Shown here: positions 1 through 64,000 of the stretch, in pieces | Position numbering within the stretch: position 1 is the first letter of the stretch | Layout: every line of letters starts with the position of its first letter | Notes under the pieces: generated by a model | Told to the model about the DNA's origin: nothing | The model's input: only the letters and a program-made list of their open reading frames with translations | Databases searched by the model: none | Assembly: GCF_001886715.1 (NCBI RefSeq) | Contig: NZ_CP018082.1 | Coordinates: 2,480,001 to 2,544,000 of the forward strand | From: Nocardia mangyaensis | GTDB taxonomy: Bacteria > Actinomycetota > Actinomycetes > Mycobacteriales > Mycobacteriaceae | Direction of reading: 5' to 3' | Length of the DNA: 64,000 nt | Translations under genes and position numbers: made by a program

Positions 1-295
1 GTCGCGAGGTGACCTGCTTGTTCGCCAGGTCGACATCGATGACATCGCCCAGCAGCACCTGCGCGTTCTTCTGCTTGCGCAGCACCAGCCGGGTGGCGGG
101 CGCGATCTCGCCGGTCGAGAGGATGCCGGTGGCCACCTGGTACAGCAGCGGCTGGAACAGGTGGGTGGAGGTCTTGGAGATCAGCGTGACATCGACGTCG
201 GCTCGGCGCAGATGCCTGGTGCCGAACAGACCGCCGAACCCGGAACCGATCACCACCACACGGTGTCGCTGGTTCCCGACAGACTGAGTGCTCAT
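1..295 (-). CDS. ndh: Type II NADH dehydrogenase, N-terminal part (cut by window start)
   Basis: Reading the reverse strand from ATG at 295 gives 98 residues that run off the window edge. Residues 13-22 (VVVIGSGFGG) are the FAD-binding GxGxxG fingerprint. They are followed by a stretch around residues 44-65 (STHLFQPLLYQVATG) that is characteristic of NDH-2 enzymes. This family passes electrons from NADH to menaquinone at the inner face of the membrane without pumping protons. The C-terminal NAD and quinone regions are outside the window, so a related FAD/NAD oxidoreductase cannot be fully excluded. The next gene on the same strand ends 133 bp upstream. Confidence 0.85.
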   Translation of the reverse strand, partial: MSTQSVGNQRHRVVVIGSGFGGLFGTRHLRRADVDVTLISKTSTHLFQPLLYQVATGILSTGEIAPATRLVLRKQKNAQVLLGDVIDVDLANKQVTSR

Positions 296-428
296 CGCCT
301 CGCTCCTCGACAGACTGGGGTGCGCCCCACAGTGGTGGTGACAGGCTCAACCGTAGTCGGCTCCGGGACCGGCGTCGTCACGAGACACCGGTTCCGAACG
401 ACAAGATCGACAATACGGGACGGACCCG

Positions 429-1331
429 TCAGCGACCGGCGAGCAGGAGCTCGGCCACCTTGGTGTCGGTCTCGGCGCCTTCGGTGTAGCCGCCGTCGCT
501 GCCGAGGGCGTTCATGATGGCGAGGGTGTAGCGCTCACCGTTGCCCGCGACGCCGACCGAGTTCACCACCCAGCCGTCGGCCTCGGCCGACCAGCCGTTC
601 TTGAGGCCGGGCCGCATCCGCGAACCGGCACCCCACACGCCCCAGTGCTGGTTGGAGTCGACCGAGCGCATCCGGTCGAGCAGATAGTTCAGGTCGTCGG
701 GGTGCATGGTGTCGAGGATGGTGTTCATCAGCCGGTCCAGATCGGCGGCGGTGCACTTCTGGAACGACCAGTCCGGGAACAGCGCGGTGTCGGTCGGCTG
801 CGGGATCAGGCTGGTCATGCCGTAGCCGCGGAAGGCGTTGTTGTAGGCGAGGCGGTCGAAGCCGATGTATTTGTTCCACAGCACGTCGGTGGCGTGATCG
901 TTGGAGGTGGCCAGCATCGCCTCCATGTTGTGGCGGTCGTCGGGGGACAGGCCGATGGCCCCGACCCTGGCTCGGTTGAGCAGGTCGGCGGCGATGGCCA
1001 GCTTGATGGTGGAGGCGGTCCACACTTGGTTCTCGGCGTGTTCGTTGGCGTAGGTCCCGCCGGTCTGGCGATCGCGCAGCACGTAGCCGACGACACCGGG
1101 ACGGCCGGCGAGATAGGAGTTCACCTTGGCGATCCGGGAACTCATATCGCAGTCGAAACCGGGTAGGCACGCTTGGGTCAGCGCGGGCGGAGCGGCCTGA
1201 GCCGAACTCACCAGGACGGGGACGCCCGGGGTGAGGACGGCCGCGGCGGTGAGCAGGCAGGCGGTTGCAGCGACCCGGGAAACGACGCGGGTGGCGGGGG
1301 AACGGTCACGCACGAGGGACCACACTCGCAC
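429..1331 (-). CDS. Secreted class A beta-lactamase-fold serine hydrolase
   Basis: 300 residues. Residues 15-47 form an Arg-containing n-region, a hydrophobic stretch and a small-residue cleavage site (SSAQA), so export is likely. The mature part carries beta-lactamase/transpeptidase-fold motifs in order: STIK at 107-110 (SxxK nucleophile), SND at 143-145 (SxN) and KNG at 244-246 in place of KTG. The Glu of a class A omega loop is not obvious. Cys55 and Cys61 near the mature N terminus may form a disulfide. Such proteins in Nocardia and mycobacteria are usually annotated only as serine hydrolases. Drug hydrolysis should not be assumed; a role in cell-wall peptide processing is equally possible. 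Confidence 0.75.
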   Translation of the reverse strand: MRVWSLVRDRSPATRVVSRVAATACLLTAAAVLTPGVPVLVSSAQAAPPALTQACLPGFDCDMSSRIAKVNSYLAGRPGVVGYVLRDRQTGGTYANEHAENQVWTASTIKLAIAADLLNRARVGAIGLSPDDRHNMEAMLATSNDHATDVLWNKYIGFDRLAYNNAFRGYGMTSLIPQPTDTALFPDWSFQKCTAADLDRLMNTILDTMHPDDLNYLLDRMRSVDSNQHWGVWGAGSRMRPGLKNGWSAEADGWVVNSVGVAGNGERYTLAIMNALGSDGGYTEGAETDTKVAELLLAGR

Positions 1332-1408
1332 ACCGGGCGCTCGAGCGCACTACTTGAGGTGGCAACCGGAATGTGTTAGAGCGCCCTTGCGCCACATCGC
1401 CATTGCAC

Positions 1409-1615
1409 TCAGTGACGGGCGGCGTGCGGCGTCGCGATGGCGCAGCCGTTGAGCCGATGGCAGTGTTCGAAAGCCTCGCCGTGCCGGTCCAGCGGCCATG
1501 TGTGCAGTACCTGATCAGGTCCGTAGCGTCGGGAATTGATCAACTCCCAGCGGTCGCCTGCCCGTCGGACGACGAATCCGCCGCCGGGAACCAAGGGAAT
1601 CACCTGCGCGATCAT
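1409..1615 (-). CDS. Small protein of unknown function (68 aa)
   Basis: A 68-residue frame starts at ATG 1615 on the strand opposite recC. The sequence (MIAQVIPLVPGGGFVVRRAG at the start, with WELINSRRYGP soon after) has the balanced composition of a folded protein rather than the Arg/Pro-rich look of a shadow frame. A GAAAGG element lies about 14 bases upstream of the start. It occupies most of the gap between the serine hydrolase and recC and points away from recC. I do not recognise the family. It could be a conserved small actinobacterial protein or a chance frame. Confidence 0.4.
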   Translation of the reverse strand: MIAQVIPLVPGGGFVVRRAGDRWELINSRRYGPDQVLHTWPLDRHGEAFEHCHRLNGCAIATPHAARH

Positions 1616-1771
1616 GAACCGAAACCAGCCTTTCGCCCGCGGCCGTACTGTCCCACCCGAGGAGCAACGATCCCACGAGGGCCCCGAGCGGCCGCGCAGG
1701 CATGGCCGGGACGTCTTGCGGTGTGGCCTATTTCACTTGCCCTGCCCGGTGGTTGCGGCGGGGCCGAGGGA

Positions 1772-1798
1772 TTGCGGGTTGGTCGCTGGGCGTATAAA
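1772..1798 (+). promoter_or_regulatory. Candidate leaderless promoter of recCBD
   Basis: TATAAA at 1793-1798 ends six bases before the recC ATG at 1805. That puts the first transcribed base at or next to the start codon. A weak -35 candidate TTGCGG sits at 1772-1777 (15-base spacer). No Shine-Dalgarno sequence fits between. Leaderless mRNAs are common in this bacterial order, so this arrangement supports 1805 as the true start. Confidence 0.45.
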
Positions 1799-1804
1799 CG
1801 ACGG

Positions 1805-4800
1805 ATGCCGTTGCACCTCCATCGCGCCGAACGCGCCGACGCGCTGGCCGACGGACTGGGGAGCTTGCTCGGCGTCGCGCCCGCTGACCCGTTCGCGACC
1901 GAGGTGGTCGCTGTCCCCGCCAAAGGGGTGGAGCGCTGGCTGGCGCAGCGGCTGTCCGGTGTGCTCGGTGTGGCGGGCACCGGTGACGGCATCGCCGCCA
2001 ACATCGCCTTCCCCGCGCCATCGGCGCTGGTGGCCGAGGTGCTGGCCGCGGCCGGCGGTGTCTCCCCCGCCGATGACCCGTGGGGTGGACAGCGGCTGGT
2101 GTGGACTGTGCTGGGGGTGATCGACGAGGTCGCCGACCAGCCGTGGGCCGCGGTCCTGGCCCGGCACCTCGGTCTGCCCGGCCCGAGCCACCGCGTCGGC
2201 AGGCGCTACGCCACCGCCGCCCACCTCGCCGCGCTCTTCGACTCCTACGCCGCGCAGCGCCCACAGCTGTTGCTCGACTGGTCGGTCGGCTCCGAGACCG
2301 ACGGCGCGGGCGGCCGAGTCCCCGACGACCTCGCCTGGCAACCCCAGCTGTGGCGGGCCCTGCGCGCGGTGATCGGTGCCCCCAGCCCCGCCGAACGCCT
2401 CGCCGACGCCTGCGCCCGCCTGCGCGCCGAACCCGACTCGGTCGATCTCCCCGCCCGTGTCTCCCTGTTCGGCCTCACCCGCCTGCCCGCCGACCAGCTC
2501 GCCGTCCTCACCGCCCTGTCCGCCCACCGCGACGTCCACCTCTGGCTGGCCCACCCGAGCCCGACCATGTGGACCGCCCTGGCCGAGCCCGTGTGCCAAC
2601 GGAGCGACGGGCCCGATGCGGGTGGCGTGCTGGTGGGCCGAACCCGCGCGGCGAGTCGCGGTGTGTCAGTGGATCATCCACCCGGCGACGGCGCGGCGGC
2701 GTCCGGGTCTGTGGGTGCCGCCGCGCCGGCGGCGACTGCCGATGCGGAAGTCGGCGGCGCGGTCCAGGACGGGGTCGTGTCTGCGGGTGGTCGAGCGGCC
2801 GCGCCCTCCGCGGCAGGGCAAGCGCGACTCACCGGACTGCGTCCGCGCGCCGACGATCACTCCGCTGACGTGGTGACCCACCCCCTGCTGTCCGGGTTGG
2901 CGCGGGACGTTCGGGAGTTGGAACAGCGGCTGAACCCCTTGCTGGACAGCGACATCCACCTCTGCGCGGCGATCGACGACGCGACGCTGCTCGGTGCCGT
3001 GCAGACCGCGATCCGTGATGATCGGACGCCGGGTGCGGGCGCGGTGGCCGACGGCAGCGTCGAGGTGCACGCCTGCCACGGTCCCGCTCGCCAGGTCGAG
3101 GTGTTGCGGGATCTGCTGCTGAGGACGTTCGCCGACGACCCGGGGCTGCAGCCACGGGATGTGCTGATCATGTGCCCGGATGTGGAAGCGTTCGCGCCGC
3201 TGGTGCGGGCGGCGTTCGGGCAGCGCGGGGCGGGCGCGGTGGATGTGCCGGTCGAGGGCGAACATCCGGCGCACCAGTTGCGCGTGCGGCTGGCCGATCG
3301 TGGGCGGGCGGTCACCAACCCGATGCTGGCGGTGGTGATCGAGCTGCTGGAACTGGCCGACGGCCGCGTCACGGTGACGCAGGTGCTCGACCTGGCGGCC
3401 GGCGACACCGTGCGCCGCCGTTGTGGTTTCGACGACGACGACATCGAACGACTGCGTGAATGGGCCGCCGAATCGGGTGCGCGGTGGGGCATCGGACAGC
3501 GCCAGCGCGAGGCGTTCGGCCTGGTCGACTTTGCGCAGAACACCCTCAATGCCGCCGTCGACCGGATCCTGCTCGGCGTCACGGCCGACGAATCCGGCGA
3601 CGACTGGCTGGATCTGGCGCTGCCGCTCGACGACGTCGACTCCAACGACGTCGACCTGGCCGGTCGCTTCGCCGAATTCGTCGACCGGCTCGCGGTCTGC
3701 CTGCGTGACCTGCGCGGTCCGCGTCCGGCCGCGGAGTGGACCACCGTGCTGTTGCGCGCCGTCGACCTGCTCACCGATGTGCCGGTCGCGCAGTCCTGGA
3801 TCCGTGCCGAGGCCCGCCGCGAGATCGTCGCCGCCACCGAGCACGCCGGTGACACCCCGCTGCGGCTGGCCGATGTCGCGGTGCTGCTCACCAGCCGCCT
3901 GGCCGGTGGTCCCGGCCGCGCCAATTTCCGCACCGGCGAACTCACCGTCTGCACGCTGGTGCCGATGCGGTCGGTGCCGCACCGGGTGGTCGTGCTGCTC
4001 GGTCTCGACGACGACGTGTTCCCCCGCCCCGGCACCGTGGACGGCGACGACCTGCTCGCCCGCGACCCGCTGGTCGGCGAACGCGATGCCCGCAGCGAGG
4101 ACCGCCAGCTCCTGCTCGACGCGATCATGGCGGCCGGCGACAAGCTGCTGGTGCTGCACACCGGCGCCGACCCGGTCACCGGCGCGACCCGGCCACCCGC
4201 GGTCCCGGTGGCCGAACTGCTCGACGTGCTCGCCGCCCATGTCGGCCCGGTCGCGATGCCCGCCGTGCACATCCGACATCCGTTGCAGGCCTTCGACCGT
4301 CGCAATTTCGCCCCCGACCGTCCGCGCAGTTTCGACACCGTCGCCCTGGCCGGTGCCCGCGCCGCCGCCCGGCCCGCACACCCGCGCCCGCCGCTGCTCA
4401 GCGCACCGCTGCCCCCGGCCCCGGCCGCCGATGTCGCATTGGCGGAACTGATCTCGTTCGCCGAGCATCCGGTTCGCGCGTTCCTGTGGCAGCGCCTCGG
4501 CCTGCGCGTGCCCGAGGAATCCGAGGACATCGCCGATCAGCTCCCGATCGAACTCGATGGGCTGGCCAAGTGGGATCTGGGCGAACGAATGCTGACCGCG
4601 CGTCTCACCGGCGCCGACCCGGCGGGTTTGCGAGCCGCCGAATGGCGACGAGGTACCTTGCCGCCCTTCGCTTTCGGTGCCGCGGTGCTCGACGAGGTGG
4701 AGGGCACGGTCGACACCCTCGTGCGCACCGCACTGCCCGACTACGAGGCCGAGCCACGCGCCGTCGACATCGCCCTCGATCTGGGTAACGGCCGGACCCT

Positions 4801-5365
4801 GGCCGGCACGGTACCCGAGGTCCGCGGCGAGACCCTGGTCCGCACCACCTACTCCCGTCTGGCCCCGAAACACCGTCTCGCGGCCTGGGTTTCGCTCTTG
4901 GCATTGGCTGCCACCGAGGATCGGTCCTGGCGGGCGATCAGCACCGGCCGCGGTCAGTTCCGCAGCAGACCCGTCACCCGATCGGTGCTCGTCGCCCCGG
5001 AGGCGCCCGCCGCGCTGACGGTCCTGCGCGACCTGGTCCGGCTCCGTGACGAGGGAATGTGCGAACCGCTGCCGATCGCACCCGCCGCCACCGCCGCCTA
5101 CGCCGAACGCCGCTTCCGGGGCGACAGCGTCGCCGACGCGCTGCTCGCCGCCGAACACGCCTTCGATGGCGGCCCCAACGGGCCCGACAAGTTCGGCGAC
5201 CACACCGACCGCTACCTGCGCTACGTCTGGGGCCGCGCACCACGGTTCGAGCGCTTCGCCGCCGACCCGGCGCGACCGGGCGAACCGGAATCCACCCGCT
5301 TCGGCGCGGTGGCTCGCCGCTGGTGGGCGCCGCTGCTCGCTGCCGAGAGCGCGGGTCAGCCGTGA
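1805..5365 (+). CDS. recC: Exodeoxyribonuclease V subunit gamma (RecC)
   Basis: 1186 residues from ATG 1805. The N terminus (MPLHLHRAERADALADGLGS) and the stretch KGVERWLAQRLSG match RecC, and the open frame upstream of 1805 has no family similarity. RecC is the Chi-scanning, catalytically inactive helicase-like subunit of RecBCD, which unwinds and degrades DNA from double-strand ends. In mycobacteria RecBCD is tied to single-strand annealing. Residues about 272-350 are an Ala/Gly/Ser-rich insertion not expected in the fold, probably a surface linker. The stop overlaps the recB start (GTGA), so the three subunits are probably translated in a coupled way. Confidence 0.9.
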   Translation: MPLHLHRAERADALADGLGSLLGVAPADPFATEVVAVPAKGVERWLAQRLSGVLGVAGTGDGIAANIAFPAPSALVAEVLAAAGGVSPADDPWGGQRLVWTVLGVIDEVADQPWAAVLARHLGLPGPSHRVGRRYATAAHLAALFDSYAAQRPQLLLDWSVGSETDGAGGRVPDDLAWQPQLWRALRAVIGAPSPAERLADACARLRAEPDSVDLPARVSLFGLTRLPADQLAVLTALSAHRDVHLWLAHPSPTMWTALAEPVCQRSDGPDAGGVLVGRTRAASRGVSVDHPPGDGAAASGSVGAAAPAATADAEVGGAVQDGVVSAGGRAAAPSAAGQARLTGLRPRADDHSADVVTHPLLSGLARDVRELEQRLNPLLDSDIHLCAAIDDATLLGAVQTAIRDDRTPGAGAVADGSVEVHACHGPARQVEVLRDLLLRTFADDPGLQPRDVLIMCPDVEAFAPLVRAAFGQRGAGAVDVPVEGEHPAHQLRVRLADRGRAVTNPMLAVVIELLELADGRVTVTQVLDLAAGDTVRRRCGFDDDDIERLREWAAESGARWGIGQRQREAFGLVDFAQNTLNAAVDRILLGVTADESGDDWLDLALPLDDVDSNDVDLAGRFAEFVDRLAVCLRDLRGPRPAAEWTTVLLRAVDLLTDVPVAQSWIRAEARREIVAATEHAGDTPLRLADVAVLLTSRLAGGPGRANFRTGELTVCTLVPMRSVPHRVVVLLGLDDDVFPRPGTVDGDDLLARDPLVGERDARSEDRQLLLDAIMAAGDKLLVLHTGADPVTGATRPPAVPVAELLDVLAAHVGPVAMPAVHIRHPLQAFDRRNFAPDRPRSFDTVALAGARAAARPAHPRPPLLSAPLPPAPAADVALAELISFAEHPVRAFLWQRLGLRVPEESEDIADQLPIELDGLAKWDLGERMLTARLTGADPAGLRAAEWRRGTLPPFAFGAAVLDEVEGTVDTLVRTALPDYEAEPRAVDIALDLGNGRTLAGTVPEVRGETLVRTTYSRLAPKHRLAAWVSLLALAATEDRSWRAISTGRGQFRSRPVTRSVLVAPEAPAALTVLRDLVRLRDEGMCEPLPIAPAATAAYAERRFRGDSVADALLAAEHAFDGGPNGPDKFGDHTDRYLRYVWGRAPRFERFAADPARPGEPESTRFGAVARRWWAPLLAAESAGQP

Positions 5366-8300
5366 CGGGGACGATGTCGGCGCCCGCGGCCGAAGCCTTC
5401 GACGCGGCCGGGCCGCTGCCCACCGGCACCACGGTACTCGAGGCGAGCGCGGGCACCGGCAAGACGCACGCCATCGTCGGGCTGGCCGTGCGCTATGTCG
5501 CCGAGGCGGGGATCGGGATCGCCGAGTTGCTGCTGGTGACCTTCAGCCGCGCCGCGACCCAGGAACTGCGCGAACGCACCAGGGAGCGCTTCGTCACGGT
5601 GGCCGCCGCCCTGGCCGAACCGGACACCGCGCGGTCCCATCACGACGACCTGGTCCGCGCCCTCGCCGACACCGACGCCGCGACCGTGCGGCTGCGCAGG
5701 CACCGATTGCTCACCGCCCTGGCCGATTTCGACGCGGGCACCATCGCCACCACGCACTCGTTCTGTCAGCGGATGCTCGACGAACTCGGCCTGGCCGGGG
5801 AACACGATCCGGGCGCGCGACTGGTCGAATCGGTCGACGAACTCGTCGTCACCGTGGCCGACGACCTGTACCTGGCCCGCTACGCCCGCGACCGCGCCCC
5901 CTTCACCCTGCGCGACGCGCGCACCCTCGCCCTGGCCGCCGTGCACGACCGCCACGCCGAACTCGCGCCGCGCACCGACGGCGCGGCGGGCGAGCGGGTC
6001 GCTTTCGCCACCGCGGTCCGCGCGGAGACCGAACGCCGCAAACGGCAAGCCGGCCTGCGCGATTTCGACGACCTGCTGGTCCTGCTGCACGACGTGCTCG
6101 CCGATCCCGACCACGGACCACGCGCCCGCGCCCGGATCCGGCAGCGGTATCGGGTCGCGCTCGTCGACGAGTTCCAGGACACCGATCCGCTGCAGTGGGA
6201 CATCCTGCGCCGTGCCTTCCACGAACACGCCACCCTCGTGCTGGTCGGCGATCCGAAACAGGCCATCTACGCCTTCCGTGGCGCCGAGGTGCTCAGCTAT
6301 CTGGACGCCGTCGCGCACGCGCAGCGGCGCAGCGAACTCACCCGCAACTGGCGCAGTGACGCGGGTCTGTTGCGCGCGGTCGACCACCTGTGCGGCGGTG
6401 CGGAACTCGGCCATCCCGAGATCAGCGTTTACCCGGTGGCGCCGACGCGTCCGGCGACCCGCCTGGACGGCGATCCGGCGGTGATCACCCCGCTGCGGCT
6501 ACGGGTGCTGCCACGCACGGGCGCCGGGCCGCGCAACCGGTCGGGGTTCCCCTCGGTCGGCAGGCAGCGGGCCAAGGTCGCCGACGATCTGGCCGCCGAC
6601 ATCGTCACCCTGCTCGAATCCGGCGCCACCATCGAGGCCGGGCCCGAGCGTGGCACCGATCACGCGCTCACCGAGGTCGGCGACGGGCGGGTACGCAGAC
6701 CGATCGGACCCGGTGACCTCGCGGTCCTGGTGCGCACCCGCACCCAGATCGATGTGGTGCGGGCCGCGCTGGACCGGGTCGGCGTCGCCTCCGTCCTGGC
6801 CGGTGGCACCAGTGTGTTCGCGACCCCCGCCGCCACCGACTGGCTGTGGGTGCTGCGGGCGCTGGAACAACCGCACCGTGGCGATCGGGTGCGGCTGGCC
6901 GCGTGCACGCCGATCCTCGGCGTCACCGTGGCCGAGATCGACACCGGCGGTGCCGATCTCGTCGGCCGGGTGTCCACCCAGCTGCGCGAGGCGGCCCGGG
7001 TGTTCGGTCGGGCCGGGTTCGCCGCGGTCTTCGACAAGCTCGCCACCGAGACCGATCTGGCGCCGCGCCTGTTGGCCGTCGACAACGGCGAACGCGAACT
7101 CACCGACCTGCGCCATCTGGCCCAACTGCTCGACGAGGTCGCCCTCGCCGAAGGGTTCGGCCTGACCGCGCTCACCCGCTGGCTCGCCGACCGGGTGCGC
7201 GACCCGGAGGCGGGCAGCGTGAGCGGACGCAGCCGTCGGCTCGACCGCGACGCCGCGGCCGTGCAGATCGCCACCGTGCACGCCAGCAAGGGACTCGAAT
7301 TCCCCATCGTCTACCTGCCGTTCGCGTGGGACAGCGCCAAGAACCCGTATCCGGCGACGCTGCTGTTCCACGACGACGACGGCACCCGCGTCCTCGATCT
7401 CGGCGGCAAGGAGGCGCCCGGCTACGGTGAGCGCCAATTGCGCTGTGAGGCAGAAGAATCGGGGGAGGAGCTGCGGCTGCTGTACGTGGCGCTGACCCGC
7501 GCCATGTGTCAGGTCGTCGCCTGGTGGGCGCCGGCGATCACCACCGCCGCCGCGCCCCTGCACCGGATGATCCTGGGCCGACGGCCGGGCTCGGCACAGG
7601 TCCCGCGCCGCGCGGAGATCCCCGCCGATGCCGCCGCGGCGCAACGGCTCACCGAGTGGGCCCAACCCGCGGCCGAGGTCATCTCGGTGACCGCGGTGGA
7701 CCGGCCGGAGAACGTGGCGCCCCGGCGCGTGCGCACCGAACTCCCGACCGGTGAGCTGGCCGCCGCGGGGTTCACCCGCACCCTCGACCAGCACTGGCGG
7801 CGCACCTCGTACTCGGCGCTCACCGCGGGCGCGCACGACACCGCCGGGGTGAGCGACGGCGAACCCGAGGACGGACCCGGCCCCGACGACGAACCCACCG
7901 AGGCGCCACTGGACGCACCGACCGGCGGCACGGCGGCCTCCTCGCTGATGAACGACCTGCCCTACGGCGCCGAATTCGGCACGCTCGTGCACGGTGTCCT
8001 CGAGACCGTCGACACCTCTGTACCCGATCTCGCCGCCGAGGTACACGCCCGCTGTGTCGAGGCCGTCGAACACACCATGGCCGAACTCGACGTGGACCTG
8101 CTGGCCACCGCGCTGCTCGAAGTGCTGCGCACCCCGACCGATTTCGGCTCGCTGGCCGACGTCGCGACCAGGAACCGGCTCAACGAACTGGACTTCGAAC
8201 TGCCGCTGGGCGGCGGGGAGAACCCCGCTCCGCGCGCGGCGGGGATGCACGCGGTGGCGGCCCTGCTGCGCACCCATCTGCCCGCCGACGACGACCTGGC

Positions 8301-8733
8301 CGGCTACGCCGAGCACCTGGCCGCCCTGCCCGACACCGTCCTGCGCGGCTATCTCACCGGCAGTATCGACGCCGTCCTGCGGGTGCCCGACGCGGTGGGA
8401 GAGCACCGCTATCTCATCGTCGACTACAAGACCAACCGCCTCGGCACCGGCGACCTCACCGTCGAGCACTACCGCCGCGAGCACATGGTCGCGGAGATGA
8501 TCCGCTCGCATTATCCCCTGCAGGCCCTGCTGTATGCCGTTGCGCTGCACCGGTATCTGCGCTGGCGGCTGCCCGGCTACGATCCGGCCCGGCATCTCGG
8601 CGGCGCACGGTATCTGTTCGTGCGCGGCATGATCGGCGCGGCGACCCCGCGCGGGCACGGTGTGTTCGATTGGTATCCGCCCGCCGAACTCGTTGTCGCG
8701 CTGTCGAACCTGCTGGCGGGAGACACGCGATGA
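5362..8733 (+). CDS. recB: Exodeoxyribonuclease V subunit beta (RecB helicase-nuclease)
   Basis: 1123 residues from GTG 5362, overlapping recC by four bases; ATG 5374 is an alternative start. Walker A is ASAGTGKT (about 28-35). The UvrD-type Walker B is DEFQDTD (269-275), and GDPKQAIYAFRG follows as motif III. The C-terminal nuclease domain has GTLVHGVLE and the RecB signature DYKT at 1021-1024, so both the 3'-5' helicase and the nuclease look intact. Residues about 830-880 are an acidic, Pro/Gly-rich linker between the helicase and nuclease parts. RecB, RecC and RecD form one complex acting on DNA ends. Confidence 0.95.
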   Translation: MTGTMSAPAAEAFDAAGPLPTGTTVLEASAGTGKTHAIVGLAVRYVAEAGIGIAELLLVTFSRAATQELRERTRERFVTVAAALAEPDTARSHHDDLVRALADTDAATVRLRRHRLLTALADFDAGTIATTHSFCQRMLDELGLAGEHDPGARLVESVDELVVTVADDLYLARYARDRAPFTLRDARTLALAAVHDRHAELAPRTDGAAGERVAFATAVRAETERRKRQAGLRDFDDLLVLLHDVLADPDHGPRARARIRQRYRVALVDEFQDTDPLQWDILRRAFHEHATLVLVGDPKQAIYAFRGAEVLSYLDAVAHAQRRSELTRNWRSDAGLLRAVDHLCGGAELGHPEISVYPVAPTRPATRLDGDPAVITPLRLRVLPRTGAGPRNRSGFPSVGRQRAKVADDLAADIVTLLESGATIEAGPERGTDHALTEVGDGRVRRPIGPGDLAVLVRTRTQIDVVRAALDRVGVASVLAGGTSVFATPAATDWLWVLRALEQPHRGDRVRLAACTPILGVTVAEIDTGGADLVGRVSTQLREAARVFGRAGFAAVFDKLATETDLAPRLLAVDNGERELTDLRHLAQLLDEVALAEGFGLTALTRWLADRVRDPEAGSVSGRSRRLDRDAAAVQIATVHASKGLEFPIVYLPFAWDSAKNPYPATLLFHDDDGTRVLDLGGKEAPGYGERQLRCEAEESGEELRLLYVALTRAMCQVVAWWAPAITTAAAPLHRMILGRRPGSAQVPRRAEIPADAAAAQRLTEWAQPAAEVISVTAVDRPENVAPRRVRTELPTGELAAAGFTRTLDQHWRRTSYSALTAGAHDTAGVSDGEPEDGPGPDDEPTEAPLDAPTGGTAASSLMNDLPYGAEFGTLVHGVLETVDTSVPDLAAEVHARCVEAVEHTMAELDVDLLATALLEVLRTPTDFGSLADVATRNRLNELDFELPLGGGENPAPRAAGMHAVAALLRTHLPADDDLAGYAEHLAALPDTVLRGYLTGSIDAVLRVPDAVGEHRYLIVDYKTNRLGTGDLTVEHYRREHMVAEMIRSHYPLQALLYAVALHRYLRWRLPGYDPARHLGGARYLFVRGMIGAATPRGHGVFDWYPPAELVVALSNLLAGDTR

Positions 8734-10706
8734 CTTCGATCCAGGTGGCGCAGCGCGGGACCGGGCTGCTGCGGGTGTTCAACGAGGCGGGGGTCCTCTC
8801 GGCCGCCGATGTGCATGTCGCGGTCCGGTTGGGACGGATGGGGCGCGAGGACAGTGAAGCCGTGCTGTTCGCGGCGGCGCTGGCGGTGCGCGCGGTGCGC
8901 TCCGGTTCGGTCTGTCTGGAACTGGCGCGGATGCGCGAGATCGGTATCGACGCCGACGAAACTCGCGACGCCGCCACGGGAATCGACCCGGCGAGCCTCC
9001 CGTGGCCCGACACCGACCAGGTGCTGACCGCACTGCGACGCAGCCCGCTGATCTGCGGCGGACCGGCCGGACCGCTGCGGCCGTTGCGGATCGTCGAAGC
9101 CGACGCCGAGGGTGGGGCGCTGCTCTATCTGGACCGGTACTACCGACAGGAACAGACGCTGCGGCGGGTCCTCACCGAACGCAGCCTCGACCATCCGGTG
9201 ATCGACACCGCGCTCGTGCGGGCGGAACTGGATCGGCTCTTCGCCGAGCCGCTGGGCGCGGGCCCCGACCGCCAGCGCCTGGCCGCCGCGCTCGCCGCGA
9301 CCCACTGGACGACCGTGGTCGCGGGCGGTCCCGGTACCGGCAAGACGCACACCATCGCGCGCATCCTCGCCCTGCTCACCGCCCATCGCGCCGCCACCCC
9401 GAAACTGCCCGCGTTGCGCATCGCGCTCGCCGCCCCCACCGGTAAGGCCGCCGCGCGCCTCCAGGAGGCTGTGCGCGAACAGGCCACCGAACTCGGTCTA
9501 CCCGAACTCACCGCCTCGACCCTGCACCGCCTGCTGGGCTGGCAACGCGGACGCACCACGCGATTCCGCCACCACGAACACAACCGGCTGCCCTATGACG
9601 TGGTGGTGGTCGACGAGACGTCGATGGTGTCGCTCACGATGATGAGCCACCTGTTCTCGGCCCTGCGGCCCGACACCCGCCTGGTCCTCGTCGGCGATCC
9701 GGACCAGCTCGCCTCGGTCGACGCCGGCGCGGTCCTCGCCGACCTGGTCGCCGGGCCGATCAGCGCCGCACCGAACCCCGCCCTGGGCGAAGTGGCGAGC
9801 GTTCCGGGTCACGTGGGCGCCGAAAGCATCTCGGGGCCGGGTCGTTCCGGCGTGGATGGTGAGCCGGGAGCGGACGGTGCGGTGGTGGGCGCCTCGCTCA
9901 GTGGGCTGGAACAGCGGCGGCTGCGGGGCGGGATCGTGCGGCTCACCCGCGGACGGCGCTTCGGTGGGCGGATCGCGGATCTCGCGGTGGCGGTGCGGGC
10001 GGGCGACGCCGACGCGGCGCTGGCGATCCTGCGGGCCGGGGGTGCGGACGTATCGCTGTGCGCACCCGACGACACCGCCGCGGTGCGCGCCGACGTGATC
10101 ACCGCGTCGCTGGCTGTCACCGCCGCCGCCGACGCGGGTGACGCGATCGGCGCGCTCACCGCCCTGGAATCGCATCGACTGCTCTGTGCTCACCGGCAGG
10201 GCCCCTTCGGGGTGGAACGCTGGGACCGAATGGCGGCCGACTGGGCGGCCGCGGGTGGCGCGGGACCGGAAGGGCCGCAAGCGGTCTGGTATCCCGGCCA
10301 GCCGTTGCTGGTCACCGCCAACGATCACGAGGCCCGGATCTACAACGGCGACACCGGCGTCATCATCCGTCGCCCCGACGGTTCCCTGCGCGCGGCCCTG
10401 CAACGCGGCAGCGAACCCTATCTGGTGCACCCCACCCAGTTCCCCGCCGTGGTCACGGTCTTCGCGATGACCATCCATCGCAGCCAGGGCAGCCAGTACG
10501 ACACCGTCTCCGTCGTCCTGCCCGAACCCGAATCCACCTTGCTCACCAGGGAACTGCTCTACACCGCCATCACCCGCGCCCGCACCCACGTCCGCGTCAT
10601 CGGCACCGAGGACGCCATCCGCGCCGCCATCGGCCGCCGCGTCCTGCGCGCCAGCGGGCTGTCGCGCACCGCGTCGTCGGCGTCGGGTACCTCGCCGCGT
10701 CCGTAG
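8730..10706 (+). CDS. recD: Exodeoxyribonuclease V subunit alpha (RecD helicase)
   Basis: 658 residues from ATG 8730, overlapping the recB stop (ATGA). This is a 5'-3' superfamily 1B helicase: Walker A GGPGTGKT at 199-206, Walker B DETSMVS from residue 295, then GDPDQLASV. The C terminus has the UvrD-like TIHRSQGSQYDTV and TAITRARTHV motifs. About 50 residues near 340-392 are a Gly/Ala/Ser-rich insertion, comparable to the insertion in the RecC here. Last gene of the operon; it converges on the DUF4173 gene 80 bp downstream. Confidence 0.95.
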   Translation: MTSIQVAQRGTGLLRVFNEAGVLSAADVHVAVRLGRMGREDSEAVLFAAALAVRAVRSGSVCLELARMREIGIDADETRDAATGIDPASLPWPDTDQVLTALRRSPLICGGPAGPLRPLRIVEADAEGGALLYLDRYYRQEQTLRRVLTERSLDHPVIDTALVRAELDRLFAEPLGAGPDRQRLAAALAATHWTTVVAGGPGTGKTHTIARILALLTAHRAATPKLPALRIALAAPTGKAAARLQEAVREQATELGLPELTASTLHRLLGWQRGRTTRFRHHEHNRLPYDVVVVDETSMVSLTMMSHLFSALRPDTRLVLVGDPDQLASVDAGAVLADLVAGPISAAPNPALGEVASVPGHVGAESISGPGRSGVDGEPGADGAVVGASLSGLEQRRLRGGIVRLTRGRRFGGRIADLAVAVRAGDADAALAILRAGGADVSLCAPDDTAAVRADVITASLAVTAAADAGDAIGALTALESHRLLCAHRQGPFGVERWDRMAADWAAAGGAGPEGPQAVWYPGQPLLVTANDHEARIYNGDTGVIIRRPDGSLRAALQRGSEPYLVHPTQFPAVVTVFAMTIHRSQGSQYDTVSVVLPEPESTLLTRELLYTAITRARTHVRVIGTEDAIRAAIGRRVLRASGLSRTASSASGTSPRP

Positions 10707-10786
10707 CGGGCCGGCGATGACACGATGTCGACAGGCGATGGCGGGCGGGTGCGCATCCGAGGCCACCTGGTTCGCCGTGGGCGGTC

Positions 10787-12559
10787 TCACCGGGCGGAGC
10801 TGCGCGACAGGTTCCACGACCACCAGGGGTCAGCGTCGAGGTCGGTGCGGATGGGGGTCTCGATGTCGGCGCGCATCGGGGTGGGGAGGCGGTTCAGGGC
10901 CGGGAGGATGTCGGGGGAGAGGGTGCGCAGGTAGGCGGTGTCGAGGCGTTCGCCCTTCGCCCAGCGGTCGATGTTGCGTTCGGCGACAAGGTGTTCCGGG
11001 TTGAGCAGAGCCAGGGCGATGAGGGTGGTGAGGGCCGTGCCGACGGCCGCGCGTGGCACCCAGTTCCAGTGCAGGCGCGCGATGGCGACCAGCGTGAGGA
11101 CGTACACCAGGCCGACCCACAATTCGCACATCGTCACCAGCAGGCGCAGCACCGTGAATCCGTAGGCCTGCTGGTAGGTCCACATGCGGGCCAGCGCCGA
11201 GCACACGATGACCAGGGCCAGCACGCTCACCGCGCTGAGCAGGATGCGCAGCCAGCGGCGGTCGGCCGCGGTGTCGCGCGCGGACCAGTGCAGGACAGCG
11301 AGGATCACGGCCAAGGTCAGGATGCTCACCGCCGACAACTGCCAGAACCCGCTGCGCGCGTACTCGGCATAGGTCAGGCCCGCGGTCCGCTGGACATAGT
11401 CGTCGCCACCGAACAGGGCGACGAACTGCGCGCCGAGGAACACCGCGAACAACACCGTCAGCGCGCCGACCGGCAACACCCACTCACTGCGCGCCCACAA
11501 CCGCACGGGGCGCGACGCTTCCGCCGCGCGGGCGGGCGGCCCCGCGAGCAGATACAGCGCGCCAAGGGCGCCCGCCCCGAGCACGGCGAACAGCAGGATC
11601 CACTGCCAGGCCGTCGCGGCGTCCACCGTTGGTGCCAATCCGTTCAACAAGCCGGCGAAGGTCGCGTCCGCCCCACCGAGCAGCGGCACGAACACCACCA
11701 GCAATGCCGCTGTCACCGCCACCGAAACCCCGAAGCGCCGCACCTTCGACACCTGCGCCGACTGCACCTCGCGCAACCCGGAGAACGCCCACGGCACCGC
11801 CCCGAACGAGGCCAACGGCACGGCGACCATGTCGTGGGCGAGCCCGCGCCCCGTTCGCCGCCCCAAGACCGCGAGCGACCCGGCCACACACGCGCCCAGC
11901 ACACACAACACGAACAGCCACCCCGCTGCCCGGAACGTCCCGACCCCGAGTAGTACGAGCGCCGCAGCCGCCCACCAGAACCGATCCCGAGCCGTGGGCG
12001 GCTGAGCGGCAATTGTTTCCGACGCGGTGCCCCCGAGCGCCACCGTGGCAACACTCTCGTCTGCTGTCCCCTTCGCCACGGGCACCGGTGCAGCACCGAC
12101 TGCCGCTGAGGTGGTCGCCGGGGTGGCACCGACGGACGTTGGTGAACTATCGGTGGAGGTGGGCTTCGCGATAGCCGGGTGGTGTTCCGCCGTCTTTGAT
12201 TCCGTCGTGGTATCGACGGGCGTACGGGATCGGGCGCGATGGTCGACGGCATAGAGGGCGCCGACGATCGCGGTTCCGGTCAGGAGCCAGCCGAGGCCGG
12301 GGCGATCGAGCGGGAGCACGGTCGCGCCGATGGCCCCGACCGCTGCAGCGGCGGGAAGAACGCTCGGCGGCCGAGCGACGCGTTTCCAGCGACTGGGGGC
12401 CGGTGGGATGGGTGGGCCTGCCGACGACGGAGGCGTTGCCACGGATGGGATGTCGGGCGATGACATGGTGGTCGCGGAGGGGACGGCACCAGTGGTCACG
12501 GCTCCGGTGGTGTCGGCGCCAGGGGTGTCGTCGGTATGAGGAGAGGTGTGTTCGGACAT
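10787..12559 (-). CDS. DUF4173-family integral membrane protein
   Basis: 590 residues. A low-complexity Thr/Pro/Ala-rich N terminus (1-60) and a second disordered stretch (about 110-190) flank a first pair of hydrophobic segments. After residue 190 there are roughly ten further membrane segments. The region around AEYARSGFWQLSAVSILTLA is typical of DUF4173. The C-terminal 80 residues are polar and include NPEHLVAERNIDRW. Function of the family is unknown. It lies 80 bp downstream of a histidine kinase on the same strand, so co-transcription with that two-component system is likely, and it may be a partner or target of the kinase. Confidence 0.8.
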   Translation of the reverse strand: MSEHTSPHTDDTPGADTTGAVTTGAVPSATTMSSPDIPSVATPPSSAGPPIPPAPSRWKRVARPPSVLPAAAAVGAIGATVLPLDRPGLGWLLTGTAIVGALYAVDHRARSRTPVDTTTESKTAEHHPAIAKPTSTDSSPTSVGATPATTSAAVGAAPVPVAKGTADESVATVALGGTASETIAAQPPTARDRFWWAAAALVLLGVGTFRAAGWLFVLCVLGACVAGSLAVLGRRTGRGLAHDMVAVPLASFGAVPWAFSGLREVQSAQVSKVRRFGVSVAVTAALLVVFVPLLGGADATFAGLLNGLAPTVDAATAWQWILLFAVLGAGALGALYLLAGPPARAAEASRPVRLWARSEWVLPVGALTVLFAVFLGAQFVALFGGDDYVQRTAGLTYAEYARSGFWQLSAVSILTLAVILAVLHWSARDTAADRRWLRILLSAVSVLALVIVCSALARMWTYQQAYGFTVLRLLVTMCELWVGLVYVLTLVAIARLHWNWVPRAAVGTALTTLIALALLNPEHLVAERNIDRWAKGERLDTAYLRTLSPDILPALNRLPTPMRADIETPIRTDLDADPWWSWNLSRSSAR

Positions 12560-12639
12560 GGGTGTTCCCTTCGACGGGTGTGCGGGATCGCCCCGGAACC
12601 GAAGGGCAGCCGGGGAAGATGATCAGGGAGCTGGGTCGG

Positions 12640-13680
12640 TCAGTCCGTGGGCAGGACGACCCGAATGCGGGAGCCGGGTTCGGCGACGGCGATGGTGCCG
12701 CCGTGCAGGTCGATGACCCAGCGGGCGATGGCCAGGCCGAGGCCGGTGCCGCCGCCGCCGGTGCGGCCACCGCGGGTGAAACGGTCGAAGACGGTGGCAC
12801 GGTCGGCGTCCGGGATCCCGGGTCCGTCATCGGAGATGTCGAGGACGGTGGCGCCGCCCTCGGTGGTCGTCGCCACGACGCGGACCTCGCCCCCGGCCGG
12901 TCCGTGCCTGGCCGCATTGTCGAGCAGGTTGAACAGCACCTGGTGCAGGCGGGCCCGATCGGCCAGCACGTGCGCCCCGGCGGGCTCGACGATCGTGGTG
13001 AAGCGGACGCCGCGACCGAGCGCGGCCGTCATCACCTCGGCTTCGGCGATCGCCGAAGCCAGCAGCGGTGCGAGCGGCAGGCTCTCACGGTCGAGTGTCG
13101 AGGCGCCCGCTTCGATACTGGACAGATCCAGCAGCTCGGATACGAGCAGCCCGAGCCGTTCGGTCTGCGCCAGTGCGGTGCGCAGTGTCGCGGGATCAGG
13201 TTCGCTGACCCCGTCGACCATGTTCTCCAGCACCGCGTGCAGGGCGGTGACCGGCGTGCGCAATTCGTGCGAGACGTTGGCGATGAGGTCACGCCGCTGC
13301 TGATCGGCGGCGGCCAGGTCGGCCGCCATCTGGTTGAACGCGAGCGCCAACTGTCCCACCTCGTCGCGGGAGGAGGCGCGTACCCGAAAGCTGTAGTCGC
13401 CGTGCGCCATCCGCCGCGCGGCCGCGGTCATCTCGCGCAGTGGCCGGGTGATGCCGTGCGCGAGGAACTGCGAGGTGACCAGCGCGATGATCATCGCGGT
13501 CAGCGTGGTGAAGGTGGGCAGCCAACCGATGCGGAACCAGAAGTAGGCGAACGCGACCGCACCGGAGCTCACCATCAGCACGGCCAGCTTCAACTTGATC
13601 GACCGCAGCGGATCCAGCGGCCGGGGCAGCCGGTCGGCGACGCGATCGAGCCGCGAAGCCGGGGACTCGGTGGTACTCAT
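12640..13680 (-). CDS. Two-component sensor histidine kinase
   Basis: 346 residues. Two membrane helices (about 31-49 and 55-74) are joined by only a few residues, so there is essentially no extracytoplasmic sensor domain. A HAMP region (75-127) follows. The HisKA H-box is VSHELRTPVTALH with phospho-acceptor His138. The ATPase domain has NLLDNAARHG, DDGPGIPDADR and GGTGLGLAIARW, all intact. The start ATG overlaps the stop of the response regulator by four bases. Sensing is probably within the membrane or through another membrane protein; the DUF4173 protein downstream is a candidate. Confidence 0.92.
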   Translation of the reverse strand: MSTTESPASRLDRVADRLPRPLDPLRSIKLKLAVLMVSSGAVAFAYFWFRIGWLPTFTTLTAMIIALVTSQFLAHGITRPLREMTAAARRMAHGDYSFRVRASSRDEVGQLALAFNQMAADLAAADQQRRDLIANVSHELRTPVTALHAVLENMVDGVSEPDPATLRTALAQTERLGLLVSELLDLSSIEAGASTLDRESLPLAPLLASAIAEAEVMTAALGRGVRFTTIVEPAGAHVLADRARLHQVLFNLLDNAARHGPAGGEVRVVATTTEGGATVLDISDDGPGIPDADRATVFDRFTRGGRTGGGGTGLGLAIARWVIDLHGGTIAVAEPGSRIRVVLPTD

Positions 13681-14378
13681 CGCGCGTCCAGGGCGTAACC
13701 GACACCGTGCACGGTACGGATGAGGTCGGCACCGAGTTTGCGGCGTAACGCTTTCACGTGGGAGTCGACCGCGCGGGTACCGGCGGCATCGGACCAGTCC
13801 CAGATGTCGGCGAGCAGCCGCTCTCTGGCCAGCACGGCCCGCGGCCGTTGCGCGAGCCGGGCCAGCAGGTCGAATTCCAAGGGCGTGAGCCGCGCTTCGG
13901 TCTCACCTCGCCAGACTCGCCGCTGATCGAGGTCGATGCGCAGATCGCCGACGACAATGCTGACCTCGCCCCGATCGGCGGCCCGATCAACCCGTCGCAG
14001 CAGCGCGTGCACCCGCGCGGTGAGCAGTCGCATCGAGAACGGTTTGGTCAGATAGTCGTCGGCGCCGACACCGAGCCCGATGAGCTGATCGGTCTCCTCG
14101 GTGCGTGCGGTGAGCATGAGCACCGGCACGGGCCGCTCGGCCTGGATGCGCCGACACACCTCGATCCCGTCGAAGCCGGGCAGCATCACATCGAGCACCA
14201 CCAGATCGGGTTCCCCCGCCGTGGCCGCCGCCACCGCGCCGGGCCCGTCGTGTGCCACCTCGACCGCGAACCCCTCGGCGCGCAGCCGCGCCGCCACCGA
14301 TTCGGCGATCGTCACCTCGTCGTCCACGACCAGGACGCGGCGCCCGGCCTGTCCTGTCGCGCCCCCACTGAGTTCCAT
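13677..14378 (-). CDS. OmpR/PhoB-family response regulator
   Basis: 233 residues. The receiver domain has the acidic pair in VLVVDDE (15-21), the phospho-acceptor Asp63 in VLDVMLPGFDG, Thr90 and Lys112 (LTKPF). The C-terminal winged helix (about 135-233) contains LTPLEFDLLARLAQRP and ends HVKALRRKLGADLIRTVHGVGY, the standard DNA-binding and wing region. It is the first gene of the kinase operon. Its targets are not visible from the sequence. Confidence 0.95.
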   Translation of the reverse strand: MELSGGATGQAGRRVLVVDDEVTIAESVAARLRAEGFAVEVAHDGPGAVAAATAGEPDLVVLDVMLPGFDGIEVCRRIQAERPVPVLMLTARTEETDQLIGLGVGADDYLTKPFSMRLLTARVHALLRRVDRAADRGEVSIVVGDLRIDLDQRRVWRGETEARLTPLEFDLLARLAQRPRAVLARERLLADIWDWSDAAGTRAVDSHVKALRRKLGADLIRTVHGVGYALDAR

Positions 14379-14447
14379 GCTCCGACCCTAGCCAGCGGGT
14401 GTGGAGAGTTCCGTCGCCACATGTGGAGATTCTGTGTGGACCGAGAC

Positions 14448-15128
14448 CTACGGGTCGGGGAACAAGCCAGGCAGTTCCATGGCGTAGGCCAGGTCGTCGC
14501 GGGTGCCGAGGGTGACCAGCAGGACCCGGATCATGGTGATCCTGGCTTCGGTGGCCAGTGCCGGGTCGGGATCGCTGCCGGGTTCGGTGCCCGCGCTCAG
14601 GCGGTAGACGACGTACTCGCACACGTGCAGCGCGGCGTCCAGGTCCAGCGCGGCGGGCACGGGACGGCCGAGTTCGCCGAAGGTCTTGCGGACCAGATCG
14701 CGAATGTCGTCGAGCGCGCGTTCCCGATAGGCCGAGACCGGTGAGCCGGGATCGTGCAGCTCGGCGAACAGCGGCCGCAGCATCGGGCCGTGCCCGCGCG
14801 CCCAGTCCACGTAGGCATCGATCAGCCGGATACCCAGCTGGACGGGCTCGTCGGTACCGGCCAGCGCCGCCCTGATCCCACCGACCAGACCGTCGTTGGA
14901 CGCGTCGAGCACCGCGCGCAGCGGCTCGGAGGCATTGCCGAAATAGCGGTAGAAAGTGGGCCTGGCCAGCCCGGCCTGCTCGATGATCTGCGCGACGCTC
15001 AATCCCCGCGAGCCCTCACGCGCGAACACCGCGGCCGTCGCGTCGACGATCCTGGCGCGGACCTCCTCGGCCTGCTCCTCGGTCTGCGGCGGGCGGCCAC
15101 GGCGTACCGCGGCGGAATCACCGGACAT
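14448..15128 (-). CDS. TetR/AcrR-family transcriptional regulator
   Basis: 226 residues. The N-terminal helix-turn-helix covers about 24-70 (VDATAAVFAREG, then LSVAQIIEQAGLARPTFYRY). The remainder is a variable ligand-binding domain with no recognised subtype. It is transcribed divergently from the aldehyde dehydrogenase and SDR genes across a 145-bp gap that holds a promoter and an inverted repeat. By the usual TetR arrangement it probably represses that operon and itself, with an aldehyde, alcohol or acyl compound as possible inducer. Confidence 0.9.
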   Translation of the reverse strand: MSGDSAAVRRGRPPQTEEQAEEVRARIVDATAAVFAREGSRGLSVAQIIEQAGLARPTFYRYFGNASEPLRAVLDASNDGLVGGIRAALAGTDEPVQLGIRLIDAYVDWARGHGPMLRPLFAELHDPGSPVSAYRERALDDIRDLVRKTFGELGRPVPAALDLDAALHVCEYVVYRLSAGTEPGSDPDPALATEARITMIRVLLVTLGTRDDLAYAMELPGLFPDP

Positions 15129-15165
15129 CGCACCTCCTCACAACCGTCGGACACCCGTGGAAAGC

Positions 15166-15208
15166 TTGACACGGGACCGGGCTCAACCATTAATCTAACA
15201 CTGGTGTT
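15166..15208 (+). promoter_or_regulatory. Promoter and TetR-type operator upstream of the aldehyde dehydrogenase
   Basis: TTGACA at 15166-15171 is a perfect -35 hexamer. With a 17-base spacer, ATTAAT at 15189-15194 is the -10. Directly after it AACACTGGTGTT (15197-15208) is an inverted repeat with 5-base arms and a 2-base spacer. A repressor bound there would cover the transcription start of the operon. Assignment to the divergent TetR is by position only. Confidence 0.5.
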
Positions 15209-15273
15209 CAGCAAATAGCCGAACCCGCGCGACTGCTCCGCGTGACCCATCTGCCAGAGGAGAAGGGCCGACA

Positions 15274-16848
15274 ATGACGACAGCCCCCGAGCTGACCGCC
15301 GAACCCACCGCGCTGCCGACCGCGCTGGTTCAGCCCCTGTTGGATCGCGCCGTCGCCGGTGGCGCGCCGTCGGTCCCGGTCTTCGCCCCGGCCACCGGCC
15401 ACAAGATCGGCGATCTGCCGCAGTCCTCCGTCGACGACATCGAGCGCGCCTTCGCCGTCGCCCGCCACGCGCAACGCGACTGGGCCAAGGTGCCGGTCAA
15501 GCAGCGCGTGGAGATCGTGCGCCGCTTCCACGACATCGTGCTCGCCGAGCAGGACACCATCCTCGACATCGTGCAGACCGAGACCGGCAAGTCCCGCCCG
15601 CACGCCTTCGACGAGGTCGGCGACGTCGCGCTCAACTCGCGCTACTACGCCGCCGTCGCGCCCAAGCTGCTCGCCGACCGCAAGCCGCGCGGGGTGCTGC
15701 CGGTGCTCACCTCCGTCGACGTGCGCCACCGGCCCAAGGGTGTCGTAGCGGTCATCTCGCCGTGGAACTACCCCCTCGCGCTGTCGGCCTCCGACGCGCT
15801 GCCCGCGCTGATCGCCGGCAATGCCGTCGTCGCGCGTCCTGACAACCAGACCGCGCTCTCGGCCCTGTGGGCCATCGACGCCGCCGAACGCGCCGGCCTT
15901 CCCCGTGGCCTGTGGCAGGCGGTGCTCGGCCGCGGTCGGGAGATCGGCGGCGACGTGATCGCGCGCGCCGACTACGTCGACTACACCGGCTCCAGCGCCA
16001 CCGGCCGCACCATCGCCCAGCAGGCCGGTGAGCGGCTGATCGGCTACTCCCTCGAACTCGGCGGCAAGAACCCGCTGCTGGTCCTGGCCGACGCCGATGT
16101 CTCCAAGGCCGCCAAGCTGGCCGTGCGGGCCTGCTTCTCCTCGGCCGGTCAGCTGTGCGAGTCGATGGAACGCATCTACGTCGACGCCTCGGTCTACGAC
16201 CAGTTCGTCGCCGAATTCGTCGGCAATGTCAAGAACATGTCGCTGGGCGGCGAACTGGACTACAGCCGCGACATGGGTTCGCTGACCTTCCAGCGTCAGC
16301 TCGACACCGTCACCGCCCACGTCGACGACGCCGTGGCCAAGGGCGCCAAGGTGCTCGCCGGTGGCCGTGCCCGCCCTGACCTCGGCCCCTACTTCTACGA
16401 GCCCACCGTGCTCGCCGAGGTGAAGCCCGGCATGACGGTCTATCGCGAGGAGACGTTCGGCCCGGTCGTCTCGGTGTACAAGGTCGATTCCGACGAGGCC
16501 GCCATCGAGGCCGCCAACGACACCGCCTACGGCCTCAACGCCAGCGTGTGGAGCCGCGACGCCGAACGGGGCAAGACCGTCGCCGCGCGCATCAACGCCG
16601 GATCGGTGAACGTCAACGAGGGCTTCATCGCCGCGTGGGGCAGCATCGACGCGCCCTCGGGCGGGCTCGGCATCTCCGGTCAGGGCCGTCGCCACGGTCC
16701 CGAGGGCCTGCTCAAGTACATCGACACCCAGACCATCGCGGTTCAGCGGGTGCTGCCGATCGCGCCGCTGCCCGGCATGTCCGAGCAGATGTGGGCCAAG
16801 ACGATGACGCTGGTCTTCGGCGTCATGAAGACGCTGCGCCAGAAGTAG
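15274..16848 (+). CDS. gabD2: NAD(P)-dependent aldehyde dehydrogenase, succinate-semialdehyde dehydrogenase type
   Basis: 524 residues from ATG 15274 after an AGGAGAAGGG ribosome site. It has the ALDH-fold residues Asn165 (SPWNYP), Glu261 in LELGGKNP and catalytic Cys295 in GQLCES. Length and N terminus resemble the mycobacterial GabD2 subgroup of succinic semialdehyde dehydrogenases, which oxidise aldehydes to acids. Co-transcription with a short-chain dehydrogenase 30 bp downstream suggests an alcohol-to-aldehyde-to-acid route, so the true substrate may be another aldehyde. The symbol is by similarity only. Confidence 0.85.
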   Translation: MTTAPELTAEPTALPTALVQPLLDRAVAGGAPSVPVFAPATGHKIGDLPQSSVDDIERAFAVARHAQRDWAKVPVKQRVEIVRRFHDIVLAEQDTILDIVQTETGKSRPHAFDEVGDVALNSRYYAAVAPKLLADRKPRGVLPVLTSVDVRHRPKGVVAVISPWNYPLALSASDALPALIAGNAVVARPDNQTALSALWAIDAAERAGLPRGLWQAVLGRGREIGGDVIARADYVDYTGSSATGRTIAQQAGERLIGYSLELGGKNPLLVLADADVSKAAKLAVRACFSSAGQLCESMERIYVDASVYDQFVAEFVGNVKNMSLGGELDYSRDMGSLTFQRQLDTVTAHVDDAVAKGAKVLAGGRARPDLGPYFYEPTVLAEVKPGMTVYREETFGPVVSVYKVDSDEAAIEAANDTAYGLNASVWSRDAERGKTVAARINAGSVNVNEGFIAAWGSIDAPSGGLGISGQGRRHGPEGLLKYIDTQTIAVQRVLPIAPLPGMSEQMWAKTMTLVFGVMKTLRQK

Positions 16849-16878
16849 CGACGAGCGGGAATCAGGGGAATCGATTAC

Positions 16879-17706
16879 ATGAAACTGGAGACGGTCGCGG
16901 GCAAGCGGGTGCTGGTCACCGGCGCCGCCATGGGCCTGGGCAAGCTGTTCGCGGAGAAGGCGGTCGCCGAGGGCGCCGACGCGGTGGTGCTGTGGGATGT
17001 CAACGAGATCGCCCTGCGTGACACCGCGGCACAGCTGACCGCCGCGGGCGGCAAGGTGCACCACTACGTCGTCGACGTGTCCTCGCAGGAGTCGATCCGC
17101 GAGGCCGCCGAGGAGGTGCGCAAGGAGGTCGGCGGCATCGACATCCTGGTCAACAACGCGGGCATCGTGCGCGGCAACACCTACTTCTGGGAAACCGAGA
17201 ACCGCGCCGACATCGACAAGACCATGGCGATCAACTCGCTGGCCCCGATGTACATCGCCCTCGAGTTCCTGCCCGGGATGGTCGCCGGCGCCGGTCAGGC
17301 GCGCGTGCTCAACATCGCGTCCTCGGCCGGTCTGGTCGCCAATCCGCGCATGGCCGTCTACGCGGCCTCGAAGTGGGCGGCGCTGGGCTGGTCGGATTCG
17401 GTGCGCCTCGAGCTCGAGCAGGCCGGCCACGCCCACGTGAAGTTCACGACGGTCTGTCCGACCTACATCAACACCGGCATGTTCGACGGTGCCAAGGGCA
17501 TCCTGTTCACCCCGATGCTCGAGCAGCACGATGTCGTCGACACCTCCTGGTCGGAGATGAAGAAGGGCGGCGCGCTGGTGGTGCTGCCGTGGACCTCGCG
17601 GATGAACCGCGCGCTCACCGGCCTGCTGCCGATCAAGGTGCGCGACCTCTACCTCAACGCGGTCGGCGTGTACCACTCGATGGACCACTTCACCGGACGC
17701 AAGTAG
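16879..17706 (+). CDS. Short-chain dehydrogenase/reductase
   Basis: 275 residues. A classical SDR: cofactor-binding TGAAMGLG from residue 14 (TGxxxGxG), NNAG at 92-95, and catalytic Ser149, Tyr161 and Lys165 (YAASK). Asp40 after the second strand (VVLWD) suggests NAD(H) rather than NADP(H). It starts 30 bp after the aldehyde dehydrogenase, so the two are almost certainly one operon and may act in consecutive steps on an alcohol or ketone. The substrate cannot be read from sequence. Confidence 0.9.
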   Translation: MKLETVAGKRVLVTGAAMGLGKLFAEKAVAEGADAVVLWDVNEIALRDTAAQLTAAGGKVHHYVVDVSSQESIREAAEEVRKEVGGIDILVNNAGIVRGNTYFWETENRADIDKTMAINSLAPMYIALEFLPGMVAGAGQARVLNIASSAGLVANPRMAVYAASKWAALGWSDSVRLELEQAGHAHVKFTTVCPTYINTGMFDGAKGILFTPMLEQHDVVDTSWSEMKKGGALVVLPWTSRMNRALTGLLPIKVRDLYLNAVGVYHSMDHFTGRK

Positions 17707-17898
17707 GCCCGCGGTACACGATGCCCCTGTCCGACCGGCTGCTGACGCGGTGGTCCGGCTGGGGTATCGCCGTGCTCGGACGATCCCCTGGTCGCTGGGA
17801 ACCGCTGCCGCAGTGGATATTCGGCGAATCTCGGCCTCCGCGCCGTGCGGCGCGCGTCTGTGTGGGCGAATGCTGGCCGGCGCGGATGGACCGAGGGC

Positions 17899-18696
17899 TT
17901 ACAGCGCCCTGGTTCCGAGGACGACGGTGGCGTGGTGCTCCTCGGAGTGTTCCACTCGCGGAGTGAGCCCGGATTCGACGAGCACCGCGCACGCGGTGTC
18001 GACCTGGCCGGTGCCGGTTTCCACCAGGACCGTGCCACCCGGGGCGAGCCATTCGGCCGCCCCCTCGGCCACCTGGCGAAACACGTCGAGACCGTCCGCA
18101 CCACCGTCGAGGGCGACGAGTGGTTCGTGGTCGCGTGCTTCGGGCGGTAGATCCGCGACTCGGGCACTCGGCACATAGGGGGTGTTCGCGAGCAGCACAT
18201 CGATCCGTCCGCGCAGATCGAGGGGAAGCGCGTCGAACAGATCGCCGCGGAAGACCGGTGCGTTCAGCGCGGCGAGATTCTCCCGCGCGCACTCGACGGC
18301 GATCGGGTCGACATCGGCGGCGACCAGTTCGACATCGCAGCCGCGGGCGCGTAGTTCGGTGGCCGCGGTGAGACCGAGTGCGCCACAGCCGCAACACAGG
18401 TCGACCACACACGCTCCCGGGGTACCGTCCGGGACACACGCCAGCCCCTGCTCGACCAGGAACGCGGTGCGCTGACGCGGCACGAACACCCCGGGCCGCA
18501 CGCCGACCCGCATCCCACGGAACTCCACCCAGCCGAGCAGGTACTCCAGCGGCGTTCCCGCCACCCGCCGGGCGACCAGGTCGTCGAGTCGCAGGCGATC
18601 ATCGGCCGCCGCGTCGAGCAGCAACGCGGCCTCGTCCTCGGCGAACACGCAGCCCGCACCACGCAGCGCGACGGTCACCTCGGTCAGCGTTCCCAT
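17899..18696 (-). CDS. Putative protein N5-glutamine methyltransferase (HemK/PrmC family)
   Basis: 265 residues. Rossmann methyltransferase motif I is VVDLCCGCGALGL (97-109). The substrate-binding tetrapeptide is NTPY (171-174) instead of the usual NPPY, and the front motif is FVPRQRTAFLV (71-81). Family members methylate glutamine in release factors or other proteins. This subgroup is distinct from the PrmC encoded beside prfA, so the substrate is unknown. It converges on the SDR gene; the 192 bp between them contains nothing convincing. Confidence 0.8.
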   Translation of the reverse strand: MGTLTEVTVALRGAGCVFAEDEAALLLDAAADDRLRLDDLVARRVAGTPLEYLLGWVEFRGMRVGVRPGVFVPRQRTAFLVEQGLACVPDGTPGACVVDLCCGCGALGLTAATELRARGCDVELVAADVDPIAVECARENLAALNAPVFRGDLFDALPLDLRGRIDVLLANTPYVPSARVADLPPEARDHEPLVALDGGADGLDVFRQVAEGAAEWLAPGGTVLVETGTGQVDTACAVLVESGLTPRVEHSEEHHATVVLGTRAL

Positions 18697-18743
18697 GGAG
18701 CGATTGTCCCGTGCCGGGCAAGCGAATTACGCGCGTCTTCGGA

Positions 18744-19616
18744 TCAGCGAGAGGTGGCGAGCTGAAAGGTGCGGGTGGCGTCCAGGTAGATCCCGCGCTG
18801 GGCACTGCGCGGGGGCGGTGGCAACTGCGAGACCAGCTGTTCGAGCGAGGTCATCGCCCCGACGACATGCGTACCGGCGACGATGAAATCGGCGACCGCG
18901 CGGCGGATGTGATTGGGGGAGGTCACCACCACCGCGCTGGTCGCGCCCAGATCACGCAGCAGCCGCGTACTGAACAGCGCGTTCTGCACCGTCGACCCGG
19001 CCCGGTCCTCCACGTGGATCCGCTCGTTCGGCAGCCCGCGCCCCACCAGCCAGCGCCGCATGGCCTCGGCCTCGGAGACCCCGTTGCGCGGATTACCGCC
19101 GGTGACGACCACCGGTGAGAACGGTGCGGCGACCGCCTGCAGCCAGGCGGCGGTGAGCCGGTTCTCCAGCTCCGGCCGCAGCGCGCCGTCGGGCAGCAGA
19201 CCGTAGCCGAGCACCACGATGCCGGTCTGCGGACCGACCAGCGCCGGGAGCGGATTGGGCAGCGTCGACGCGGCGGCGGTGACCGCGTGCAGCACATTCG
19301 CGGTCCCCGCGGCCTTGCCCGCGTCGACCGCGCCGAGCCGGTGCAGCGCGTCGCCGACCGCACCCGCGTCGCCCGCGTAGTGCGACCAGATGGCCTGCAG
19401 CGCGAGCGCGTCCGCGTCGTGCGGAGCGGCGGCGATGAGGGCGCGCAGGTCGGCGCGACCGGCATTGTCGTCGCCGTTGGTGAAATGCCGTTGCGCGGAG
19501 TTGTAGAGCGCGGTCACGTCCGGTTCGGCGGTGGCGGGGCCGACCGTCGCGGTCGTCAGGGCGGCGGCCGTGAACACAGCGCCGACCAGCTGTTTCCAAT
19601 GCCTCGAGATCGTCAC
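18744..19616 (-). CDS. Exported YdcF-like (DUF218) protein
   Basis: 290 residues using GTG 19616. That start gives a clean signal peptide (KQLVGAVFTAAALTTATVGP, then ATAEP); a longer frame from 19709 would bury the signal, so I prefer the shorter one. Residues about 35-125 look helical and TPR-like. The rest is a DUF218 domain with GIVVLGYGLLPDG, VVVTGGNPRNGVSEAEAM and VVTSPNHIRRA. YdcF-like proteins are implicated in envelope metabolism and some bind SAM, but no reaction is established. It is divergent from folD. Confidence 0.75.
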   Translation of the reverse strand: MTISRHWKQLVGAVFTAAALTTATVGPATAEPDVTALYNSAQRHFTNGDDNAGRADLRALIAAAPHDADALALQAIWSHYAGDAGAVGDALHRLGAVDAGKAAGTANVLHAVTAAASTLPNPLPALVGPQTGIVVLGYGLLPDGALRPELENRLTAAWLQAVAAPFSPVVVTGGNPRNGVSEAEAMRRWLVGRGLPNERIHVEDRAGSTVQNALFSTRLLRDLGATSAVVVTSPNHIRRAVADFIVAGTHVVGAMTSLEQLVSQLPPPPRSAQRGIYLDATRTFQLATSR

Positions 19617-19786
19617 GACAGTCGACACCCTTCCCGCGAACGGTTCGGTACGTGCTGGCAGAGCTGATGGCAGAGCAGCCAACACCCTACGACCGCCCCT
19701 CACCGTCACCGTGGACCTCGACGGCCTTCCGCGCGTCGCGGCCCGGCGGCACGGGGCACGGGCACCGGCGGATAAGGTGACTCACC

Positions 19787-20638
19787 GTGGATACCGCTTC
19801 GCTGACCGGCAAGGAACTCGCCGCCGCCATCAACGCCGACACGAAGGAGCGCGCGGGTGCGCTCACCACCGCGGGCACCGCGCCGACGCTGGCGCTGATC
19901 GTCGCCAACGACGACCCGGCCAGCACCTGGTACGTGAACTCCCTGCGCAAGGCCGCCGAACGGCTCGGCATCGCGTGCGAGCGCATCGATCTCGGCGCCG
20001 ACGCGAGCGCCGAGACCATTCGCGCCGAACTGACCGCGCGCAGCGCCGACCCGGCTGTCGACGCGATCATGTTGCAGACCCCGCTGCCCGCCGGTGTCGG
20101 TCTGGACGACGTGAGCTCGGCGATCGCCGCCGCGAAGGATGTCGACGGCGTCAGCCCGCATTCACTCGGCCTGCTCGCCGCCGGCCTCGACGGATTCGTG
20201 CCCGCCACCTCCGCAGCCGTGGTCGAGTTGCTGAAGCATCACGGCATCGCGCTGCAGGGCCGGCTGGTCACTGTCGTCGGCCGCTCCAATGTCGTCGGCA
20301 AGCCCCTGGCCCAGTTGCTGCTCGCCGAGAACGCCACGGTCACCGTCGCGCACTCGCGCACCGCCGATCTGGCCGCGGTCACCACACCCGCCGACATCGT
20401 CGTCGCCGCGGCGGGCCGGATCGGGCTGGTCACCGGCAAGCACATCGGGGAGGGAGCCGTGGTGGTCGACGTCGGCACCAACGAGGCCGTCGGCGGTGGC
20501 ATCGTCGGCGATGTCGACGCCGCCTCGGTCACCGGCAAGGCGGCGGCACTGAGCCCCGTCCCCGGCGGCGTCGGCCCGGTCACCACCGCGCTGCTCATGC
20601 GCCATGTGGTCGTCGCGGCGGAAAAGTCGCGCGCCTGA
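19787..20638 (+). CDS. folD: FolD-like methylenetetrahydrofolate dehydrogenase lacking the cyclohydrolase lysine
   Basis: 283 residues from GTG 19787, with AAGGTGA six bases upstream as ribosome site. FolD oxidises 5,10-methylene-THF to methenyl-THF and normally hydrolyses it to 10-formyl-THF. Gln97 (LQTPLP) and the KDVDG loop (117-121) are kept, and the nucleotide site VVGRSNVVGKP and PGGVGPVTTALL are present. The motif YxxxK, whose lysine is Lys54 in E. coli, reads YVNSL here, so the catalytic Lys is Leu53. PCTP is also altered to PATS. Loss of this Lys is known to abolish cyclohydrolase activity in family members, so this is probably dehydrogenase only. A separate cyclohydrolase gene lies 2.4 kb away. 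Confidence 0.88.
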   Translation: MDTASLTGKELAAAINADTKERAGALTTAGTAPTLALIVANDDPASTWYVNSLRKAAERLGIACERIDLGADASAETIRAELTARSADPAVDAIMLQTPLPAGVGLDDVSSAIAAAKDVDGVSPHSLGLLAAGLDGFVPATSAAVVELLKHHGIALQGRLVTVVGRSNVVGKPLAQLLLAENATVTVAHSRTADLAAVTTPADIVVAAAGRIGLVTGKHIGEGAVVVDVGTNEAVGGGIVGDVDAASVTGKAAALSPVPGGVGPVTTALLMRHVVVAAEKSRA

Positions 20639-20652
20639 ACGAATTCCGGCCG

Positions 20653-20689
20653 ACCTCGATCGGGTCTAGCGCACCGGTCCGATCGAGGT
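20653..20689. terminator. Hairpin between convergent folD and membrane-protein gene
   Basis: ACCTCGATCGG (20653-20663) and CCGATCGAGGT (20679-20689) are perfect 11-base inverted arms around a 15-base loop. The hairpin lies just after the folD stop and spans the last codons of the opposing gene, so it could end transcription from both sides. There is no long T tract. Confidence 0.5.
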
Positions 20690-21796
20690 GATCAGCGTCT
20701 TGGTGCCCACCGTGGCGGTGTCGACCAGCTGCGGGTTGTAGACGATCGGCACCGCGTCCGGCCGGAACTCGGTGATCGTCACGAGGTACTGCCCGTCGGC
20801 GGGCCCCGGCGCGATCTCCAGGCAGTGCGTGGTGCCCACCGGAATGGTGTCGATGCCGGCCTGGATGGCGGCGCCCGAGGGCAGTGCGGCATTTCTCGCC
20901 ACCAGGGTGCGGGCCTCGTCACCGGAGCGCGCGACGTAGTACGCGTGCTGGAACGCCAGGATCGCCGCGATACCGCTGTCGGTGCCGCCGGCACCGTTGC
21001 TCCGGAGGCTGTCGCCGATCTGCTCGGTCGGGCAGCTCGCCGCGATGACGGTCGCGCTCGGCGGCGCGGGCTCGAGCGGACTGCTCGCGGCCGCGGATTC
21101 CGGTGCGGGCCCACGGAATTGGAGGTAGGCGCCGCCGATCAGCACGGCGCCGGCTACCGAAGCGGCCAGCGGTGCGACCCATTTGGGGGCGCGGCGCCGC
21201 CGGGACCGGTCGATCATTCGTGTGTAGACCTCGTCGTCGCCCCCGTAATCGGGTGCGGGGCAGTCGGGTTCGTCGGCGGCCGGGACCGGCCAGGTGTCGC
21301 GGGCGCGCGGTGCGGGGCGGTCGGTTTCGTCGTCAACCGGGTCCGGCCAGGCGTCGTGGACGTCGGGCGGGGGGAAGTCGGGGGTGATGATCGGGAGCTT
21401 GTCGGTGTCGGGACCGTTGTCGGGTTCCTCGATCGCGAACGCGGTGTCGGTGGCCGCGGAATCGGCGAGCGGATGGCGCGCGACGGGATCGAACCGTCCG
21501 CCGACGACGGGCAACCGGTCGGTCGCGTAGGCGTCCTCGGTGACGAGATGGCCGAGCCGGTCGTTCGACGACAGGGAGATCACCGGGATCCCGGCCGGGG
21601 TGATCGGCCCGCCTTCGACGCGGTGCCGGGCACCGGCGCGGCGCGGCTGATTCTGCTCGCTCGGCTTGCGTGGCCGCGGGGCGCCGAGGTCGCGACCGGC
21701 TCGGCGGATCGGGATGGGCGCCGCGAACGGAGCATCGGCCGATCCAGGATCGTGCTCTCGAGCACCGATCGGTCTGTGCGCATCCGGTCGATCCAT
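20666..21796 (-). CDS. Single-pass membrane protein of unknown function
   Basis: 376 residues. The first ~200 residues are Pro/Asp-rich and probably disordered, with an internal repeat (DAWPDPVDDETDRPAP at 148-163 and DTWPVPAADEPDCPAP at 167-182). An Arg-rich stop signal (197-203) precedes one membrane helix (206-227). A ~130-residue extracytoplasmic domain follows with two Cys and the stretch ILAFQHAYYVARSGDEARTL. The layout (disordered cytoplasmic tail, helix, small outer domain) is common in Nocardia proteins of unknown role. It might act with the L,D-transpeptidase encoded just upstream on the same strand, but nothing proves this. Confidence 0.75.
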   Translation of the reverse strand: MDRPDAHRPIGAREHDPGSADAPFAAPIPIRRAGRDLGAPRPRKPSEQNQPRRAGARHRVEGGPITPAGIPVISLSSNDRLGHLVTEDAYATDRLPVVGGRFDPVARHPLADSAATDTAFAIEEPDNGPDTDKLPIITPDFPPPDVHDAWPDPVDDETDRPAPRARDTWPVPAADEPDCPAPDYGGDDEVYTRMIDRSRRRRAPKWVAPLAASVAGAVLIGGAYLQFRGPAPESAAASSPLEPAPPSATVIAASCPTEQIGDSLRSNGAGGTDSGIAAILAFQHAYYVARSGDEARTLVARNAALPSGAAIQAGIDTIPVGTTHCLEIAPGPADGQYLVTITEFRPDAVPIVYNPQLVDTATVGTKTLITSIGPVR

Positions 21797-21913
21797 CGCC
21801 CCACCTTCATCAGGCTGTCGCCGTCAGGGTCTCGTGTCCCGCAACGATTTCGTTACGGGCACGATACTGCGCGGGCGGTGGGAACGCAGAATGCCACGAG
21901 GGAATTCGTCAAC

Positions 21914-22666
21914 TCACCAATGGATGTAGACCTGATCGCCGATGCCGACGTTCTCGAAATACCAGGCGGCATTCTCGGGCGAGAGGTTGATGCAGCCGTG
22001 GCTCACATTGGCGTAGCCCTGCGAATCCACCGACCACGGCGCCGAGTGCACGAATACGCCGCCCCAGGTGAGGCGGACGGCCCATTCGCCGTCGATGATG
22101 TAGCCCTCGGGATCATCGAGCGGGATGCCGATGGTGCGCGAGTCGAACACCAGCGAGCGGAACTTCTCCAACACGGTGAAGGTGCCGGTCGGTGTCTCGA
22201 AACCGGGCTTGCCCATGGACGCGGGCATGTTCCGCACGACCTGCCCGCCGATGCTCACCGTGAAGGTGTGCGCCGACAGATTGGCTTCGGCGTAGACGCC
22301 GCCGTTGGTCTGGAACTGGGTGCGCTGATTGCCGAACTGCACCGAGATCGGTGAATTCGTGGGCAGCGTTCCGTTCGGGGTCCAGCGCAATTGGGTGTCG
22401 TCGACCCAGGAGAAGGTGCCGGACAGGGTGTCGGTGGCCCGGATCGCGGTGGCGCGTTCGGCGGCGGCCCGGTCGGTGACCGGGGACGCGAAGGTGAACG
22501 TGACCGGCGCGGCGATGCCGACGACCTGCCCGTTCGCCGGGAATATCGACGTGACCGTCGCGGTCGGGGTTCCTCCGATCGCAGCGGCGGACGCGGCTCC
22601 CGACCAGAACGCGGCCAGTATTGCCACCATGGTCGCGACGAACAGGAAACGAAGTGCGCTCCTCAT
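21914..22666 (-). CDS. Secreted L,D-transpeptidase with bacterial Ig-like domain
   Basis: 250 residues from ATG 22666, chosen because it begins directly with the signal peptide (MRSALRFLFVATMVAILAAF, then GAASA). A Big-type domain follows (about 35-130: TSIFPANGQVVGIAAPVTFT). The YkuD catalytic domain has HSAPWS and SHGCINLSP with the nucleophile Cys at about 225. These enzymes make 3-3 peptidoglycan crosslinks, and the Ig-plus-YkuD layout is the mycobacterial Ldt form. No lipobox Cys is seen, so it is secreted rather than lipid-anchored. The residues C-terminal to YkuD are very short, so it lacks the long tail of LdtMt2-type enzymes. Confidence 0.92.
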   Translation of the reverse strand: MRSALRFLFVATMVAILAAFWSGAASAAAIGGTPTATVTSIFPANGQVVGIAAPVTFTFASPVTDRAAAERATAIRATDTLSGTFSWVDDTQLRWTPNGTLPTNSPISVQFGNQRTQFQTNGGVYAEANLSAHTFTVSIGGQVVRNMPASMGKPGFETPTGTFTVLEKFRSLVFDSRTIGIPLDDPEGYIIDGEWAVRLTWGGVFVHSAPWSVDSQGYANVSHGCINLSPENAAWYFENVGIGDQVYIHW

Positions 22667-22990
22667 AAACGCCACCCCTTCGGTCACTCGTAGGCGGACA
22701 CCAAGTCTAAGCCGCCATGATCAACTAGACCTATCGAAGTGATAACGGCCGACCGTCCCGACGGTGTGTCGTCTTGTGTTCGCGCTGGTGAGGGGTGCGC
22801 GAATCGTTCCCAGTTCGATACCGGCCGTTTCGGCCTCGGTCGGCGCACGGCGCCAGGACGCCGCCTCGACATGGGCGAGCGCGGCAGTGGCGTCGAATTC
22901 GGTTCTGGCGGCAGTGATCTCGTCATGACGTGATCACCGTCGGCGACCGGCTCGGTGGCGCCGGGTGCCGTGGGCGAGTACGAGTCCGAC
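22667..22990. other. 324-bp intergenic region, no gene seen
   Basis: Between the stop of fchA and the start of the L,D-transpeptidase, both on the reverse strand. It presumably holds the transpeptidase promoter. An 80-codon reverse frame here is Arg/Pro-rich with no ribosome site and was not called. Confidence 0.5.
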
Positions 22991-23650
22991 TCAGCCGCGT
23001 ACGGCGTGCAGTACGTCGGCGTGCAAGGCGTCGGCCCGCGCGGTGACCGTCTCGACGCGCAGCAGCGCCGCGGCGAAGGCGTCGCCCAGTTCGGCGGGCA
23101 GCGAGCCGAGATTGATCTCGATGTTGAGCTGGGAGCTCATCGCCGCGGCGCGGGCCGCGTCGGCGGCGGCGCCGATGTCGGTGACCACATTGGGGTTGCC
23201 GACCGGCAGCAGTTCGGCTGCCAGCGAGAGGATCTCGTCGGCCTCGTCGACCACCGCGGCGGGCACCCGGGCCGCCTCCACCAGTGCGGCGTTGATCGCC
23301 GCGGTGCGGGCGCCGCGTTCGGCGTCGGTGTCCTTGGGCAGCTTGTAGGCGACGCCGACGGCGGTGAACGCGGCCGCGTCGGCATCGGCCAGGGCCAGTG
23401 ACCGGGCGCGCGCGGCGTCGGCGGCCTCGATGATCCGGTCGACGACCGGACGGTGTTCGGCATCCTTGGCGCGGGTGGTGTAGCGCGCCACCATCGCCAC
23501 CAGCGCGGCGGCCTGCGCCGCGTGCAGCGCGGCCACGGCGCCACCACCGGGTGCGGGCACCTTGGCGGCCAGCTCCGACAGATAGTGCTCGATGGTCACC
23601 GCGGCGAAGGAGGGGGCGAGCTGCTGCGGCGAGACGGTGGGCTGCGACAC
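22991..23650 (-). CDS. fchA: Cyclodeaminase/methenyl-THF cyclohydrolase family protein
   Basis: 219 residues from GTG 23650. The start is set by family length and by the loss of folded sequence further upstream. The N-terminal signature (YLSELAAKVPAPGGGAVAAL) is that of the all-helical FTCD_C/FchA fold. NPNVVTDIGAAADAARAAAM is the conserved second motif, and the end LNIEINLGSL also matches. The family includes methenyltetrahydrofolate cyclohydrolase and formimino-THF cyclodeaminase. No formiminotransferase is nearby, so the cyclohydrolase role fits better, especially with a FolD lacking its cyclohydrolase lysine 2.4 kb away. Confidence 0.8.
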   Translation of the reverse strand: MSQPTVSPQQLAPSFAAVTIEHYLSELAAKVPAPGGGAVAALHAAQAAALVAMVARYTTRAKDAEHRPVVDRIIEAADAARARSLALADADAAAFTAVGVAYKLPKDTDAERGARTAAINAALVEAARVPAAVVDEADEILSLAAELLPVGNPNVVTDIGAAADAARAAAMSSQLNIEINLGSLPAELGDAFAAALLRVETVTARADALHADVLHAVRG

Positions 23651-23801
23651 GACGGGGAGGCCTTTCGATGCGGCGAGAACTGCGCTGGGAATCACCGCCA
23701 ACGCTACCGGGTGCCCACCCGCGCACCCCGCCCGACCAGCACCTGTGCCGACAGACCGACCGGTCGGGGTGAGCGGGGCCGCCGGGGCTATGTTGGGTGG
23801 C

Positions 23802-24839
23802 ATGCGGATCGGATTGAGCATCAACTACTCGGGCGGGTTCAAGGAGGTCGCGGCCGAGGTCGCCGACCTGGAACGCGCCGGACTCGACATCGTCTTCGTG
23901 CCGGAGGCGTACTCGTTCGACGCGGTGAGCGCGCTGGGCTTCTTGGCCGCGCGGACCGAGCGGGTGCAGCTGGCCTCGGGCATCCTGCAGCTCTACACCC
24001 GGACCCCCAGTCTCACCGCGATGACCGCGGCCGGGCTCGACTTCGTCTCCGACGGCCGCTTCATCCTCGGCATCGGCGCCTCGGGTCCCCAGGTCATCGA
24101 GGGTTTCCACGGCGTGCCCTATGACGCCCCGATCGGGCGCACCCGCGAACTCGTCGAGATCTGCCGCAAGGTCTGGCGGCGCGAGAAGCTCAACTACCAG
24201 GGCAAGTACTACCAGATCCCGCTACCCGCCGATCGCGGCACCGGGCTGGGCAAAGAGCTCAAACTGATCAATCACCCCGTCCGCGAGCGCATTCCGGTGC
24301 TGTTGGCCGCGCTCGGTCCCAAGAACGTGGAGCTGGCCGCCGAGATCGCCGAGGGCTGGCAGCCGATCTTCTTCCTGCCGGAGAAGGCCGAGGACGTGTG
24401 GGGCGACGCGGTCGCGGCGGGCACGGCCAAGCGCGATCCGGCACTGGGCAAGCTCGATGTCTTCGCGGGCCCGGCGCTGGCGATCGGCGAGAACGTGACC
24501 CCGCTGCTCGAGTTCGTGAAGCCGCACCTGGCGCTCTACATCGGCGGCATGGGTGCCAAGGGCAAGAACTTCTACCACACCCTCGCCACCAAGTACGGCT
24601 ATGGCGAGGCCGCCGACCGCATCCAGGAGCTGTACCTGGCCGGTGACAAGCAGGCCGCCACCAAGGCCGTGCCCGACGAGCTGGTCCGCGATGTGTCGCT
24701 GATCGGTCCGGAGAGCTTCGTGAAGGAGCGCGTGGCGGCCTTCGCCGAGGCGGGCGTCACCACGCTCAACGTCACGCCGCTCGCCGAGAACGCCGCGGGC
24801 CGGGTCAGGCTGATCGAGCAGCTGCGCGGCCTCTGCTGA
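23802..24839 (+). CDS. LLM-class F420-dependent oxidoreductase
   Basis: 345 residues from ATG 23802; ATG 23790, four codons upstream, is an alternative. TIM-barrel luciferase-like protein with FVPEAYSFDAVSALGFLAA, a phosphate-binding DGRFILGIGASGPQVIEGFHG and the C-terminal GVTTLNVTPLA. It resembles the mycobacterial Rv3520c-type group. F420H2-dependent hydride transfer is expected for the family but the substrate is unknown. It is divergent from fchA across 151 bp and ends at a strong terminator. Confidence 0.88.
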   Translation: MRIGLSINYSGGFKEVAAEVADLERAGLDIVFVPEAYSFDAVSALGFLAARTERVQLASGILQLYTRTPSLTAMTAAGLDFVSDGRFILGIGASGPQVIEGFHGVPYDAPIGRTRELVEICRKVWRREKLNYQGKYYQIPLPADRGTGLGKELKLINHPVRERIPVLLAALGPKNVELAAEIAEGWQPIFFLPEKAEDVWGDAVAAGTAKRDPALGKLDVFAGPALAIGENVTPLLEFVKPHLALYIGGMGAKGKNFYHTLATKYGYGEAADRIQELYLAGDKQAATKAVPDELVRDVSLIGPESFVKERVAAFAEAGVTTLNVTPLAENAAGRVRLIEQLRGLC

Positions 24840-24851
24840 CCCACCGACACG

Positions 24852-24891
24852 GCGCGCCGCCGTCCGGAGCGTTCTCCGGACGGCGGCGCGC
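24852..24891. terminator. Strong bidirectional terminator hairpin
   Basis: GCGCGCCGCCGTCCGGAG (24852-24869) pairs perfectly over 18 bases with 24874-24891, with loop CGTT. It sits between the stops of the convergent LLM oxidoreductase and STAS genes, 12 bp after the first and 9 bp from the second. It has no T tract, as is usual for actinobacterial terminators. Confidence 0.85.
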
Positions 24892-24900
24892 GTGCTCAGG

Positions 24901-25236
24901 TCAGGACTTGAACGACGCCAAGGCGGTGCCGAGGGTGGTGTGCATCGCGAACACCTGGTCCAGGCTCGTCATCTTCAATTGACGACTGGTGGCGGGCCCG
25001 TCGGCGACCACCGCGATGGCGGTGGTGTCACCGGCGCGCTGATGGGCGGCGACCAGGGTCGCCATTCCCGCCGAGGCGAGGAACCCGACCGCGGTCAGAT
25101 CGATCACCAACGTCGCCGGTTTGTCGGCCAGGATGGTCTCGATGGCGGCGTCCAGCGCGGGCGCGGTGGCCAGATCGACCTCGCCGGTCACCGTCAGCAC
25201 CGTGACGCCGTCGTGTACCGCCGTCGTGGTGGTCAT
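24901..25236 (-). CDS. STAS-domain anti-anti-sigma factor-like protein
   Basis: 111 residues from ATG 25236; an in-frame GTG 13 codons upstream is possible. Single STAS domain: VTVLTVTGEVDLATAPALDA, then DLTAVGFLASAGMATL, where Ser55 corresponds to the phosphorylated serine of SpoIIAA/RsbV. Such proteins bind an anti-sigma kinase in their unphosphorylated form. There is no kinase or sigma gene next to it. The stressosome operon 3.7 kb away encodes a phosphatase-kinase fusion that could act on it. Confidence 0.85.
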   Translation of the reverse strand: MTTTTAVHDGVTVLTVTGEVDLATAPALDAAIETILADKPATLVIDLTAVGFLASAGMATLVAAHQRAGDTTAIAVVADGPATSRQLKMTSLDQVFAMHTTLGTALASFKS

Positions 25237-25442
25237 CGTGTCCGTGAGTGGATACGCGTCTCCGGATGAGTTGGTCACCTCTCCAACAACACACAACTTC
25301 GCCGGAATACGCAAGCCATCGGTCGCGCTCACTGTCGCAGGTGGGTGTCGTGCGCAGGCGTGCGGCGACGGTTTCGGGTGCCGAGGTTCGGCCCGCGCAG
25401 GGCAGGGCTGCTGTTTTCCCGGTGCCGTCGTACTGTGTGGGC

Positions 25443-25922
25443 GTGAACATCGATGTGACGCCTTTACCGGGGATCGGCGTGTGCAAGGACTTTCTGCTGG
25501 CGGGCGCGCGTCGCCGGATCGGCGTGATCGAGCATCGCGACGGGTCGGTGGATCTCGTGGTGTCGCGGGCGGGCGACGTCGACTCGACGACCTCGATTCC
25601 ACTGTCGAGTGCCGAGATCGGCGTGCTGGCCGGATTGCTCGGCGCGCCCCAGGTCGTGCAGGAGACCCAGGACACCCTCGGCACCGGTGGGTTGTCGACC
25701 CGGCAGTTCGCCATCGAGCGCGGCAGCCCGTTCGACGGGCGCCCGCTGCGCGACACCGAGATGCGAACCCGCACCGAGGCATCGGTCGTCGCGGTGGTTC
25801 GCGCCGGTGAGGTATCGCCGTCGCCCACCCCGGATTTCGCCTTCATCGCCGGTGACCTCGTGGTCGTGGTCGGTACCGAGCACGGTCTGGACGCGGCCGG
25901 CAGGCTGCTGGCCGCGGGTTGA
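25443..25922 (+). CDS. KhtT-like regulatory subunit of a K+/H+ antiporter, copy 1
   Basis: 159 residues from GTG 25443. The N terminus (MNIDVTPLPGIGVCKDF) and the C-terminal RCK_C/TrkA_C domain (LRDTEMRTRTEASVVAVVRA, then DFAFIAGDLVVVVGTEHGLD) match KhtT, the cytosolic nucleotide-binding gate of KhtU-type K+/H+ antiporters. A close paralog follows 64 bp downstream, and the antiporter itself after that. Having two regulatory subunits for one channel gene is unusual; they could form a heteromer or act under different conditions. Confidence 0.82.
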   Translation: MNIDVTPLPGIGVCKDFLLAGARRRIGVIEHRDGSVDLVVSRAGDVDSTTSIPLSSAEIGVLAGLLGAPQVVQETQDTLGTGGLSTRQFAIERGSPFDGRPLRDTEMRTRTEASVVAVVRAGEVSPSPTPDFAFIAGDLVVVVGTEHGLDAAGRLLAAG

Positions 25923-25966
25923 GCACCCGGAACGAAGCGTAAAGGGACGGTAATGTGCCACCTAGC

Positions 25967-25985
25967 TGAGGTTAGGTGATCCAAA
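25967..25985 (+). promoter_or_regulatory. Possible IdeR/DtxR-like iron box before the second KhtT gene
   Basis: TGAGGTTAGGTGATCCAAA matches the 19-base iron-box consensus TWAGGTWAGSCTWACCTWA at 14 positions; the left half is near perfect and the right half is poor. CACCTA/TAGGTG arms at 25959-25964 and 25973-25978 overlap it and could instead form a small hairpin. It ends one base before the ATG at 25987, so it would act in the leader. Confidence 0.25.
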
Positions 25986-25986
25986 A

Positions 25987-26469
25987 ATGAATGTAGATGT
26001 GACTACCCTGCCGGGAATCGGCGTGCGAAAAGAGTTCTCGCTGTCGAAGGTGGATCGCCGCATGGGCGTCGTCGATCATCGTGACGGCGGCACGGACTTG
26101 ATCTTCACCCGAATCGGGGACCCGGACACCACGGTGCAGATTCCGCTGTCCGAGGTCGAGGCGCGCACGCTCGCGAGTCTGCTCGGCGCACCGCAGTTGG
26201 TCGCGCAATTGCGCGAACAGCATCGCGAACTCGACGGAGTGAGCACCAGGTCACTGTCGATGCCACCGAATTCGCCCTATTCCGGGCGTCGCCTCGGCGA
26301 CACCGAAATGCGCACCAGGACCCGCGCGTCGATTGTCGCGGTGCTTCGATCCGGAGACGTATTCGCCTCGCCAGGACCGGACTTCGTGTTCGCCGACGGT
26401 GACATCGTCGTCGTCGTCGGGACGAACGCCGGGCTCGACGCCGCCGCTTCGATCCTTTCCGACGGCTGA
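25987..26469 (+). CDS. KhtT-like regulatory subunit of a K+/H+ antiporter, copy 2
   Basis: 160 residues from ATG 25987. The same layout as the gene before it: MNVDVTTLPGIGVRKEF at the start and an RCK_C domain with LGDTEMRTRTRASIVAVLRS and DGDIVVVVGTNAGLDAA. The two copies align along their full length without gaps of note, so this is a tandem duplication that has diverged mainly in the middle (LREQHRELDGVSTRSLSM here). The antiporter start GTG lies 4 bp after the stop, so this copy is the one translationally close to the transporter. Confidence 0.85.
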   Translation: MNVDVTTLPGIGVRKEFSLSKVDRRMGVVDHRDGGTDLIFTRIGDPDTTVQIPLSEVEARTLASLLGAPQLVAQLREQHRELDGVSTRSLSMPPNSPYSGRRLGDTEMRTRTRASIVAVLRSGDVFASPGPDFVFADGDIVVVVGTNAGLDAAASILSDG

Positions 26470-26473
26470 GCCG

Positions 26474-27670
26474 GTGCAGCTCACGGGGACAACGCTGGCA
26501 TTGATCCAGCTGGGGGCGGTGTTCTTCGGATTGGGCGTCCTCGGGCGCGTCGCCGCACGCGTCGGACTGTCGCCCATCCCGCTCTATCTGCTCGGTGGCC
26601 TGGTCTTCGGCACCGGCGGCCTGATCGAGTTGCACGAGGTGGAGCCGTTCATCCATCTCGCCAGCGAGATCGGTGTCGTGCTGCTGCTGTTGCTGCTCGG
26701 CCTCGAGTACACGGCGGGGGAGTTGGTCACCGGCATGCGTAAGTCGTGGCCTGCCGGCCTGCTCGACGTGGTTCTCAACGCCACACCCGGTGTGATCGTG
26801 GCGCTCATGCTCGGCCTCGGGCCGACGGGCGCGATCGCGATGGCGGGGGTGACCTACATCTCTTCCTCCGGCATCGTCGCCAAGGTGCTCAACGACCTGG
26901 GCCGGCTCGGCAACCGGGAGACGCCGGTGGTGCTGTCGATCCTGGTGTTCGAGGATCTGGCGATGGCGGTGTACCTCCCGGTACTCACCGCGGTCCTGGC
27001 CGGTGTCAGCTTCGTGACCGGCCTGACCACGGTGAGCATCGCGCTGACCGCGGTGACGGTGGTGCTCGTGGTCGCCCTGCGCTACGGCCGGTACGTCTCG
27101 GCGATCGTGGCCAGCGAGGATCGCGAGATCTTCCTGCTCAAGCTGGTCGGCTCGGCGCTGCTGGTGGCCGGTCTCGCCTCGGCGGTGCAGGTCTCGGCGG
27201 CGGTCGGCGCGTTCCTGCTGGGAATCGCGATCTCCGATTCGACCGCGCACGACGCCACCAAGATCCTCGAGCCACTGCGCGACCTGTTCGCGGCGATGTT
27301 CTTCGTGCTGTTCGGGCTGAGTACCGATCCACGCAGCATTCCGCCGGTGCTCGGCTGGGCCATCCTGCTGGCCGTGGTCACCACCGCGACCAAGATCGCC
27401 ACCGGCTGGTGGGCGGCCCAACGCGCCGGTGCGTCCCGGCTCGGCCAGGCGCGCGCCGGAACCGCGCTGGTGGCGCGTGGTGAGTTCTCCATCGTCATCG
27501 CGGGTCTGGCGGTCGCCGCCGGCGCGGTGCCCGCGGAGTTCGCCGCGCTCGCCACCACCTACGTGCTGCTCATGGCCGTGATCGGGCCGATCGCGGCGCG
27601 GATCGTCGAGCCGGTGATGCGGCTGCTCGACGGCAAGCAACCTGTGCGGGTGGACTCCGGCGCGGAGTGA
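26474..27670 (+). CDS. KefB/KhtU-family cation:proton antiporter (CPA2)
   Basis: 398 residues from GTG 26474, 4 bp after the second KhtT gene. About 11-12 hydrophobic segments. Conserved CPA2 features are LLLLLLGLEYTAGEL, the discontinuous-helix stretch ISSSGIVAKVLNDL, LSILVFEDLAMAVYLPVL and the late ALVARGEFSIVIAGL. It exchanges K+ or another monovalent cation for protons across the cell membrane. The C-terminal RCK part that some family members carry is absent; the separate KhtT-like genes supply it. Confidence 0.92.
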   Translation: MQLTGTTLALIQLGAVFFGLGVLGRVAARVGLSPIPLYLLGGLVFGTGGLIELHEVEPFIHLASEIGVVLLLLLLGLEYTAGELVTGMRKSWPAGLLDVVLNATPGVIVALMLGLGPTGAIAMAGVTYISSSGIVAKVLNDLGRLGNRETPVVLSILVFEDLAMAVYLPVLTAVLAGVSFVTGLTTVSIALTAVTVVLVVALRYGRYVSAIVASEDREIFLLKLVGSALLVAGLASAVQVSAAVGAFLLGIAISDSTAHDATKILEPLRDLFAAMFFVLFGLSTDPRSIPPVLGWAILLAVVTTATKIATGWWAAQRAGASRLGQARAGTALVARGEFSIVIAGLAVAAGAVPAEFAALATTYVLLMAVIGPIAARIVEPVMRLLDGKQPVRVDSGAE

Positions 27671-27973
27671 GGACGGGGCCATGGTCGCCGCCGGCGGCTG
27701 CGCGCCACCCCATACCGCGGCTGGAGAAAGATAACGCGACTCGCGGTGAAACGGTGCTCGGAATTGTTACGCGATCTGAATATAATCCACCACAAGCAAA
27801 CATCCCGCAATCGTAATTTATTGGCCTGAGCTGCGAATGTTAGCGAGTGCTGAATAAGTGGCAATTTAGGGTTATCACTGTTTCGTGACGAACTCCGCTC
27901 TGGGCACGATTCGGGCTGTACGTTTGTGGCCCATGGTTCGCTGGGTCCCATTCGGGTAACGGAGAGGGCGGAA
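27671..27973. other. AT-richer 303-bp gap, no gene seen
   Basis: From about 27715 to 27900 the base composition drops well below the surrounding GC, with stretches such as TGAATATAATCCACCAC and GTAATTTATTGG. No convincing frame or tRNA was found. It probably carries the promoter of the small membrane-protein gene at 27974 and may be a site for an AT-binding nucleoid protein such as Lsr2. Confidence 0.4.
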
Positions 27974-28285
27974 ATGGCTACAGTCACACGGCAGTCCGGG
28001 CCGAATGGAGTGATCTTCCGGCCCGGCTTCTTCGCAGCGAAATCGACCATGACGCCCTCGGCCCTGGTCACCCTCGGACTGATCTTGTTGATCCCGGTTC
28101 TGGCCACCGTCGGCCCCATCGCCGCCTCCGCGCTGATCGCGCGCAACGCCGGGGTGGGCTGGCCGGGCGCGGTGGTGTTCGCGGTGCTCGCGGCCGTGGT
28201 GTGCCTGTCGGTGATCGCGTCGGTCGTGGCCTTCCGGATGGCCTGGCGCCGCGGACGGCACTCGTTCGGCACTTTCGCACGGTAG
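27974..28285 (+). CDS. Small two-helix membrane protein of unknown function
   Basis: 103 residues from ATG 27974, preceded by GGAGAGGGCGGAA. Two predicted membrane helices (about 28-50 and 58-83) flank a short loop, followed by a basic tail (RMAWRRGRHSFGTFAR). I do not recognise the family. The next gene starts 7 bp later, so the two are probably one operon. Confidence 0.6.
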   Translation: MATVTRQSGPNGVIFRPGFFAAKSTMTPSALVTLGLILLIPVLATVGPIAASALIARNAGVGWPGAVVFAVLAAVVCLSVIASVVAFRMAWRRGRHSFGTFAR

Positions 28286-28292
28286 GGGGCTC

Positions 28293-28895
28293 GTGATGCA
28301 GACCCAGGGACACGCGGCCGGGCCGACGCCCCCCGCGATCGAACCGGTGGCTCCCGGCGCGGACGAATGTCGTCGCCTGCGGATCGTGGCGCAGATCGAC
28401 GATCCCCACGCGTGGGACCTGACCGCGGCCCGCCTGCTCGCCAGTGGCCGCCGACGCTGGCGCGCCAGGCCCGATATCGCCGACCACCCGGCGCTGCTGC
28501 GCTGGACCAGGATCCAGCAGTCCCAGGAGATACCCGTACAGCCTTGCCTGCGAACGACTTTCGCCGCGGTGGCGGCCGGTCGTGCGATCGGTGACGGCGA
28601 CCCGTGCACCGGCTTCGCCGCCGCCATCATGCTGCTGTCGAGCTGCCCCACCGAGGCGATCCTGCAGTCGGACACGCCGAACGATCCCCGCGTCGTGCGG
28701 TTCTCGGTCTACGCCTATCGCGAGGACGACCTCCCGCTCGCCGAGGACCTGATCACCACCACCATCCGCACTTGCGGCACCGTTCTCGTGCGCCGCTGCA
28801 CGGTCCTGCGGCGCCGCCCGGCGACTCCCGCGACCCCGCTGCTCGGTCAGCCGGTTCCCGAATTGTTCGTCCTGGGTAGTACCGCCGCTCGCTGA
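28293..28895 (+). CDS. Protein of unknown function (200 aa)
   Basis: 200 residues from GTG 28293, or 199 from ATG 28296. It is soluble: no membrane helix or signal peptide. Five Cys are spread through it, and AAVAAGRAIGDGDPCTGFAA and RFSVYAYREDDLPLAEDL are the most structured stretches. The C terminus is Pro/Arg-rich. It follows the two-helix membrane protein by 7 bp and converges on the stressosome operon, ending 9 bp from its last gene. No family assigned. Confidence 0.6.
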   Translation: MMQTQGHAAGPTPPAIEPVAPGADECRRLRIVAQIDDPHAWDLTAARLLASGRRRWRARPDIADHPALLRWTRIQQSQEIPVQPCLRTTFAAVAAGRAIGDGDPCTGFAAAIMLLSSCPTEAILQSDTPNDPRVVRFSVYAYREDDLPLAEDLITTTIRTCGTVLVRRCTVLRRRPATPATPLLGQPVPELFVLGSTAAR

Positions 28896-28904
28896 GCAAC
28901 CGGT

Positions 28905-31244
28905 TCAGCCGGCATGCTGTCCCGCGGACACCGCGGCAGGCCGGGTCGAGCCGCGCAGCGGATTGGCGGTGGGGAAGGTGATCGACGGCAGGGTGACCCA
29001 CATGCGGACGCGGGTGCCGTTCTCGTCATGGTCGAACTCGAGCTCCTCGGTGAGCACGCGCATCATCTCCACGCCGCGACCTCGATAGCCGGGGTCGGTG
29101 GGAGTGGGGACCCAGCGGCCACCGTCGGCGACCTCGATCACCACCCGGTCACCCTCGCAGGTGGCGGTGAGCCGCACCCGGCCCGGCGTGCTGTCGCGGT
29201 AGGCGTGTTCGACGCTGTTGCTGCACGCCTCGTTGGCGGCCGCGACCAGGTCGGCGGCCAGATCGTGCGGAACGGCGGCGGTGGCGAACCAGCGGTAGAG
29301 ACTGCGGCGCAGGCCGGTCAGCTCGGCCGCGGCGGCGGGGATGTCGAGGCTCAGCGGCGCGGGGGGCTGGCGGTAGACGACCATGGCGACGTCGTCGTCG
29401 TAGCCCGCGGGCGGACACAGCCGCGACAGCACGGCATCGGCCACGTCGCGGGGCAGCGCGGCGCCGGTCTCGCTGAGCACTTCCGCGATCTTGACGAAGC
29501 CCTCGGCGATGTCGTAGCCGCGCTGCTCGACCAACCCGTCGGTGAACAGCACCAGCGTGGCACCGGGCGGCAGCGCGGTCGTCGCCTCGGGGCGGCGCGG
29601 GGTGTCGAAGGTGGCCAGCGGCACGGCACGTCCGCCCTCGAGCATGCGACCGGGACCACCGGGCGGGGCGATGATGGGCGGCATGTGGCCGGCGTTGGAA
29701 TAGCGGACCATCCCGCGCTCGGGATCGAGCACCGCCGCGCACACCGTCGTGCACATGGCGCCGGGAATCCGCGCGGCGACCGCGTCGAGCTCGGCGAGCA
29801 GCTGTGCCGGACCGGCCCCGCGCAACAGCAGAGCCCTTGCCGCTGTCCGCAATTGGCCCATCACCACGGCGGCGGACAGGCCACGGCCGACGCAGTCGCC
29901 GACGACCACGCCGATGGTGCCGTCGCGCAGCGGCACCACGTCGTACCAGTCGCCGCCGATCTCGAGCGGGGGCAGCGCGGGTTCGTAGTGCACCGAGAAC
30001 CGGGGCGGCAACTCGATCGGACCGAGCATGGCCCGCTGCAGGGTGAGCGAGGTGGCGCGGGCCTGATCGAAGTTGCGCGCCCGCTGCAACGCCACGCTGA
30101 GATGGCCGACCAGCAGCGAGTACAGCGCCCAGTCCGCGGCGCTGACCGCCCGCGGCGCGCCGAAACGCACCCACAGCGCGGCATCGCCGGTCTCGCCGAG
30201 TGGCGCCACCACCGCTTCGACGCCACCGTCGTCGCCGGTGATCGCCGACAGGCCGCGGGCCGACTGCCTGCGTGCCCGATCCAGCAGTGCCTTGACCTCG
30301 TCGTCGATCGTCACCGTCTGCGCGGCCCGCGATCCGGACTGCACCGGTGTCACGGTGAACTGTGTTGTGTCGCCGTTGGTGTCGGGCTCCGCTGACGGCG
30401 GTTCACCGCACGAGTACAGGTCGGGCTGCCCGGTCCGGCTCGGCCAGACCGCGACCAGCGCGGTGCGCGCGCCCATGGTCCGGCGCAGCTCGTCGAGTCC
30501 GACGGCGAGCACCTCCACCATGCTCGTCGCCGCACCGACCGCCGTCGCCAGCCGCGAGGCCGCCTGATCGCGCGCCTGCGCGTCGTGTTCGGCGGTCACG
30601 TCGCGCACGGTGCCGACGAAGATCCGCTCGTCGTTCTCCTGCTTGACCAGTGAGCTCGCGCTCACCGCGAGCCAGCGCTCCCGGCCATCCCGGTGGCGCA
30701 CCGGAGTCACGAAACGGGACGCCTCCGTACCGATCTGGGGATATCCTTTGCGATCCGACAGGGCCCACGGGTGTGGCAGCGGGAACGGCACCTCCTCGGC
30801 GCCGTAGCCGGTGAGCACACCGAAAGCCGAGTTCACCTCGACGATCGTGCCGTGGTCGTCGGCGACGAAGAAGCCGTCCTGCAGCGACTCGACCAGCGCG
30901 GTGCGGAAGGCGTCGCGGCCGGCCAGGTCCTCGGCGCGCTCGCGCTGCTGTTCGTAGCGGCGGGTGCCGTCGAGATAGCCGCGCGTGGCGATGTCGAGCG
31001 CGGCCATGGTCTGCAGCAGGAATTCCAGCGCCACCTCGGCGCTGCGCGGATCCACCGGGGTACCCGCGTACTCGGCGACCGCGCGGAAATGGTGTTCGGT
31101 GAGATCGAGCAGGCTGATGCCCTCGACGAGGGCCCGCCTGCCGAGGTCGTAGCCCTCGGTGAGGCCGTCCTGGCCGGGCGCGGCGACGTGGCGGCCCAGG
31201 GCAGCCGAGTAGTCGTCGAGAAATGCGGCCAGGACAGCGCTCAT
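28905..31244 (-). CDS. PAS-GAF-SpoIIE phosphatase fused to an RsbW-like kinase domain
   Basis: 779 residues from ATG 31244, which has AAAGG ten bases upstream; the longer frame to 31334 adds unfolded sequence only. In order: an RsbU/RsbR-like helical N terminus (1-100), PAS (about 113-220), GAF (about 230-390), PP2C/SpoIIE phosphatase (about 405-620, with GGDWYDVVPL and GDCVGRGLSAA) and HATPase_c (about 640-760, with NEACSNSVEHAY and GRGVEMMRVL). It thus joins an RsbU/RsbP-like phosphatase to an RsbW-like anti-sigma kinase. It is last in the stressosome operon and is the likely output. Its stop lies 9 bp from the convergent upstream gene. Confidence 0.88.
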   Translation of the reverse strand: MSAVLAAFLDDYSAALGRHVAAPGQDGLTEGYDLGRRALVEGISLLDLTEHHFRAVAEYAGTPVDPRSAEVALEFLLQTMAALDIATRGYLDGTRRYEQQRERAEDLAGRDAFRTALVESLQDGFFVADDHGTIVEVNSAFGVLTGYGAEEVPFPLPHPWALSDRKGYPQIGTEASRFVTPVRHRDGRERWLAVSASSLVKQENDERIFVGTVRDVTAEHDAQARDQAASRLATAVGAATSMVEVLAVGLDELRRTMGARTALVAVWPSRTGQPDLYSCGEPPSAEPDTNGDTTQFTVTPVQSGSRAAQTVTIDDEVKALLDRARRQSARGLSAITGDDGGVEAVVAPLGETGDAALWVRFGAPRAVSAADWALYSLLVGHLSVALQRARNFDQARATSLTLQRAMLGPIELPPRFSVHYEPALPPLEIGGDWYDVVPLRDGTIGVVVGDCVGRGLSAAVVMGQLRTAARALLLRGAGPAQLLAELDAVAARIPGAMCTTVCAAVLDPERGMVRYSNAGHMPPIIAPPGGPGRMLEGGRAVPLATFDTPRRPEATTALPPGATLVLFTDGLVEQRGYDIAEGFVKIAEVLSETGAALPRDVADAVLSRLCPPAGYDDDVAMVVYRQPPAPLSLDIPAAAAELTGLRRSLYRWFATAAVPHDLAADLVAAANEACSNSVEHAYRDSTPGRVRLTATCEGDRVVIEVADGGRWVPTPTDPGYRGRGVEMMRVLTEELEFDHDENGTRVRMWVTLPSITFPTANPLRGSTRPAAVSAGQHAG

Positions 31245-31254
31245 CGGCAACCTT

Positions 31255-31878
31255 TCATGGGCAGGCTCCGCGGAAGCGGGCCGCGAGCACCAGGGCGTCG
31301 TCGGTGTCCTTGGCGTCACGCGCGAGCAGGTCACCCGCGACGGCGGTGGCCGGTTTGGCCAGATCGATCGATTCGGGGCCCACCGCGACGATGCCGTCGG
31401 TGGCCATCAGCAGCAGGTCGCCCGGCCGGATCGGCAGGGTCTGCGGCTGCAGGTGCGAGGGCAGCCGGTAGCCGACGATGCCGCCCGTCAGCAGCATGGT
31501 CGCGCGCAGCTCCGGCCCGGCGGGACCGAGGGTGAGCAACCGGGATTCGACATTGCCGACGCCGAGCCACTCCAGGGTCTCGCCCGGCCCGATCAGCGCC
31601 AGCGAGAGCGCGGCGCCGCGGGTCTCGACCATCGCGCGATGGCACAGCACCATCAACACATCCAGGGGTTCGCCACGGTTGTCGGCCAGGATGCCCGCCG
31701 CGCGATCGGCGGCGTCGGCCGCGGCGACGCCGTGCCCGAGCCCGTCGAGCACGGCGAACAGCGCGCCGCCGTCGCCGGTGTCCAGGACGACGGCACGGTC
31801 ACCGGAGACGTCCTGGCCGGGCAGTGCCCGACCGGCCGTCGACCATTCCGTGCGGCCGATGATCCCGTCCTCATGCAC
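31255..31878 (-). CDS. rsbX: RsbX-like PP2C/SpoIIE phosphatase
   Basis: 207 residues from GTG 31878, overlapping the rsbT stop by eight bases. It is a compact PP2C domain with GDRAVVLDTGDGGALFAVLDG and HGVAAADAADRAA for the metal site, and GDLLLMATDGI near the end. In Bacillus, RsbX dephosphorylates RsbS and RsbR to reset the stressosome. Its place directly after rsbT matches that role. The symbol is by synteny and fold, not detailed similarity. Confidence 0.78.
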   Translation of the reverse strand: MHEDGIIGRTEWSTAGRALPGQDVSGDRAVVLDTGDGGALFAVLDGLGHGVAAADAADRAAGILADNRGEPLDVLMVLCHRAMVETRGAALSLALIGPGETLEWLGVGNVESRLLTLGPAGPELRATMLLTGGIVGYRLPSHLQPQTLPIRPGDLLLMATDGIVAVGPESIDLAKPATAVAGDLLARDAKDTDDALVLAARFRGACP

Positions 31879-32290
31879 CGTCGGGTACCCACTTCCACAT
31901 CTCGATCAACGTGCCGCGGCCGGGAGCGGAATCGATGGTCAGGCGGTCCATCAGCCTGCGCGCGCCGGGCAGGCCGAGACCGAGGCCACGGCCGGTGGAA
32001 TAGCCGTCCTCCAACGCCCGCGGAATATCGCGAATCCCCGGTCCCTGGTCCTCGGCTTGGACGACGAGCGCCTTGCGCCCTTCGCGCAGATCCACCAGTA
32101 AACGGATCTCGCCGCTGCCCGCGTAGCTGGTGATGTTGCGGGCGATTTCGGAGATGGCGGTCGAGATCATGGTGCGGTCGGTGAGGGTGAAGCCGAGATG
32201 CGCCGCCAGCTCGTGTCCGGCTTTGCGTGCCGTCACGATGTCTTCGGACACCTTGACCCCGATCGCGACCTGCTCAGCGGCCACTGTCAC
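31871..32290 (-). CDS. rsbT: Stressosome switch kinase RsbT-like
   Basis: 139 residues from GTG 32290, overlapping rsbS by 17 bases. GHKL ATPase fold: N-box SEIARNITSYAG with Asn52, DQGPGI (81-86) and GRGLGLGLPGARRL (100-113). RsbT phosphorylates RsbS and RsbR on stress, then leaves the stressosome and activates a phosphatase. The overlaps on both sides point to tightly coupled expression. Confidence 0.9.
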   Translation of the reverse strand: MTVAAEQVAIGVKVSEDIVTARKAGHELAAHLGFTLTDRTMISTAISEIARNITSYAGSGEIRLLVDLREGRKALVVQAEDQGPGIRDIPRALEDGYSTGRGLGLGLPGARRLMDRLTIDSAPGRGTLIEMWKWVPDGA

Positions 32291-32657
32291 GACCGTCTCG
32301 TCGGCTGCGCGGATGCCGGTTCAGCCAGGCAAGGCCCTCCTCCAGATCCAGCGCGGTGTGCATGTCCTCGAAGGTCAGCCCGAGCTGGACCATGGCGAAA
32401 GCGACCTCGGGCTGTAGGCCGACGATGACGGTCTCGGCGCCGCGCAGCTGGGTCATGTGCGCGATGGTGCGCAGCGAGCGCGCCGCGAAGGAGTCCATGA
32501 TGTCGATCGCCGTGACGTCGACGATGATGCCGGTCGCGCGATAGCGGCTGACCTGCTTCATGAGGTCTTCCTGCAGGCGCTCGGTATCGGCGTCGGTCAG
32601 CGCCGACTGCACCGAGGCGATCAGGAAGGTGCCCTGTTTGAGAATAGGTACGGGCAT
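32274..32657 (-). CDS. rsbS: Stressosome scaffold protein RsbS-like
   Basis: 127 residues from ATG 32657. Single STAS domain starting MPVPILKQGTFLIASVQSAL, with VDVTAIDIMDSFAARSLR. Ser56 in MDSFAA corresponds to the RsbT-phosphorylated Ser59 of B. subtilis RsbS. About 20 C-terminal residues are basic (RHPRSRRDGRDSGR) and coincide with the overlap with rsbT. RsbS and RsbR co-assemble into the 1.8 MDa stressosome. Confidence 0.9.
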   Translation of the reverse strand: MPVPILKQGTFLIASVQSALTDADTERLQEDLMKQVSRYRATGIIVDVTAIDIMDSFAARSLRTIAHMTQLRGAETVIVGLQPEVAFAMVQLGLTFEDMHTALDLEEGLAWLNRHPRSRRDGRDSGR

Positions 32658-32667
32658 GGTGGACGGA

Positions 32668-33573
32668 TCAGCGCCCGTCCCGCTCGACCAGGCGCTCGTT
32701 GCCTCTCGACACCTCGTAACCCAGCAGGCGCTCCGCCTCCTCGATGCCACCCTGCAGGTCGCCGACGGCGTTCATCTTGGACAGGTCGAGACCGATGGTC
32801 ACCAGGGTGAGCGCGATCTCCGAGGACAGGCCGGTGATGATGACGCTGGCGCCCATCAGGCCGGACGCGTCGACGGTCTGCACGAGGTGGTTGGCCACCA
32901 CCGAGTCGATCGCGGGCACACCGGTGATGTCGATGACGACGACCTTGGCGCGATTGGCCCGGATGGCGCGCAGCAACTGCTCGGTGAGCTGGCGGGCGCG
33001 CTGGGAATCGAGCACGCCGATGATCGGCAGGATGAGCAGCTGCTCGCGCACCTGCAGCACCGGCGTGGACAGCTCGCGGATGGCTTCCTGCTGGCGGCTG
33101 ATGACGCGCTCGCGCTCCTGCACGAACGACACACTCACGGTGTTGGCGATGCGGTTGGCGGCGGGCTCGTAGGCGTCGAGCACCTGGTTGAGCATCTCGA
33201 AGTTGGACTGGTACTTCGAGAACAGCGAGCGGGCCAGCACGTCACGCAGCAGGGCGACGATGCCGAGCACCTCGTCGGTCTCGACGCCGCGGGGGATGAT
33301 GCGCTCGGACAGGTCGCGGGCGTAGGCCTGCAGTGCCTCGACGCTGCCGGTCTCGAGCACCTCGACGTAGTTGTCGAAGATCGAGGTGGCCTCGGAGAAG
33401 ATCTCCTCCGGGGTCATCGCGGTGAGCAGCTGGGCCTCGGTGATGCGCCGGGCCCATTCCTCGCGCAGGGCGGTGCGGTTCTGCCTGAGGTGTTCGACCA
33501 GTTGGGGTAGCAGGCTGTCTACCGGGCGTGCCGGCAGCGAATCCGCCGAAAGACTCATGGACACCTCGGACAT
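32668..33573 (-). CDS. rsbR: Stressosome sensor RsbR-like
   Basis: 301 residues from ATG 33573, with GGCAGGAG eight bases upstream. The N-terminal half is a helical globin-like sensor (about 20-160) without an obvious heme His. The C-terminal STAS domain (about 165-290) has ELSTPVLQV with Thr170, at the place of B. subtilis RsbR Thr171, and DITGVPAIDSVVANH with Ser224 at the second phosphosite. It is the first gene of the operon, and there is a 110-bp gap to the upstream TetR gene for a promoter. Only one RsbR paralog is present here, where Bacillus has several. Confidence 0.9.
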   Translation of the reverse strand: MSEVSMSLSADSLPARPVDSLLPQLVEHLRQNRTALREEWARRITEAQLLTAMTPEEIFSEATSIFDNYVEVLETGSVEALQAYARDLSERIIPRGVETDEVLGIVALLRDVLARSLFSKYQSNFEMLNQVLDAYEPAANRIANTVSVSFVQERERVISRQQEAIRELSTPVLQVREQLLILPIIGVLDSQRARQLTEQLLRAIRANRAKVVVIDITGVPAIDSVVANHLVQTVDASGLMGASVIITGLSSEIALTLVTIGLDLSKMNAVGDLQGGIEEAERLLGYEVSRGNERLVERDGR

Positions 33574-33683
33574 GGAAACTCCTGCCCCTTTCGACGGACT
33601 TTCTGCGGTGCGCACGGCGCGCGTTTGGACCCGAGCCTACTCATACCCCACCGGTGGTGCTGCCCAAACCTGCCGGTTGTCGC

Positions 33684-34283
33684 CTATTCCGGAGCGAATC
33701 CGCGCTCCAGCGCCCGCAGGGCCTCGTCCAGGTAGACGGTCAGGTCGGTGTCGCCGCGTTCGAGCCAGGCGTCGAAGGCGGCCCGCGCGGCGGCCAGGGT
33801 GGTGCGTCCGACCGCCAGCGGGACGAGCGCGCCCGCGGTGGTGCCGAGGCGGCTCGCGGCGAATTCGCCGACCGCGCGCTCCCAGGCGTCGTAGTGCGCG
33901 CCCGCGCCCGCCGAGAGCGCGGGCACGCCGGAGACCAGCTTCATCCTGGTGCGCAGCTCGGGGATGTCCTCGGCGCGGTAGCGGTTGGCCGTCACCACTA
34001 TTCGGCGCACCGCCGCCATCATCGGCTCGTCGGGGGGTACCGCGGCGAAGGCGGCGCGTAGGTCGTCGACCTCGTTGTCGAACTGGTGCCACAGCACCTC
34101 GGCCTTGCTCGGGAAGTACCGGAAGAAGGTGCGCTCGCTGACTCCGGCCTCGGCCGCGATGCGTTCGACGGTGACGTCGTCGAAGCCGTGTTCGGCGAAC
34201 AGTTTCATCGCGATGACTTCGAGTTCGCGGCGCGTGGTGCGCGGGGGACGACCGCGATGGGTGCGCGGGATCGGGGCGGGCAT
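33684..34283 (-). CDS. mftR: TetR-family regulator, probably mycofactocin regulator MftR
   Basis: 199 residues. HTH at about 22-66 (MKLFAEHGFDDVTVERIAAE, then SERTFFRYFPSK). The ligand domain shows the pattern recalled for mycobacterial MftR: WHQFDNEVDDLR, ANRYRAEDIPELRTRMKLV, PALSAGAGAHYDAW and EFAASRLGTTAGALVPLA. MftR represses mycofactocin genes and is released by acyl-CoA. It is divergent from mftE across only about 60 bp, the usual place for MftR beside an mft operon. Subfamily call is moderately secure; TetR itself is certain. Confidence 0.7.
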   Translation of the reverse strand: MPAPIPRTHRGRPPRTTRRELEVIAMKLFAEHGFDDVTVERIAAEAGVSERTFFRYFPSKAEVLWHQFDNEVDDLRAAFAAVPPDEPMMAAVRRIVVTANRYRAEDIPELRTRMKLVSGVPALSAGAGAHYDAWERAVGEFAASRLGTTAGALVPLAVGRTTLAAARAAFDAWLERGDTDLTVYLDEALRALERGFAPE

Positions 34284-34346
34284 GGATACAGCGTAGGGAC
34301 TCGGCGGGCCTTGATTATGTCAGTGACTGTCGTTAATGTTCGGGAT

Positions 34347-35051
34347 ATGTTCGTGGCGCACCTCACATGGCCCGAGGCGGGCGCATGGGCCGCCGAGGGA
34401 GTGATCCTGCTCATCCCGCTCGGTGCGACCGAGCAGCACGGGCCGCATCTGCCGCTGTCGACCGACAGCGACATCGCCGCCGCCCTGTGCGCGCGGGCCG
34501 CTGCCGAGCGCACCGATGTGCTGATCGCGCCGCCGGTGCCCTACGGCGCCAGCGGCGAGCACGCGGGGTTCGCCGGCACGCTGTCGATCGGGCGGGCCGC
34601 GCTCGAGCTGCTCGTGGTGGAACTGTGCCGCTCGGCCACCGACACCTTCACCCGGATCGCGCTGGTCAACGGCCACGGCGGCAATATCGAGCCGCTGCGC
34701 CGCGCGGTCGAGTTGTTGCGCGCGGAATCGCGTGATGTGCGACTGTTCTCGCCCGGCTACGGCGGCGATCCGCACGCGGGCCGGTCCGAGACCTCGCTGC
34801 AGCTGGCGCTGGCGCCACAGCGGGTGCGCGCCGAACTGGCCGAACCGGGCGACCGGCGCCCCCTGCCCGAACTGCTGCCGCTGCTGCGCGCGGGCGGCGT
34901 GCGCGCGGTGAGCCCGAACGGAATTCTCGGTGACCCCACCGGGGCCTGCGCCGAGGAAGGTGCCGCGCTGCTGACCGCGGCGACCACCGCGTTGTTGAAC
35001 GACCTGGGCCGATGGTGGCCACAGGATCATGAGGAAGGACCCCTTCGATGA
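34347..35051 (+). CDS. mftE: Mycofactocin peptidase MftE (creatininase family)
   Basis: 234 residues from ATG 34347; ATG 34317 would add ten residues. Creatininase fold with metal ligands in LGATEQHGPHLPLSTDSDIA (Glu29, His31, Asp40), YGASGEHAGFAGT, NGHGGN and the Glu in RSETSLQLAL. MftE releases the C-terminal Val-Tyr as the cyclised dipeptide AHDP from the peptide MftA after MftC has acted. No good ribosome site is visible and the leader is short. The stop overlaps the mftD start (ATGA). In the standard cluster MftD precedes MftE; here the order is reversed. Confidence 0.88.
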   Translation: MFVAHLTWPEAGAWAAEGVILLIPLGATEQHGPHLPLSTDSDIAAALCARAAAERTDVLIAPPVPYGASGEHAGFAGTLSIGRAALELLVVELCRSATDTFTRIALVNGHGGNIEPLRRAVELLRAESRDVRLFSPGYGGDPHAGRSETSLQLALAPQRVRAELAEPGDRRPLPELLPLLRAGGVRAVSPNGILGDPTGACAEEGAALLTAATTALLNDLGRWWPQDHEEGPLR

Positions 35052-36286
35052 ATCCCTGGTTCGAGACCGTCGCCGAGGCGCAGCGTCGCGCCCGCAAGCG
35101 CCTGCCGAAATCGGTGTACGGCGCGCTGATCGCGGGCTCCGAACGCGGCCAGACCATCGAGGACAACCAGACCGCGTTCACCGAACTCGGTTTTGCCCCA
35201 CACTGTGCGGGCCCGATCGGTGAGCGCGACCAGTCCACCACCGTGCTCGGTCAGCAGATCTCCATGCCGGTGCTCATCTCGCCGACCGGCGTGCAGGCGG
35301 TGCATCCCGACGGTGAGGTCGCCGTCGCCAGGGCCGCGGCCGCCCGCGGCATCGCCATGGGTCTGAGTTCGTTCGCCAGCAAGCCGATCGAAGACGTGAT
35401 CGCGGCCAATCCGGCCACCTTCTTCCAGCTGTACTGGTGCGGCGACAAGGACCAGATCCTCGAGCGGATGGCCCGGGCGAAGCAGGCGGGCGCCGTGGGC
35501 CTGATCCTCACCCTGGACTGGTCGTTCTCGCACGGGCGCGACTGGGGCAGCCCGGTGATCCCGGAATCGCTGAACCTGCGCACCATGATGAAGTTCGCCC
35601 CGCAGACCCTGGCCCGCCCGCGCTGGCTGGCCACCTACCTGCGCTCGGGCTCCATCCCCGATCTCACCGCGCCCAACATGGCCGTCGGCGGCGGCGCGGC
35701 GCCCGGCTTCTTCGGCGCCTACGGCGAATGGATGCAGACTCCCGCACCCGACTGGGCCGACGTCGCCTGGATCTGCGAGCAGTGGGATGGTCCCGTCGTG
35801 CTCAAGGGCGTCATGCGGGTCGACGACGCCCGGCGTGCGGTCGAGGCCGGCGTGGCCGCCATCTCGGTGTCCAACCACGGTGGCAACAATCTCGATGGCA
35901 CTCCCGCCGCCATCCGCGCCCTGCCCGTGCTCGCCGACGCGGTGGGCTCGGAGATCGAGGTCCTGCTCGACGGCGGCATCCGCCGCGGCAGCGATGTGGT
36001 CAAGGCCGTCGCCCTCGGCGCGCGCGCCGTCCTGATCGGCCGTGCCTACCTGTGGGGCCTGGCCGCCAACGGTCAGGCCGGTGTGGAGAACGTCCTCGAC
36101 ATCCTGCGCGGCGGCATCGACTCCGCCCTGCTCGGGCTGCGCAAGACCTCGGTCGCCGATCTCACTCGCGACGACATCGTCGTCCCCGCGGGGTTCGAAC
36201 GGGCGCTCGGGGTGGGACACGACGAGCGTGGCCATCAGGACGTCGCGACCAACGGCAAGTCCATGGAAGTGCCTGTGTCGCAGTAG
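35048..36286 (+). CDS. mftD: Pre-mycofactocin synthase MftD (FMN-dependent alpha-hydroxy acid oxidase family)
   Basis: 412 residues. TIM barrel with strong MftD signatures: NPWFETVAEAQRRARKRLPK at the start, SVYGALIAGSERGQTIEDN, LISPTGVQAVHPDGEVA, SFSHGRDWGSPVIPE and FGAYGEWMQTPAP. The FMN and catalytic His motif is SVSNHGGNNLDG, and LLDGGIRRGSDVVKA binds phosphate. MftD oxidatively deaminates AHDP to give the redox-active dicarbonyl of pre-mycofactocin. MftA, MftB, MftC and MftF genes are not in this window, so the substrate must come from genes elsewhere. Confidence 0.95.
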   Translation: MNPWFETVAEAQRRARKRLPKSVYGALIAGSERGQTIEDNQTAFTELGFAPHCAGPIGERDQSTTVLGQQISMPVLISPTGVQAVHPDGEVAVARAAAARGIAMGLSSFASKPIEDVIAANPATFFQLYWCGDKDQILERMARAKQAGAVGLILTLDWSFSHGRDWGSPVIPESLNLRTMMKFAPQTLARPRWLATYLRSGSIPDLTAPNMAVGGGAAPGFFGAYGEWMQTPAPDWADVAWICEQWDGPVVLKGVMRVDDARRAVEAGVAAISVSNHGGNNLDGTPAAIRALPVLADAVGSEIEVLLDGGIRRGSDVVKAVALGARAVLIGRAYLWGLAANGQAGVENVLDILRGGIDSALLGLRKTSVADLTRDDIVVPAGFERALGVGHDERGHQDVATNGKSMEVPVSQ

Positions 36287-36298
36287 GAACGGCCGCCG

Positions 36299-36886
36299 TC
36301 ACTGCTCGGCGGCGACCTCGGCCAGTGGTGCGCCGTCGCTGTCCGGCGGCGGGTCGGTCAGGTCCTCATCGGTCAGGTCCGCGGGGATCGCGTCGGTCTC
36401 GTCCTCACCTGCGGCACCGCAGTCGGTCGCCGCGCTGCGGTGGTGGTTGATGAGCACCTCGTAGATCTCGGCCAGGGCCGCGAGCTGGTCGCGGTCGAGA
36501 ACATCGATCATGTGTCTTCGCACGCTGCGCACGTGGGCCGGCGCCGCGGTGGTGAGGAGTTGGCCGCCCGCGGTGGTCAGCCGGGCGACGGTGCGGCGGG
36601 CGTCGTGGGGCATCGTCTCGCGGGTCACCAGTCCGCGTTTCTGCATGCGGGTGATCTGGTGCGAGAGGCGGCTCTGCGACCATTCCAGCGCACTGGCCAG
36701 GTCGGCGAAGGTGAGTCGCTGACCCGGCGCGTCGGCCAGGTAGACCAGCACCGAGTACTCCACCCAGCTGAGGTTGGCGGTGCGGCCCGCGTCACGTCCG
36801 ATCGCCGCGGCGATCAGATCACGGGTCCGCACATAGCCCAGCCAGGCGCGCATTTCGACATCATCGAGCCACTGTGGATCGGTCAC
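36299..36886 (-). CDS. MarR-family transcriptional regulator
   Basis: 195 residues from GTG 36886. Winged helix region about 35-135: SWVEYSVLVYLADAPGQRLT, LASALEWSQSRLSHQITRMQ and the wing RGLVTRETMPHDARRTVAR. Residues after about 150 form an acidic tail (DETDAIPADLTDEDLTDPPP) longer than usual in the family, which may serve as a flexible extension. Divergent from fumarase; inverted repeats in its leader suggest autoregulation. Confidence 0.88.
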   Translation of the reverse strand: MTDPQWLDDVEMRAWLGYVRTRDLIAAAIGRDAGRTANLSWVEYSVLVYLADAPGQRLTFADLASALEWSQSRLSHQITRMQKRGLVTRETMPHDARRTVARLTTAGGQLLTTAAPAHVRSVRRHMIDVLDRDQLAALAEIYEVLINHHRSAATDCGAAGEDETDAIPADLTDEDLTDPPPDSDGAPLAEVAAEQ

Positions 36887-36908
36887 GATCGCGCTCCAGA
36901 TTCTCGGT

Positions 36909-36986
36909 GCAAGCTTCGGTTTGCAACGGTGCACGCCCGCCACCGTCCACGGAGATGGGTAGCACCGTTTGTGTTGAACGTGCAAC
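36909..36986. promoter_or_regulatory. Inverted repeats upstream of the MarR gene
   Basis: GTTGAACGTGCAAC (36973-36986) is a palindrome with an ACGT centre and one mismatched pair. At 36909-36926, TGCAA and TTGCA arms flank eight bases, and TTGCAACGGTGCAC (36921-36934) repeats much of the first motif. These look like MarR operator half-sites within the divergent marR-fum control region. Confidence 0.35.
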
Positions 36987-37143
36987 CTCGATCTTGGTTA
37001 GGGATGGTGCCGTACGGGCATAGGGTTGCCTAATCGGGGGTGCCGGTGCGGGCGGTCGATAGGCTGCCGATGCTTTGTGACCAGCCCTGGTTGGCGCCTC
37101 GCGGTTGTCGCGGTGCCCGCCCTGCCCGAAGGAGTGCGCTGTC

Positions 37144-38820
<1,677 letters not shown>

Positions 38821-38925
38821 TCTCACCGTGCACGACCGGTCGTCATCGGGAAATGGCCGGTCGGCGCCGGAGCGGGCGGTTAAGGTTATCGCTCGATGGG
38901 TGCGGTGTGCCCTGAGGAGGTGCGG

Positions 38926-40302
38926 ATGGCTGCCACCGGGGTGCCGGGGAGCCGGGTCGTGCGCAGCGCGAAGCTGGGGCAGTTGGCTGCCGAGCAGGCG
39001 GTGCGCGGGGTGGGCCGGCGGTTGTCGATGATCGGGCGAACCGAGGAAGCCAGGCAGGTGCTGGCGGAGCGCTCGGCGATGCAGACGGCGCAGCAGATCG
39101 TCGCGGTGCTGGGCAGTATGAAGGGCTCGGCGATGAAGCTGGGGCAGATGCTGTCGGTGCTGGATCTGGATTTCGTGCCGGAGGCCTATCGCGAGCAGTT
39201 CCGGGAGCAGTTCGCCGCGCTGCGGGACCGGGCACCGGCGGTGCCGTTCGCGAAGATGCGCGCGGTGATCGAGGGCGATTTGGGCCCGCTGGCACGGACT
39301 TTCGCCGATTTCGACGAGACCGCCATCGCCTCGGCCTCGATCGGTCAGGTGCATCGGGCGACGCTGCGCGACGGTCGCACGGTCGCGGTGAAGGTGAAGT
39401 ATCCCGGGGTCGAACGCGCGGTCAATGCCGACATCAGCAATCTCGAGTTCCTGTCCAAGATGGGCAAATCCATTCTGCCGACGATGGCCGACACCGGCGT
39501 GCTCGAGGAGATCGCGGGGAATCTGCGCAGCGAACTCGACTATCTGCGTGAGGCGCGGACCCAGCATCGGGTGGCGCAGCGCTATCGTGGCCATCCCTTC
39601 ATCACCGTCCCGGACGCACTCGAGCAATACTGCTCGCACAACGTCCTGGTCACCGAGTTCGTCGAGAGCCGACCCTTTTCGCACATCCAGACGCTGCCCG
39701 ATGCCGAACGTGATCGACTCGGTGAGCTGATCTACCGCTTCTACATCGGCTCCCTGTTCGCCGACTACGAGTTCTGCGGCGACCCGCACCCGGGCAATGT
39801 CCTGCTCGCCGATGACGGCAGACTCGCCTTCGTCGATTTCGGCCTCTACAACGAAATGGACCCGGTGCACGTCGAATTCGAGCGTTCGTGCCTGCGTGCG
39901 GCGGCCGAGGGCAGGCCCGAGGACGTGTACGACGCCTGGGTCGGCCGCGGCATCATCGACCCGGAGTCCGGGGTGACCGTGGCCGAGTGCCAGGCGTATG
40001 TCTGGGCGGCGACGGGCTGGCATCTGCTCGACGAGGTGGTCACCATCACCCCCGAATTGGCCACCGGCGCAATCCTGTTGGCCGTCGACCCGCGCTCGGT
40101 GGAGTTTCAGGGGATGCACAGCCAGATGCTGCCGCCCGAGCACGTGTTCTCCCGGCGCGCCGACCTGTTCACCTTCGCCACCCTCGGCCAGCTGCGGGTC
40201 ACCGCCAACTGGCACCTGCTGGCCAGGGAATGGCTCTACGGTGAGCCCGCGCACACCGCGATCGGCCGCGAGTGCGAGCAGTGGCGGCGCCGCTCGCGCT
40301 GA
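38926..40302 (+). CDS. ABC1/UbiB atypical kinase-family protein
   Basis: 458 residues from ATG 38926, with GAGGAGG seven bases upstream. Signature KxGQ motif KLGQ at 71-74, the A-rich loop ASASIGQVHRATLRDG in place of the glycine loop, VAVKVKYPG with the invariant Lys, EFCGDPHPGNVLL and FVDFGL. These UbiB-like proteins have ATPase activity and act in quinone or lipid homeostasis in other bacteria; in actinobacteria the substrate is unknown. It starts 105 bp after fumarase and may be independent. Confidence 0.88.
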   Translation: MAATGVPGSRVVRSAKLGQLAAEQAVRGVGRRLSMIGRTEEARQVLAERSAMQTAQQIVAVLGSMKGSAMKLGQMLSVLDLDFVPEAYREQFREQFAALRDRAPAVPFAKMRAVIEGDLGPLARTFADFDETAIASASIGQVHRATLRDGRTVAVKVKYPGVERAVNADISNLEFLSKMGKSILPTMADTGVLEEIAGNLRSELDYLREARTQHRVAQRYRGHPFITVPDALEQYCSHNVLVTEFVESRPFSHIQTLPDAERDRLGELIYRFYIGSLFADYEFCGDPHPGNVLLADDGRLAFVDFGLYNEMDPVHVEFERSCLRAAAEGRPEDVYDAWVGRGIIDPESGVTVAECQAYVWAATGWHLLDEVVTITPELATGAILLAVDPRSVEFQGMHSQMLPPEHVFSRRADLFTFATLGQLRVTANWHLLAREWLYGEPAHTAIGRECEQWRRRSR

Positions 40303-40359
40303 CCGCCGCGAATCCCGCACCGGCGCCGTCCCGCTCGCTTCCGGAGCGCTGACCTGCTT

Positions 40360-40375
40360 CTACGTAATGCTGTAG
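40360..40375 (+). promoter_or_regulatory. Inverted repeat, possible CopY/BlaI-like operator before lpqS
   Basis: CTACGTAATGCTGTAG has CTAC/GTAG arms around eight bases and is followed by TAG, so the reverse strand reads CTACTACAG. This resembles one good half of a BlaI/CopY-type site (TACTACA and TGTAGTA). A GC-rich CsoR/RicR-type palindrome was not seen in the 115 bp before lpqS. Confidence 0.3.
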
Positions 40376-40417
40376 TAGCTTGGTCGGCGACCGGCACCTG
40401 CGTGGGGAAGGAGCGAA

Positions 40418-40798
40418 GTGCGACGTTCGGCCGACGGCTTTCGTGGCCGGACCCGCCCACTCGCGGTGCTGGTGGTCCTCACCACGCTGTGCGCCCTGCT
40501 GATCGACTGCACCGCAGCAAATCACGACGACCACCACGTCGGGTCCGGCACGGTCGCGATGGTCGCGGACATCGCCGATGTCGTGGTGCCCGACCACCCG
40601 CTACCCGACCACTGCCTGCCCGATGTCGCGGGGTCGGACAGCGCGCTCGTTCTGCTCGTCACCCTCATCGCGATCCTGCTCGTCGTGGTGGCGGCCTGGG
40701 GGCTGCCCGCGCTCGCCGGGCGTGGACCCCCGCGTGCCGTCTTGTGGTCGCGCCCCGGCCGCGACATCCTCACGCATTTCTGCATCTGCCGACGCTGA
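40418..40798 (+). CDS. lpqS: Small Cys/His-rich membrane protein, LpqS-like
   Basis: 126 residues from GTG 40418 behind GGGAAGGAG. N-terminal hydrophobic segment (LAVLVVLTTLCALL, about 15-28), then NHDDHH and DHPLPDHCLPD, which look like metal ligands. A second helix follows (LVLLVTLIAILLVVVAAWGL, about 77-96), and the C terminus is GRDILTHFCICRR. The layout and the terminal DILTxFCxxRR pattern match my recollection of mycobacterial LpqS, a copper-induced protein encoded just before cysK2. Copper handling is inferred from that synteny. Confidence 0.6.
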   Translation: MRRSADGFRGRTRPLAVLVVLTTLCALLIDCTAANHDDHHVGSGTVAMVADIADVVVPDHPLPDHCLPDVAGSDSALVLLVTLIAILLVVVAAWGLPALAGRGPPRAVLWSRPGRDILTHFCICRR

Positions 40799-40897
40799 CC
40801 GGTCAGCGACAGGCCTGCCCGGACGGTAGGCCGGTGTCCGCGTGCCCGTGCTCGTCCGTGCCGCCGTCCGTGGCGGCCGACTCAGGAAGCGACAGAC

Positions 40898-41989
40898 ATG
40901 CAGGAATTCGTGCTCGACAGGACCGCTCGCGCCATCGCCGACCGGCCGCACGACCTCGTCGGCAACACCCCGGTGATGTGGGTGGGTGCGCCGCTGTCCG
41001 GACCCGATCGGGGGTTCTGGGCCAAGCTGGAAGGATTCAACCCGGGTGGGATGAAGGACCGCGCCGCCCTGCACATGGTGGGCCGCGCCGAGCAGCGCGG
41101 CGAGTTGATGCCCGGTGCCCGGATCATCGAATCCAGCAGCGGCACTTTCGGTCTCGGTCTCGCGCTGTCGGGGCTGGTGTACAACCACCCGGTGACGGTG
41201 GTGACCGATCCGGGCCTCGAGCCCATCGTGGACCGCATGCTGACCGCGTTCGGCGCGCGGGTCGACCGGGTCGAACGGCCACATCCGGTGGGTGGCTGGC
41301 AGCAGGCCCGCCGCGAGCACGTCGCCGCGGCCCTGGCCGCCGATCCCACGGCCTGGTGCCCCGACCAGTACAGCAACCCCGACGCCCCCGACGGCTACGC
41401 GAGCCTGGCCGAGGAGCTGATCGAGCAGATCGGCCGAGTCGACGTGCTGGTGTGCGCGGTCGGCACCGGGGGCCACTCAGCCGGTGTCGCGAGTCACCTG
41501 CGCGGGCACCACCCCGACCTGCGGCTGATCGCGGTCGACACGGTGGCCTCGACCATCTTCGGGCAACCGGCGGGCCCGCGGCTGATGCGCGGGCTCGGCT
41601 CCAGCATCCGGCCCGCCAACGTCGACTACGGGGCCTTCGACGAGGTCCACTGGGTGGCGCCGGCCGAAGCCGTCTGGGCCTGCCGCACGCTGGCCGCTAC
41701 GCACTACGTCACCGGCGGCTGGAGCGTCGGCGCGGTCGCGCTGGTGGCGGGCTGGGCCGCGCGCACCGCCGCGCCGGACACCCGGATCGCCGCGGTGTTC
41801 CCCGACGGACCGCACCGCTACTTCGACACCGTGTACAACGACACCTACTGCGGCGAACACGGGTTGCTCGCCGGGCCGCCGCCGCGCGAGCCGGAGGTCA
41901 TCGCGCATCCAGGCGAGCGGGTGGTCCAGAGCTGGACGCGGTGCCCGGTCGTGGTCGATCCGGCCGCGGCCGGACCGGTGGTCTCATGA
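40898..41989 (+). CDS. cysK2: Cysteine synthase-family PLP enzyme, CysK2-like
   Basis: 363 residues from ATG 40898. Type II PLP fold with Schiff-base Lys53 in [12 protein letters not shown], substrate loop [15 protein letters not shown] and phosphate-binding [14 protein letters not shown]. The C-terminal 70 residues ([20 protein letters not shown] onwards) extend beyond plain CysK. In M. tuberculosis the gene between lpqS and an MFS transporter is CysK2, which makes S-sulfocysteine from O-phosphoserine and thiosulfate. The same gene order here supports that assignment. The stop overlaps the MFS start (ATGA). Confidence 0.78.
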
Positions 41990-43332
41990 GAACGCTGCGA
42001 GCCTTCGCCGGGTTCGACCTGCCCGCCCGGCTGCTGATGATCAACCAGTTCGGCATCAATCTCGGCTTCTACATGCTGATGCCGTACCTGGCCGGGTATC
42101 TGGCGGGACCGCTCGGCCTGGCGGCCTGGGCGGTCGGGCTGGTGCTGGGCGTGCGGAACTTCTCCCAGCAGGGAATGTTCCTGCTCGGTGGGACATTGGC
42201 CGACCGGCTCGGCTACAAACCGCTGATCGTGGCCGGGTGTTTGCTGCGGACAGCGGGTTTCGCCGCGCTGGTGGTGGCGTCGTCGCTGCCGATGCTTCTG
42301 GTCGCTTCCGCCGCAACGGGTTTCGCCGGTGCGTTGTTCAACCCGGCTGTGCGCGCCTATCTCGCCGCCGAGGCGGGTGAGCGTCGGGTGGAGGCCTTCG
42401 CGGTGTTCAACGTGTTCTATCAGGCGGGCATCCTGGCCGGTCCGCTGGTCGGTATCGCCCTGCTCGGCCTGGACTTCCGGTGGGTCGCGATGGTGGCCGC
42501 CGCGGTGTTCGCGGTGCTCACCGTGGCGCAGCTGTGCGCGCTCCCGCAGCGTCGCGGGGTCGTCAGCGGTGGCTCGGTGCTGGGCGACTGGCGTGCGATC
42601 GCGGGCAACCGGCGGTTCCTCGCCTTCGCCGTCGCGATGGGCGGTTCGTATGTGCTGTCGTTCCAGGTGTATCTGGCGCTGCCGCTGCAGGCGGAGTTCG
42701 TCGCCGGTGCGGCCGGGGCGCAGGCGCTGACGGCGGCGGTGTTCGTACTGTCGGGCGTGGTCGCCATCGCCGGGCAGTGGCGGATCACCGCCTGGTTCCG
42801 GCGGCGGTGGGGGACCGAGCGCGGGCTGGTCGTCGGGCTCGGCGTGCTCGCCGCGGCCTTCCTGCCACTCGCGCTCGTGCCGGAACCGGACGGGGTCGGA
42901 CCGGTGGTCGCGGCGGGCGCCTTGCTGGTGTCGGCCGCGGTGCTTGCGCTGGGCACGGCGGCGGTGTTCCCGTTCGAGATGGACACCGTGGTCTCGATGG
43001 CCGACGGCAAGCTGGTGGCCACCCACTACGGCTTCTACAACACCATCGTCGGGGTGGCGATCCTGGTGGGGAACCTGGCCACCGGTGCGGTGCTCGGCGC
43101 GGCCAGGTCGGCGGGTGCCGACCGGCTGGTGTGGCTGGGCATCGCGCTGATCGGCGCGCTGACCGCGGTCGCGGTGGGGCGTGCGCTGCGGCCGGAACGG
43201 GGACGCCATCGCCGGAATTCGGCCCTGTCCGCCTACACCGCCGCGCCCGGGCGCTGGCCGGTGCGCATGGACCGGGAGCCGGATCGGCCGCAGGGCGCGA
43301 TCCGGGAGCTGGTCGATAGGATTCGGGCATGA
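41986..43332 (+). CDS. Major facilitator superfamily transporter
   Basis: 448 residues from ATG 41986. About 12 membrane helices; the loop motif between helices 2 and 3 is [17 protein letters not shown], a form of the MFS motif A. The last 45 residues are a basic cytoplasmic tail. It is translationally coupled to both neighbours (ATGA at each end). In M. tuberculosis the equivalent (Rv0849) is also next to cysK2. Substrate unknown; export of a thiol compound or a copper-related metabolite would fit the context. Confidence 0.88.
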
Positions 43333-43847
43333 CCACTGTGCTCGGCCGCGCGGCCGACCGGATTCTCCTGACGACGACGGCCGCGGCGGCCGTGACCGCC
43401 GTCGGCCTCGGGATCGCCGCTGCCGAGCCGGGCTCGATCGAGCTGCGCGAGCAGACCCAGTCGGCCGCGGGCACGGAGGGCCTCGACCCCTCACTGGCGG
43501 TGGCCTACACCGTCGCCGAGCGCCAGGCGCACGCCGAAGGGGTGCCGCTGTCGATCACCTCCGGACACCGCACCTACGAGCAGCAGCAATGGCTGTGGAA
43601 CGACGGCCTGGCCACCTACGGCAGCCCCGAAGAGGCTCGCCGCTGGGTGCTGCCGCCGGAGGAGTCGACCCATGTCTCCGGCCACGCGATCGACGTGGGC
43701 CCCCAGGTGGGCGCGCAGTGGCTGGAGAACAACGGTTACCGCTGGGGGCTTTGCCGGACTTTCGACAACGAGTGGTGGCACTTCGAGTTGGTCACCGCGC
43801 CTGGGGCGCCGTGCCCACCCCGAGCGCCTGACGCCAGCCTGCGCTGA
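43329..43847 (+). CDS. Exported D-Ala-D-Ala carboxypeptidase, VanY-like (peptidase M15)
   Basis: 172 residues from ATG 43329, overlapping the MFS stop. A hydrophobic N terminus (about 11-32) ending AAAEPG is a signal peptide. The M15 zinc site is complete: His115 and Asp122 in STHVSGHAIDVG, and Glu148 with His151 in NEWWHFE. The family trims terminal D-Ala from peptidoglycan stems. It is short but full-length for secreted VanY-type enzymes. Its coupling to a likely copper/sulfur operon is unusual and is not part of the M. tuberculosis version as I know it. Confidence 0.85.
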   Translation: MTTVLGRAADRILLTTTAAAAVTAVGLGIAAAEPGSIELREQTQSAAGTEGLDPSLAVAYTVAERQAHAEGVPLSITSGHRTYEQQQWLWNDGLATYGSPEEARRWVLPPEESTHVSGHAIDVGPQVGAQWLENNGYRWGLCRTFDNEWWHFELVTAPGAPCPPRAPDASLR

Positions 43848-43874
43848 ACGTGATCCCGTGCCTGACATGAGTCA

Positions 43875-43910
43875 GCGCGGAGCCGGATCGTGGGAACTCC
43901 GGCTCCGCGC
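43875..43910. terminator. Terminator between convergent VanY-like and epoxide hydrolase genes
   Basis: GCGCGGAGCCGG (43875-43886) pairs perfectly with CCGGCTCCGCGC (43899-43910) around a 12-base loop. It lies 28 bp after the VanY-like stop and 52 bp before the epoxide hydrolase stop, so it can serve both strands. Confidence 0.7.
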
Positions 43911-43961
43911 CGATCGTGCCTTCGGTGCTCGGTTGACCCGCGTCCGAGGGTGGCTCGGCTC

Positions 43962-45098
43962 CTAGCGCAGCGTGGCGAAGAAGGTACGGATGTCGGCGAC
44001 GTGCGCGGCCGGTTCCTCCATGGCGACGAAGTGGTTGCCCGGGTTCTCCTCGGGCCAGTGCGTGATTTTGTTGTCGCGCTCGGCGAGCTTGCGCATCAGC
44101 GGTGACCCACCGCCGTAGACGCCGGTCGGCACGAGGTTCTGGCCGATCGGCCAGCCGAATCCGCCCTCGCGCAGCCCGTTGTACATCGGCCAGGAGGAGG
44201 AGCCGGCGGTCTGGGTGAACCAGTACAGGGCCACGTTGGTGAGGATGTGGTCGCGGTCGATCACGTCCTCGGCCACCTCGGCCATCGGCGTGAACTCCTG
44301 GAACTTCTGCAGAATCCAGGCCAGCAGCGCCACCGGCGAATCGTTCCAGCCCAGCGCGAAGGTCTGCGGGGCTGCCTTCAGCAGGGCGTGATGGTCTGTG
44401 CCGCCGGTCATCCACTGCTGCATCTCGGCCCACTGGGCCTGGTCCTCGGCCGACATGGCGGGCACGTCGTCCTCGCTCGGCATGCCGATCCCGCCGTCGA
44501 GGTGCACGCCGATCACGTGCTCGGGGGCCGCCACGGCCAGCTCTGGCGCGATGTAGGCGCCCAGATCGCCGCCCTGGGTGCCGTAGCGGTCGTAGCCGAG
44601 CCGTTCCATCAGAGTGGCCCACATCCGGGCCACCCGCGCGGTCGTCATTCCGGTGTCGGTCGGCGCGGCGGAGAAGGCGAAGCCGGGCACCGAGGGGATC
44701 ACCACATGGAAGGCGAGGGCGGGATCGAGGCCGTGGGCGCGGGGATCGGTCAGCGGGCCGATGACGCGGGTGAACTCGACGAATGAATTCGGCCAGCCGT
44801 GGGTGAGCAGCAGTGGCACCGCGTTCGGCTCGGCGGAGCGGACGTGCACGAAATGCACGTCGAGACCGTCGATCTCGGTCAGGAATTGCGGGAAGGCGTT
44901 GAGCGCGGCTTCCTGTGCGCGCCAGTCGAATTCGTTCGCCCAATACTGCGCCACCTCGCGCAGGTACGCGGTGGGTACACCCCGGTCCCAGCCCTCGCCC
45001 GGCAGCTGCGCGGCCCAGCGCGCCCGGCTGAGCCGGTCGGTCAGATCGTCGATCTCGGCCTGTGCGATGTCGATGCGGAACGGGCGGATGCTGTTCAT
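43962..45098 (-). CDS. Epoxide hydrolase, alpha/beta fold with EHN domain
   Basis: 378 residues from ATG 45098. N-terminal EHN domain (1-110: IRPFRIDIAQAEIDDLTDRL, then WRAQEAALNAFPQF). Oxyanion motif HGWP (100-103). Catalytic Asp178 in YGTQGGDLGAY, and the catalytic His late in NPGNHFVAMEEP. Tyr residues of the lid (ALYWFTQTAGSSSWPMY) would protonate the epoxide. The reaction is hydration of an epoxide to a diol. It is divergent from a WYL regulator with a shared operator, so expression is probably substrate-induced. Confidence 0.9.
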   Translation of the reverse strand: MNSIRPFRIDIAQAEIDDLTDRLSRARWAAQLPGEGWDRGVPTAYLREVAQYWANEFDWRAQEAALNAFPQFLTEIDGLDVHFVHVRSAEPNAVPLLLTHGWPNSFVEFTRVIGPLTDPRAHGLDPALAFHVVIPSVPGFAFSAAPTDTGMTTARVARMWATLMERLGYDRYGTQGGDLGAYIAPELAVAAPEHVIGVHLDGGIGMPSEDDVPAMSAEDQAQWAEMQQWMTGGTDHHALLKAAPQTFALGWNDSPVALLAWILQKFQEFTPMAEVAEDVIDRDHILTNVALYWFTQTAGSSSWPMYNGLREGGFGWPIGQNLVPTGVYGGGSPLMRKLAERDNKITHWPEENPGNHFVAMEEPAAHVADIRTFFATLR

Positions 45099-45147
45099 GG
45101 GGCGAACTCCTCGATCTCGGTGTCGGTGTGAAATCGACTCTAGGAGC

Positions 45148-45174
45148 CATCTAGGACAGTTTCCGTCCTAGATG
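45148..45174. promoter_or_regulatory. Long perfect operator between epoxide hydrolase and WYL regulator
   Basis: CATCTAGGAC (45148-45157) and GTCCTAGATG (45165-45174) are perfect 10-base inverted arms around AGTTTCC. It is located 49 bp upstream of the hydrolase ATG and 18 bp upstream of the regulator ATG, a position from which one protein dimer can control both genes. Confidence 0.75.
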
Positions 45175-45192
45175 TGCGAGAGAATCGAAGCC

Positions 45193-46155
45193 ATGACCGA
45201 CACCGCCGCCCGCCTGCTCCGGTTGCTGTCCCTGCTGCAGATGCCGCGGGAATGGCCGGGTAGTGAGCTGGCCGAGCGGCTCGGTGTCGCCGATCGCACC
45301 GTTCGTCGCGATGTCGACCGGTTGCGTGAACTGGGCTATCCGGTGGCGGCGACACTGGGCGCGAGCGGGGGTTACCGGCTCACCGCGGGGTCGGCGCTGC
45401 CGCCGCTGCTGCTCGACGAGCAGGAGGCGGTCGCGGTCGCCGTCGGCCTGCGGGTGGCGGCGGGACAGGCGGTGGCCGGGATCGAGGAAGCGTCGGTGCG
45501 GGCACTCACCAAACTCGAACAGGTGCTGCCCGCCACGTTGCGCAGGCGGGTACGGGTGGTCGGCGGTGCCGTAGCGGTGCGCGTGGGCGAGGGCCCGACG
45601 GTCGACACCGAGGTGCTCACCGCCCTTGCCGCGGCCGTGAGCAATCGCGAACGGTTGCGCTTCGGGTACCAGGACGCGGCGGGCGCGGTGACGCGGCGAC
45701 ATGTGGAACCGGTCGGCGTCGCGGCAGCGGGCAGGCGCTGGTACCTCGTCGCCTACGACCTCGATCGCGCGGCCTGGCGCAGCTACCGGGCCGACCGGAT
45801 CGACGGTCCGCACCCCACCGGCGCCCGCATCGTCGCCAGGGAACTGCCGGCCGCCGACGCGGCCGACTATGTCGCCGGTCGTCGAACCGATTGGGGCACA
45901 CCGGAATACCGGGCTGAGGTATCCATCGATGCGCCCATCGGCCGCGTCGCCGGTCGACTCGGTGCCGAACCGGGCACTCTCGTTCCCGACGGCGACACTG
46001 CCTGCCGGCTGGTCGGCACCCGCGATGACGATCCCGAATGGCTTGCGGTGCAGTTGTTGTCACTGGGCGTGCGTTTCCGCGTCCACGACTCCCCGGAACT
46101 GACTGCACGTTTGCGTCAGCTGGCAGCGCGGCTGGCGGAGGCGGTGGATGGCTGA
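45193..46155 (+). CDS. YafY-family WYL-domain transcriptional regulator
   Basis: 320 residues from ATG 45193, directly after the operator; the longer frame from 45172 would begin inside it. N-terminal DeoR/HTH_11 domain (ELAERLGVADRTVRRDVDRL), WYL domain (about 135-215, with VEPVGVAAAGRRWYLVAYDL) and a C-terminal WCX region. WYL proteins bind nucleic acids or small ligands. As the divergent gene is an epoxide hydrolase, a small molecule inducer is more likely than DNA damage. Confidence 0.92.
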   Translation: MTDTAARLLRLLSLLQMPREWPGSELAERLGVADRTVRRDVDRLRELGYPVAATLGASGGYRLTAGSALPPLLLDEQEAVAVAVGLRVAAGQAVAGIEEASVRALTKLEQVLPATLRRRVRVVGGAVAVRVGEGPTVDTEVLTALAAAVSNRERLRFGYQDAAGAVTRRHVEPVGVAAAGRRWYLVAYDLDRAAWRSYRADRIDGPHPTGARIVARELPAADAADYVAGRRTDWGTPEYRAEVSIDAPIGRVAGRLGAEPGTLVPDGDTACRLVGTRDDDPEWLAVQLLSLGVRFRVHDSPELTARLRQLAARLAEAVDG

Positions 46156-46309
46156 CCGCATCCGGGAGCGGCCGGCTCGATGCTGGACCGTTGATCACCA
46201 AGTTCTGGTGGCGGCCTCGAACCCGGGAAGTGAACGTGACCACCACCTGGTGAGCAATAGTCCAGGTCAGGAGTGGCGACTTCGTCGTGCGTGTGCTCCG
46301 GCGCGCGGG

Positions 46310-46744
46310 CTAGAGGCGCCCGGTGTCTTTCAGCACTCGGCGGGACTGGGCGAAGAGCATGCCCACGTTGACCGTCTTGCGGCACACCACCACCACGACG
46401 AGGTCGTCGCGGCTTTCCGCGCGCAGGAACAGGTGGGTGAGGTTGTTGGAGTTGACCAGGATCTCCTGGAAGTAGTGCTCGTCGCTGCGGATGCCGCGGC
46501 GCTCCTTCCAGATGTCCTCGATCATCACCACATTGCGGCCCTGGAACAGATCGAGGGTGGCGGCGGCGAGCAGGTCGAGGACCTCCGGCGGGTGGTTGTC
46601 GACCGTTTCCACCGACAGCAGCATGCCGGTCGACATGTCGATGACGCCCGCGGCGACGCAGTCGGGCACTTCGGTGCGCAGGGCCTTGACCAGGCCGCCG
46701 AGCCGTTCGGTCATGGTGGCGGGGGCGGTGTTGTTGGTGTTCAC
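46310..46744 (-). CDS. Roadblock/LC7-domain protein
   Basis: 144 residues from GTG 46744, overlapping the upstream gene by four bases (GTGA). Roadblock/LC7 fold: LGGLVKALRTEVPDCVAAGV, DMSTGMLLSVETV and LFLRAESRDDLVVVVVCRKT. Such proteins regulate small Ras-like GTPases in bacteria, as MglB does for MglA and as CvnB does in the actinobacterial conservons. No GTPase, DUF742 or kinase gene is next to it, so this is not a conservon. Its partner here is the DUF4388-like gene. Confidence 0.8.
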   Translation of the reverse strand: MNTNNTAPATMTERLGGLVKALRTEVPDCVAAGVIDMSTGMLLSVETVDNHPPEVLDLLAAATLDLFQGRNVVMIEDIWKERRGIRSDEHYFQEILVNSNNLTHLFLRAESRDDLVVVVVCRKTVNVGMLFAQSRRVLKDTGRL

Positions 46745-47652
46745 GTGATCCTCTCGGTGCGCCGCGGCGGCGCACGGTGCTCGTCCACGGCGGTCGTGGA
46801 CGGTGGAGCGGCCTGCGGTGGACGTGGCCGCAGGGTGTCGTTGATGCCGCTGGCGCCACGACGACGCCGCGGCAGGGCGGGGTCGACCGTGCCCGGCCGG
46901 GTGGCCGGATTCCGGTCGACGGGCAGGGTGGGCACGGTGAGGTGCCCGGTGGTGAGCAGTCGGCCGACCTCGACGGTCACCGGGTAGAGCGGGCGGCCCA
47001 GCAGGAACGCCAGATCGCGGCAGCTGCGGGTGCTGTCTGCCAGGCGCAGGATCTCGGCTGCGACGCCGTTGGCCCTGTCGCGTTCGGCCCGACCGAAGTC
47101 GCTGAGCGCCAACAGGTTCCGGTAGGGCGAGAACCCGGCATTGGCCAGCGCGGCGAGTCGTCGTTCGGTCTCGGCCAGCAGCCAGTGCGGTTCGTAGCCG
47201 GGGTCTTCCTCCCCGAGAACGCGCGGGTCGGTGGCGATCCAGTGGCAGCGATCGATCCAGCCCGCCGCGATCGCGAACGTGCCGTCGACGGTCGCTGTCA
47301 TCCGGAGCAGGCGGGTGCGCGCGGCGCCGAGTGGTCGATCACCGGCCTGCTGATCGAAGCCCGGTGCGCCACCGGTGGTCACGGCGACGATCCGGCCGTC
47401 GACGAAGCGGAGGTCACCGCCTGGCTCGCCGGTGATCCGCAGGATCCCGGTGAAGCGGCCCGCGTCGGCCTCGGCGAGCGCCGACTCGAGCGGGCGCGTG
47501 GTGTCGCGCAGGGGGTCGGGAAGCTGCATGGTGGTCACATCCGGCGGTCGGCAAGGGAAGGTGGGCGCCGGTTCGGCACGAGGGCGGGCCCGGCGCAGAC
47601 GAGCCAGCAACGGCCACGCGGCCATCACAGTGAGTATCTCCGGCACCTTCAT
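46741..47652 (-). CDS. Protein with N-terminal DUF4388/PATAN-like domain, function unknown
   Basis: 303 residues from ATG 47652. The true start may be ATG 47529, which begins right before the folded part (MQLPDPLRDTTRPLESAL). The segment GRFTGILRITGEPGGDLRFV plus DGRIVAVTTGGAPG resembles DUF4388/PATAN sequences, which occur with two-component and GTPase signalling in other bacteria. The middle (AALANAGFSPYRNLLALSDF, LADSTRSCRDLAFLLGRPLY) looks like a small winged-helix. The last 70 residues are basic and Pro-rich. It is coupled to the roadblock gene, so they probably work together. Confidence 0.55.
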   Translation of the reverse strand: MKVPEILTVMAAWPLLARLRRARPRAEPAPTFPCRPPDVTTMQLPDPLRDTTRPLESALAEADAGRFTGILRITGEPGGDLRFVDGRIVAVTTGGAPGFDQQAGDRPLGAARTRLLRMTATVDGTFAIAAGWIDRCHWIATDPRVLGEEDPGYEPHWLLAETERRLAALANAGFSPYRNLLALSDFGRAERDRANGVAAEILRLADSTRSCRDLAFLLGRPLYPVTVEVGRLLTTGHLTVPTLPVDRNPATRPGTVDPALPRRRRGASGINDTLRPRPPQAAPPSTTAVDEHRAPPRRTERIT

Positions 47653-48058
47653 CGGGCAGGACGGCCGAGTTCGCCAGCGAACTCAGCGCATCGAGGCGTG
47701 TGGCGGCCGCGCCGGGTGCTCGCCCGCTGACGATTCACCCCACTCGATACCGGAAACCTGTCGGTACACAGGTGCGGTGAGGTGCTGAATGTGTCGATAT
47801 CTCACGACGTTCCCCTGAGAATTGCTGACGCGTACGGACATTGCCGCACCCTGACCGTGGCGCCCCGACCGGTGTCGGTGTCGTCGCGTGAGCGAAATCC
47901 TGACAGCACTGTGGATTTCGAGCAACCGATTCCGGGAAATTCGATTCGGTATTCTTCCGGAGAAATCAACCGGTCGGTCTGTGGGGTCTGGCAATTGCCT
48001 GGCCACCCTGTTTTCCGTGCCCGAGAACGCGTCAAGTCAGGTTGGCGGGAGCGAGGTT
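47653..48058. other. 406-bp gap downstream of jetC, no gene seen
   Basis: This is where jetD would be expected in a standard type II Wadjet order. No frame here resembles the JetD DUF2399/Toprim-like part on either strand. The GC content falls around 47760-48000, consistent with a control region for the downstream DUF4388-like gene. A pseudogene remnant could not be recognised. Confidence 0.5.
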
Positions 48059-51000
48059 TCAGCCGACCGGGGCGGGTGTGCCGGGCATGCCCTCCAGGGT
48101 GAGTCCGCCTTCGATGGTGTTGGGAACCCGGCGGCGGTTGGGCGAACCGAGGGCGGTGGTGAGGTCGCCGCCGTCGTGCTCGGCGAGCAGTTCGCCGCTG
48201 TCCCAGACGAGCAGGGTGGCGCTGACGGTGTTCTCCGCGGTCGAGTGCGCCAGGTCGTAGTGGGCGCAGCCGGGGACGTGACCGTAGGTGATCCACAGGT
48301 CGTAGCCGGTCATGAACAGATCGAGGTCGAATTGCACACTCAGCCCGAGCAATTCGCTGCGGCCGTTGTCGTCGACCCCGGCGAAGGCCTCGTCCAGGGC
48401 CAGCAGGCGCGGCGCCTGCGGGTCGGCCGAATCGAGCATGACGTGCGCCGCGGCGAACAGCGGAAGGTGGAGCGAGACCGACTGTTCACCACCCGAGAGG
48501 GCGCTGTGGCGGGCGACGGTGAGCTTGTCCTCGGTGCCGTCGCCGGAGATCAGGGTGAACGAGAACACCCGCCAGGTGCGGTAATCGAGAGTGGCGGCCA
48601 GGATCTCGGGGTAGGACCGCTCGGGATGAGCGGCGCGGGACGCGCGGATCTCGGCGGCGAAATGCGCGCGGACCGCGCCCAGGTCCTCCGGGCTCAGCGC
48701 GGCGGTGTCGCGGTCGAGCAGCTTGCACATGGCACGTGCGGCCTCGGACAGGCCGTCGGCCAGGATCCAGTGCACGCCGATGGTGTTGCCCGAGGACATC
48801 CGGCGCTGCTTCATCTCCGCCCCCATGCGCGAGATGAGTTCGCGGGCATCGGTGGTGCGTTCGTGGATTTGCTGGGCCAGGCCGGTGAGCAGGGCGTCTT
48901 CGAGGATGCGGCGTTCGGCGTCGGTGAGCAGCAGTTCCTGATCGCGGCGGGCGGCGTCGATGCGGGCGGCGAACTCGGCGAGGGCGGCCTGGCCGTTCTC
49001 GTCGTGCACGGCCACCACGGTGAGTCCGTCGGCGGCGTCCCAGTGCAGCCGGTAGTCGCGGCCCGACGCGGTGAGCGCGGCGTCGAACTCCTGCAGCGCG
49101 CTGGTCACCGCCGAGCGGGTGGACTTGCGTCCGGCCTCGGTGGCGCGGACCTGTGTGGTCGCGGCGTCGAGGTCGGCGAACAGGGCGGCCACCTCGTCGG
49201 GCAGCACGACCAGATCGGTCTCCGGGCCCGCGGTGAGGATGCGGTACTGCAGTTGCTCCGGGGTCGACCAGGCGGCATCGCTGCTGGGCCACCGGTGTTC
49301 GACCGAGGCGCCGAGCAAGCTGAGCAGGTCGGGACGGGCGTACGGGGCCAGTGAACGGACCTCGGCCATGACCTCGGTGAGCGCGGTGGCCAGTGCTTCG
49401 TTGGCGGTGCGATACGCGGCCTCGGCATCGCCGACCGCCTCGATCGCGGCGTTCGCGGCCTTGCGCGCGGCCCGCTGCTCGGCTTTGGCGGCCTCGATCG
49501 CGGCCCGCGCCTGGTCGAGCTCGCGGTCGATGTCGGCGGCGCCGGCGCCCAACGCCTCGCGCAGCGTCTCCAGCTTGCGCTGCTGCTCGGTGTATCCGAG
49601 CCGGGCGGCCTCGGCCTCCTCGGCGAACGCCTCGGCCAGCGCCCGGGCTTCGTCGTACCGGTCGGCGCCCTCGCGTTCGCGTTCGCGCTCCCGCTCGTGC
49701 TCGGCACGCAGGCGCAGCAGCCCGGTGCCGGTGTTCTCGAAATGCCGGATCGCGGCGGCGAGCGCGTCGAGTTCCCGTGCCTCACGCGGGGTCCGGTGCG
49801 CCTGCGCGGCGGCCCGCAGCTTCTTGTCCTGCACGGCGACCTCGGCGACCGCCTGGTCGAGTTCGCGTTCGGCCTGCGCGGCGGCCTCCACACGAGAGCG
49901 CATCAGGCCCGCGGTCTCGGCGACCGCCCGCAGCGCCGAGGTGACCGCCGCCGGGCGCGGCAGTGCCTTCGCGGTGGCCGACAACGCGGCCAACTCCGCA
50001 GTGGCCCCGGCCTCGTCGGTCTTCGCTGCCTCGAACTCGGCCACCGCCGCTTCGATGGCGGCCTCGATCTCGACGAGCCGCGACTCCCGCCTACGCGCCC
50101 GCGCGGTGGCACCGAGGAACTCTGCCTCGGCCTTGTGATGGCGGCCGATGAGTACGGCGGTGCGGAAGGCGCCGGTGGCGCCGATGACGATGCCGTGTGC
50201 CTGCGTGGCGAGTTCGGAGAGGGCGGGATCGCCGGTGCGGCCCGGCGTGCGCTGGGTGGGAGCGGGCGGCGGTGACATCTGGTCCGCGCGGGTGCGGTGC
50301 CCGGTCGGGCCTCCGGTCTCGTCGGGGTGTGCGGCACCGGTCGTGCCGGGCGCGGCGTCGGGATCGGCTGCGGCCGGATCGGCAAGACCTGCACCGGCTG
50401 TGGCGGGTACCGCCGAATCGGTGGCGCCCCGCACCTCGTGCAGGGCGATGGAGGCGAGCACCGCGGCGACGGTGTCGGTGGGGACGGTGAGCTCGGGGGA
50501 GTCCTCTTCGACCACGAGGACATCGGCGAGGGTGCGGCCGGTGGGGCGTTGGTCGGCGGGGAGGGGGAGCAAGAAGTGCTCGGACTCGATGTCGGCGGGC
50601 AGGGTCGGGCCGCAGATCCAGCCGTCGAGCAGGCCGCTGGACTGCAGGGCGGCTTCGATTCCCGCCGCCTCGGCGGGAGAGACCGAATCGGCGAAGCGGA
50701 CCAGACGCCACAGCGGTGCGCCGGGAAGTCCTTCGCGCACACCGGTTCTCGCGGGATGCGGCGGGGGAGCGTCGTCGTGCTGGGCGGCGATCTGCGTGCG
50801 CTCGGCGGCGAGGGCGTCGCGCCGCCCGGCGGCGATGGTGGCGCGGGAGCGGGCGTCCTGACGGCGGGTGCGGATCTGCTCCTGCAGTGGTTCGCAATAT
50901 TCGGCCAGCACTTCCGGCGCGGACGGGATGTCGTCGACGCCGACCCCGGCAACAGCCGCCTCGAGCGCCTCGAGCAATCCGATGGCCGAGTCGCCTCGGT

Positions 51001-52654
51001 CGCCAGCAGCTTCGCGCGCCTGACCGGCACCGGTGCCGCTACCGACGGCGGGTGAGCGCGGGCCGGCGTCTTCCTGGCTGTTCGCCGGATACTGGGGATC
51101 GGTGCTGGACATGCCGGACCGGCTGTCGGTTGCCGATTCCGTCGGCTGGGCCACCGCCGCGAAGACCTCGGTGTGCGCTGTCCACCAGGTGCGCAGGGCG
51201 GCGGCGGATTCGCTGCGGGCGAGGGCGACGGCCGCTTCGGCATGGGCGACTTCGGCGGCGGCGGCCTCGCGCAGTTCGATCGCGCGTTCGGCGAGGCGTT
51301 CGGCGCGGGTGCGCTCGGCGGCGGCGGATTCCCACTTGCCCGCCGCGGTGCGGACCGCGCGGACGTCGGCGTCGCGTTCCTCGGCGTGGCCACGCACGGC
51401 GGTGGTGAACTGGTCGCCACGACCCTCGGCGCTCGGCGGGGTCCACTCGATGCCGGCTTCCTCGGCGGCGGCGCGCAGGGCGTCTTCGCCGCGGACGAGC
51501 GCGGCACCGGCCGTGCGGACGGCTTCGGCGGCGCGTTCGGCTTCGGCGGCGCGGCGCTGCAGGGTCTGCCCGGCCTCGGCGGCCTTGTCGCGGTGGGCGG
51601 CGGCGGAGGTCTCGAGGCGGCGTACGGCGTCGGCGAGGTCGTCGAGTTGCTGTTTTCCCTCGTAGGCGCTGGAACGCTGCAGGTTCTCGCGGTCGGCGAT
51701 GGCCTGCTCGTAGGCGCGGTCGGCGTCCTCGGCCCTGGTCTCGGCGGCGGTACGGTCGGTCTCGCGGCGGGTGCGCAGGGCGGTCGCGGCGAACAGCGCG
51801 GTCGAGGCATTGGTGACCGCGTCGAGGCGGGCGCGGACCTGGTCGACATCGGTCTTCGCCTGCACCGCAAGATATTTGCGATAGACATCGACGAACCGGC
51901 GGGTCGCGGTGTCGGCCTGGACGAGTCCGTCGAGCGTGCGCCCGACCTCCTCCATATCGCTGAACGAACGGGCCGCGTCGAGGATGAGCTGTTCGTCGAG
52001 CGGCCGCAGACCGTCGGTGAGGGCCTGCGAGAGCCCGCGCGGGTCGAGGTTCTTGGCGAGCTGGGGGCGCCGCAGCGTGAGGATCAGGTTGATCAGCTGG
52101 TCATAGCGCTGCACGCCGAGCCCGAACATGCGCGCGTCGATCGCGGCGCGGTACTCGACCGGCCGATCGACGATGGCATCGCTGCCGATCTGCTCGGCCA
52201 ACTGCTTGCGCGTCAGCGGGCGGTCGTCGGGACCGATCAGGGAGAAGTCGACCCCGGCGCGGCCGTCGGCGACGAAATACCAGCGGGTCACCTTGTCGGA
52301 AGAGCGGGTGGCGCGCATCCCGATGCCGACGGTGACCACCTCGGGGTCGTCCCAGTCGCCGCGCGCGAACTCCATCCACACATACGAGTACGCCGACTCC
52401 TGCTTGCGATACAGCAGATTCGACTTCATGGTGCGTTCTTCACCGGCGAACGGATTGAGCCTGCGCGGTTCGATCCGGCCGTCGAGCACGAACGGGAACA
52501 GCACCTCGAGGGCCTTGGTCTTGCCGGACCCGTTGGGTCCGCGCAGCACCAGGCGGCCGTCGGCGAAGCAGAACTCCTGGTCACGGTAATCCCAGAGGTT
52601 GACGATGCCCGCGCGGGTGGGGACGAAACGCACTCCGCCGTGAATGAGCGTCAT
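48059..52654 (-). CDS. jetC: Wadjet type II SMC-like ATPase JetC (TIGR02680 family)
   Basis: 1531 residues. The N terminus NLWDYRDQEFCFADGRLVLR carries Walker A GPNGSGKT at 39-46. Long coiled coils are interrupted by two low-complexity stretches (about 503-556 and 743-810) that make it longer than the ~1350 typical of the family as I know it. The C terminus has signature LSGGEQ (1386-1391) and Walker B ALDEAF (Glu1422). In Wadjet this MukB-like motor extrudes DNA loops and detects small circular plasmids. All ATPase motifs are intact, so it is not a decayed gene. It starts 4 bp after jetB. Confidence 0.92.
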   Translation of the reverse strand: MTLIHGGVRFVPTRAGIVNLWDYRDQEFCFADGRLVLRGPNGSGKTKALEVLFPFVLDGRIEPRRLNPFAGEERTMKSNLLYRKQESAYSYVWMEFARGDWDDPEVVTVGIGMRATRSSDKVTRWYFVADGRAGVDFSLIGPDDRPLTRKQLAEQIGSDAIVDRPVEYRAAIDARMFGLGVQRYDQLINLILTLRRPQLAKNLDPRGLSQALTDGLRPLDEQLILDAARSFSDMEEVGRTLDGLVQADTATRRFVDVYRKYLAVQAKTDVDQVRARLDAVTNASTALFAATALRTRRETDRTAAETRAEDADRAYEQAIADRENLQRSSAYEGKQQLDDLADAVRRLETSAAAHRDKAAEAGQTLQRRAAEAERAAEAVRTAGAALVRGEDALRAAAEEAGIEWTPPSAEGRGDQFTTAVRGHAEERDADVRAVRTAAGKWESAAAERTRAERLAERAIELREAAAAEVAHAEAAVALARSESAAALRTWWTAHTEVFAAVAQPTESATDSRSGMSSTDPQYPANSQEDAGPRSPAVGSGTGAGQAREAAGDRGDSAIGLLEALEAAVAGVGVDDIPSAPEVLAEYCEPLQEQIRTRRQDARSRATIAAGRRDALAAERTQIAAQHDDAPPPHPARTGVREGLPGAPLWRLVRFADSVSPAEAAGIEAALQSSGLLDGWICGPTLPADIESEHFLLPLPADQRPTGRTLADVLVVEEDSPELTVPTDTVAAVLASIALHEVRGATDSAVPATAGAGLADPAAADPDAAPGTTGAAHPDETGGPTGHRTRADQMSPPPAPTQRTPGRTGDPALSELATQAHGIVIGATGAFRTAVLIGRHHKAEAEFLGATARARRRESRLVEIEAAIEAAVAEFEAAKTDEAGATAELAALSATAKALPRPAAVTSALRAVAETAGLMRSRVEAAAQAERELDQAVAEVAVQDKKLRAAAQAHRTPREARELDALAAAIRHFENTGTGLLRLRAEHEREREREREGADRYDEARALAEAFAEEAEAARLGYTEQQRKLETLREALGAGAADIDRELDQARAAIEAAKAEQRAARKAANAAIEAVGDAEAAYRTANEALATALTEVMAEVRSLAPYARPDLLSLLGASVEHRWPSSDAAWSTPEQLQYRILTAGPETDLVVLPDEVAALFADLDAATTQVRATEAGRKSTRSAVTSALQEFDAALTASGRDYRLHWDAADGLTVVAVHDENGQAALAEFAARIDAARRDQELLLTDAERRILEDALLTGLAQQIHERTTDARELISRMGAEMKQRRMSSGNTIGVHWILADGLSEAARAMCKLLDRDTAALSPEDLGAVRAHFAAEIRASRAAHPERSYPEILAATLDYRTWRVFSFTLISGDGTEDKLTVARHSALSGGEQSVSLHLPLFAAAHVMLDSADPQAPRLLALDEAFAGVDDNGRSELLGLSVQFDLDLFMTGYDLWITYGHVPGCAHYDLAHSTAENTVSATLLVWDSGELLAEHDGGDLTTALGSPNRRRVPNTIEGGLTLEGMPGTPAPVG

Positions 52655-52658
52655 CTGT

Positions 52659-54032
52659 TCAGTTCCCTCCCGCTGCGGTGCCGCCGGTCTCGGCGGCGGT
52701 GACGAACAATTCCTCGGTCCGACGGACCCGCACGGTGACCACCGCGCCCCGGTACCTGGCCAGTGCGGGCAGCACCAGCAGTCCGCCCTCGACGGGCCGG
52801 ATCAGGCGCAATCGGGCCAGCAGCGCGAGCACCTCGTCGGTGAGCGCGCCGACATCGGCCTGCCACTGTGCGGCGAAGGTCGCGCCGTATCGATCGGTCA
52901 GCGCGCTGACGGTCGCGCGTACCCAGGTCTCGTCGAGGAACGGATGGGTGCTCGGCTCCGTGTCCGGCGATTCCTCGTCGGACTCGGCGGCATCGAGGGT
53001 CTGCGCGTCCTCGGCCAGCGGGGCGAACACCCCCGCCTCGGGAATGGCCGCGTCGAGCTGATCGAGCAGCAGGTCTTCGGCCGCGGCGACGTCGGGCCGA
53101 TGCGGTACCGGATGATCGATGTCGAGCACCACATCGGCGATCTCACCGATCAACAGCAGCGCCACCTGGGCGAGGGTGCCGGTGCCGGGAAACCTGGTGT
53201 CGGACAGCCGCCCCGAGGTGTCGATGAGTGCGACCCCCTCGGCCCGGCGTTCCGCGCGCAGACCCGTGCAGTACTCGACCTCGGCGATCACCCGGTCCTG
53301 GCCGAGAAGCGCGCGCTCGCCGGGCGAGAGCTCCGCGAGGTAGACGACGGGCCGCTCCACCAGCGCCCGCCGCACCCGGCGGGCCTGGTCGGCGGCGGTC
53401 TGCTCGGTGTCCTCGGCGAGCAGACCGCGCACGGTGTGCAGGTGTTGCAACGCCCGCGGCGGCCGGAACAGCGCGAACACCACCGGGCGGTCGATGTCGT
53501 AGAGCGCCTCGCCCGCCTCCGGGTCGCTGGCCCAACCGCCCGCGTCGCCATCGGCCAGGGTCAGCGCGCCGCGCGCGCCCAGCCAGCCGACCGCGTCGAC
53601 GAACGCGTCGCGATCGGCGGCCCGCTCGGTCGACAGGTCGAGCCCGTCGATCCGGCTCGCGTAGTCGGCCACGTGCTCGGCCAGTTCGGACAGCGTGATC
53701 TGGTCACCGGCCCGGCCGAGCGCCGCCAACGCCAGCGAGAGGTAGGCGTAGCGGCGACGATCGAAGACCCGGTCGTTGACGCTGCGTGCGGGTCTGCCGT
53801 CGTCGAGCCGATCGTGGACGGGATAGAGCCGGGCCGTGGTCTCGGTGACCTCGAGTCGATAGCCGAACAGCTCGGCCAGGTCCTCGCGCAGCTCGGTGGC
53901 CCACCGGCGGATCAGCGGCAGCGCGATCCGATCGGGGAATACCCGGGTGACCAGGTGATTGGCCAGTATCACCCGGGCCGCGCGTTGATAGCTGTCCAGG
54001 GCGAGGGCATCGATGCGGCGCTGCTGCCTCAT
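52659..54032 (-). CDS. jetB: Wadjet type II JetB (DUF2398, TIGR02678 family)
   Basis: 457 residues from ATG 54032, overlapping the jetA stop by four bases. It begins MRQQRRIDALALDSYQRAAR and has DVLLD-type helical kleisin-associated segments, FDRRRYAYLSLALAALGRAG and RPVVYLAELSPGERALLG, typical of DUF2398. An acidic, low-complexity patch (EDAQTLDAAESDEESPDTEP, about 345-365) interrupts the C-terminal half. In Wadjet this is the KITE-like subunit that links the kleisin JetA with the JetC heads. Family assigned by sequence character and order. Confidence 0.85.
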   Translation of the reverse strand: MRQQRRIDALALDSYQRAARVILANHLVTRVFPDRIALPLIRRWATELREDLAELFGYRLEVTETTARLYPVHDRLDDGRPARSVNDRVFDRRRYAYLSLALAALGRAGDQITLSELAEHVADYASRIDGLDLSTERAADRDAFVDAVGWLGARGALTLADGDAGGWASDPEAGEALYDIDRPVVFALFRPPRALQHLHTVRGLLAEDTEQTAADQARRVRRALVERPVVYLAELSPGERALLGQDRVIAEVEYCTGLRAERRAEGVALIDTSGRLSDTRFPGTGTLAQVALLLIGEIADVVLDIDHPVPHRPDVAAAEDLLLDQLDAAIPEAGVFAPLAEDAQTLDAAESDEESPDTEPSTHPFLDETWVRATVSALTDRYGATFAAQWQADVGALTDEVLALLARLRLIRPVEGGLLVLPALARYRGAVVTVRVRRTEELFVTAAETGGTAAGGN

Positions 54033-55666
54033 CGCGCCGCCCCCCGCCGGGCCGCGGCGCGCACCTCGAGGCGCCGGTTGTTCAGGTGCAGCAGGCCGGC
54101 CGCGGTGCGGATGACGGTCGACCCGTCGCACGGCCGCACGGTCAGCGTGACCCCGTTGTCCGAACCCGTGGTGCCATCGACGGTTCCGCTCACCGGCACC
54201 CACGCGGTGGAGGCGGCGTCGAGCAGGCGCAACAGCACCTCGGTCTCGCGCTCGTCGAGCACCCGTTCGTGCACCGCGCCGGTGGCCAGCGACGCGGCCG
54301 CGGCCGCCCGCTCGCGCTGCGCGGCCAGCTGGGCCTCGCGCAATCGGCGCACGCCCGCGTCGTTGCGCGCGATCCGCGCCGGTGCGCCCGCGGTGGGGGC
54401 GCGACCGGTCTCGGCGAGGGTGCGCGAGATCTCCAACGGTGGCGCGTCCCACCAGGAGCGGCTCGTCGGGATCAACTCGGCATCGGGATGTTCCAGGGCC
54501 AGGTGGCGCGGCCTGCCCAAGCCGAACACCGCGTCGTAGAGCGCGTGCGCGCTGCCCGCGGTCGGAGTGTCGACGAACCACGCGGCCAGGTGGCGCAACG
54601 CGGACTCGCGGCTGACGCCGCCACGGCGGGTCTCGGTGACGCGCCGCAGCAGCGACAGCACGGCGGCGATCGCGCTCATCGTCGCCTCACGCAGCCGGTC
54701 GGCCTCACAGGACTCGCTGGACTCGCCGCCCGCCGCGACGAACCAGGTGCGCAGCCCGTCCCAGCGCGAGCGCCAGTCGGCCTCGCGTTCGGCCGGGCTC
54801 ACCAGTACCCGCTCGTCGCAGCCGGCCGCCCGGCGGATCAGCGCGTCGGCACCGGTGTCCTCGACCTCGCCGATCGCCGCTGCCAGCCGCGGGGCGAACC
54901 GGGCCAGATCCATGCTGAACTCGCGCATGTGCGCCAGCAAGGCGTCTTTGTGCGCGAGAAAGGACTCCGGCGTGATCTCGGTGGTGCGCACCAGATCGCC
55001 CAGCGACAGGTAGAAGTGCGCGGCGCGCGCGGCCATGTCGGTCAGCGCGGCGTCGAGCCTGCGCAAGGTGGTGTAGACGCGCTCGGCGTCGCCGTCGCGA
55101 TTGGCCGCGGCCAGGGTGCGCAGGTCGGCGAGCAGTTCGGGCAGCACCAGCCGCGACAGCGAGGCGTCGTCCATGCGGGCCGCCAGCACCCCGGCCACCG
55201 CCCGGTACGCCTGGAAGCCCGCTTGCGCGAACTGGTAGACGTAGTGCCGGTTGCGGTACTCGGCCAGGGTGGCCGCGCGGGTGCCGTCATAGCTGCGTTC
55301 GAGCACGCCCCAACGGTGCAGCTGCTCGAGCAGCGGGCCGATCTCGACGGCGGGCAGCGGCACGCCCGCCGCCCCGTCGCCATACACGGCGCTCTCGGCC
55401 CTGGCGATCCACTCGGCGACGTCGTCGGCGTGCAACAACACCACGTAGGCGGCACGCGCGCTGTCGAAGGCGCGCAGCACCCGCAGGTAGTCGGCGCGCT
55501 TCTCCGCGGTCGCGAACGAGAACAACCGCAGACGCTCGTCCCACAGGGCGGGCACGGCGCTGGGCAGGCCGTCGGCGGAGTCGGTCACCGTAGAGAGGGT
55601 AGTGGTGGCCACCGACGACTCCGCCGGACCCGTCCCGGCTCGGCGTGGCATCGCCGCCGCGCTCAC
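54029..55666 (-). CDS. jetA: Wadjet type II JetA (DUF2397, TIGR02677 family)
   Basis: 545 residues from GTG 55666, which overlaps the regulator stop (GTGA). ATG 55651 or GTG 55588 are possible later starts, since similarity begins around ERLRLFSFATAEKRADYLRV. Further DUF2397 marks are YVYQFAQAGFQAYRAVAGVL, LPELLADLRTLAAANRDGDA and the late LRHLAAWF. JetA is the MukF-like kleisin that bridges the JetC motor. No stop or frameshift was seen. Confidence 0.87.
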   Translation of the reverse strand: MSAAAMPRRAGTGPAESSVATTTLSTVTDSADGLPSAVPALWDERLRLFSFATAEKRADYLRVLRAFDSARAAYVVLLHADDVAEWIARAESAVYGDGAAGVPLPAVEIGPLLEQLHRWGVLERSYDGTRAATLAEYRNRHYVYQFAQAGFQAYRAVAGVLAARMDDASLSRLVLPELLADLRTLAAANRDGDAERVYTTLRRLDAALTDMAARAAHFYLSLGDLVRTTEITPESFLAHKDALLAHMREFSMDLARFAPRLAAAIGEVEDTGADALIRRAAGCDERVLVSPAEREADWRSRWDGLRTWFVAAGGESSESCEADRLREATMSAIAAVLSLLRRVTETRRGGVSRESALRHLAAWFVDTPTAGSAHALYDAVFGLGRPRHLALEHPDAELIPTSRSWWDAPPLEISRTLAETGRAPTAGAPARIARNDAGVRRLREAQLAAQRERAAAAASLATGAVHERVLDERETEVLLRLLDAASTAWVPVSGTVDGTTGSDNGVTLTVRPCDGSTVIRTAAGLLHLNNRRLEVRAAARRGAAR

Positions 55667-56895
55667 CCGGCGTTGAGTGAGCGCAGCTGGTCGAGGAACG
55701 ACTGGGTGCGCGGGTCTCCGGGATAGCGTTCGATGATCTCGCGCGCCGCCTCACCCGCGATCCAGGCCAGCGAGGGCAGCGAGCGCCTGCCCGCGGTGAA
55801 CGCCGCCACGCCTTCTTCGACCGCGCGTTCGAGATCGCGATCGCGCACGGCGACCACGGCCAGGGTCAGCCGCGCCTCCGAGACCCGCATGGGATTGCGT
55901 ACCGAACCGTCGGGTCTGGTCGCGTCGCGGATGACCTGCTGGGCGTAGCGCTCGGCGAGCCGGTCCTGGCCGGCCACCCGGCAGCAGTCCATGGCGTAGA
56001 AGTCGAATTTCGTTGCGTCGACCACGAAATGGTTCTCCAGGTTGGCCGGATGGCCCATCCGCGCCAGGATCGACCGACCGTCGTCGAGGGCGGTCTGCAC
56101 CGCGCGGCGGTCGCCGAGCCGGGCCCAGCCCTTGGCGCGCTGAGCGGCCAGCTGCACCCCGACACCCATCGACGTGGTGCCCGCCATCGCCTTCTCCGAG
56201 ACATCGATCGCGCCACGGAAGTTGCCCTGGGTCAACGCGAACCACGCCGACATCTCCGCGGCCCAGCCGACGATCTCGACATTGCCCGCCTCCCGGCCGA
56301 GCGAATCCGCGGCCCGGCGAGTGGCCTCCGCGCCGGCGCGACGGCCGAGGTCGTAGTCGACGCAACCCACCAGCAACGCGACCCAGCCGGCCAGGACGAG
56401 GATCTCCCGATGCTGGCTCAGGGTGAGTCTGCCGTCGAGCAGCGAGGTGATCCGGCGCAGCCACGCCGTCCCCTCGGCGTGCAGATCGTGCGGATCGGCG
56501 TAGGCGTATTCGCAGCAGAGCCGCTCGGCGGTGATCCGCACCGCGTCCAGGGTTGCGCTGTTGACATCGGACATCCGTAGCCTGCCGATGAATTCGAGGG
56601 TGTCCATGCCGGTGGCGGATAACAGCTCGTCATCGCGGTTGGGTCGGGCCTTGGGGAAGAACGCGGCGGTGACGGTGTCGAACGCCGCCGCGATGATCGG
56701 GGCGTAGAACTCGTCGGGGCGCGATTCCCCGGATTCCCAACGGCGCCAGTTGCGTAGCAAGGTACTGTCCGTCGGCAGGTTGTGGGAGGACTTGGCCCGC
56801 ATGGCGCGAACGGCATCGGCTTGCGACCACCCCCTCGCGTCACGTTCCGAGCGCATCCGGACAGCCCAGACGGGTCGATCATCAGTTGCGGTCAC
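55663..56895 (-). CDS. XRE-type helix-turn-helix regulator with TPR-like C-terminal part
   Basis: 410 residues from GTG 56895 (ATG 56856 possible). The HTH lies at about 10-70 (RMRSERDARGWSQADAVRAM, then LPTDSTLLRNWRRWESGESR). The rest is alpha-helical, TPR-like (TLSQHREILVLAGWVALLVG, RLGDRRAVQTALDDGRSILA, ERAVEEGVAAF). Actinomycete proteins of this type often control development or accessory genes. Its stop overlaps the jetA start, so it is the first gene of the Wadjet operon and is expressed together with it. No Shine-Dalgarno is evident; the transcript may be leaderless. Confidence 0.83.
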   Translation of the reverse strand: MTATDDRPVWAVRMRSERDARGWSQADAVRAMRAKSSHNLPTDSTLLRNWRRWESGESRPDEFYAPIIAAAFDTVTAAFFPKARPNRDDELLSATGMDTLEFIGRLRMSDVNSATLDAVRITAERLCCEYAYADPHDLHAEGTAWLRRITSLLDGRLTLSQHREILVLAGWVALLVGCVDYDLGRRAGAEATRRAADSLGREAGNVEIVGWAAEMSAWFALTQGNFRGAIDVSEKAMAGTTSMGVGVQLAAQRAKGWARLGDRRAVQTALDDGRSILARMGHPANLENHFVVDATKFDFYAMDCCRVAGQDRLAERYAQQVIRDATRPDGSVRNPMRVSEARLTLAVVAVRDRDLERAVEEGVAAFTAGRRSLPSLAWIAGEAAREIIERYPGDPRTQSFLDQLRSLNAG

Positions 56896-57026
56896 GGCGG
56901 TAGTATTCCACCAGTTAACGTTCGGCGTCTCGAATAGGGCACGTAGATGTCATCGGTGTGACATCTGCTGCCGGAGGCCGAAAATGCGCATGCTGTAAGC
57001 AGGTGCTTCGGTCAGACCGGACACCC

Positions 57027-57089
57027 GCCCCGCAGGAGAGCTTGCGGGGCAACGCAGTACCCCCGCGCGGCGCACCGCGCGGCGCGGGG
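57027..57089 (+). promoter_or_regulatory. Two tandem GC-rich hairpins in the leader of the resolvase-like gene
   Basis: Hairpin 1: GCCCCGCA (57027-57034) with TGCGGGGC (57043-57050), loop of eight. Hairpin 2: CCCCGCGC (57061-57068) with GCGCGGGG (57082-57089). The right arm of 1 (GCGGGG, 57044-57049) can also pair with the left arm of 2 (CCCCGC, 57061-57066), so the two hairpins and this third pairing are mutually exclusive. There is no U tract. On the other strand this lies upstream of the Wadjet regulator. Confidence 0.4.
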
Positions 57090-57133
57090 GGATCCGACAA
57101 CAGAACAGCGATCCCAATCCAACGGAGGTTCGG

Positions 57134-57439
57134 GTGGAAGCGTTGATCTATGGATACTTGCGGGACGATCTGGCCGATGGCCAGGGCGACCAATTGGAGG
57201 ATGCGCTACGTACCCTCGCGCGCACCGCGGGGATGTGTTTTGCGGCGACATTCCATGAATCGACCGCGGGTGACGGTGCGGCATTCGCCGAGCTCACTCA
57301 GGAATTGAAGCGGGCCGACGCGCACCACGTGGTGGTGCCGTCCTTGGATCACCTTGCCGGCCAGACGATTCCGCGTGACCTGCTGATCGCGAAGCTGGCG
57401 CACGAGGCAGCCGCCCAGGTGCTCACCTTGGAGCGTTGA
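57134..57439 (+). CDS. Small resolvase N-terminal-like protein
   Basis: 101 residues from GTG 57134 behind AACGGAGGTT. The start EALIYGYLRDDLADGQGDQL and the stretch RADAHHVVVPSLDHLAGQTI follow the serine-recombinase N-terminal fold, but the catalytic serine (YxRxS) is replaced: YGYLRDD. No recombinase DNA-binding domain is present, so it is not an active recombinase. Small proteins like this are frequent beside XRE-type genes in actinobacteria, suggesting a regulatory pair. Divergent from the Wadjet regulator, 238 bp away. Confidence 0.65.
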   Translation: MEALIYGYLRDDLADGQGDQLEDALRTLARTAGMCFAATFHESTAGDGAAFAELTQELKRADAHHVVVPSLDHLAGQTIPRDLLIAKLAHEAAAQVLTLER

Positions 57440-57542
57440 CCGTGGCCACCGGCGCCGATGCCGAACCGCCATCTCGGTAACGGCCCGCCCCGCGCCCGTC
57501 CACCTGCGACAACGACATCCGAGCAGTCCCGGCGGAATCGGT

Positions 57543-58430
57543 TCACAGACCGAAACTGCCGGGACCTCGCCTGCGCAGGTACTTCTCGAACTCCGCGGCG
57601 ATGGCGTCGCCGTCGATCTTCGACATCGTCTCGCTCAGGTCGAGCGCCGCGTCACCGCGCTCCTCGAGCGAGCGCACGTACTCGCTGATCTCCTCGTCGC
57701 CCTCGGTCATCTCGTTGACCGCGGCCTCCCACTCCTCGGCCTGCTTGGGCAGCTCGCCCAGCGGCACCTCGATGTCGAGCACGTCCTCGACCCGGTGCAG
57801 CAGCGCGATCGTCGCCTTCGGATTCGGCGGCTGCGACACGTAGTGCGGTACCGCGGCCCAGAACGACACCGCGGGTACACCGGCCTTGACGCACTGGTCC
57901 TGCAGCACGCCGGTGATCCCGGTCGGGCCTTCGTAGCGGGTCTGTTCCAGATTGAACCGCTCGGCCGCCTCGGGACTGTAGGCCGAACCGGTCACCGGTA
58001 CCGGGCGGGTGTGCGGGGTGTCGGCCAGCAGCGCGCCGAGGATCACCACCGTCTCCACGCCCAGCTGCTCGATGAACTCGAGCAGGTCGTCGCAGAAGCT
58101 GCGCCATTTCATGTTCGGTTCGATCCCGCGCAGCAGCACCACATCGCGGTCGCTGCCGGGCGGCGAGCACACCGACAGCATGGTGGAGGGCCACTGGATC
58201 TCTCTGGTCACCCCGTCGACCTGGCGGACCGTGGGACGGTTCACCTGGTAGTCGTAGTACTCCTCGGAATCGAGCTCGGCCAGCGGTTCGGCATCCCAGA
58301 TCAGCTCGAGGTGTTCGACCGCGCCGCTGGCCGCGTCACCGGCGTCGTTCCAGCCCTCGAAGGCCGCAACCAGCACGGGATGACGCAACGTCGGCAATTC
58401 CGTCTCGGGGGTGTCACTGGCATCCACCAC
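57543..58430 (-). CDS. PAC2-family protein
   Basis: 295 residues from ATG 58430. PAC2 (proteasome assembly chaperone 2-like) domain: PVLVAAFEGWNDAGDAASGA at the start, SPPGSDRDVVLLRGIEPNMK, ETVVILGALLADTPHTRPVP and PAVSFWAAVPHYVSQPPNPK. The C-terminal 70 residues are acidic and helical. In actinobacteria these proteins are conserved beside metH; their role is not established, although a tie to the Pup-proteasome has been suggested by fold. It diverges from metH across 136 bp. Confidence 0.9.
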   Translation of the reverse strand: MVDASDTPETELPTLRHPVLVAAFEGWNDAGDAASGAVEHLELIWDAEPLAELDSEEYYDYQVNRPTVRQVDGVTREIQWPSTMLSVCSPPGSDRDVVLLRGIEPNMKWRSFCDDLLEFIEQLGVETVVILGALLADTPHTRPVPVTGSAYSPEAAERFNLEQTRYEGPTGITGVLQDQCVKAGVPAVSFWAAVPHYVSQPPNPKATIALLHRVEDVLDIEVPLGELPKQAEEWEAAVNEMTEGDEEISEYVRSLEERGDAALDLSETMSKIDGDAIAAEFEKYLRRRGPGSFGL

Positions 58431-58566
58431 GTCAGCCTAGTGTCTCGTGCGAATTGTTTTGCGGTGACCGGCGCTGTTGGCAGAACGCGTCGCGCGCTGT
58501 GGCCGGGGCCACTGGATTCACCCACAGTGGTCTGCCGCGTCGGTGGCGCCCTCTAGTCTGGAATGC

Positions 58567-62163
<3,597 letters not shown>

Positions 62164-62182
62164 GACACTGCGCATGACGGCA

Positions 62183-62214
62183 GATCGGATCGGTCCGGTG
62201 GGACCGATCCGATC
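62183..62214 (+). terminator. metH terminator hairpin
   Basis: GATCGGATCGGTCC (62183-62196) pairs perfectly over 14 bases with 62201-62214 around loop GGTG, 20 bp after the metH stop. GTCGTTGTG follows, so there is only a weak T-containing tail. Confidence 0.85.
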
Positions 62215-62380
62215 GTCGTTGTGCGGCCTGTGAGTCTGGTCACGATGCGACGGCGTGTCCTTCGCCCGGACTGCCCTGGAACCGGGGCAAAGCAGTTCAG
62301 CACGTAGGATTTTCGAAGTTTCATCCCGCTGTGGCGCGGAGGGCTGGACGACTCGGCGGTAAGCAGGAGGGGCGCAAGTC

Positions 62381-64000
62381 ATGACATCGGATCGGTTGAT
62401 CGCGGGACGCTATCGACTCACCGACCCGATCGGCACGGGCGCGATGGGGGTGGTGTGGCGAGCCACCGACGTGCGGTTGCGCCGCACCGTCGCGGTGAAG
62501 CAGGTGCTGCTAGCACCCGGCCTCACCGGCTCGCAGGCGCTGGAGGCGAAGCTGCGCGCCATGCGCGAGGGCCGGATCGCCGCGCGTCTGCATCATCCCA
62601 ACGCCATCACCGTCTTCGACGTGGCCGAGGAAGACGGCCAGCCCTGGCTGGTCATGGAATACATGAACGCACCCAGCCTGGCCGCCAAGCTGGCCGGTGG
62701 CGCGACGTTGCCGCCGATCGAGGTGGCCGGCATCGGCGCCCAGGCCGCCGCGGCGTTGTCGGCCGCGCACGACGCCGGGATCATGCACCGGGACGTGAAG
62801 CCGGCCAATCTGCTCGTCGGTGACGACGGCACCGTCAAGATCACCGACTTCGGCATCTCGCATGCCACCGGCGACGTCACCGTGACGGCGACCGGGTTCC
62901 TGGCGGGTACCCCCGCCTACCTGGCGCCCGAGATCGCGCGCGGCGACAGGCCCAAATCCGCCGCCGACGTCTTCGCCCTGGGCTCCACGCTCTACGCCGC
63001 CGTCGAGGGCGCCCCGCCGTTCGGCGAGGGCGACAACCCCCTGGCGGTGCTGCACGCCGTGGCGCGCGGAACGGTGCCGGAGCCGAAGAACGCGGGCCCG
63101 CTCGGCCCGGTACTGATGTGGCTGCTGACCGCGGACCTGGAGCACCGCCCGACCATGGCTGCGGCCCGGCTGGCGCTGGAAGATGTCGCGGCGGGGCGGG
63201 TTCCGTCGCTGCCCGCCTCGCTGACCAAGGTGCTTCCGGTGAGCGAGGCGGCCACCACGCTGCTGCCACGGCCGGGGCAGGGCGCTGGGACCGACGGTGC
63301 GAAGTCGGGAGCGGCCGCACTGCTCGGCAGCGGTCTCGCCTTCGCCAAGGCGGCCCGCTCGGCGATCACCGGGGGATCGTCCTCGCCGCGTTCCGGCGGA
63401 GCCGGTGCGGGGGCCGGATCCGCGGGCGAGCTCGCGCAGACGCCAGGCTCGGATGCCGCGGTGCGCGCGAACACGGCAACCGCCGGATCCGACCGCGACC
63501 ACGACGCCGCACCCACCGGATCGGGCCGCCCGCCCGTCTTCCCCACCCCGCCCGCGCGCAGCGACTCGGCGACCAACAGCCGCGCCGTCCTGCTGCTCGC
63601 CGCCGCCGTCGCCGCGTTCGCGGTGATGCTGGTCGTCCTGGTCGTCACCCGGGAACGGGGCGCCGACCCCGGCCAGCAGGCCCAGACACCGCCGCCCGCG
63701 GTCACCGTGACAACGATGGTCGACGGCAAGGTGAGCACCGTGGTGATCGTCCCCGAACAGGAGACCATCACCGTCCCGGCACCCGTCCCGCCCGCCCCCG
63801 ACGGCTCGGCCGCCCCGGCGAGCACCTCACCGACGCCGACCAGTACCTCCGGCGCCCCCACCTCGACACCGTCGGCCACCAGCACCACCACGACCCCGGC
63901 CGGACCTCCCTCGCCGGACCGGATCAACCAGTTCATCGCCGGGTATTACGGCATGTTGCCGGGCAATGTCGGCGGGGCGTGGGCTCAGCTGGCCCCCGGC
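62381..64000 (+). CDS. Membrane-anchored Ser/Thr protein kinase (cut by window end)
   Basis: 540 codons from ATG 62381, behind AGCAGGAGGGGCG, still open at the window edge. Hanks-type kinase: glycine loop IGTGAMGVV (17-25), Lys40 (VAVKQV), catalytic HRDVKPAN (136-143), DFGIS, and GTPAYLAPEIARG in the activation segment. After about residue 275 comes an Ala/Gly/Ser-rich juxtamembrane linker, one membrane helix (about 402-423, LLLAAAVAAFAVMLVVLVV) and a Pro/Thr-rich extracytoplasmic stalk leading to a folded part that starts near DRINQFIAGYYGML. It resembles the mycobacterial Pkn receptors; the sensor domain type cannot be seen. Confidence 0.93.
   Translation, partial: MTSDRLIAGRYRLTDPIGTGAMGVVWRATDVRLRRTVAVKQVLLAPGLTGSQALEAKLRAMREGRIAARLHHPNAITVFDVAEEDGQPWLVMEYMNAPSLAAKLAGGATLPPIEVAGIGAQAAAALSAAHDAGIMHRDVKPANLLVGDDGTVKITDFGISHATGDVTVTATGFLAGTPAYLAPEIARGDRPKSAADVFALGSTLYAAVEGAPPFGEGDNPLAVLHAVARGTVPEPKNAGPLGPVLMWLLTADLEHRPTMAAARLALEDVAAGRVPSLPASLTKVLPVSEAATTLLPRPGQGAGTDGAKSGAAALLGSGLAFAKAARSAITGGSSSPRSGGAGAGAGSAGELAQTPGSDAAVRANTATAGSDRDHDAAPTGSGRPPVFPTPPARSDSATNSRAVLLLAAAVAAFAVMLVVLVVTRERGADPGQQAQTPPPAVTVTTMVDGKVSTVVIVPEQETITVPAPVPPAPDGSAAPASTSPTPTSTSGAPTSTPSATSTTTTPAGPPSPDRINQFIAGYYGMLPGNVGGAWAQLAPG

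Follow-up and report, generated by a model that had tools for sequence, protein, structure and literature searches.

Within the window (the whole 64,000-nucleotide stretch of Nocardia mangyaensis DNA analysed here), jetA, jetB and jetC at 55666-48059 were confirmed by their family matches as members of type II Wadjet, each of them intact, and a jetD of this type is missing beside them. We give roughly even credence to the reading that this intact JetABC core likely lost its jetD before Nocardia diversified, and that the complex is predicted to extrude DNA loops as an SMC complex without a nuclease, in the manner of an auxiliary condensin like MksBEF.

The preliminary description had claimed that the three genes were complete, tightly packed and provided with every ATPase motif of JetC, and all of this was borne out by type II matches in PADLOC, Pfam and NCBIfam and by inspection of the genes. 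The jetA product matched PADLOC JetA2 (613 bits), Pfam DUF2397 (468 bits) and NCBIfam TIGR02677 (241 bits, cut-off 166); the jetB product, scanned as the longer frame 52659-54581 with the ATG at 54032 taken as the start, matched PADLOC JetB2 (674 bits), Pfam DUF2398 (237 bits) and NCBIfam TIGR02678 (138 bits, cut-off 125); and the jetC product matched PADLOC JetC2 (1413 bits), TIGR02680 (721 bits, cut-off 463) and SbcC_Walker_B (71 bits). Comparison with the PDB gave 9qe0_E (JetA, E=6e-14) and 9qe0_A (JetC, E=1.5e-66) as the nearest solved chains of JetA and JetC, and zero matches for JetB at E<=1. Adjacent genes lie close together, with jetA and jetB sharing 4 bp (the jetB start over the jetA stop) and 4 bp separating jetB from jetC, and in JetC we located Walker A (GPNGSGKT, near residue 39), LSGGEQ (near 1387) and LLALDEAF (near 1421).

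Table 1. Features of the type II locus (window positions) and the type I operon elsewhere in the genome.
Feature	Position	Strand	Description
PAC2-family gene	57543..58430	minus	PF09754, 240 bits
NsdA-family HTH/TPR regulator gene	55663..56895	minus	NCBIfam NF053720, 90 bits (cut-off 75)
jetA	54029..55666	minus	545 aa, GTG start; DUF2397, predicted kleisin
jetB	52659..54032	minus	457 aa; DUF2398, predicted KITE
jetC	48059..52654	minus	1531 aa; TIGR02680, SMC-like ATPase
Gap of 406 bp	47653..48058	none	jetD position in some non-Nocardia relatives
Type I Wadjet operon	L178:3933-10830		best PADLOC: JetA1 451, JetB1 213, JetC1 923, JetD1 295 bits

Upstream, a 410-aa NsdA-family regulator gene, absent from the preliminary description, overlaps the start of jetA by 4 bp. 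Of 80 named Nocardia loci, 75 have it, often 0.5-7 kb from jetA, and no locus read outside the genus does; a role as regulator of the operon is possible. Considered as a candidate jetD, it was rejected as an NsdA-family regulator matching 0 PADLOC and 0 Pfam families. The PAC2-family gene flanks the locus on its upstream side in Nocardia, and it does so for some loci of several other genera too.

Past jetC, the next plausible gene begins at 47652, so the 406 bp without a gene that had been described there are correct, and tblastn with six cognate JetD queries (E<=1) detected no JetD remnant in this gap. Across the genome, searched as one contig of 7.31 Mb, the best TIGR02679 match reached 12 bits, the best PADLOC JetD2 match reached 17 bits with 2 stops inside, and PF09664 (DUF2399) had zero matches. 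The families of type II JetA, JetB and JetC are thus present and that of JetD (DUF2399, TIGR02679) is not, in agreement with the three-gene set originally reported. Initial BLAST searches placed JetD matches within JetC in 12 Nocardia loci and in some others. An artefact explains them best, because the stop-to-stop query frames (mainly that of L156) read on into jetC in the wrong frame; after trimming, the queries gave no Nocardia match and, in two other loci, three weak ones (E 0.28-0.79) well away from jetC.

To place this locus in its genus, we surveyed 150 Nocardia genomes, 127 of which carry an orthologous JetA (one match per genome). DUF2399 yielded 62 matches in 54 of the 150 genomes, and every one of them was read, which took in 59 loci. 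In a JetD tree of 59 frames (four G031 matches being shown by one frame, and frames being cut to their last 420 residues) together with 19 cognate JetD sequences, the cognates grouped by themselves as a single clade (support 0.987) that included 0 of the 59 frames; with every DUF2399 match read, no cognate type II JetD was found in any of the 150 genomes. The three-gene form does recur in related Nocardia, and it is no local accident. The preliminary description had named a recent deletion of jetD in close relatives as grounds for refutation: relatives of this sort do exist, since in other genera jetD behaves as a segment that is present or absent, but its absence from Nocardia is genus-wide and therefore old, which makes the observation sharper.

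Outside Nocardia, 98 genomes from eight other genera of the family were covered, and 26 of these have cognate jetD directly after the same jetABC, with 71 of the remainder having no DUF2399 match and 1 being too fragmentary (this search used DUF2399, and G349, at 33% identity, was excluded from the 98). The segment is cleanly readable between jetC and mshC in two genera, g6 and g23. In g23, mshC lies 37-40 bp after jetD in both loci that have it (2/2), and 26-61 bp after jetC in 7 of the 8 jetD-less loci with mshC.

The JetABC tree, with Nocardia thinned to 18 rows and with L241 (JetA without JetB or JetC), L250 and L266 (both short) dropped, mostly tracks genera, and it places G190, which has jetD, as the sister lineage of the 18 Nocardia rows together. 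Mapped onto this tree, the state of jetD requires at least 9 changes, or 19 losses if only loss is allowed; L167, whose contig ends in jetC, was scored as lacking jetD for the 9 changes, was excluded for the 19 losses, and is absent from another tree with 22 Nocardia rows. The JetD tree is not cleanly congruent with the JetABC tree, since by its JetD G190 falls together with g27 (support 0.88, and again in the 59-frame JetD tree), unlike the placement of G190 by JetABC. This conflict, moderately supported, suggests that recombination may have brought jetD back in some cases.

The remaining three genes are under purifying selection. Among ten Nocardia pairs, dN/dS was 0.04-0.19 for JetA, 0.09-0.21 for JetB, 0.04-0.17 for whole JetC and 0.01-0.06 for C-terminal JetC, and among four jetD-bearing g6 pairs it was 0.04-0.06, 0.08-0.12 and 0.06-0.08 for JetA, JetB and whole JetC, respectively. 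Walker A was found in 119 of 120 JetC, and the signature and DEAF motifs in all 102 JetC that reach the C-terminus (102/102). A motor so conserved, in a genus where cognate JetD is missing throughout, points to a job that likely proceeds without cutting, with DNA predicted to be folded or held and plasmids not destroyed. The best reading, in line with a proposal for MksBEF of Pseudomonas, is that repeated losses of jetD left JetABC in place for a job independent of cutting, whose nature we infer. As judged from the protein families, the JetC heads would bind and hydrolyse ATP, JetA would close the ring and JetB support it, and the complex would reel in DNA, which, without JetD, would stay uncut. 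Extending this to Nocardia and related genera, we propose more tentatively, at somewhat less than even confidence, that the type II core may be a vertically inherited chromosomal SMC complex, an additional condensin, with JetD an optional warhead that was dropped repeatedly. The least certain point of the auxiliary-condensin reading is its main substrate, which would be the chromosome and not plasmids that are held or silenced uncut.

JetABC might instead act on plasmids without cutting them, by reeling in small circular DNA and silencing, trapping or mis-segregating it, much as Smc5/6 acts on extrachromosomal DNA. The intact and conserved DNA-handling part fits such an activity, and a nuclease that can be costly would explain the repeated loss of jetD alone. 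We nonetheless consider this alternative rather unlikely, given that suppression of plasmid transformation in B. subtilis took all four genes, as one review reports (PMC10586767). That four-gene requirement is neutral on a second role of JetABC.

A nuclease supplied in trans, such as this genome's type I JetD or some unrelated enzyme, appears improbable as a replacement for JetD. The sole JetD of the genome is indeed a type I protein, encoded at 5.02 Mb as part of a complete type I Wadjet operon, and 59 of the 127 JetA-bearing Nocardia genomes have some DUF2399 or JetD_C match; however, type I JetD belongs to a different family and is accompanied by its own JetA1, JetB1 and JetC1, the other 68 of the 127 have neither match, and the 71 genomes of other family members noted above also do without DUF2399. 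Together with the negative genome-wide searches, these 68 genomes speak against the earlier suggestion that jetD is perhaps encoded elsewhere. Nor did the neighbourhood provide a substitute: in 109 loci that have no jetD and extend 2.5 kb or more past jetC, no cluster of downstream frames covered more than 26. The largest cluster (26/109) lies on the strand opposite jetC, and the largest on the jetC strand comprises 24 loci, all Nocardia, at a median distance of 1.2 kb; clusters on the jetC strand may be shadow frames. With the upstream regulator seen only in Nocardia loci and often distant from jetA, the neighbours of the locus offered no replacement nuclease or partner for JetABC, and the idea that the motor works with other partners found no candidate.

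JetB also carries an IFDR-like motif (R-x-FDRR). In type I systems the IFDR motif contacts JetD, according to a review (PMC10586767). Viewed as a kept JetD docking site, the motif is uninformative, as other type II systems have a similar one in their JetB.

Decay, in which jetD went first and jetABC are on their way out, is very improbable: 23 of the 150 Nocardia genomes lack this JetA, which is therefore dispensable, 3 of the 127 JetA matches have an internal stop codon (G066, G134, G148) and some are partial, the JetC reading frame of L063 is without its Walker A end, and the Nocardia pairs somewhat exceed the g6 pairs with jetD in JetABC dN/dS (the PAC2 control rises too), but 127 genomes keep JetA, dN/dS stays well below 1, the same jetD-less state occurs in several other genera, and the intact ATPase motifs speak against decay as first argued. 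The genomes without JetA, the stop codons and the raised dN/dS weigh to some degree on the auxiliary-condensin reading as well. Tip lengths of three natural pairs, taken from the JetABC tree, were longer for the jetD-less member in two (L146 vs. L139, L269 vs. L156) and shorter in one (L245 vs. L244).

If the more tentative proposal of an additional condensin is true, part of what is tallied as Wadjet plasmid defence in such bacteria would cut no plasmids. One study (PMC10482375) places Wadjet in 42% of Actinobacteria genomes, and counts of this kind may include nuclease-free complexes, depending on detection rules. One orthologous locus with many absences of jetD, and with close relatives in both states, supplies natural pairs of a motor with or without its blade. 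Among open-licence full texts searched, we found no earlier paper on a genus-wide jetD-less type II Wadjet.

Compared with known systems, the locus resembles type II Wadjet in its parts (JetABCD; PDB 9qe0/9qe1; nvJET of N. vireti), sharing JetA of DUF2397, JetB of DUF2398, JetC of TIGR02680 and the order A-B-C, but it has no jetD in operon or genome. EptABCD of M. smegmatis is likewise an SMC-based plasmid restriction system of mycobacteria, as named in PMC10586767 and PMC12287153, but has four genes including a nuclease, unlike the three-gene locus. MksBEFG, the type I Wadjet of C. glutamicum, is of the same architecture class and has a complete counterpart elsewhere in this genome (L178), as a separate operon of separate families (DUF3375, DUF4194, JetD1), nuclease included. 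MksBEF of P. aeruginosa shares the three-gene operon of SMC, kleisin and KITE without a nuclease; it differs in family, with JetA and JetB of the window matching only type II models in PADLOC, JetC scoring just 37 bits for JetC1 vs. 1413 for JetC2, and no window protein belonging to the type I families DUF3375 and DUF4194, taken here as Mks families. The review cited above (PMC10586767) calls the evolutionary relations of defence and chromosome-folding SMC complexes unresolved, and proposes that MksBEF itself arose from JetABCD via loss of JetD.

The three jet genes of the window (see table) are tightly packed, with a 4-bp overlap between jetA and jetB and a 4-bp spacing between jetB and jetC, and the Walker A, signature and Walker B motifs of JetC were all found. 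The closest solved relatives are the JetC and JetA of PDB 9qe0/9qe1, and we infer that 9qe0 is the N. vireti type II complex reported, in the portion of PMC12647877 consulted, to cut circular DNA. The set is type II Wadjet by three of its four defining genes; the fourth, the nuclease gene, was not found in the window genome, and the proper label is a JetD-less type II Wadjet core, which we class as a variant rather than a complete Wadjet system. As the preliminary description had held, the 406 bp 3' of jetC contain no convincing gene.

Features of the jetABC region (window coordinates unless stated) and the type I operon of the same genome
Feature	Position	Strand	Remark
jetA	55666-54029	minus	high-scoring match to type II Wadjet models
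jetB	54032-52659	minus	high-scoring match to type II Wadjet models
jetC	52654-48059	minus	high-scoring match to type II Wadjet models
NsdA-family HTH/TPR regulator gene	55663-56895	minus	overlaps jetA start by 4 bp
Two genes downstream of jetC, 4-bp overlap	46310-47652	minus	303-aa and 144-aa products
metH	58477-62163	plus	TIGR02082, 1561 bits
Type I Wadjet (JetA1, JetB1, JetC1, JetD1)	L178:3933-10830; window genome C1, about 5.017-5.024 Mb		complete

Of the 80 named Nocardia loci, 75 contain the NsdA-family gene, at -4 bp to about 7 kb from jetA, whereas the loci read from other genera showed none; it is possibly a Nocardia-specific regulator of jetABC. Downstream, the 303-aa protein has no Pfam or NCBIfam match and the 144-aa protein, roadblock-like as judged by eye, no NCBIfam match; this gene pair occurs in only two of the 80 Nocardia loci (L003 and L006). 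A 1316-aa antisense frame (58432-62382) once used as a synteny marker was rejected as a shadow of metH.

We searched the whole window genome (one contig, 7.31 Mb, completeness given as 100) for a JetD encoded away from the operon. TIGR02679 gave a single chance match of 12 bits, PF09664 gave none, and PADLOC JetD2 reached at best 17 bits, in a match interrupted by two stops, with 12.7 bits for the next; the latter model scores four cognate JetD proteins, i.e., JetD (DUF2399) encoded beside the same type II jetABC in relatives outside Nocardia, at 294-374 bits. These searches uphold the earlier observation that the set has no jetD. PF09983 detected a single JetD_C protein, at 5.02 Mb, which is gene four of a complete type I Wadjet operon; the earlier suggestion that jetD is encoded elsewhere is not supported, the genome's one JetD being type I and within its own operon.

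The three-gene form recurs in related Nocardia, a comparison the preliminary description had called for. The best 80 of 110 named loci from a JetA search were kept; all 80 are Nocardia (top identity 92%), and the window, the named Nocardia loci included and one genome of its genus (g1) form one clade in the JetABC tree, which is why we take g1 as Nocardia. JetA (E<=1e-100) was found in 127 of 150 genomes of the genus, with a single match per genome, some partial and three with a stop codon inside. DUF2399 gave 62 matches in 54 of the 150 genomes (50 above cut-off), all examined, in 59 loci (L082-L101, L181-L208, L271-L281), and none is a cognate JetD. Where found, their JetA neighbours are 27-32% like the window JetA; JetA is unmatched in eleven loci (L181-L191), whose JetB and JetC are distant (about 30-39%), the short loci L083-L086 and L098 have nothing but a distant JetC end, and L198, L199 and L279 distant JetC pieces alone. 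For twelve more (L200-L205, L207, L208, L277, L278, L280, L281), several being fragmentary or weakly matched, blast found no Jet neighbour. When the 59 Nocardia DUF2399 frames were placed in one tree with 19 cognate JetD, the cognates grouped in a single clade (support 0.987) holding 0/59 Nocardia frames. Neither DUF2399 nor JetD_C was matched in 68 of the 127 JetA-bearing genomes, and trimmed cognate JetD queries found no JetD remnant in the 80 named loci (with the window included, 63 have a complete JetC, 61 of them with at least 1.2 kb beyond jetC). We also observed a further Wadjet kind in Nocardia with jetD preceding jetA (L082, L087-L097, L099-L101, L271-L276), and other loci with jetD after jetC (e.g., L083-L086, L098).

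Across the family, JetA (E<=1e-40) occurs in 119 of 301 genomes: 20 in g1, 98 in eight other genera, and the distant G349 (33%). Of these 98, 26 carry cognate jetD next to jetC (g6 22/29, g16 1/4, g23 2/26, g27 1/17; g10 0/14, g22 0/6, g25 0/1, g28 0/1), adjacency resting on coordinates for all 26 and on locus reading for 14; DUF2399 is unmatched in 71, and one g27 genome (G362) is too fragmentary to score. In 11/11 loci measured, 2-31 bp separate the jetC stop from the start of the JetD match. In other families of the class, jetD is at jetC in 5 of 19 genomes carrying this JetA. Locus L241 (genome G627) has JetA by itself, with no JetB or JetC match within 18 kb.

The next gene past the operon in most g23 and g6 loci is mshC, on the opposite strand (TIGR03447 735-741 bits in three loci tested). 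Its end lies 37-40 bp past jetD in g23 (2/2) and -20 to 69 bp past jetD in g6 (10/10). Without jetD, it lies 26-61 bp past jetC in seven of eight mshC-bearing g23 loci (the eighth at 2193 bp; one further locus is without mshC) and 59 bp past jetC in g6 locus L146, whose sister L139 carries jetD; in the remaining six g6 loci lacking jetD the gap is 129-1088 bp. All three jetD-less g16 loci have mshC, at 14, 29 and 1073 bp, and it is absent from the locus of jetD-bearing G190 (g16); in g10, g22 and g27 it is 1.6-7.3 kb off or outside the locus. Neither the outgroup-family loci nor any of 65 Nocardia loci showed mshC; 52 of these 65 have the upstream neighbour PAC2. By eye, inverted repeats stand right after the jetC stop, between convergent jetC and mshC, in L157, L173 and also L146, and are likely a shared terminator.

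The JetABC tree (concatenated JetA, JetB and the N-terminal part of JetC; 92 rows, 1298 columns) mostly tracks genera, with g1, g10, g22, g27 and family f19 each on one side of a branch and g6, g16 and g23 needing two changes each; long branches (L172, L177, L238 and others) drew a warning from the program. Its 18 Nocardia rows form one clade (support 100), with jetD-bearing G190 as sister (support 99). At least 9 changes of jetD presence are required, and a loss-only model takes 19 losses over 91 tips, 19 of which have jetD. Because jetD has a constant position and its 19 cognate products fall in one clade, loss is more likely than repeated gain. The G190 JetD joins g27 in the JetD tree (support 0.88), as in the 59-frame tree, a placement that counts against a purely vertical history.

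JetABC is constrained in the absence of JetD, in Nocardia somewhat less tightly, as follows from the dN/dS ranges. Ten Nocardia pairs gave 0.04-0.19 for JetA, 0.09-0.21 for JetB and 0.04-0.17 for JetC (0.01-0.06 in its C-terminal part), with 0-0.06 for the control PAC2. The earlier argument that conservation of the ATPase speaks against decay is supported. Four jetD-bearing g6 pairs gave 0.04-0.06, 0.08-0.12, 0.06-0.08 and 0.09-0.14 for JetA, JetB, JetC and JetD (PAC2 0.01, three pairs), and six jetD-less non-Nocardia pairs 0.03-0.19, 0.07-0.23 and 0.05-0.15 for JetA, JetB and JetC, the top JetA and JetB values coming from one pair with dS 0.01. JetC is an uninterrupted frame in all 103 loci, Nocardia and other genera, with both ends matched (one, L167, runs into a contig end), and of 120 JetC 119 carry Walker A; the exception, whose frame begins beyond the motif, is L063 (Nocardia crassostreae), where the JetB match is also short, and this locus is either decayed or a sequencing fault.

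According to the sections consulted of PMC10586767 and PMC12647877, JetABC works as a dimer that extrudes DNA loops at the expense of ATP, with JetD cutting once a circle is fully extruded. Without JetD the motor would be predicted still to bind and extrude DNA. Given this prediction and the precedent of MksBEF, we favor, at about even confidence, a nuclease-free, condensin-like role for jetD-less JetABC. The main rival, that it controls plasmids without cutting, seems rather unlikely. For the condensin-like role, the known system that compares is MksBEF of P. aeruginosa, nuclease-free like jetD-less JetABC, which, in the part of the review consulted (PMC10586767), contributes to chromosome organisation and likely arose via JetD loss; the chromosome role is one reported for MksBEF.
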